IMG/VR virus record: IMGVR_UViG_3300034122_001762
Span: 1 to 22,054 of that record
Source of the DNA: a virus
Length of the DNA stretch: 22,054 nt
Direction: 5' to 3' (one strand)
How positions within the stretch are numbered: position 1 is the first letter of the stretch; each line of letters opens with the position of its first letter. This document shows positions 1 through 22,054 of the stretch, piece after piece. Position numbers and translations under genes: made by a program. Below the pieces are notes generated by a model. It saw only the letters and a program-made list of their open reading frames with translations, was not told the DNA's origin and did no database searches.

Positions 1-44
1 TCGGGGATATGGGCGATGCGTTGCGATACGCTTTCAGCGGGCAT
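1..44 (-). CDS. 5' end of a leftward gene after the capsid gene (partial)
   Basis: The first 14 codons of a gene run off the window's left edge. It starts at an ATG at 42-44 (MPAESVSQRIAHIP). The start is chosen because an AAAGGA ribosome-binding sequence lies about 8 bases upstream, the same arrangement used by the capsid gene next door. It follows the major capsid gene by about 50 bases in the same direction, so it is probably another structural gene, such as a head-completion or adaptor protein. Fourteen residues are too few to assign a function. Confidence 0.6.
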   Translation of the reverse strand, partial: MPAESVSQRIAHIP

Positions 45-66
45 GGTGTGATCCTTTCAGGTTGAT

Positions 67-86
67 GGGCCGGGTTGCCCCGGCCC
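67..86 (-). terminator. GC hairpin between the capsid gene and the next gene
   Basis: A perfect 8-bp stem (GGGCCGGG / CCCGGCCC) with a TTGC loop lies in the short gap after the capsid stop codon. No T-run follows on the leftward strand, so it may be an RNA-processing or partial-termination element rather than a true terminator. High-level capsid genes in phages are often followed by such attenuating hairpins. Confidence 0.35.
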
Positions 87-92
87 AGGTCA

Positions 93-1151
93 TCACAGAG
101 CGGTCACACCGGCCTCGATACGAGCCATGAAGGCGTCGTTCAAGCGCACGGTGGCGAACCACGTAGACGCGCCCACGTAGCCGAACTGGCCCAGCGGGTT
201 GGCGTGGTTGGTCTGGCTGGCCTTGAGCACGATCGGCTTGATGGCCGACATGCCCTTGAGCGCGACCTGACCCCAGCAGTCCTCACCGATGATGATGAAG
301 GGGTACACGTCGACGTTCGAGGCGCCCACCGACAGCATGCCGTTCAGCGTGCTGGAGCCGGCAGCGGCGAAGGACTTCAGCAGCGGGGAGCTGATGAAGC
401 GGAAGTCTTCGCATGCACCGATCTCGCGATCGTGGATGGGCTTGTACGAGCCGTACTCTTCCACGCGGGTGAAGCCCGGCAGATTACGCACGTCGGACAC
501 AGCATCCGTGTGGCAGAACACGATGAACGCGGGCTGCACGGCACGGGTGGCGAAGTTCACGCCAGGGGCCAGACGCGAGGTCACGCGACGCGAGCGGTTG
601 GACTCAAGGGTACGAGCTGCTTTGCGCAGTGCGTTCAGGCTGATGGCGGTGTTGATAGCCGAGCGGCTAGAGCCGTTGGTGTAGATCACCGTGGAGCCAG
701 CCTTCAGAACGCCGTAGCGAACCATCTCCATCACTTCGGCCAGGGTCTCGCCGGTCAGCTTGACCATCTCGCCGGGGATGTCGTCTTCGTACAGTTGCTC
801 GACCTTCGAGCTGTACTTGAACAACACACCGTACTGCTGCAGCTGCACCGACACGTCCTGGAACGAGATGGTGTTGCTGTTGGGCGTGACGCCCTCAGCC
901 AGCACGAAGTTCGACGCGACGATGTCGGGGGTGCCGACGTAGCGCGAAGAGCCTTCGATCGTGGTGCCGGCGGTGGAAGCGCCGAAGGGCAGCGTACGAC
1001 GGAACACCAGGGTGTCCGTCGAGTTCTGCGGCATCTCGCGCTGGGTGCCGAAGTCACCGAGAACGGTGATGGGTTGAGCATGCTCGAGCATGCCTTGTGC
1101 AGCGCGGATCAGGTTCCGCGATGCAACGGTGCCGTAATTTTGGATCGACAT
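93..1151 (-). CDS. Major capsid protein, N4-gp56 family
   Basis: This 352-residue protein forms the head shell. The N-terminal part (an RNLIRAAQGMLEHAQPI-like start, then a conserved stretch with FRRTLPF around residues 50-56, and VQLQQYGVLFKYSSKVEQL near 105-125) resembles the N4-gp56 family of major capsid proteins. The length also fits that family. The start ATG (1149-1151) is preceded by AAAGGA at good spacing. The gene lies directly after a coiled-coil, scaffold-like gene, the usual scaffold-capsid order, and downstream of terminase and portal in one leftward transcription unit. Assignment rests on recognised sequence pattern plus context; no search was run. Confidence 0.88.
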   Translation of the reverse strand: MSIQNYGTVASRNLIRAAQGMLEHAQPITVLGDFGTQREMPQNSTDTLVFRRTLPFGASTAGTTIEGSSRYVGTPDIVASNFVLAEGVTPNSNTISFQDVSVQLQQYGVLFKYSSKVEQLYEDDIPGEMVKLTGETLAEVMEMVRYGVLKAGSTVIYTNGSSRSAINTAISLNALRKAARTLESNRSRRVTSRLAPGVNFATRAVQPAFIVFCHTDAVSDVRNLPGFTRVEEYGSYKPIHDREIGACEDFRFISSPLLKSFAAAGSSTLNGMLSVGASNVDVYPFIIIGEDCWGQVALKGMSAIKPIVLKASQTNHANPLGQFGYVGASTWFATVRLNDAFMARIEAGVTAL

Positions 1152-1174
1152 GGTTGGGTCCTTTCAGATGTTGG

Positions 1175-2086
1175 TCAGTAGCCGCGCTGCGCTCGTGTCT
1201 TTTCGCGCTTTGCGGCTTCGTAGTTCCAGAGCTCTTCCGGCGACATGTCGTCCACGGTGCGTGGCGGCGGTGTCTGGCCGGGTCGAGTCGTCGCGGCTGC
1301 AGCGAGACGTGCTCCGCGCTCTTGCTTGATTTCCGCAGCGGGTTTGGCCTTCGCTTGGTGGTACAGGTCCAACATGCGAATGGCGTCACGCGCCGCACTG
1401 CTTGCGGCCAGGGTGCGTACCTCGGGGGCCTGCACTGAAAACCACTGCGCAAATTCAGGTGAGTTCACCGTTTCACGCCAGTTGTCGTACTTGCCCTCGA
1501 CGCGCGCCTCCTCGATGGCTTGCGCCATCTCGGCCTTGGTCTGTGCAACCTGCTCGGCCACCATGGCCTGCACCTGTTCGGGTGACAGTCCAGCGGTGGG
1601 TGCCTTCAACCGAGAAAGCTCGGCGGTCAGCTTCTTGTCGATTGCACTGGCCCACTCAGGGAAATCCTGCTTGAGCTGCTCCCACTCCTCGGGGCTTTTG
1701 GCGGCATCAGCAATCTGGCCTTGCGATGGCGCGTCTTGCGGTGCGACCTGAGTCGCTGCTCGACGGGCCAGATCAGCCTCTCGCTGGATTGCAGCCACGC
1801 GACCTTCGGTCGTTTTGACGTGGTGCAGCAGTTGAGCATTGGCCTGCTTCAGTTGATCGATCTCGGCGAGTTTCGCCCTCACGATCTCGGGAAGACCAGC
1901 CAGTGGATCCTCGGGCTGCTCGGGTTGAGCGGCTTGCGGTTCGGGCTCGCTTTCGTTCTGCGGCGGGTCACCCGCGGCAGCGGCTGAGACCTCAGGCGCG
2001 GGCGACTCGTCGCCGGCGTCGAGCTTTGCAGCCTCTTCGTTCCAAACCTGCAGTGCCTCCTCCTGAGACAGATGATCAGGGTCCAC
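1175..2086 (-). CDS. Probable capsid scaffold protein
   Basis: This protein of about 303 residues is highly charged. It has an acidic, Pro/Ala-rich N-terminal third, a predicted coiled coil around residues 90-130 (LAEIDQLKQANAQLLHHV and following), a Gln/Glu-rich middle, and a basic C-terminus ending in EKTRAQRGY. No enzyme motif is visible. Composition and position immediately before the capsid gene are those of a phage scaffolding protein that guides procapsid assembly and is removed on maturation. I start it at GTG 2084-2086 because GGAG lies 6 bases upstream. The frame stays open six codons further to a TTG, but that TTG sits in the T-tract of a terminator hairpin and lacks a ribosome-binding site. 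Confidence 0.72.
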   Translation of the reverse strand: MDPDHLSQEEALQVWNEEAAKLDAGDESPAPEVSAAAAGDPPQNESEPEPQAAQPEQPEDPLAGLPEIVRAKLAEIDQLKQANAQLLHHVKTTEGRVAAIQREADLARRAATQVAPQDAPSQGQIADAAKSPEEWEQLKQDFPEWASAIDKKLTAELSRLKAPTAGLSPEQVQAMVAEQVAQTKAEMAQAIEEARVEGKYDNWRETVNSPEFAQWFSVQAPEVRTLAASSAARDAIRMLDLYHQAKAKPAAEIKQERGARLAAAATTRPGQTPPPRTVDDMSPEELWNYEAAKREKTRAQRGY

Positions 2087-2096
2087 GTTGCTCTCC

Positions 2097-2123
2097 AAAA
2101 ACAAAAGCCGCCCTAAGGCGGCT
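2097..2123 (-). terminator. Rho-independent terminator upstream of the scaffold gene
   Basis: On the leftward strand a 7-bp stem AGCCGCC / GGCGGCT with loop TTAG is followed by TTTGTTTTT. It lies between the 67-aa gene and the scaffold gene, only about ten bases before the scaffold start. It would terminate or attenuate transcription entering from the upstream portal region, so scaffold and capsid would need read-through or antitermination. Confidence 0.7.
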
Positions 2124-2144
2124 CACTCACACGGCTGCGCGGGA

Positions 2145-2348
2145 TTATTCGTCCGGCTCAACCACCACACCCCGAGCTGCCGCGTTGGGCAGGTCGAGAA
2201 ATCTTTTCAGCAACCTGATCTCACCCCGCAATGCGGCGGTGTCGGCATCCGAGAGGCCGACAGCGTCGTTCTTCTCGCGGGCCTTGCGCAGCTGCTCTTC
2301 AGCCCACTTGCGCATTTGGTGCCACGAGGCGGAGGTGAAATCGATCAT
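2145..2348 (-). CDS. Small unknown protein (67 aa) between portal and scaffold genes
   Basis: This 67-residue protein is mostly helical, with a run of charged residues (RKWAEEQLRKAREKNDA), then LRGEIRLLKRFLDLP, and an acidic end. It is kept as a gene because the frame is well used, it fills the gap between two hairpins, and its composition is like phage virion-associated small proteins. The start ATG (2346-2348) has no clear ribosome-binding site: a terminator-like hairpin ending in six T lies only about six bases upstream. No better internal start is seen. Function is unknown; a small head or assembly protein is a guess from position. Confidence 0.65.
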   Translation of the reverse strand: MIDFTSASWHQMRKWAEEQLRKAREKNDAVGLSDADTAALRGEIRLLKRFLDLPNAAARGVVVEPDE

Positions 2349-2354
2349 GGAATG

Positions 2355-2380
2355 AAAAAAGCCCGCTTTGGGCGGGCTTT
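2355..2380 (-). terminator. Rho-independent terminator or attenuator before the 67-aa gene
   Basis: On the leftward strand AGCCCGC / GCGGGCT form a stem around a five-base CCAAA loop, followed by six T and then CATTCC and the ATG of the 67-aa gene. The T-run is strong. The plus strand also has a shorter T3 after the stem, so weak bidirectional function is possible. Confidence 0.75.
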
Positions 2381-2414
2381 GTTGGGAATTTCAGGGCGCA
2401 CTGCGCCCGCGAAG

Positions 2415-2444
2415 ATTCTATCCCCGCGAACCCTCGTAGCGCAA
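2415..2444 (-). promoter_or_regulatory. Possible leftward sigma70-type promoter
   Basis: On the minus strand TAGAAT (2415-2420) matches the -10 consensus at five of six bases. TTGCGC (2439-2444) lies 18 bases upstream as a weak -35. It is in the 120-base gap after the 122-aa gene and upstream of the hairpin at 2355-2380, so its transcript would have a short leader containing that terminator. This is pattern matching by eye in a GC-rich phage. Confidence 0.35.
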
Positions 2445-2468
2445 CACAATTGCATTTGTACGCTGGAG

Positions 2469-2837
2469 TTACGAGAGGAACCGCAGCTTGTACAAAGTTG
2501 TCTGATACAAGTGCACGATTGAATCAATCTCGTTATGCAGCGAGCTCTCGCTGCGTGGGCAGATCTCTTCGCGTTTGTCCTCTACCCAGGCCATTTGCTG
2601 CTCAAGAACGTCAGCAATTTCGCCTTCAAATTCGTTGTCGATCAGCGGAATTTCCAGGCGCTCGTTGTAGCGCCCTTGGTAGGCCTCGGCAAACGAGTCG
2701 ACAAGTGGGATCACGCCCTCGTAAAACTCGCCCAGCGCGACGTGCTGCGCGTAGTTGTCCGTACGAAGATGCTCGCGATGGGCGAGGTCGCGGCCCAAGA
2801 AGGCCAGTGCTACCAACTGGCCGGCTTCTTTGCTCAT
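2469..2837 (-). CDS. DUF5856-like (ferritin-like) phage protein
   Basis: This 122-residue protein is probably all-helical. A conserved-looking stretch (residues about 15-60) carries regularly spaced His, Asp and Glu residues: DLAHREHLRTDNYAQHVALG, then EFYEGVIPLVDSFAEAYQG. The pattern resembles the phage DUF5856 family, which has a ferritin/Dps-like helical layout, though I have not confirmed metal ligands. The start ATG (2835-2837) is preceded by AAGGAG at ideal spacing. It lies immediately after the portal gene (12-base gap), so it is co-expressed with late genes. Its role is unknown; family naming is from memory and moderately certain. Confidence 0.7.
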   Translation of the reverse strand: MSKEAGQLVALAFLGRDLAHREHLRTDNYAQHVALGEFYEGVIPLVDSFAEAYQGRYNERLEIPLIDNEFEGEIADVLEQQMAWVEDKREEICPRSESSLHNEIDSIVHLYQTTLYKLRFLS

Positions 2838-2849
2838 GTCGTGGTCTCC

Positions 2850-5093
2850 TTAGATGCCGGATCCAGAGACGAGCTTCAGACGCTGTTCGGCAGCGAACAG
2901 TTCCTTCTTGCCGCGTTCCTTGATGGCGGTGTTGGCCAGCTGGGCCTTGATCTGCTCGAGCGACAGGTTCTGCGTGTTGGCGAGCTTCAGCATCTCGATT
3001 TCGCGCTGCATCTGCTGATTTTCACGTCGAGCCTGAATGTTGGCCTGGGCGATCTGCAGACGGGTGTTGAGCTCTGCCATGTCGCCTTCGTTCTGCGCCT
3101 GCACCTTTTGGATATCGGTCTCGGCGCGGATCTTGGCGGCTGCGATGCGCGGATCCTCTTGGCCGCCCTGCTGTGCGGCCGCGGCTTGCTGCTCTTTCAT
3201 CTTCTCGATCTCGGCCTCGGACTTGAGCACCTCTGCCGGGTCGATGTGCTGGGCCTGCAGCGCCTTCTCGAAGAGCTTCTGCGTATCGATGTAGGCGCCA
3301 TAGACCGGGTTCGTACCCGCGGCCAGCAGGTTCATGAACGCTTGGTTCTGGATGTCGCGCACCATCAGCGCGGACGACCCACGTGCGTCGATCGAGAAGT
3401 CGCCCTTGAGCTCCTCGTTCTCGTTGTACATCATGTTGTAGTCGTAGTACCGACGGATATGGGGCTTGGTCACCATGTCGTCGAACTGCTTTACCAGCCG
3501 GCGCAGCACCACGTTGGCGCTGTTCATCAGCATCTGCATACCGCCGACGGTGTCGGGTGCAGCGCCCTTCTCGCCCTGCATGATGGTGGGCACGCCGGTC
3601 TCGGCGTCAGCAAGCTCGGTGGCCATCTTGATGATGTTGGCCAGCTCGTTCTGGTGACTGTCGAACTCGAACGTGGCGAATGCTTTGCGCACGTCGTCCA
3701 TGTCGTCGGTGGCGTACCAGATCTTGCGGCTGGAGAGCTGCCACTGCTTGTCGGCCGGCTGGATGACGCCGGGCTTCATCACGATCTGCGGGCCCGAGCT
3801 CACGCCGGCGTTGTCCATCATCTGACGCCACGCGGCGTTCAGCACCTTCTGCTGTGCGCGCATGAGATACGGGATGCCGTAGCCCCAGCACGAGCCGCTG
3901 ACCTTCTCCCAGACGTAGAAGTCGTACGGCAGGTCGCCACCCTCCAGTGGGTTTGGAAACGCTTTGACGACCGTGTTGTTGATCATGATCACGCAGGCCG
4001 AGACGGTACGCAGCACGTCCTTGTCGCCTACGTCCACGCCGGCGGACTCCAGGTCGTCGTGCTCGACTTCACCCCAGTAGGTCCACATCTCATATGTGTC
4101 GCGGGCCACATCACGCTGGTCCTCGTCCTTGAGCTCCTGGAATGTGGCGCTGCGCCGCGGGCCCTCTTCCAGCACCTTACGCAGCTGGTCCTCCATGAAC
4201 CCGGGCTGCTTGGCCAGATCACGCACCTGCTTGGCGGTGAGCTTCTCGCGCTCGTAGATGCCCTTGCCGTTGTGCACGTTCTCGCCGCAGCCGGGGTCGG
4301 GCCAGACGTTGCGCGGGTCCACGCGGAACGACGCGGGCGAGAGCTCCTCCATCACGACGATCTGCTGGACCTGATTGCCTGCGGCGTCCGTGTAGGGCAT
4401 CCAGGCGCGGCGCACGCGGTTGGTGACCACCGGCCCCTTAATGACGCCCGTGCCCAGCACCGCGGCGTCGTGGATCACCTTGCGCAGCTCGGCGTTGTAG
4501 TCGCACTCGGTGAGCTGGTCGGCGATCTCGTTCTGCATCGCCCGGGACTTTTGGCGCGCGAGCTCGAGGGCCGCATGCGCCACGTCCTTCACCCGCAGCT
4601 GCTCGCCGGTGTTGGGGTCGACCATGGGCTGGCCGGTGAGCTTGTCGCCGGCGATCGCGTTGTCCTTGCTCATGGACATGAGCTTGGGGTTCGGCGTGGG
4701 CTGGATGCCCCAGTTGCGATCGTCGGTGGGCAGCAGGATGTCGGCCACGCGCGCTTCGGCGGCGTTGGTCTTCTGCCGCGTCATGCCGATGAAGACGGTC
4801 GAGCGGGTGGGCCGCGCGCCCTGCGTCGTGACAGGGTAGCCCTGCTCGACGGACGTCATCATCTGGCTGGCCGCCTTGTTGACGTTGTCCTTGGCGTTGT
4901 ACTGGTCCTCGTCCTCGATCCAACGCTTGTCGACGCCGTAGGAGTAGCGCGACCGGATCCACTCATCGCGCTGTCTGGCCAGTGAGTGACCAAACATCTG
5001 CAGTTTCTCCTCGATCTTGGCTCGCGCCTCTTCGGGATCGATGCCCTCAATCTCGATCTCAACGACCTCGGTGGGTTGCAGTTGTTCGTCCAT
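2850..5093 (-). CDS. Portal protein (podovirus-type head-tail connector)
   Basis: This 747-residue protein is sized like the large portals of P22-like and related podoviruses. It would form the dodecameric ring through which DNA is packaged. Visible features are an acidic N-terminus, a region of tyrosine- and tryptophan-rich portal-core sequence (YEMWTYWGEVEHDDL and YDFYVWEKVSGSCWGYGIPY in the middle), and a long Gln/Ala/Lys-rich coiled coil over roughly residues 620-735, typical of a barrel or C-terminal extension. The start ATG (5091-5093) has AAGGA upstream. It follows the large terminase gene by 11 bases, the standard terminase-portal order. The opposite strand also shows a long open frame, which is a GC-driven shadow. 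Confidence 0.88.
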   Translation of the reverse strand: MDEQLQPTEVVEIEIEGIDPEEARAKIEEKLQMFGHSLARQRDEWIRSRYSYGVDKRWIEDEDQYNAKDNVNKAASQMMTSVEQGYPVTTQGARPTRSTVFIGMTRQKTNAAEARVADILLPTDDRNWGIQPTPNPKLMSMSKDNAIAGDKLTGQPMVDPNTGEQLRVKDVAHAALELARQKSRAMQNEIADQLTECDYNAELRKVIHDAAVLGTGVIKGPVVTNRVRRAWMPYTDAAGNQVQQIVVMEELSPASFRVDPRNVWPDPGCGENVHNGKGIYEREKLTAKQVRDLAKQPGFMEDQLRKVLEEGPRRSATFQELKDEDQRDVARDTYEMWTYWGEVEHDDLESAGVDVGDKDVLRTVSACVIMINNTVVKAFPNPLEGGDLPYDFYVWEKVSGSCWGYGIPYLMRAQQKVLNAAWRQMMDNAGVSSGPQIVMKPGVIQPADKQWQLSSRKIWYATDDMDDVRKAFATFEFDSHQNELANIIKMATELADAETGVPTIMQGEKGAAPDTVGGMQMLMNSANVVLRRLVKQFDDMVTKPHIRRYYDYNMMYNENEELKGDFSIDARGSSALMVRDIQNQAFMNLLAAGTNPVYGAYIDTQKLFEKALQAQHIDPAEVLKSEAEIEKMKEQQAAAAQQGGQEDPRIAAAKIRAETDIQKVQAQNEGDMAELNTRLQIAQANIQARRENQQMQREIEMLKLANTQNLSLEQIKAQLANTAIKERGKKELFAAEQRLKLVSGSGI

Positions 5094-5104
5094 GTTTCAG
5101 TCCT

Positions 5105-6607
5105 TCAATACCCAGTAACTGGGTCAAACACGCCAAAGTCGATGGCAGGGGCCATGCGGCCTGGGCGGATCCGCGCCTCAGCCTCTTCGTGCGTTTTGGC
5201 AAAACGGCGCATCATCAGCGCGTAGCGGGTGGCCGACAGCAAGTCATCGCCGTCTTTGACGATGAGTCCGTCTTTGCGGTGGTACAGGCGGAACTCCTCA
5301 AACCAGTCGGTGAGGTGGCTAAAGACGCGCAGTCGCATCGTCTGCATGCGGGTGAGCATCTCGGCCACACCGGCCTCCACACCGTTGCTGCCGTCGTCGA
5401 ACATCGCGCGCTGACGCAGCATCGCCAGCCCCTGGCTGCGGTACTGCTCGGCGAGCTGCTCGCCCGAGCCCTTATCCCGCTGCAAGCCGTCATGCGGCCA
5501 CGCAACTGGGATCCAGTCGCCGCGCGCCCTGATGCCGGCAGCGTGGATCGCAATCGACGCATCCTTCACCCGGTATGCGTCAGTGACGTACACCGCGTCG
5601 CTGTCGCGGTCCCAGGCCAGCCAGACGGCGGCCGTCGGGTGGTCGATGCCGAAGTCCAGGCCGACGATGCGCGACCAGTGCGGCGGGATCGGGAACGGCG
5701 TGCACTTGATCGCCTCTTCAGCGATCGGGAACACGCGGCCCGAGCCCAGGATCGGGATGCCCTTGGCACGGGCCTCGCGCTCGTGCTCGGGGTATGAGGC
5801 GATGATCGCGGCGCGCTGCTCGGGCGTGTAGTGCTCGACGTCGTCGATCGTCATCGTCGTGACGTTGGTGCCCGTGGGTTTGTCCAGCAGGTACCGCTTG
5901 ACCACGTCGGACATGCCGAGCAGCGGCGTGAACGTCACGAACACCATGCCGCCGGTGGCGTTGGTACGCGTGAGGCCCTCGGAGTAGATGGGCAGCGGCG
6001 GCTCTTCGTCGAACCACACGAGGTCGACGGTGTCGGCCTGCCACTTGGTGCGGCCCTGGTCGTAGCTGTTGAACTGGATGACGCTGTCCTCGCCGCACAC
6101 GTGGCGCACCACGATGCTGCTGACGGCGTCGGGCACGCCTTGCTTCATGCTGGTGTCACGCACGCAGTCGTGCGGGATCGCGCCCGTGCCCCACTCCTCA
6201 CGGATCTCGGGCGGGCCCAGCAGCAACCGCTGCACACCCTTTCGGGTTAACTCGGCCGATTCGGAGCCAACCATGCACCGAATCGCGTAGTTGAAGCGCC
6301 GGCCTGTCCACCAGTCCGGGTAGCGCCCGCTGGCGTGCATCGCCACCTCAAACGCACCCGCCCAGGTCTTGCCCAGCTGGTTGCCCGCCATGAAGAGCCG
6401 CTCGCGAAATTGCGAGCCAGCCTCATGGAAGTCGACCTGCTTGGCGTAGGGCTTGTAGCCCAGCAGTCTGTTGCGCCGATTGCGCGTGTCCTTGAGCTTG
6501 AGCAGCTCGTAGAGCTCGCGCTTTTCCAGGTCCGTCAGCGTGGAGATGTCCAGCTTGGACAAGTCCAGTTCGGACAGGTCCAGCTCGGACAGGTCCAGCA
6601 CGCTCAC
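5105..6607 (-). CDS. terL: Terminase large subunit (packaging ATPase-nuclease)
   Basis: This 500-residue protein is the motor that pumps DNA into the head and cuts it. The Walker A motif AGNQLGKT is at residues 74-81 and the Walker B VDLVWFDEE at about 194-202. The C-terminal RNase H-like nuclease begins with RIVGLDFGID (about 313-322), continues with a PHDG at 371-374, and has further acidic residues near KDGDDLLSATRYAL. The start is GTG 6605-6607, overlapping the stop of the upstream gene as GTGA, so translation is probably coupled. An odd feature is the N-terminus: residues 4-23 are four copies of an LDLSE-type pentapeptide, encoded by 15-base tandem repeats (about 6541-6600). Portal follows directly. 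Confidence 0.93.
   Translation of the reverse strand: MSVLDLSELDLSELDLSKLDISTLTDLEKRELYELLKLKDTRNRRNRLLGYKPYAKQVDFHEAGSQFRERLFMAGNQLGKTWAGAFEVAMHASGRYPDWWTGRRFNYAIRCMVGSESAELTRKGVQRLLLGPPEIREEWGTGAIPHDCVRDTSMKQGVPDAVSSIVVRHVCGEDSVIQFNSYDQGRTKWQADTVDLVWFDEEPPLPIYSEGLTRTNATGGMVFVTFTPLLGMSDVVKRYLLDKPTGTNVTTMTIDDVEHYTPEQRAAIIASYPEHEREARAKGIPILGSGRVFPIAEEAIKCTPFPIPPHWSRIVGLDFGIDHPTAAVWLAWDRDSDAVYVTDAYRVKDASIAIHAAGIRARGDWIPVAWPHDGLQRDKGSGEQLAEQYRSQGLAMLRQRAMFDDGSNGVEAGVAEMLTRMQTMRLRVFSHLTDWFEEFRLYHRKDGLIVKDGDDLLSATRYALMMRRFAKTHEEAEARIRPGRMAPAIDFGVFDPVTGY
6541..6600 (-). repeat. 15-base tandem repeats encoding LDLSE units in TerL
   Basis: Four imperfect 15-base units, of the form CTGGACCTGTCCGAG, lie head to tail at the start of the terminase gene. 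They encode LDLSE, LDLSE, LDLSK, LDIST. The first two or three units are nearly identical at DNA level, which suggests recent slippage duplication inside the coding sequence. Confidence 0.8.
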
Positions 6608-7077
6608 TTCAAGCCACCCGCCTTGGCCAGGAGGGATCCCAGGCGCTGGTCGAGCTGTTCGCTGGAGAGCTCCAGGTTGCCCGACATCTTGACCTCAACG
6701 GCCTTGAGTTTGGGCTGCGTGTATTGAAGCAACTCGTTGAGCGTGCGCAGCCGCGTGTCCTCATCGACCGCATGCACCATCACCGGCAGGCCGTTGTCAT
6801 CGAAGACCTGCTGGCCAGCCTTGAACAGCGGGATCTTCTTGGCCAGGGCCTTGGCGATCTCGGTGGCTGGGTCCAGCCCCTCGTCTACCAGGGCCTCGGC
6901 AACGGCCTTGAGATTGATGCGGTGCGGCGACTGGTGCTTGGTGCTGGCGCTGGTCTGTGAGGCGTGAGCACGCCCGCTACGGGGCGCGCCCGCGGCCTCG
7001 AGATCATCGACCGTGGCCATGCGAGGCGGCGCGCCCGATAGCTCGGCAAGCCGAGACGCATCGTTCTTGCGAGCCAT
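6604..7077 (-). CDS. Probable terminase small subunit
   Basis: This 157-residue protein sits directly upstream of TerL and overlaps its start by four bases. The first 65 residues are basic and low-complexity. The rest is helical (residues about 68-110, LKAVAEALVDEGLDPATEIAKALAKKIP), then TRLRTLNELLQYTQPKLKAVEVKMSG, a C-terminal pattern seen in small terminase or DNA-packaging accessory proteins. I start at ATG 7075-7077 because GAGG lies 5-6 bases upstream; the frame is open for 61 more codons, but those residues are compositionally a shadow of the neighbouring gene. It would bind the packaging site and recruit TerL. The call rests on gene order and the C-terminal pattern, so it is moderate. 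Confidence 0.62.
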   Translation of the reverse strand: MARKNDASRLAELSGAPPRMATVDDLEAAGAPRSGRAHASQTSASTKHQSPHRINLKAVAEALVDEGLDPATEIAKALAKKIPLFKAGQQVFDDNGLPVMVHAVDEDTRLRTLNELLQYTQPKLKAVEVKMSGNLELSSEQLDQRLGSLLAKAGGLK

Positions 7078-7084
7078 GTCGGCC

Positions 7085-7342
7085 TCAGATCTTTCCGGGG
7101 ATGACGCCACCCTGGAAGCCGGGGACGTTTTGCTTGACGCCGCCCTTGTAGGCCGGCTGCGTGGCGTTGGTCCCAGGAAGGGGCACGCTGACTTGGCTAG
7201 GAAGGGTGCCCTTGCCTTGAGTTGCGTTGCCGCCGACCTGTTTGCCGCCGTTGAGTGCAAAGGCGCCCGACGGAGAGCTCTCCATCGTTCCGCCTGCGGC
7301 GCGCATCGTGTTGCGGCTCTTGGGGTTGCCGTAGTCCTGCAT
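7085..7342 (-). CDS. Gly/Asn-rich small protein (85 aa) upstream of the terminase genes
   Basis: This 85-residue protein is rich in Gly, Asn, Gln, Thr and Pro (for example ALNGGKQVGGNATQGKG, then GGVKQNVPGFQGGVIPGKI), without hydrophobic segments or recognised motifs. It is probably largely disordered. The start ATG (7340-7342) is fixed by a strong AAAGGAG seven bases upstream. The frame extends further upstream without a start signal and through GC-rich non-coding sequence. It ends eight bases before the small terminase start, so it is part of the packaging operon. It could be a minor virion protein, but no function can be named. Confidence 0.7.
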   Translation of the reverse strand: MQDYGNPKSRNTMRAAGGTMESSPSGAFALNGGKQVGGNATQGKGTLPSQVSVPLPGTNATQPAYKGGVKQNVPGFQGGVIPGKI

Positions 7343-7697
7343 GGTTGCTCCTTTCGAGCGTTGGTTGTGGAAGCGGCCAGGGTTGTGGGATGTACATGTA
7401 CCTACCCACCCCGAGGGGCCCCGACCGCGTTCCGGGGGTGTGTGGGGGTCCGGGATACGCATCCGCCAGAGGGGACCCATTTTTCTGGCCGAATTTTTTC
7501 CAGGGGGGCGGGGGCGGCCGGGCGCCGCGGCCACGCCGCGCAGCACCGGCCAGCCCTGGCGGCTGCGGCTGCCGCCGCACTGCCCGCCCAGGCCTGCCCT
7601 GCCCCTAGTCGCTGCAGCCCAGGCCAGCGCCCAGGCTGCGCGCTGCCCTGCCCCCGGGCCTTCCGGCATCTCGGGGAGCGGGCGCACATAGCACAAA

Positions 7698-7712
7698 GGC
7701 CTCGATGAGGCC
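7698..7712 (-). terminator. Hairpin after the 70-aa gene
   Basis: On the leftward strand GGCCTC / GAGGCC form a 6-bp stem with an ATC loop, followed by TTTGTG. It is about 80 bases beyond the stop of the 70-aa gene. The T-tract is short, so termination would be partial. Confidence 0.35.
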
Positions 7713-7730
7713 CCGGATTGGATTCGTGTT

Positions 7731-7748
7731 TGCCTGATAAATCAGGCA
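7731..7748. repeat. 18-base inverted repeat
   Basis: TGCCTGAT and ATCAGGCA are perfect 8-base arms separated by AA. The short spacer suits a dimeric protein-binding site better than an RNA hairpin, and there is no following T-run on either strand. It lies between the 70-aa gene and the GC-rich packaging-region candidate. Confidence 0.45.
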
Positions 7749-7790
7749 CTTAGCCGCTGCTCACGCCACGCGTGTGCAGCGAGTGTGCAA

Positions 7791-8003
7791 TCAGGCCATC
7801 AGACCCGGCTGCGGTGGACGGCGCGAGGCCTCTTCATCCCACATAGACGCGGCGTCATCGGCTGCGTCGACGAGCAGCTCACGCACCGCGTCGGCTGCCT
7901 CCTCCGGGCTGGCGACGTTCATCGTTTCCAGCTCTTCGCCGGGCGATTCGGCCGTGATGGTGATCTGGCCATCGTCGGCCATCTCGATGGTGATTCGCTC
8001 CAT
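7791..8003 (-). CDS. Small acidic protein (70 aa), first gene of the leftward late block
   Basis: This 70-residue, strongly acidic protein has a beta-rich N-terminus (MERITIEMADDGQITITAES) followed by Ala/Asp/Glu-rich helices (SPEEAADAVRELLVDAADDA). The start ATG (8001-8003) has GGAG five bases upstream. It is the first leftward gene after the divergent control region. The next gene downstream is about 450 bases away across the GC-rich gap, so it may be expressed separately. No family is recognised. A small acidic protein at this point could be regulatory or packaging-related, but the sequence does not show which. Confidence 0.68.
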   Translation of the reverse strand: MERITIEMADDGQITITAESPGEELETMNVASPEEAADAVRELLVDAADDAASMWDEEASRRPPQPGLMA

Positions 8004-8023
8004 TGGTGCTCCACAAATGCAAA

Positions 8024-8042
8024 GGCCCGCACGAGGCGGGCC
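8024..8042 (-). terminator. Hairpin just upstream of the 70-aa gene
   Basis: GGCCCGC / GCGGGCC form a perfect 7-bp stem with a five-base loop. On the leftward strand it is followed by TTTGCATTT and then the ribosome-binding site of the 70-aa gene. Structurally it is a weak terminator or attenuator in the leader. Confidence 0.5.
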
Positions 8043-8318
8043 GGGAAAACGCAGACGAGGTTGCGCGCGAAAATTCTCCCTCAGACCATCGCCCCCGTCA
8101 ATGGGGACGCACCGGCCCGCCGGTTTTGCCTATCTAAAGCCCCAAAACAGGCGATTGATAAATTCGATCGACTGGCTCAAATCAATTGGAAAAAATCATG
8201 ACAGACAAGCGGTCGGGTTAAGGGTTTGCCCTAGTGTGTGACATGACATGTCATGGCATAGTCCAGTTCACCGAGCCGGCGGACCCCGGCGCAACACCTG
8301 AACTGAAAGGGCTTCAAC
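8043..8318. promoter_or_regulatory. Divergent control region between the late and DUF932 blocks
   Basis: No gene is seen. This is among the less GC-rich stretches of the window and must contain leftward and rightward promoters, because the flanking genes point away from each other. Candidates by eye are leftward TTGATT-N17-TTTATC (about 8154-8182 on the minus strand) and rightward TTGATA (8155-8160) with TCAAAT (8177-8182). Rightward TTGCCC (8226-8231) with TGTCAT (8249-8254) overlaps the palindrome listed separately. None is strong, so a phage-specific activator or sigma factor is possible. Confidence 0.45.
8242..8255. promoter_or_regulatory. 14-bp perfect palindrome, likely operator
   Basis: CATGACATGTCATG reads identically on both strands. 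It lies about 65 bases before the DUF932 start codon and overlaps a candidate rightward -10. A spacer-free palindrome at a promoter is typical of a dimeric repressor or activator site; which protein binds is unknown. Confidence 0.5.
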
Positions 8319-9314
8319 ATGTCACACGAACTCACCACCCGCACCGACGGCACCGTCGAATTCGCATACCTCGCCAGCGACGGCGCACCCTGGCACGGCC
8401 TGGGCCAGCCGATGACGGCCGGCCAGTCGATCGACGAATGGCGCACCGCCGCCGGCATGGACTGGGCGATCCAGAAGTCCAAGATCCGCTACGCCACCGG
8501 CCACGGCCAAGGCCCGGACGCGTGGCGCACCCTGGACGACCAGCTCGTCCTGCTGCGCAGCGACACGAAGGACGCGCTGGGCGTCGTCTCGAACCGCTAC
8601 CAAGTCGTCCAGCCCGCCCAGGTGCTGGAGTTCTTCCGCGACGTTGCGAAGGCCGGCGGCCTCGAGCTCAGCGCGGCCGGAACGATCTACGGTGGCAAGC
8701 GGTTCTGGGCCACCGCCAAGATCGGCGACGCCGCCCCCACGTCGGTGCGCGACCGCATCGGCGGGTACCTGCTGCTCAGCACCAGCGCCGACGGCTCGTT
8801 GGCCACCGAGGCCCGCCTGACGTCGATCCGCGTCGTCTGCAAAAACACCCTGCAGTTCGCCAGGGCCGACGCGAAGCCGGCGCTGCGGGTGTCGCACCGC
8901 TCGGTGTTCGACCCCAAGGCCGTCCAGGCCGCCATGGGCCTGAACACCGCCGCCTGGGACGCGTTCAAGCACAACCTCGTGCGGCTGGCCAACACGTCGG
9001 TGCACGAGGAACAGGCTGCCGAGATCGTCGCCGGCCTGTTCGCCACGGCGCCCGGCCAGGATGGCCGCGACAAGGCCCGCGAGACCGCCGGCTTCAAAAA
9101 GGTCCTGTCGCTGTTCAACGGCGCAGGAATGGGCGCCCGCCTCGACGGCGTATTCGGCACGGCCAACGGGGTGCTGCAGGCCGTCACGGAGTACAGCGAC
9201 CACCACGTCCGCGCCCGCTCCGACGAACACCGCTTCGTGGCCTCCCAGTGGGGCGGCGGTGCGGACCTGAAGCAGCGCGCCTGGGATGACCTGATGGCCC
9301 TGGTGGCGGCCTGA
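8319..9314 (+). CDS. DUF932 (phage/plasmid-like) protein
   Basis: This 331-residue protein has the recognisable DUF932 pattern. An N-terminal APWHGLGQPM and a DWAIQKSKIRYATG-like segment (residues about 27-68) lead on to SNRYQVVQP (about 91-99). A central beta-rich region includes YLLLSTSADGSLATEARLTSIRVVCKNTL (about 149-178), and the C-terminal third is helical. DUF932 proteins occur in many phages and plasmids, often with replication or recombination genes, but their molecular function is not established. The start ATG (8319) has AAAGGG eight bases upstream. It is the first and largest gene of a rightward block that interrupts the leftward organisation, with its own upstream palindrome. Confidence 0.88.
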   Translation: MSHELTTRTDGTVEFAYLASDGAPWHGLGQPMTAGQSIDEWRTAAGMDWAIQKSKIRYATGHGQGPDAWRTLDDQLVLLRSDTKDALGVVSNRYQVVQPAQVLEFFRDVAKAGGLELSAAGTIYGGKRFWATAKIGDAAPTSVRDRIGGYLLLSTSADGSLATEARLTSIRVVCKNTLQFARADAKPALRVSHRSVFDPKAVQAAMGLNTAAWDAFKHNLVRLANTSVHEEQAAEIVAGLFATAPGQDGRDKARETAGFKKVLSLFNGAGMGARLDGVFGTANGVLQAVTEYSDHHVRARSDEHRFVASQWGGGADLKQRAWDDLMALVAA

Positions 9315-9407
9315 CGGCAGCGGTGAAGGGTCTGCCCCAGGCGGGCCCTTACCAGTGCCGTCAGCACTGCGAGCCGGACGCCTTCCGGCACCTACAGGAG
9401 AACCATC

Positions 9408-9716
9408 ATGGGCGTTTACATCTACCGCATCACCCCGCACGTCGTCACGTGTTCCGACGGCAAGCCCGCCAACGTGGCGGCCTACGCCTACAAGCCCGGC
9501 TGGGGCGACTCCGACGTCGTAGCCAACCAGCTCGCCGCTCGCGCCTTCAAGGCCGGCAAGCCCCTGGCCCGCGTGGTCCTGGGAGACCGGGACGGCCGCG
9601 TCGACCCCACTTCCCCGGTCTACGGGAACACCTGCCGCCGGCTGCACATTTGGGACGACTTCGATTTGGGCGCGCCGCAGTTCCCACGCCTGGACAACGT
9701 TCGCGTGAAGGCCTGA
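9408..9716 (+). CDS. Unknown small protein (102 aa) after DUF932
   Basis: This 102-residue basic protein begins MGVYIYRITPHVVTCSDGKP and contains tyrosine-rich and Arg-rich stretches (AAYAYKPGWGD; RRLHIWDDFDLG). AGGAG lies seven bases before the ATG at 9408, making this a confident start. It follows the DUF932 gene after about 90 bases without a terminator and is tightly followed by the next gene, so it belongs to the same rightward unit. I recognise no domain. The beta-strand-like N-terminus and single-domain size suggest a compact phage accessory protein. Confidence 0.72.
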   Translation: MGVYIYRITPHVVTCSDGKPANVAAYAYKPGWGDSDVVANQLAARAFKAGKPLARVVLGDRDGRVDPTSPVYGNTCRRLHIWDDFDLGAPQFPRLDNVRVKA

Positions 9717-9719
9717 ACC

Positions 9720-9962
9720 ATGCGAGTCCACACCATCATCGGCGCCCAGGCCGCCTACGCCTGCATCCGCACCGCCAGCGTGTCCCTGGACGTGCGCCTC
9801 GAGCCCGGCCGCTCGGCCGCCCAGGCCCTGCGGGAGTGGGCCACCGAGAAGCGCGCCAAGGCCGAGTGGCTGCTGGACCGGGCCGACATGGCCGAGGCCG
9901 CCGCCGACTACCTGGACCAGGAGGCCACCTCCGGCCGCCGCTGCAGCTCGCTGGAGGCCTGA
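9720..9962 (+). CDS. Unknown small helical protein (80 aa)
   Basis: This 80-residue protein is mainly helical and charged (REWATEKRAKAEWLLDRADM, then AEAAADYLDQEA). The ATG at 9720 lies three bases after the preceding stop, with AAGG embedded in the end of the upstream gene as ribosome-binding site, so translation is likely coupled. The junction sequence GCCTGAACCATGCG is repeated exactly at the start of the next gene. No family is recognised. Confidence 0.65.
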   Translation: MRVHTIIGAQAAYACIRTASVSLDVRLEPGRSAAQALREWATEKRAKAEWLLDRADMAEAAADYLDQEATSGRRCSSLEA

Positions 9963-9965
9963 ACC

Positions 9966-10100
9966 ATGCGCCGCCCCTACCAATCCCCCGCCGATCACCT
10001 GGAGGCCCGCTGCAAGGGCGCTGTGAACCTGCTCGGCGCGGTCCTGTTCGCCGCCTGCATCGCCACCCCGGTGGCGCTCTGGTGGTTCCGCCTCATCTGA
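9966..10100 (+). CDS. Small single-pass membrane protein (44 aa)
   Basis: This 44-residue protein has a polar, basic N-terminus (MRRPYQSPADHLEARCKG) and a hydrophobic segment of about 20 residues (VNLLGAVLFAACIATPVALW) ending WFRLI, consistent with one membrane span. The ATG (9966) is three bases after the previous stop, and GGAGG lies eight bases upstream inside that gene, giving a strong ribosome-binding site. It sits mid-block between soluble small proteins. A small membrane protein in an early phage block could affect the host envelope or superinfection, but nothing specific is shown. Confidence 0.62.
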   Translation: MRRPYQSPADHLEARCKGAVNLLGAVLFAACIATPVALWWFRLI

Positions 10101-10116
10101 CCCGGAGACTCTCAAC

Positions 10117-10323
10117 GTGAACTACATCCACCAGCTCGAAGCCGAATGCCGGCAACGCCAACTCGCCGCCCAGGCCTTGTCCGAACGGATCCACCAGCTG
10201 CGCCAGCACCTCGCGCTGCCCAAGTTCAACCCAGTCCAGGCCGACGGCAGTCGGGGCGACTGGATCAGCACCGCCGACGTCCAGCGGTGGCTGCGCTTCA
10301 TCGAGGAAGGGGCCCACACGTGA
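10117..10323 (+). CDS. Unknown helical small protein (68 aa)
   Basis: This 68-residue protein starts at GTG 10117, chosen for GGAG nine bases upstream and the fit to the operon. The first 35 residues form a probable coiled coil (NYIHQLEAECRQRQLAAQAL). The remainder includes DWISTADVQRWLRFIEEG. Its stop overlaps the next gene's GTG start. No family is recognised. A short coiled coil ending in an amphipathic helix suggests a dimeric accessory protein. Confidence 0.62.
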   Translation: MNYIHQLEAECRQRQLAAQALSERIHQLRQHLALPKFNPVQADGSRGDWISTADVQRWLRFIEEGAHT

Positions 10324-10775
10324 ACCAATCCGCCGGTGCCGTCGACCTCGAGTCCTTCCTGGCCCTTCCCTGGTCCCCCGGAGTCCGTGAGAAGTTGCGC
10401 GAGCGCGCCAGCCATCCCGACACCCAGGCGATCGCCGCCTGGGACAACAACGGTCGCCTCGTGGCCTCGGCCTACACCACGCTGCCGATCCAATGGCCTG
10501 AGTCGCTCGTGGCAATATGGCGAAAGCAAACCTTTCAGCTGCCCGACCCCGTGAAAAGCAAGACCATGCAGGCCCTGGACCTGATCCTTCAGGAGGGGAT
10601 GACCCCGTTCGCTGCGGCCAAGCAGGCTGGCGTTCACGCTTCGGCCGTCTACAGGGCCCTGGAACGCCAGCAGCAAAAACCAATCTGCCCGTGCTGCGGG
10701 CAAGTGGTCCGTGAAGGCTTCGAGGTCGACCGCTCGGTGCTCAAAGATCCATCTGCCGGCTCAGCCGGCGCATGA
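10320..10775 (+). CDS. HTH plus zinc-knuckle DNA-binding protein
   Basis: This 151-residue protein starts at GTG 10320 (GTGA overlap with the preceding stop; GGAAGGGG upstream). Residues about 83-116 form a helix-turn-helix (MQALDLILQEGMTPFAAAKQ, then AGVHASAVYRALERQ), similar to the resolvase or MerR-type 'A-x-x-x-G-V-x-x-x-x-V-x-R' helix pair. This is followed by CPCCGQ at 123-128, a probable half zinc ribbon. The N-terminal 75 residues are unlike anything I recognise. It is the last gene of the rightward block and a candidate regulator, possibly of that block's own promoter. Its last 35 bases overlap the convergent zinc-finger gene on the opposite strand. The frame is open upstream to 10146, but those codons shadow the 68-aa gene. 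Confidence 0.68.
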   Translation: MNQSAGAVDLESFLALPWSPGVREKLRERASHPDTQAIAAWDNNGRLVASAYTTLPIQWPESLVAIWRKQTFQLPDPVKSKTMQALDLILQEGMTPFAAAKQAGVHASAVYRALERQQQKPICPCCGQVVREGFEVDRSVLKDPSAGSAGA

Positions 10776-11202
10776 CCGCGGACGCGAACTCTCGCTCCAT
10801 CTGCAGGATCTGCTCCTGCAACAGCTTCTCCGCCTCCCCTGCCAACGCCGACCTACCGGTGCCCTGGCAGTGGACGCAGATCTCGTCACTCAGCACCGGC
10901 GTTCCAGGCACCACCTCGTAGCCGCGTCCATGGCAGTGCCGGCACACGTCGTCGGCCATGTGCGACAGAACCCTGTAAACAAGGCCCGCCTCGTGCCCTC
11001 GCTCCACCAGCCCCGTGGCGACCGCGAAGGCCTCGCGTTGGTCCCCACCGACCCGCCATCGCCAGATGCTCAGCCCCAGTGGGTTGCCCTGGGCGGCCAT
11101 GCCGCAGCTCCTGATGATGTCGACATCGCCGACCTCCTCAAGCCCAACCTCGCCCAGGTCATCGGTGTGTTGCGCCGTACCGATGCGCTCGCGTGCCGTC
11201 AT
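10741..11202 (-). CDS. DnaJ-type zinc-finger protein (possible late regulator)
   Basis: This 153-residue protein carries two CxxCxGxG units, CRHCHGRG at 87-94 and CVHCQGTG at 109-116. Together they form one DnaJ-like zinc-binding hairpin. They are flanked by helical regions: a conserved-looking LSIWRWRVGGDQREAFAVAT before, and a charged helical C-terminus. No J-domain is present, so it is not DnaJ. Some phage antitermination (Q-type) proteins have this kind of cysteine cluster, and its position as last gene of the leftward early operon fits a late-gene regulator. That role is inference. The start ATG (11200-11202) overlaps the SNF2 stop as ATGA. The 3' end overlaps the convergent HTH gene by 35 bases. 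Confidence 0.7.
   Translation of the reverse strand: MTARERIGTAQHTDDLGEVGLEEVGDVDIIRSCGMAAQGNPLGLSIWRWRVGGDQREAFAVATGLVERGHEAGLVYRVLSHMADDVCRHCHGRGYEVVPGTPVLSDEICVHCQGTGRSALAGEAEKLLQEQILQMEREFASAVMRRLSRQMDL
10755..10769. terminator. Hairpin inside the convergent overlap
   Basis: GCCGGC-TCA-GCCGGC can fold on either strand within the 35-base overlap of the two convergent genes. There is no clean T-run, only CTTTG some bases beyond on the minus strand. It might limit convergent read-through, but evidence is weak. Confidence 0.25.
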
Positions 11203-12536
11203 GCCGTTGCCCTTTCCTTCAAATCACGCACCGCCTTCAGCAGCGCCCGTTGCACATCCCCTTTGGCCGCCAGAACGGCCATGATCTTTTCGTCCACCGT
11301 GCCCGTAGCCACAAGGTGGTGGACCGTCACCTGATTCGCCTGCCCGCTGCGGTGCAGCCGGGCATTGGCCTGCTCGTACAGGTCCAGGCTGAACGGCAGC
11401 GCAAACCAGACCGCCACCGACCCGCCGACCTGCAACCCATCCACGCCGTGGCCACCGGATGCCGGATGCATCAGCAGCAAGTCAATCCGCCCGGCCTGCC
11501 ACGCACGCAGGGACCTCTCCCCGTCGAACACCACCGCCTGCGGGAACCGCTTCTTTATCCGGTCCTGATCGTGCACGTAGGCCGTGAAGCACAACACTGG
11601 CTCGCCCTGCTCGACGATCTCCTCCAGTGCATCCAGCTTTGCCTCGTGAATCTCCTCCACGCCGCCGGCGTCGGTGTAGACCGCCCCGTTGGCCATCTGC
11701 GCCAGCTTGCCGGCCAGCACCGCCGCGTTGACCGCCGTGACGTTGGCCGTGGCGAGGTTGCGCTCGAGGTCCCGGTACGGCGTCATGTCGAAGCTCACCT
11801 GCACGACGTTGTCGATCCGCGGCGGCAGCTGCACGCCGCTCTCCACGCTCAGCATCACGTCAGCCACCGCCTCGTAGATCTCCTCCTTGGCCCCGGGCCG
11901 CAGCTTCCACGTGTAGACCACCTGTCCGTTCCTCTTGTCCGGCGTGAACCACCGGTCCCGGTACTTGGTGATCCCCGTGCCCAGGCGCTGCCCCTGGTCC
12001 AGGATGCTGACCTGCGGCCACAGTTCCAGCAGGCTGTTGGGTGCCGGCGTGCCGGTCAGGATGAACAGCTTGCGGATGGCCTTGCGGACCTTCTTCAGCG
12101 CCTTCCAGGCCTGGGAGCCCCGATCCTTGAAGCCCCTGTTCTCGTCGATCACGACGCACTCAAAGGGCCAGGGCTCGCCGCTGCGCTCGACCCACTCCGT
12201 CAACCACACGAAGTTCTCGCGGTTGATCACGTAGATGTCCGCCTCGGTGGCCAGGGCCTCGAATCGCTGCCCGGCCTTGCCCACGACGCGTGACACCCTC
12301 AGGTGCCGAAGGTGGTCCCACTTCTGCACCTCCGCGTGCCACACAAGCTCCGCCACACGCTTAGGCGCCACGATCAACGTCTTACAGACCTCGAACCGGT
12401 CGTACGTCAGCTCCTCGATTGCCGTCAGCGTGGCCACCGTCTTGCCTGCCCCCATGCGTAGCGCCAGCAGCTGGTACGGCTGCTCCACCATCCGGCGGAT
12501 CGCCTCCTCCTGGTACGGTCTAGGCGAAAAGCGCAT
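11199..12536 (-). CDS. SNF2-family DEAD/DEAH-like helicase
   Basis: This 445-residue protein is a superfamily 2 ATP-dependent translocase. Motifs in order are RPYQ near residue 6, Walker A MGAGKT (28-33), LIVAPKR (54-60), the DExx box VIDENR (129-134), LTGTPAPNSLLELWP (160-174), then GGHGVDGLQVG and QANARLHRSGQ (motif VI) near the end. The order and length match phage SNF2 helicases found beside a VRR-NUC gene in replication modules. The start ATG 12534-12536 is chosen because it begins right before the Q-motif region; the frame is open 129 codons further, but that extension is Arg/Ser-rich shadow of the VRR-NUC gene. It overlaps the VRR-NUC end by 17 bases. The DENR box departs from the usual DEAH/DESH. 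Confidence 0.9.
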   Translation of the reverse strand: MRFSPRPYQEEAIRRMVEQPYQLLALRMGAGKTVATLTAIEELTYDRFEVCKTLIVAPKRVAELVWHAEVQKWDHLRHLRVSRVVGKAGQRFEALATEADIYVINRENFVWLTEWVERSGEPWPFECVVIDENRGFKDRGSQAWKALKKVRKAIRKLFILTGTPAPNSLLELWPQVSILDQGQRLGTGITKYRDRWFTPDKRNGQVVYTWKLRPGAKEEIYEAVADVMLSVESGVQLPPRIDNVVQVSFDMTPYRDLERNLATANVTAVNAAVLAGKLAQMANGAVYTDAGGVEEIHEAKLDALEEIVEQGEPVLCFTAYVHDQDRIKKRFPQAVVFDGERSLRAWQAGRIDLLLMHPASGGHGVDGLQVGGSVAVWFALPFSLDLYEQANARLHRSGQANQVTVHHLVATGTVDEKIMAVLAAKGDVQRALLKAVRDLKERATA

Positions 12537-12786
12537 CGCACGCCTCCATCGAATCCACGACGTGCACCTCGGCACCCAGGCTCTGCAGGATCCCGATGAC
12601 CCGGTCCTGCAGCGCCGTAGTCGTCTTGCCCGGCGCCTTGAGCTCCACGAAGAAGATCCTGCCGCCCGGCAGGAACACGATCCGGTCCGGCACCCCCGAC
12701 ATAGACGGCGCCACCCACTTGATCGCAAGTCCTCCTGCTGATCGCGCTCGCGCCACGAGCCGCTGTTCAATTCGCCGTTCAAGCAT
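12520..12786 (-). CDS. VRR-NUC domain nuclease
   Basis: This 88-residue, single-domain member of the PD-(D/E)xK nuclease superfamily carries GVPDR at 31-35 (catalytic Asp34), VELK at 47-50 (Glu48 and Lys50) and LQ at 59-60 (Gln60). That is the complete VRR-NUC signature. Stand-alone phage VRR-NUC proteins of this size cut Holliday junction-like structures and usually sit next to an SNF2 helicase, as here. I start at ATG 12784-12786 because the family begins about 20 residues before GGLAIKWV. A TTG start 25 codons upstream is open but poorly supported. The upstream ribosome-binding site is only a GGCGGG-type sequence. Confidence 0.88.
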   Translation of the reverse strand: MLERRIEQRLVARARSAGGLAIKWVAPSMSGVPDRIVFLPGGRIFFVELKAPGKTTTALQDRVIGILQSLGAEVHVVDSMEACDALFA

Positions 12787-13048
12787 CCCAGCAACCCGCC
12801 TTTCTGCCTCCAGGGGCCTGCAGCCCGCGACAAACCGACATGCAAAATAGTGCTGTGACAAGGTGACGAGACAAGTGGGGTTTTGGACGCCCCATACGCG
12901 AGTGCGTTTTTTCTGTAGCGCATCGCACTGCTCGCATGTGTGTGCGACCTACATACTTGTCACAACTCGTCACACAGAGGCATTTACAGAGGGAAAAGAG
13001 CTGTGACGAGTGCTGTGACGAGTTGTGTGACAAGAGCCGCTTAGCCAT
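12779..13048 (-). CDS. Doubtful 89-aa frame bridging primase and VRR-NUC genes
   Basis: An open frame starts at ATG 13046-13048, seven bases after a GGAG that overlaps the primase stop codon. It runs to a stop overlapping the VRR-NUC start by eight bases. The spacing is what a coupled gene would show. Against it, the composition is odd (Ser/His/Arg/Cys-rich; LLSHNSSQHSSQLFSLCKC), and much of it is encoded by the repeat cluster described separately. I list it so the reader knows it exists; a non-coding repeat region is at least as likely. Confidence 0.28.
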   Translation of the reverse strand: MAKRLLSHNSSQHSSQLFSLCKCLCVTSCDKYVGRTHMRAVRCATEKTHSRMGRPKPHLSRHLVTALFCMSVCRGLQAPGGRKAGCWDA

Positions 13049-13127
13049 CTCGTCACTCCAAAAAGTCCAACTCGACCTCGCTGCGCGCGTTTTCCAAGTG
13101 CGCGATCGCAGCGTCTTCTGTGACAAG
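12853..13127. repeat. Iteron-like cluster of nine CTGTGACRAG motifs
   Basis: Nine copies of a CTGTGAC(A/G)AG-like decamer lie in 275 bases. Forward copies are at 12853-12862, 12862-12870 (partial), 13001-13010, 13013-13022, 13025-13034 and 13118-13127. Reverse copies are at 12956-12965, 12966-12975 and 13049-13058. Reverse pair 12956-12975 and forward pair 13013-13034 form a near-perfect 20-base inverted repeat with about 37 bases between arms. The last copy lies within the 3' end of the primase gene and one overlaps its stop codon. The cluster sits between primase-helicase and VRR-NUC genes. This arrangement resembles iterons of a replication origin or a cluster of regulator sites; function is inference. 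Confidence 0.72.
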
Positions 13128-15500
13128 ACAGTCCTGGCGGCCCCACACTCGGCACACTTTGCCCTTGTATCGGCGCCTGCACAGGAAGCGGTACCCGAGC
13201 CGCGTCAGCAGCGTATTGACCCTGGTAGTCGACGGCTGATCGGCTCCGGCCGACACCATCGCGCTCACCAGATGGCTTGAGCTGAGCACCTCTTTGGTGA
13301 CGCCCTCGGCCCCGCGTTCGATCAGCTCTTCGGCGAGGAGCTCGAGGTCGCTCTTGCTCATCTCGACCACCGTTCGCTTGACCTCGGTGTCCGGCGCGCG
13401 GCCGTTGGCGTCGAACTCCGGGTGCAGCTCGTACTCGAGCAACCACTTGCGGATCGCCCCTGGCCGAGCGTGGATCGCGTCGAACAGCCGCGTGAAGTAG
13501 CCGTCCTGGGTGAGCCGCCGCGCGTCGAGCGTCGTCAGCTGCGAGCTCAGGAACATGTACCGGCGATCGCCCTCGTCAACGGGAGCTCCGTCCAGGAAGT
13601 TCGAGAAGATGATGTAGTTGCTGACGTTGGGCGCCGTGTACGACGCCTTGCCCTTGGGGTGGATCTCGATCTGGCTGTTCGTGATGAAGGTCTTGATCCG
13701 GTTCATGATGTCGTACCGGTTGTGCCCGTGCTGCTTCATCTCCTCGATGGCCACCAGTGCGTAGCCCACCGCCCAGTCCGTGAAGTTGGACTCGAGCGTC
13801 GAGCCGTTCAGGGACCGCACGTTCTGCCCGCCCATGGCCACGGCCACCAGCTCACTGAAGAACGACTTGCCGTCGCCCGGCACGCCGTGCACGTACGGCG
13901 CCCAGCGGATCTTCACGCCCGGGTGCTGCACGTTCCAGGCGATCCAGCTCACCAGCAGCGCCCGCTCGCGCTCGTCGGCCAAGTACGTGCGCAGGTGCAG
14001 CTCCACCCGCTCGATGGCCTCCAGGTCCTCGGCCGAGTACGTCTGCGGCACCGCCGGCACGCTCTCCGGCCTGTACAGGTTCACCCACTGCCGGCCGAAC
14101 ATCTCGAACGTGACGCTCGCCCTCGGCATGTACGCCTTGTGCGCCACCACCGGCATGCCCCACATCTCCACCGCCCACTGGTCGGCGCGTTCGCGGTTGC
14201 CTTTCTGGTCCCAGGGCATGTAGCGGTTGAACATCGAACGAAAACCCTGGCTGGTGACTTCCTGCTTGGTCTCGGTGTTGAAGAACTTGTCGCCCTCCGT
14301 CACGTAGACCCACGGCTTGGCCCAGTCAGGCATCGGCGTGCCGCTGCCTGCGGCCACCGCACCACCCCTGGAGCGCACCCAGCCGCGGCAGGTGGCGATC
14401 GGCAACTTCACGCCCAGATCCTTGGCGCGGGCCTGGATCGCTGCAGCCAGCAGCTCGCGCTCCATCTGCGACAAGGCTGCCGTGTTGGCGATGCGCGCAG
14501 CCACTTGATCCTGCAGATCGCGCGCGTCCGTGCAGTCGGCCACCTGCTGCTTGAACTGCTCGAGAAGGTCGGTGCGCTCCTCGCGCTTGGCCACCTCGCG
14601 CTTGTCCTTGGTGACCTTGAGCAGCGAGGCCAGCGTGAGCGCGCCACGCCCAGCAGCGCGCTGCCCCGAGAAGCTGCCCCACTTCTCCGCGCAGTAGCCC
14701 TCGACCCACTTGCCAGAGGCCGAGCTCCACTCGTCCCAGGCCTGCAGCCACTCCTCGTCGCCCTGGCCCTGGTGGTGCAACGCCTGCCCCACGCGCAGCC
14801 AGGAGTCGTAGCCCATGTCCGGGTCCAGATGCGGCAGCACCTCGGCCACCACCCGCTCGAGGTCCCAGCCCTCCAGCGGCTGGCGGAAGTTCGCCAGAGC
14901 GCGCTCGCCTTCGTCGCCTTCGAGCACCGCCTCGCTCAGCGTCTCGTCGAAGACCTGCCGAACGAGCCAGCCCAGGTCCTGCTGCACCACGGGCAGCGCG
15001 TCATGGCCGTTGATCTGGTGGCCGGTCACCGTGAAGTAGCGACCATCGCGGTACAGCTCGACGCCGACTTCCTTCTTCGTGCGCGAGCCGTCCAGGTTTG
15101 TTCGGGAAAACAGCTTGATGCCGGTGCCGCTGGGGCTCACCTCGGCGTAACCCTCCACGCGCTCGAGAACCTCGGTTGCCAGCTCGTTGAGCTCGCCTGT
15201 GCCCGGGTCGCGACAGTCGTCCAGGTCAATCCCCTGGACTTCTGAGCCGAGCACGTAGCCAATGCCGTCGTACCCGCCCATGACGTACTCATCCGCGACG
15301 TCGTCAAACGTCGTCCAGGTGGCGGAGTCCGTGGTGCTGGCCGCGGCACCCCCGATCTGCACAGGCAGCTTGGCCCAAACCGAGCCGCCCTTGGGCTTTT
15401 GGCGCTGCACGTACTTCCACAACACCCACCGCGGGTGGCCCTGGAGATCAGTGGGAATCGTCTCGAATCGAACAGGCAGTGAAGTGGGCTTGTCTGACAT
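13053..15500 (-). CDS. Primase-helicase (prim-pol-like N-terminus, PriCT-2, D5-like ATPase)
   Basis: This 815-residue multidomain replication protein has three recognisable parts. Residues about 10-185 resemble a bifunctional primase-polymerase (AEP) domain, with GIDLDDCRD at 90-98, SPSGTGIKLF at 122-131 and YRDGRYFTVTGH at 150-161. Residues about 205-290 fit PriCT-2 (LPHLDPDMGYDSWLRVGQAL, then WDEWSSASGKW). The C-terminal half is an SF3/D5-like helicase with Walker A GVPGDGKS at 539-546, Walker B ALVAIEEM at 581-588 and a sensor stretch YIIFSNFLDGAP at 629-640 (DUF5906 type). The start ATG (15498-15500) is preceded by a GGGGGCG-type ribosome-binding sequence. It would synthesise primers and unwind the fork. 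Its 3' end contains two of the iteron-like motifs. Confidence 0.9.
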   Translation of the reverse strand: MSDKPTSLPVRFETIPTDLQGHPRWVLWKYVQRQKPKGGSVWAKLPVQIGGAAASTTDSATWTTFDDVADEYVMGGYDGIGYVLGSEVQGIDLDDCRDPGTGELNELATEVLERVEGYAEVSPSGTGIKLFSRTNLDGSRTKKEVGVELYRDGRYFTVTGHQINGHDALPVVQQDLGWLVRQVFDETLSEAVLEGDEGERALANFRQPLEGWDLERVVAEVLPHLDPDMGYDSWLRVGQALHHQGQGDEEWLQAWDEWSSASGKWVEGYCAEKWGSFSGQRAAGRGALTLASLLKVTKDKREVAKREERTDLLEQFKQQVADCTDARDLQDQVAARIANTAALSQMERELLAAAIQARAKDLGVKLPIATCRGWVRSRGGAVAAGSGTPMPDWAKPWVYVTEGDKFFNTETKQEVTSQGFRSMFNRYMPWDQKGNRERADQWAVEMWGMPVVAHKAYMPRASVTFEMFGRQWVNLYRPESVPAVPQTYSAEDLEAIERVELHLRTYLADERERALLVSWIAWNVQHPGVKIRWAPYVHGVPGDGKSFFSELVAVAMGGQNVRSLNGSTLESNFTDWAVGYALVAIEEMKQHGHNRYDIMNRIKTFITNSQIEIHPKGKASYTAPNVSNYIIFSNFLDGAPVDEGDRRYMFLSSQLTTLDARRLTQDGYFTRLFDAIHARPGAIRKWLLEYELHPEFDANGRAPDTEVKRTVVEMSKSDLELLAEELIERGAEGVTKEVLSSSHLVSAMVSAGADQPSTTRVNTLLTRLGYRFLCRRRYKGKVCRVWGRQDCLVTEDAAIAHLENARSEVELDFLE

Positions 15501-15512
15501 CGATCGCCCCCA

Positions 15513-15710
15513 TCACTGCTTTGGCGCGATCATCGGGGCGGTGCGCAGCACGTCTGTCTGCAGCAGCGCCTTGCGCAGCCCGTTCAGGCTGTCCGACAAG
15601 ACCAGGGCAGCGACCACGCGCCCCTCGTCCTCATCTTGAACGCCGGCTTCGCGCGCGGCTTTCAGACAGTCATCCAGCAGTCCAACAAAGTATTCTTGGC
15701 GCGCCATCAT
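15513..15710 (-). CDS. Small unknown protein (65 aa) upstream of the primase
   Basis: This 65-residue helical protein begins MMARQEYFVGLLDDCLKAAR and ends APMIAPKQ. The start is set by a very strong AAAGGAGG six bases before the first of two adjacent ATG codons (15708-15710). The frame is open 19 codons upstream, but that extension carries no ribosome-binding site. It ends 12 bases before the primase start and is clearly in the same operon. No domain is recognised. Confidence 0.72.
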   Translation of the reverse strand: MMARQEYFVGLLDDCLKAAREAGVQDEDEGRVVAALVLSDSLNGLRKALLQTDVLRTAPMIAPKQ

Positions 15711-15787
15711 CTCGCGCCTCCTTTCTTCATCACGCCGGCTTCCGGCCGGCTCGGTGGTCAGCGCCATCCGCAGCAGCGGAAGCGCGG
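15711..15787. other. Short gap with a GCCGGC hairpin
   Basis: This 77-base gap separates two leftward small genes. It holds a GCCGGC-TTCCG-GCCGGC stem-loop (15734-15750) with no T-run, and the ribosome-binding site of the 65-aa gene. No terminator or promoter is evident. Confidence 0.35.
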
Positions 15788-15946
15788 TTACTTCTTGCCC
15801 CGAGCCACCGCCGCGTTGTCGACGAGGTTCGGGTACGGTCGCCCCGCAGCAGCGGCTCGCTTCCTGGCGGCCAGCTTCTGCGCGGCGCTCATCTTCTTGG
15901 GCTTGTCCTTCGGGCTGGGTTTGTCCCAGAACGGCTTCTTATCCAT
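15788..15946 (-). CDS. Small Lys/Ala-rich protein (52 aa)
   Basis: This 52-residue, strongly basic protein begins MDKKPFWDKPSPKDKPKKMS, continues with AAQKLAARKRAAAAGRPYP and ends NLVDNAAVARGKK. Proteins with the RAAAAGRPYPNLVDN-like motif are common small conserved proteins in prophages of Proteobacteria; their role is unknown and could involve DNA or RNA binding given the charge. The start ATG (15944-15946) has GAGGAAG upstream; the longer frame to 16042 lacks such support. It is the third gene of the leftward early operon. Confidence 0.72.
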   Translation of the reverse strand: MDKKPFWDKPSPKDKPKKMSAAQKLAARKRAAAAGRPYPNLVDNAAVARGKK

Positions 15947-15954
15947 GGACTTCC

Positions 15955-16149
15955 TCAGTGAACACTTTCGTCGGCGGGCAAATGCCGCAGCAGGGCCCGC
16001 TCCACCTGGGACTTGATCGTGTCGACGCACGCGTTGGTGCACCTGAGCAGCACCCGCATCTCGCCATCGGGCGTGTCGATCACCAGCTCCTCGCCGTGTG
16101 CCAGCGACTTCATCGCTTCGATCGACAAGGCGAGGTGCAGTTCGGTCAC
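15955..16149 (-). CDS. Small unknown protein (64 aa)
   Basis: This 64-residue protein starts at GTG 16147-16149, which overlaps the stop of the Cro-like gene as GTGA, with GAGG eight bases upstream. The sequence (VTELHLALSIEAMKSLAHGE, then ELVIDTPDGEMRVLLRCT) suggests an alpha-beta fold with the last third helical. It has no recognised motif. Coupling to the Cro-like gene means it is made at the start of lytic transcription. The longer open frame to 16281 is Arg/Pro/Gly-rich shadow of the Cro-like gene. Confidence 0.65.
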   Translation of the reverse strand: MTELHLALSIEAMKSLAHGEELVIDTPDGEMRVLLRCTNACVDTIKSQVERALLRHLPADESVH

Positions 16150-16367
16150 TCCGCGGTCCTCAGCTCGGACCAGCGGACGTCCGGCCGCATCTGCTCCGCC
16201 CGCACGGCCACGCCGCGCTCGCGGGCGAGCCGCTCGAGGTCGGGCACCCGCTCGGCCGGGATCCGGTTCTTGCGGATCCACAGGCTGATGGCTTGGCTGC
16301 GGATGCCCAGCTGCCGCCCAAGGTAGGCGGGGCCGCCGAGTTCCCTGATTATTTCGCTCACGGTCAT
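16146..16367 (-). CDS. Cro-like regulator, YdaS family HTH
   Basis: This 73-residue HTH protein contains GGPAYLGRQLGIRSQAISLW (residues 11-30), then RIPAERVPDLERLARERG, and near the end MRPDVRW. That is the layout of YdaS/Cro-type repressors, which pair with CI in prophage switches. It is divergent from the CI-like gene and first in the leftward replication operon, as Cro is in lambda-like phages. No ribosome-binding site precedes the ATG (16365-16367). A TATCAT -10 at 16377-16382 (minus strand) would place the transcript start about 2-3 bases before the ATG, so the mRNA is probably leaderless. Confidence 0.82.
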   Translation of the reverse strand: MTVSEIIRELGGPAYLGRQLGIRSQAISLWIRKNRIPAERVPDLERLARERGVAVRAEQMRPDVRWSELRTAE

Positions 16368-16459
16368 ATAGGTCGCATGATAACGAAAGTATCAGAAAAG
16401 AGAAACAAAACCGATATCGGGTTGACCCTAGGGGTCAACACCAGTAATCTCTGCTTACT
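16368..16459. promoter_or_regulatory. Divergent switch region: paired promoters and three inverted repeats
   Basis: This 92-base AT-richer region lies between the Cro-like and CI-like genes. Rightward, TTGACC (16422-16427), a 17-base spacer and TAATCT (16445-16450) predict transcription beginning at or within a few bases of the repressor ATG. Leftward, TATCAT (16377-16382) with a weak TTTCTC (16400-16405) serves the Cro-like gene. Inverted repeats are TGATA-N7-TATCA (16378-16394), CCGATATCGG (16411-16420) and GTTGACCC-TAG-GGGTCAAC (16421-16439). The last covers the rightward -35, so a bound repressor would act directly on that promoter. Confidence 0.72.
16421..16439. promoter_or_regulatory. 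19-bp operator candidate over the repressor -35
   Basis: Two perfect 8-base arms, GTTGACCC and GGGTCAAC, surround a TAG centre. The left arm contains the TTGACC -35 of the repressor promoter. Size and symmetry suit a dimeric HTH protein. Confidence 0.65.
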
Positions 16460-17407
16460 ATGTCTGAAATACTCGCAAAGAAGATCTTCGAAGCACGGAA
16501 AGCAGCCGGGATGACGCAGGCCCAGCTTGCCGATCGCCTGGGGCTGACCCGAGGTGCAGTCACGCTGTGGGAATCGAGTAACCCGGAGACGCGTAGCAGC
16601 CCGTCCATTGCGATGCTGCGGAAGTTCAGCGAGACCGTTGGCGTGCCAATCTTTTGGTTGATTGATGAATCTCAAGGCAAGGACGACCTAGAGCTTGCTC
16701 GCCAGTTGTACCAAACGCCCGTGCCACAAGGGTTGTTGGGTTTGTCACCGGACACGAGCCGTGTAGGTCAGCAACAAGGAGTGGCGGGACTGCTCAGTCC
16801 ATCGCAACGCGAGCGTCGCGATGCCCTGCCGGAAGGGCTGCTCGGCCTTGTAAGGAACGAACCGTCAGCGGGCAAGCTCGTGGACAGCGGGGAAGGCCAG
16901 ATAGGAGGGGAGCGGGACATCTACGGGCAGGGAGAAACTGACGTTTCCAAAGAGGGCATTCAGCGCACCAGGATCACCTCTGCGGTGCGACTTGACCTTA
17001 GAAGCGATCACCCGCCAAGAATGGTTGAAAACTTTTGGCGTTCCGTTGAGTTCGAGGTGTGTTTACGACGCCCCGACCTTGAGCGGGCTTTCCACCCCAG
17101 TACCTCCGGGAAGATGCTACGGGCTACAGTCGACTTCCTTAGCGGAGAAAACGTTGCTGAGTTCTCCTACGTATCGGAGAAAGAAACCCTGTCTGAACTG
17201 TTTCGCCGCAAGATGGGTGTACTGCTGACGATCGAAACCGCGATAAAACGCCCAATGCGAAAGCATCTACTGATCTGGGCCCCGACGGAATCCTTGGCAT
17301 TCGAAGACCTGAGCGGCATCAGGGAGGCCGGTAGCTACCTAGGCGCCGAGGTACAGCTGTTCAAGCGGCCGAGCGAAGCCGCCGACTACCTCACCGAGCT
17401 CGCCTAA
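16460..17407 (+). CDS. CI-like phage repressor without an S24 peptidase domain
   Basis: This 315-residue protein has an N-terminal XRE-type HTH (residues about 6-66; GMTQAQLADRLGLTRGAVTL at 17-36, then SPSIAMLRKF) like CI repressors. Residues about 70-165 are a Gly/Pro/Gln-rich linker with repeated GLLGL-type segments. Residues about 170-315 form a folded domain (including VENFWRSVEFEVCLRRPDLE) that I do not recognise and that lacks the LexA/CI serine-lysine cleavage signature. The start ATG (16460) has no ribosome-binding site and sits about 10 bases from a -10, so the mRNA is probably leaderless, as for lambda cI. Codon usage and GC are lower than in its neighbours. It would maintain lysogeny; whether and how DNA damage inactivates it is unclear. 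Confidence 0.8.
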   Translation: MSEILAKKIFEARKAAGMTQAQLADRLGLTRGAVTLWESSNPETRSSPSIAMLRKFSETVGVPIFWLIDESQGKDDLELARQLYQTPVPQGLLGLSPDTSRVGQQQGVAGLLSPSQRERRDALPEGLLGLVRNEPSAGKLVDSGEGQIGGERDIYGQGETDVSKEGIQRTRITSAVRLDLRSDHPPRMVENFWRSVEFEVCLRRPDLERAFHPSTSGKMLRATVDFLSGENVAEFSYVSEKETLSELFRRKMGVLLTIETAIKRPMRKHLLIWAPTESLAFEDLSGIREAGSYLGAEVQLFKRPSEAADYLTELA

Positions 17408-17421
17408 CACCCCGCCCAACC

Positions 17422-17460
17422 GCATCCGCGCACCATTTTGGTTCGCGGGTGCTTTCTTGT
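17422..17460 (+). terminator. Rho-independent terminator of the repressor gene
   Basis: GCATCCGCG and CGCGGGTGC form a 9-bp stem (one G-U pair), with an inner ACC/GGT pairing around ATTTT, followed by TTTCTTGT. It begins 15 bases after the repressor stop, isolating the repressor from the downstream operon. Confidence 0.75.
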
Positions 17461-17495
17461 GCCCGTCAATGTCATTTTAAATCGCTTTCTGTCTC

Positions 17496-17524
17496 TTGCT
17501 ACGTAAGGCGAGTTCCGATATCAT
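17496..17524 (+). promoter_or_regulatory. Rightward early promoter
   Basis: TTGCTA (17496-17501), a 17-base spacer and TATCAT (17519-17524) make a good sigma70-type promoter, with the start expected near 17531, about 40 bases before the first gene. CCGATATC overlaps the -10 and also occurs in the CCGATATCGG palindrome of the switch region, so shared repression is possible. It would drive the whole operon to the right. Confidence 0.65.
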
Positions 17525-17572
17525 TGCTTTGCTGATCGCTGACAAGCTGAAAACGTGCGAAAGAAAGAGAGT

Positions 17573-17779
17573 ATGGCTATCACCACTTTTTTGCCGGCGG
17601 GGGTAACCCGCAAAGATCCCTGGATCCCCGTCGGGCATCCCGACTTCAAGTGGACCAGCGGCGCTGACGTGCAGGCCACGTGGCACCGGTACACCGGCTG
17701 GACCCCACCCAGCGCAAACCACCCCCAGCCCCCTGAGGCAAAGCCCCTGCCCGCGTTCGTCGCCGGGGGCCGCTCGTGA
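17573..17779 (+). CDS. Small conserved phage protein (68 aa), first early gene
   Basis: This 68-residue protein has a Trp-rich centre (DPWIPVGHPDFKWTSGADVQ, then ATWHRYTGWTPPSANHP) and a Pro-rich tail. Similar small proteins with a DVQ.TW...GW.PP pattern occur in proteobacterial phages; function is unknown. The start ATG (17573) has an AGAGAG purine run directly upstream. A GTG six codons earlier is in frame but lacks a signal. Its stop overlaps the next gene's GTG. It is the first gene after the early promoter. Confidence 0.68.
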   Translation: MAITTFLPAGVTRKDPWIPVGHPDFKWTSGADVQATWHRYTGWTPPSANHPQPPEAKPLPAFVAGGRS

Positions 17780-17973
17780 GTGGCGCGCACTTCCACCTGT
17801 TGACCGACGACGAGCTGCACCGCGTCGCCCGTGACAGCACCGAACCCCTGGTGTTGGAGCTGCTGCGCCGAATGAACCGCAACGCAGACACCGTCCGCGA
17901 GCTCGAGCAAGAGCTCGACCTCCAGATCATTCCCCTGACCGGATGCCCCGCCTGCGGGGTCGACCTGCCCTGA
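17776..17973 (+). CDS. Small protein with a CPAC motif (65 aa)
   Basis: This 65-residue protein starts at GTG 17776 within GTGA, coupling it to the gene before. It is helical and charged (TDDELHRVARDSTEPLVLEL, then RNADTVRELEQELDLQ) with a single CPAC near the C-terminus. That could be half of a zinc site or a dimer-shared one. No family is recognised. Confidence 0.65.
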   Translation: MSGAHFHLLTDDELHRVARDSTEPLVLELLRRMNRNADTVRELEQELDLQIIPLTGCPACGVDLP

Positions 17974-18002
17974 TTCCCCAACAGCACGAAAGAGAGATGG
18001 CA

Positions 18003-18488
18003 ATGGACCTTAACCTTAGCGGCCTGCATGGCCACAGCCTCGTCGTAGTCGGCCGCGCGCTGGTCGAGATCGGCGAGATCCAAGAACGTGAACGCGACGA
18101 GTTTCGGCTCGCTGCCAGGGCCAGTGGTTTGTCTAGCGCCGGCACCGTAGAGGCCGAAGCGCGGACCGAACAGATCCAAGCGCAGGAAGCTGCGACCGAC
18201 GACAAGCCCGCAAAAAAGCCCCGCGCAGCGAAGGCTGCCGCATCTGCGGAAGCGCCGACGCCGGAGACGTCCGCTGGTGCAAGCGCCCCGGCCTCTGCTG
18301 CAGCTCCTGCATCCCCTTCTGAACCTGCCGTGACCCTGGTCGACCTGCGCGCACGGCTGGCCGAGCTCAGCCGCGACGGCAAGGCCGACAAGGTCAAAGC
18401 ACTGCTCGCTCAGTTCGGCGTGGCCAAGCTCACTGAGCTCGACCCGTCGAAGTTTGCCGAGGTGATGGCCGCAGCAGAGGCGATCTGA
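18003..18488 (+). CDS. Phage protein with Ala-rich linker and C-terminal 'rrp5-like' domain (161 aa)
   Basis: This protein of about 161 residues has three parts. Residues 1-50 are a short folded N-terminus (MDLNLSGLHGHSLVVVGRAL). Residues about 55-110 are a long Ala/Pro/Glu linker. The helical C-terminal domain reads VTLVDLRARLAELSRDGKAD, then KVKALLAQFGVAKLTELDPS. The last matches a small domain common in phage early genes that is often labelled as rRNA biogenesis protein rrp5, a name without functional support in phages. Position before DUF2800 and DUF2815 genes is typical. Start at 18003 is preferred over ATG 17997 because AGAGAG then lies six bases away. Confidence 0.7.
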   Translation: MDLNLSGLHGHSLVVVGRALVEIGEIQERERDEFRLAARASGLSSAGTVEAEARTEQIQAQEAATDDKPAKKPRAAKAAASAEAPTPETSAGASAPASAAAPASPSEPAVTLVDLRARLAELSRDGKADKVKALLAQFGVAKLTELDPSKFAEVMAAAEAI

Positions 18489-18490
18489 TC

Positions 18491-18745
18491 ATGGCCAAGT
18501 TCCTCATCCAGATCGAAGACCAGGGCGACGAGGTCACCGTGCAGTGCGCGATCGACCCGCCCCTGACCGAGGACAAGACGGTGTTCAGCACCGCCGAGCT
18601 CGTGGGCCTGTACCTGCGCGAGAACATGGCCGACCTGCTCAAGGCGGCCGTGGCCTGGAGCAAGGAGCCAGAGCCGGCTGAGCAGCCCGCGCTGCAGGCC
18701 CCGAAGCTGATCCTGCCAGACGACATCAGCGGGGCGCCGGTATGA
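18491..18745 (+). CDS. Unknown small acidic protein (84 aa)
   Basis: This 84-residue acidic protein starts with probable beta strands (MAKFLIQIEDQGDEVTVQCA), followed by a helix (STAELVGLYLRENMADLLKA) and a Pro-rich tail. The ATG (18491) follows the previous stop by two bases, with GAGGCG upstream. The end overlaps the next start as ATGA. No domain is recognised. Confidence 0.7.
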   Translation: MAKFLIQIEDQGDEVTVQCAIDPPLTEDKTVFSTAELVGLYLRENMADLLKAAVAWSKEPEPAEQPALQAPKLILPDDISGAPV

Positions 18746-19020
18746 GCCGCCTCAGTCCCGACGAGGTGCGCGAGGTCAGCGGCCCGATAGCCAACGAGCT
18801 GCACGCGAAGTACTTCGAGCTGCTGCAGAGCAAGGGCCCGGCGTTCGCCGCGGTCGCGGTCTTCGACGCGTGCTCGATCGTGCTGGGCGTGGCGCTGCTG
18901 CCGTTCAACCACGCCGCGCGCCTGAGCGCACTGGACCTGCTGCGATCGGAGATCGAGGAGCAGGCCACCGACTTCCGCGCGCAGTTCAACAGTTACGCGG
19001 AGCGGGAGGCAGCGAATTGA
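18742..19020 (+). CDS. Unknown small helical protein (92 aa)
   Basis: This 92-residue protein has a charged first third (PDEVREVSGPIANELHAKYF), a moderately hydrophobic central segment (AFAAVAVFDACSIVLGVALL) that could be a membrane span or a buried helix, and a charged helical end. The ATG is coupled to the preceding stop. The final bases contain the GGGAGG that serves the next small gene. Function is unknown. Confidence 0.68.
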   Translation: MSRLSPDEVREVSGPIANELHAKYFELLQSKGPAFAAVAVFDACSIVLGVALLPFNHAARLSALDLLRSEIEEQATDFRAQFNSYAEREAAN

Positions 19021-19139
19021 AGGGCGCACTCGAGGGCCTGACCCTGGTCGCACTCACGATCGCCGCTGGCGCGATCGTCGCAGTGTGGCTCGGCTTCATG
19101 GCCGGCATCGCAATCAACGTCGCGCGGTGGTTCCTGTGA
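19017..19139 (+). CDS. Tiny membrane protein (40 aa), TTG start
   Basis: This 40-residue protein is almost entirely a membrane segment (LVALTIAAGAIVAVWLGFMA, then GIAINVARWFL). The TTG start (19017) overlaps the previous stop as TTGA and has a strong GGGAGG seven bases upstream, which is why I accept it despite its length and rare start codon. It ends in GTGA, coupling it to the next gene. The role is unknown; a holin is unlikely in this early replication context. Confidence 0.6.
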   Translation: MKGALEGLTLVALTIAAGAIVAVWLGFMAGIAINVARWFL

Positions 19140-19288
19140 CCCCGCGCAAGAAGTTCAACCCGCACTGGCCGTTCCCCCAGTTCGACGAGAAGGGGCGCCA
19201 GCTCCTGCCCGCCGACTGGGGCAAGCGGCCCACGCGAAAGAAGCAACAGCAAGACCTCGAGCGCGAGGTCGGGAAGGCACTGCTGTGA
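19136..19288 (+). CDS. Small basic protein (50 aa)
   Basis: This 50-residue basic protein reads TPRKKFNPHWPFPQFDEKGR, then QLLPADWGKRPTRKKQQQDL. The GTG start (19136) overlaps the preceding stop, and its own stop overlaps the DUF2800 GTG start, so it sits in a chain of coupled genes. Lys/Arg clusters suggest nucleic-acid contact, but no fold is recognised. Confidence 0.6.
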   Translation: MTPRKKFNPHWPFPQFDEKGRQLLPADWGKRPTRKKQQQDLEREVGKALL

Positions 19289-20463
19289 CCGCCCTCACCA
19301 TCGGCCCCGTCGAGCGGGCGCACGCCAAGCTAAGCGCCAGCGGCAGCAAGAAGTGGCTGACCTGCACGCCGAGCGCGAGCCTCGAGGACCAGTTCCCCGA
19401 CGAGGGCAGCGAGTTCGCCGCCGAGGGCACGTTCGCGCACGCCGTGTTCGAGCAGGACGTGCTGACGTACCTGCAATTGCCGGTCGACCCGCTGCCCGCC
19501 GATCTCGCTGCGAAGTACGACTCGCCGGCGCTGCGTGACCATGTCGCCGCGGCAGTGGCCCGCGCGATCGAGGCGATTGAGCAGGCCCGTGCCCGCTGCG
19601 ACGACCCGGTGATCCTCGTCGAGAAGCGCCTGGACTTCAGCCGCTGGGTGCCCGAGGGCTTCGGCACCGGCGACCTCGTGGTGATCACCGACGAGCTCGT
19701 CGAAGTGATGGACCTGAAGTACGGCAAGGGTGTGCTGGTCGAGGCGCAGGACAACAGCCAGATGCGGCTGTACGGACTGGGCGCCTACAACGAGCTCGCG
19801 CACCTGTACGACATCCAGCGCGTTCGCATGACCGTGCTGCAGCCCCGGCTGGACAACTACGCCAGCGAGGAGCTCAGCACCAGCGAGCTGCTGGGCTGGG
19901 CCGAGAGCTACGTCATGCCGCGTGCGCGCATGGCCTGGGAGGGCCAGGGCGAGTTCGTGCCGGGCGACCACTGCACCAGCGGGTTCTGCCGTGCGCGGTT
20001 CCAGTGTCCGGCTCGAGCGGCTGCGGCCATCGAGGTCGCACGCCAGGACTTCGCACTGAAGGACCCGGAGCTGCTCACCGTCGAGCAGCTGACCGCGGTG
20101 CTGGCCAAGGCCGACATGGCCATCGACTGGCTCAACGACGTCAAGGCCTACGCCCTGAAGCAGGCCGAGAAGGGGCACGAGATCCCCGGCTTCAAGCTCG
20201 TCGAGGGGCGAAGCAATCGCAAGTACGCCAACGCCGATGAGGTGGCCGCGCGCCTCCTCCAGTCGGGCATCCCCGAGGCCGTGATCTACGAGCGTTTGCT
20301 GCTCGGCATCACCGCCATGGAGAAGGCCATCGGCGCAAAAAAGTTCGCCGAGCTGCTGAACGACCTCGTCGTCAAGCCGCAAGGCAAACCCACGCTGGTC
20401 GCTGCAGAAGACAAGCGCCCAGCTCTCAGCTCTGTGGCGTCTGCCGCTACAGATTTCCAGTGA
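19285..20463 (+). CDS. DUF2800 RecB/Cas4-like nuclease
   Basis: This 392-residue protein matches the DUF2800 pattern, a phage family of PD-(D/E)xK exonucleases related to RecB and Cas4. Visible active-site elements are GTGD (Asp130), MDLK (Asp143, Lys145) and QMRLY (Gln159, Tyr163), the RecB-type motifs II-IV. Four cysteines, Cys27 in WLTCTPS and Cys230, Cys235 and Cys241 in CTSGFCRARFQC, have the one-plus-three layout that binds a [4Fe-4S] cluster in AddB and Cas4. It would process DNA ends for recombination or replication. The GTG start (19285) is coupled to the previous gene. The DUF2815 protein follows directly, the usual partner. Confidence 0.88.
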   Translation: MTALTIGPVERAHAKLSASGSKKWLTCTPSASLEDQFPDEGSEFAAEGTFAHAVFEQDVLTYLQLPVDPLPADLAAKYDSPALRDHVAAAVARAIEAIEQARARCDDPVILVEKRLDFSRWVPEGFGTGDLVVITDELVEVMDLKYGKGVLVEAQDNSQMRLYGLGAYNELAHLYDIQRVRMTVLQPRLDNYASEELSTSELLGWAESYVMPRARMAWEGQGEFVPGDHCTSGFCRARFQCPARAAAAIEVARQDFALKDPELLTVEQLTAVLAKADMAIDWLNDVKAYALKQAEKGHEIPGFKLVEGRSNRKYANADEVAARLLQSGIPEAVIYERLLLGITAMEKAIGAKKFAELLNDLVVKPQGKPTLVAAEDKRPALSSVASAATDFQ

Positions 20464-20488
20464 AACAGCTCATCAGAAAGGTATCCAC

Positions 20489-21028
20489 ATGAGCAACTCT
20501 TCCCCAACCAAAGTCGTCACCGGCAAGGTGCGTTTGTCCTACGTCAACGTGTTCGAGCCGCGCGCAGGCATGAACGGCGGAGACCCCAAGTTCTCGGTCT
20601 GCGTGCTCATTCCCAAGAGCGACACGGCCACCGTCAACAAGGTCAAGGCCGCGATCGAGGCCGCCAAGGAAGCCGGCAAGGCGACCTGGGGCGGCAAGGT
20701 CCCGCCGGGCGTGAAGGTGCCGTTGCGTGACGGTGATACCGAGCGCGACTCGGCTGAGTACAAGGGCCACTGGTTCATCAACGCCAACAGCAAGCAGCAG
20801 CCCGGCGTCGTCGACGCGCAGCTCAACCCGATCATGAGCAAGGGCGAGGTGTACAGCGGCGTCTATGGCCGCGTGTCGCTGAACTTCTATGCGTACAGCC
20901 AGAGCGGCAACAAGGGCGTGGGCGCCGGCCTGCAGAACGTGCAAAAGCTCGCCGACGGTGAGCCGCTGTCCGGTCGCAGCCGCGCCGAGGACGACTTCAC
21001 CTCTTCCTTAGAGGACTTCCTTGCGTGA
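20489..21028 (+). CDS. DUF2815 single-strand DNA-binding protein (T7 gp2.5-like)
   Basis: This 179-residue protein has the DUF2815 signature (TGKVRLSYVNVFEPRAG at 11-27, KFSVCVLIPKSD at 34-45, GHWFINANSKQQPGVVD at 93-109, YSGVYGRVSLNFYAYS about 122-137). The family is related to T7 gp2.5, an OB-fold protein that coats single-stranded DNA. The C-terminus ends in an acidic tail, AEDDFTSSLEDFLA, of the kind used to contact polymerase and helicase. AAAGG precedes the ATG (20489). It lies between the RecB-like nuclease and DNA polymerase, completing a phage replication and recombination set. Confidence 0.88.
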   Translation: MSNSSPTKVVTGKVRLSYVNVFEPRAGMNGGDPKFSVCVLIPKSDTATVNKVKAAIEAAKEAGKATWGGKVPPGVKVPLRDGDTERDSAEYKGHWFINANSKQQPGVVDAQLNPIMSKGEVYSGVYGRVSLNFYAYSQSGNKGVGAGLQNVQKLADGEPLSGRSRAEDDFTSSLEDFLA

Positions 21029-21034
21029 TGACGC

Positions 21035-21361
21035 ATGAGCAGGATCGAACTCCGACTGGTCGCTGAGAACAGCGCGTTGTTCACGAAGAAGTTCGCGGTC
21101 TGGTTACCGGACAACTTCGTCGTGTACGACGCGTTCGTCGACGAGACCTTCAAGTTGATCGAGCGTGGCTTCACCCACTACTCGGCGAGAACGATCCTGC
21201 ACTACCTGCGCCATCACACAGCGATCTCGCAACACAGCAACGACGGCTGGAAATTGAACAACGACTACTCCCCCTACATGGCGCGGCTCTTTGACCTGAT
21301 GCATCCGCACCTCAGTGGGCTCTTCGAGTATCGCGAAACGCCGGCCGTGTTTTACCGATGA
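21035..21361 (+). CDS. Small conserved phage protein (108 aa)
   Basis: This 108-residue protein contains a central ERGFTHYSARTILHYLRHHT stretch, followed by the motif DYSPYMARLFDLMHPHLSGL. Similar proteins (pattern HYSAR.I...R.HT...N....PY.AR) are frequent in phage early regions, with unknown function. The ATG (21035) follows the DUF2815 stop by six bases; no strong ribosome-binding site is seen, only GAGG some distance upstream. It ends a few bases before the next gene. Confidence 0.72.
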   Translation: MSRIELRLVAENSALFTKKFAVWLPDNFVVYDAFVDETFKLIERGFTHYSARTILHYLRHHTAISQHSNDGWKLNNDYSPYMARLFDLMHPHLSGLFEYRETPAVFYR

Positions 21362-21374
21362 AAGGCAACACCCC

Positions 21375-21590
21375 ATGAACCAACCCCAAATCTTCAACAT
21401 CCAGCTCGGCGCCGCCGGCTTGCAACTTGTTCTGAACGCACTGGCCAAGATGCCGTTTGAGCAGGTGGTCGAGCTCATCAACGTCATCCGCATGCAAGCC
21501 GAGCAGCAGCTCAACCCGCAGCCTGCCGCCCCCGCAACGGCGGAACCCGTACCTGCCGCCGGAGACAACGAGGGTGCAACCGCTGACTGA
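21375..21590 (+). CDS. Small unknown protein (71 aa)
   Basis: This 71-residue protein has a structured first half (NIQLGAAGLQLVLNALAKMP, then FEQVVELINVIRMQAEQQL) and a Pro/Ala/Glu-rich tail. AAAGG precedes the ATG (21375) by 11 bases. The frame opens 20 codons upstream, overlapping the preceding gene, but without a signal. Its 3' end overlaps the possible next small gene by 17 bases. No domain is recognised. Confidence 0.65.
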   Translation: MNQPQIFNIQLGAAGLQLVLNALAKMPFEQVVELINVIRMQAEQQLNPQPAAPATAEPVPAAGDNEGATAD

Positions 21591-21708
21591 GCAAGACCTG
21601 TGGATCCTCATCCGTCGCCTGGAGCAGCTCATCGCCAAGCTCCAGGCGCGGCTCACGGAACTGGAATCAAAGCATGAATCTCTTCTCTCTCACCAAAAAG
21701 ACCGGTGA
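21574..21708 (+). CDS. Possible small coiled-coil protein (44 aa)
   Basis: This is a 44-residue frame from GTG 21574 with GGAG nine bases upstream. It forms a clear heptad coiled coil (LWILIRRLEQLIAKLQARLT, then ELESKHESLL). It overlaps the preceding gene by 17 bases and the following one by 35, an extreme nesting, but the coiled-coil pattern is hard to produce by chance. Longer versions of the frame upstream are Ser-rich shadow. Confidence 0.5.
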   Translation: MQPLTEQDLWILIRRLEQLIAKLQARLTELESKHESLLSHQKDR

Positions 21709-21961
21709 CGTGCAAACGTCCGTAGCCCAGGCCACGCTCGAGGACCTGATGCACGAGCTGGACCGCTACGGCGAGCCGTCACTCAGCAAGCACGACAACA
21801 TGTCCAGTGGCCGGGATTGGCTGTGCCGCATCAACGCCCGCCTTACCGCTACCGGAGTGAGCTTTGAAGCCAAGGCCTGGGCGGCTACGCCGCTGGACGC
21901 GGCGCGCGAGTGCTTGCAGAACCTGCAGCAAGCAATCAAGAAAGTCAGCGCGGCAGCATGA
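21674..21961 (+). CDS. Small unknown protein before DNA polymerase (95 aa)
   Basis: This 95-residue protein contains a helix (TLEDLMHELDRYGEPSLSKH), then SGRDWLCRINARLTATGVSF and a short alpha-beta end (AATPLDAARECLQNLQQAI). The pattern WLCRINARLTATG..F...... .PLDAARECL resembles small phage proteins found next to replication genes, with no known function. The ATG (21674) has GGAA upstream. The stop overlaps the DNA polymerase start as ATGA. Confidence 0.7.
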   Translation: MNLFSLTKKTGDVQTSVAQATLEDLMHELDRYGEPSLSKHDNMSSGRDWLCRINARLTATGVSFEAKAWAATPLDAARECLQNLQQAIKKVSAAA

Positions 21962-22054
21962 CCACCCTGCGCATCGACCTGGAGACTTTCAGTTCCGTCG
22001 ACCTGAAGAAGTGTGGCGTGGCGCGCTACGTCGAGAGCGACGACTTCGAGATCA
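21958..22054 (+). CDS. DNA polymerase, family A (5' end only)
   Basis: The first 32 codons of a gene run off the right edge. The start MTTLRIDLETFSSVDL contains the exonuclease I motif (Asp and Glu of D-L-E-T) that opens the 3'-5' exonuclease domain of phage family A DNA polymerases, followed by KKCGVARYVESDDFEI, which is also typical. ATGA overlap with the preceding gene. Family A is inferred from this N-terminus and from the DUF2800-DUF2815-polymerase order; the polymerase domain itself is outside the window. Confidence 0.8.
   Translation, partial: MTTLRIDLETFSSVDLKKCGVARYVESDDFEI

Follow-up and report, generated by a model that had tools for sequence, protein, structure and literature searches.

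A candidate iteron origin behind the primase-helicase gene of phages with an NrS-1-type PrimPol

The primase-helicase gene and the adjoining repeat cluster

The window, which is the whole stretch analyzed here, is a complete virus record of 22,054 bases. The genes around the gap of interest are on the minus strand. The primase-helicase gene (13053..15500) lies upstream, and a VRR-NUC nuclease gene (12520..12789; start codon ATG at 12789, placed from a ribosome-binding-like sequence) comes next after the repeat array, followed by a SNF2-type helicase gene. Genes for Cro/YdaS-like and CI-like proteins are found at 16146-17407. Because terminase genes are present, together with portal-like and capsid-like genes recognized by inspection, the window represents a phage rather than a satellite island such as a PICI.

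The primase-helicase combines an NrS-1-type AEP PrimPol, a PriCT_2 helix bundle, a DUF5906 helicase of the SF3/D5-like type, and a C-terminal winged helix. Its homology to the NrS-1-type PrimPol extends over the AEP and helicase domains (7ola, E = 8e-23; 6k9a, E = 9e-13; 6k9e, E = 1.8e-12). In an AlphaFold2 model built with 35 relatives, the C-terminus is predicted to fold as a winged helix (helix, strand, helix, helix, and a two-strand wing; core pLDDT 88-91), with the recognition helix at residues ~756-768 and the wing at residues ~771-790. Based on this model, on Foldseek matches, and on covariation, we propose this part of the protein (residues 715-790; 13131..13358, minus strand) as the reader of the repeats. 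Primase, SF3 helicase, and C-terminal winged helix are thereby joined in one chain, as in proteins of the P4 alpha type. The Foldseek matches in the PDB are weak (best E = 0.0057) and include winged-helix regulators and an archaeal Orc1/Cdc6-origin complex; the C-termini of related phage primases were matched as well. The solved origin-binding domain of P4 alpha was found neither by profile search nor among the 50 Foldseek matches listed, and profile search gave no direct homology of the C-terminal domain to any solved origin-binding domain.

The PriCT_2 helix bundle (14622-14846; primase residues ~219-293) occurs as two allele types, HHQGQGDEEWLQAWDEW... and HHQFDGDDAAFELWDEL..., which alternate among the window and its close relatives (L009, L016, L018-L024, and L028-L031). 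Judged from the sequences, the template-reading domain seems to have undergone repeated module exchange.

Motif counts over the whole record place the repeats in the gap next to the primase gene. The octamer GTGACRAG has 10 copies in the 22,054 bases, nine of them inside 12855-13127, and all seven copies of the 9-mer TGTGACRAG are inside 12854-13127. For GTGACRAG the expectation is ~1.9 per whole record and 0.023 per 275 bases, and the Poisson probability of at least nine copies in 275 bases is 5e-21, which rises to ~1e-14 when all octamers and window placements are generously corrected for. The cluster reported in the initial annotation is therefore present as placed and far above chance, and the genome-wide count that it had proposed as a check finds the enrichment confined to this gap. 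The repeats are enriched at one place only, beside a putative initiator gene, as in iteron origins. The claim of nine decamers of the form CTGTGAC(A/G)AG holds in part: nine octamers are present, but the full decamer was found exactly four times (12853, 13001, 13013, and 13118). Cumulative GC skew, also proposed as a check, does not change direction at the gap and so lends no support, being uninformative in a fragment of 22 kb.

The array consists of several modules. Module A (13002..13034, plus strand) contains three direct TGTGACRAG copies at 13002, 13014, and 13026 with a spacing of 12, and module B (12956..12974, minus strand) has two oppositely oriented copies, at 12956 and 12966, with a spacing of 10. 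Module D (12854..12875, plus strand), located 65-85 bases ahead of the VRR-NUC start, comprises TGTGACAAG (12854), GTGACGAG (12863), and a degenerate GAGACAAG (12868). Two further copies extend over the end of the primase gene, as had been noted initially: GTGACGAG (13049..13056, minus strand) overlaps the stop codon (13053-13055), and CTGTGACAAG (13118..13127, plus strand) lies inside the coding end. The 20-base inverted repeat described at first does have the opposite orientation, but it is really made of two modules, CTTGTCACAACTCGTCACACAG (12956-12977) and CTGTGACGAGTTGTGTGACAAG (13013-13034), which pair with a 2-base offset because their copies are spaced by 10 and 12 bases, respectively. 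A spacer (12876..12955) separates modules B and D and has 54% GC, compared with 64% for the genome, which is a candidate melting region. It contains two elements on the minus strand, TCGCACACACATGCGA (12932..12947) and AAAAAACGCACTCGCGTATGGGG (12890..12912), the latter with an A-tract and a CACRYGYGTAT-like sequence.

Conserved layout and rewritten repeats among relatives

Primase scans covered 32 loci first and then many more distant loci; a scan with L057 as the query matched only L057 itself. The close set consists of 20 sequences, and an array is present in the gap behind the primase gene in all 20. The usual layout is A (three copies), B (two inverted copies), an AT-richer spacer, and D (two or three copies). 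Module A has three copies with a spacing of 12 just 3' of the primase stop codon, module B usually has two inverted copies with a spacing of 8-10, and module D lies ahead of the next gene. An AT-rich region immediately 3' of the putative initiator gene thus has a repeat set on each side (A/B and D), which is the arrangement of PICI-type origins. The spacer is AT-richer than its own locus in 24 of 24 loci examined. The spacer elements (GCACACATGCGA, and the A-tract with CACRYGYGTAT) are recognizable in most close relatives despite their differing repeats, and could be bound by a host factor or belong to the melting region.

What differs between relatives is the sequence of the repeat, and the copies within a genome switch together. 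The classes in the close set are TGTGACRAG, GGTGACAAG, GGTGACAGA, CCTGACAAG, TGTGGGCAG, and AGTGGGACA. By locus, the repeat is TGTGACRAG in the window, GGTGACRAG in L009, L011-13, and L016-21, CGTGACAAC in modules A and D of L010, GGTGACAGA in L014 and L025, TGTGACAGG in L026, CCTGACAAG in L022-24, TGTGGGCAG in L027, AGTGGGACA in L028, L030, and L031, and TCTGGGCA in L029. A class-matched copy is also found in the primase coding tail of L009, L021, L023, L024, L025, and L026. The initial annotation had expected the motif itself to be kept in relatives; position and layout are indeed conserved, but the letters of the motif are rewritten. Module B differs from modules A and D of the same array in L010 (TGTGACAGG vs. 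CGTGACAAC), L027 (ATGTGGGTA vs. TGTGGGCAG), and L029.

Copy density in the gap region is 26- to 861-fold above the rest of each locus, and in 19 of the 20 close loci the de novo best-repeat score of the gap is higher than that of any of 40 shuffles, with a tie in L010. Compared with control windows of the same locus, the gap score stands out in most cases and is tied or lower in L009, L010, L028, L029, and L031. Short motifs are common, and such clustering could in principle arise by chance or composition and have no function. Given the corrected P of ~1e-14 and the arrays of differing sequence and the same layout in 20/20 close relatives, the probability of this explanation is negligible; the conservation of layout already refutes it.

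In distant relatives with this primase type, among them AH2/Nazgul, BPP-1, and a Chi-like phage, the repeats at the same place are different and unrelated. Phage AH2 and its metagenomic kin have 7-11 copies of AGGTCCGAAT, with no annotated gene after the array in AH2, and BcepNazgul has a degenerate repeat set. The array repeats of PCA1 and Psp6 are AGGTTCCAAG and GGTAACAAG, respectively. In the Salmonella phage HMD-P1 (L108, Chivirus), nine copies of AGGTTACA lie between +437 and +718, counted from the primase stop codon, and this array is a candidate for the origin of Chi-like phages. The HMD-P1 array (AGGTTACA/TTGTAACCT) surrounds an AT-rich stretch. The Bordetella phage BPP-1 (L206, NC_005357) has four copies of AACGAGGCAA in two inverted pairs (~26607-26713), ~460-570 bases behind the primase stop codon and directly ahead of an endonuclease gene; from its sequence and position, this array is a candidate BPP-1 origin. 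The inverted pairs surround a TTTCTCATACGTGTACATGAGAAA palindrome. Many distant relatives, including the L062-L082 group, have no array within 450 bp of the primase gene, and none was seen in the gap inspected in BcepC6B, which was reached via its nuclease.

The inverted orientation of modules A and B also raises the question of whether the functional element is a stem-loop, in which A and B would extrude a hairpin recognized by the replicase. Such an element was proposed for pRN1, where a stem-loop immediately after the AEP-SF3-winged-helix gene is required, and for the BPP-1-type phage BIP-1, for which a published analysis found no origin iterons (PMC4234260). The strand folds strongly in the window (z of -3.7 to -4.0), and the fold z is below -3 in five of the seven relatives tested. 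However, the spacing of 12 in A against 8-10 in B puts the stem arms out of register and makes them bulged, module D is outside the stem, and the array persists in L028, where the hairpin is weak (z of -1.2). Every copy, including those in D and in the coding region, changes together, which fits site binding better, and an array is present in BPP-1 in the very region for which no origin iterons had been reported (PMC4234260). In place of a conserved stem-loop without iterons, iterons are present and the hairpin arises from their inversion; we consider the stem-loop reading very unlikely.

Coupling of the repeats to the primase winged helix

The relationship between repeats and primase domains was assessed with partial Mantel tests on 20 repeat-primase pairs, controlling for residues 301-690, by which shared ancestry is only partly controlled. 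The repeat is correlated with the winged-helix domain (r = 0.49, p = 0.0005) and with the wing (r = 0.54, p = 0.001), and not with the helix bundle (r = -0.37, p = 1.0) or the AEP domain (r = 0.00, p = 0.46). The middle segment 390-510 correlates as well (r = 0.31, p = 0.0045). A blind scan with 15-residue windows peaks at 775-789 (wing), tied with 712-726 (domain start), in a numbering that is 4 too high because four residues precede the start codon. When the GTGAC/CTGAC clade is considered by itself, the whole winged-helix domain is not significantly correlated with the repeat (p = 0.26), and a correlation persists only between the wing and repeat positions 1-2 (r = 0.56, p = 0.004), as one of several such tests. 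The recognition helix shows no distance correlation with repeat positions 7-9 (r = 0.00). The helix bundle was rejected as the repeat reader because of its negative correlation. At the sequence level, the repeats are thus coupled to the winged-helix domain of the primase-helicase.

These results bear on the possibility that the PriCT_2 helix bundle reads the repeats as start sites for the primase on a single-stranded template, as in NrS-1 PrimPol. The window primase is related by sequence to that enzyme, which recognizes 5'-GTGA/GTGG on the template, and one of its best-used motifs, GTGA or GTGG (PMC8718748), is present in the majority of the repeats in the close family. However, repeat class follows neither the helix bundle nor the AEP domain (partial r of -0.37 and 0.00, respectively), and the two helix-bundle allele types cut across repeat classes. 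Conservation spans the full 8-9 bp, which is more than a site of 3-4 bases, and the CCTGACAAG, TCTGGGCA, AGGTCCGAAT, and AACGAGGCAA arrays contain no GTG, so that a GTG template site is not the conserved feature. We regard this explanation as very unlikely to account for the arrays, and template start sites could be a second use of the same repeats.

Comparisons of individual relatives point to particular parts of the winged helix. The window and L009 are 95% identical in the mid-helicase and 90-96% in neighboring proteins, compared with 45% in the wing; the recognition helix is nearly unchanged, and base 1 of the repeat is T in the window vs. G in L009, with the other repeat end the same. By sequence, the two constitute a near-minimal pair for the wing and repeat base 1. 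The helix bundle also differs (46% identity, flanked by parts with 90-95%), so this pair does not stand alone. Across the GTGAC/CTGAC set, G at base 1 is associated with Lys-Trp in the wing (L009, L011-14, L016, L018-21, and L025), and T or C with other wing residues (the window, L010, L026, and L022-24, in separate branches). L014, L025, and L026, whose repeats end in AG, share an Ala at the recognition-helix start, a link that rests on one residue in three sequences; a clade of these three is rejected (AU p = 0.0047). The AEP domain of L021 and L025 resembles that of the GTGGG clade (41-44% vs. 20% identity). These two are mosaic primases, with a GTGGG-clade AEP domain and the helicase, winged helix, and repeats of the GTGAC clade. 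The CI-like repressor (16460-17407 in the window) is only 34% identical in L009, compared with 90-96% for nearly all other proteins compared, and this divergence is, judged from sequence, an immunity-region swap.

The near identity of the remaining proteins is informative regarding other possible binders. The repeats might serve as an operator of the VRR-NUC and helicase genes for a Cro/YdaS-like, CI-like, or other phage regulator, since the array is ahead of a codirectional gene and the window encodes Cro-like and CI-like proteins; the initial annotation had likewise named the Cro-like protein or another regulator as a possible binder. Against this, the Cro-like protein is 91% identical in L009 despite the changed repeat and was not detected in several loci that have arrays. 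Furthermore, the downstream gene varies (VRR-NUC, HNH, or none, as annotated in AH2), and the primase is always upstream. An operator role of this kind is very improbable, and the primase may itself be autoregulated through the array. The array might also be a packaging region (cos/pac) bound by the small terminase, considering that the BcepNazgul array is within ~600 bp of an annotated cos site and that those of BPP-1 and Psp6 are near the small terminase gene. However, the terminase genes of the window are ~6 kb away, the small terminase candidate and TerL are 94 and 96% identical between the window and L009 despite the repeat change, and repeat class follows the primase winged helix. This makes a packaging site extremely unlikely.

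A candidate origin and its counterparts in known systems

We propose, with a probability of roughly 0.8, that the gap serves as an iteron origin of replication and that the primase-helicase itself binds it via its C-terminal winged helix, by analogy with SaPI/PICI, SCCmec Cch2, P4 alpha, and pRN1. The suggestion of a plausible origin or initiator site in the initial annotation is well supported by the conserved position and layout and by the covariation of the repeats with the primase winged helix. The primase-helicase would bind the 8-9 bp repeats through this domain, and copies in both orientations on the two sides of the AT-richer spacer would gather two helicase assemblies (oligomers), which would melt the spacer. 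The AEP primase domain would then start DNA on the exposed strands. The GTG present in many repeats may have a second role as a template start site for the primase, given that NrS-1 PrimPol uses GTGA/GTGG. We infer that the first repeat position(s) are read by the wing and the last by the start of the recognition helix; an alteration in either would have to be followed in every copy, and origin and reader would evolve together. With the layout kept while the repeat letters and the DNA-binding tip of the primase are rewritten together, the two appear to evolve as lock and key.

A broader reading is possible, and we put it forward with reservation. The NrS-1-type PrimPol-helicase phages may share an old layout in which the repeats and the wing/recognition helix were repeatedly rewritten together in a natural, partly readable, and fast-changing specificity code, probably driven by satellites, co-infecting phages, or origin-directed nucleases. 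The coordinated rewriting suggests that cross-recognition by parasites or by co-infecting relatives is selected against, and such selection was shown for PLE and its origin-directed nuclease (PMC8263062). If the proposed origin is real, a broad phage group would gain a testable origin, with candidate sites in AH2/Nazgul-like, Chi-like, and BPP-1 phages. There would also be dozens of natural initiator-origin pairs, and the window/L009 pair would allow DNA recognition by the winged helix to be read.

The closest counterparts are the origins of SaPI/PICI. There, an AT-rich region immediately 3' of the gene for the initiator-helicase Rep, including the Gram-negative Pri-Rep, has a set of short iterons on either side, an organization that the PICI authors considered unlike any other known bacterial replicon (PMC6092414). 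Origin specificity was assigned to the C-terminal domain of the initiator (PMC6092414; PMC7581432). Unlike these islands, the elements described here are Caudoviricetes phages with a fused NrS-1-type AEP PrimPol and DUF5906 helicase, and their arrays have the extra inverted module B and a spacer core common to most relatives. SCCmec Cch2 is likewise a D5-type SF3 helicase with AAGTG iterons downstream of its own gene, which are bound by its isolated C-terminal domain (PMC7581432). However, no primase is fused to Cch2, and its iterons number just three, whereas the window has ~8-10 copies in two orientations.

The alpha protein of the satellite phage P4 reads short type I iterons in ori and crr. 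Its chain combines primase, SF3 helicase, and a C-terminal winged helix, as does the window protein, and in alpha the winged helix binds the origin (PMC4234260, citing Yeo 2002). Its primase is of the bacterial type (Toprim), in contrast to the AEP primase of the window. The pRN1 ORF904 protein shares the AEP, SF3, and C-terminal winged-helix domains and an origin just behind its gene (PMC4234260), which was described as a stem-loop without iterons, unlike the repeat arrays of the window and BPP-1. The PrimPol of phage NrS-1 has homologous primase and helicase domains, and it has been described with two copies of an 8-nt template site (PMC7102993) rather than an iteron array. Covariation of origin repeats with the DNA-binding domain of the initiator between close relatives is also known from the swapping of ori and RepA_N in PLE and from geminivirus iterons (PMC8263062; PMC12548392), in which the initiators (RepA_N and HUH Rep, respectively) are unrelated to that of the window. 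The principle is therefore already known; as far as we searched the open literature, what is new is the occurrence of arrays of such organization in NrS-1-type PrimPol phages, the candidate origins for several named phages, and the coupled rewriting of repeat and wing.
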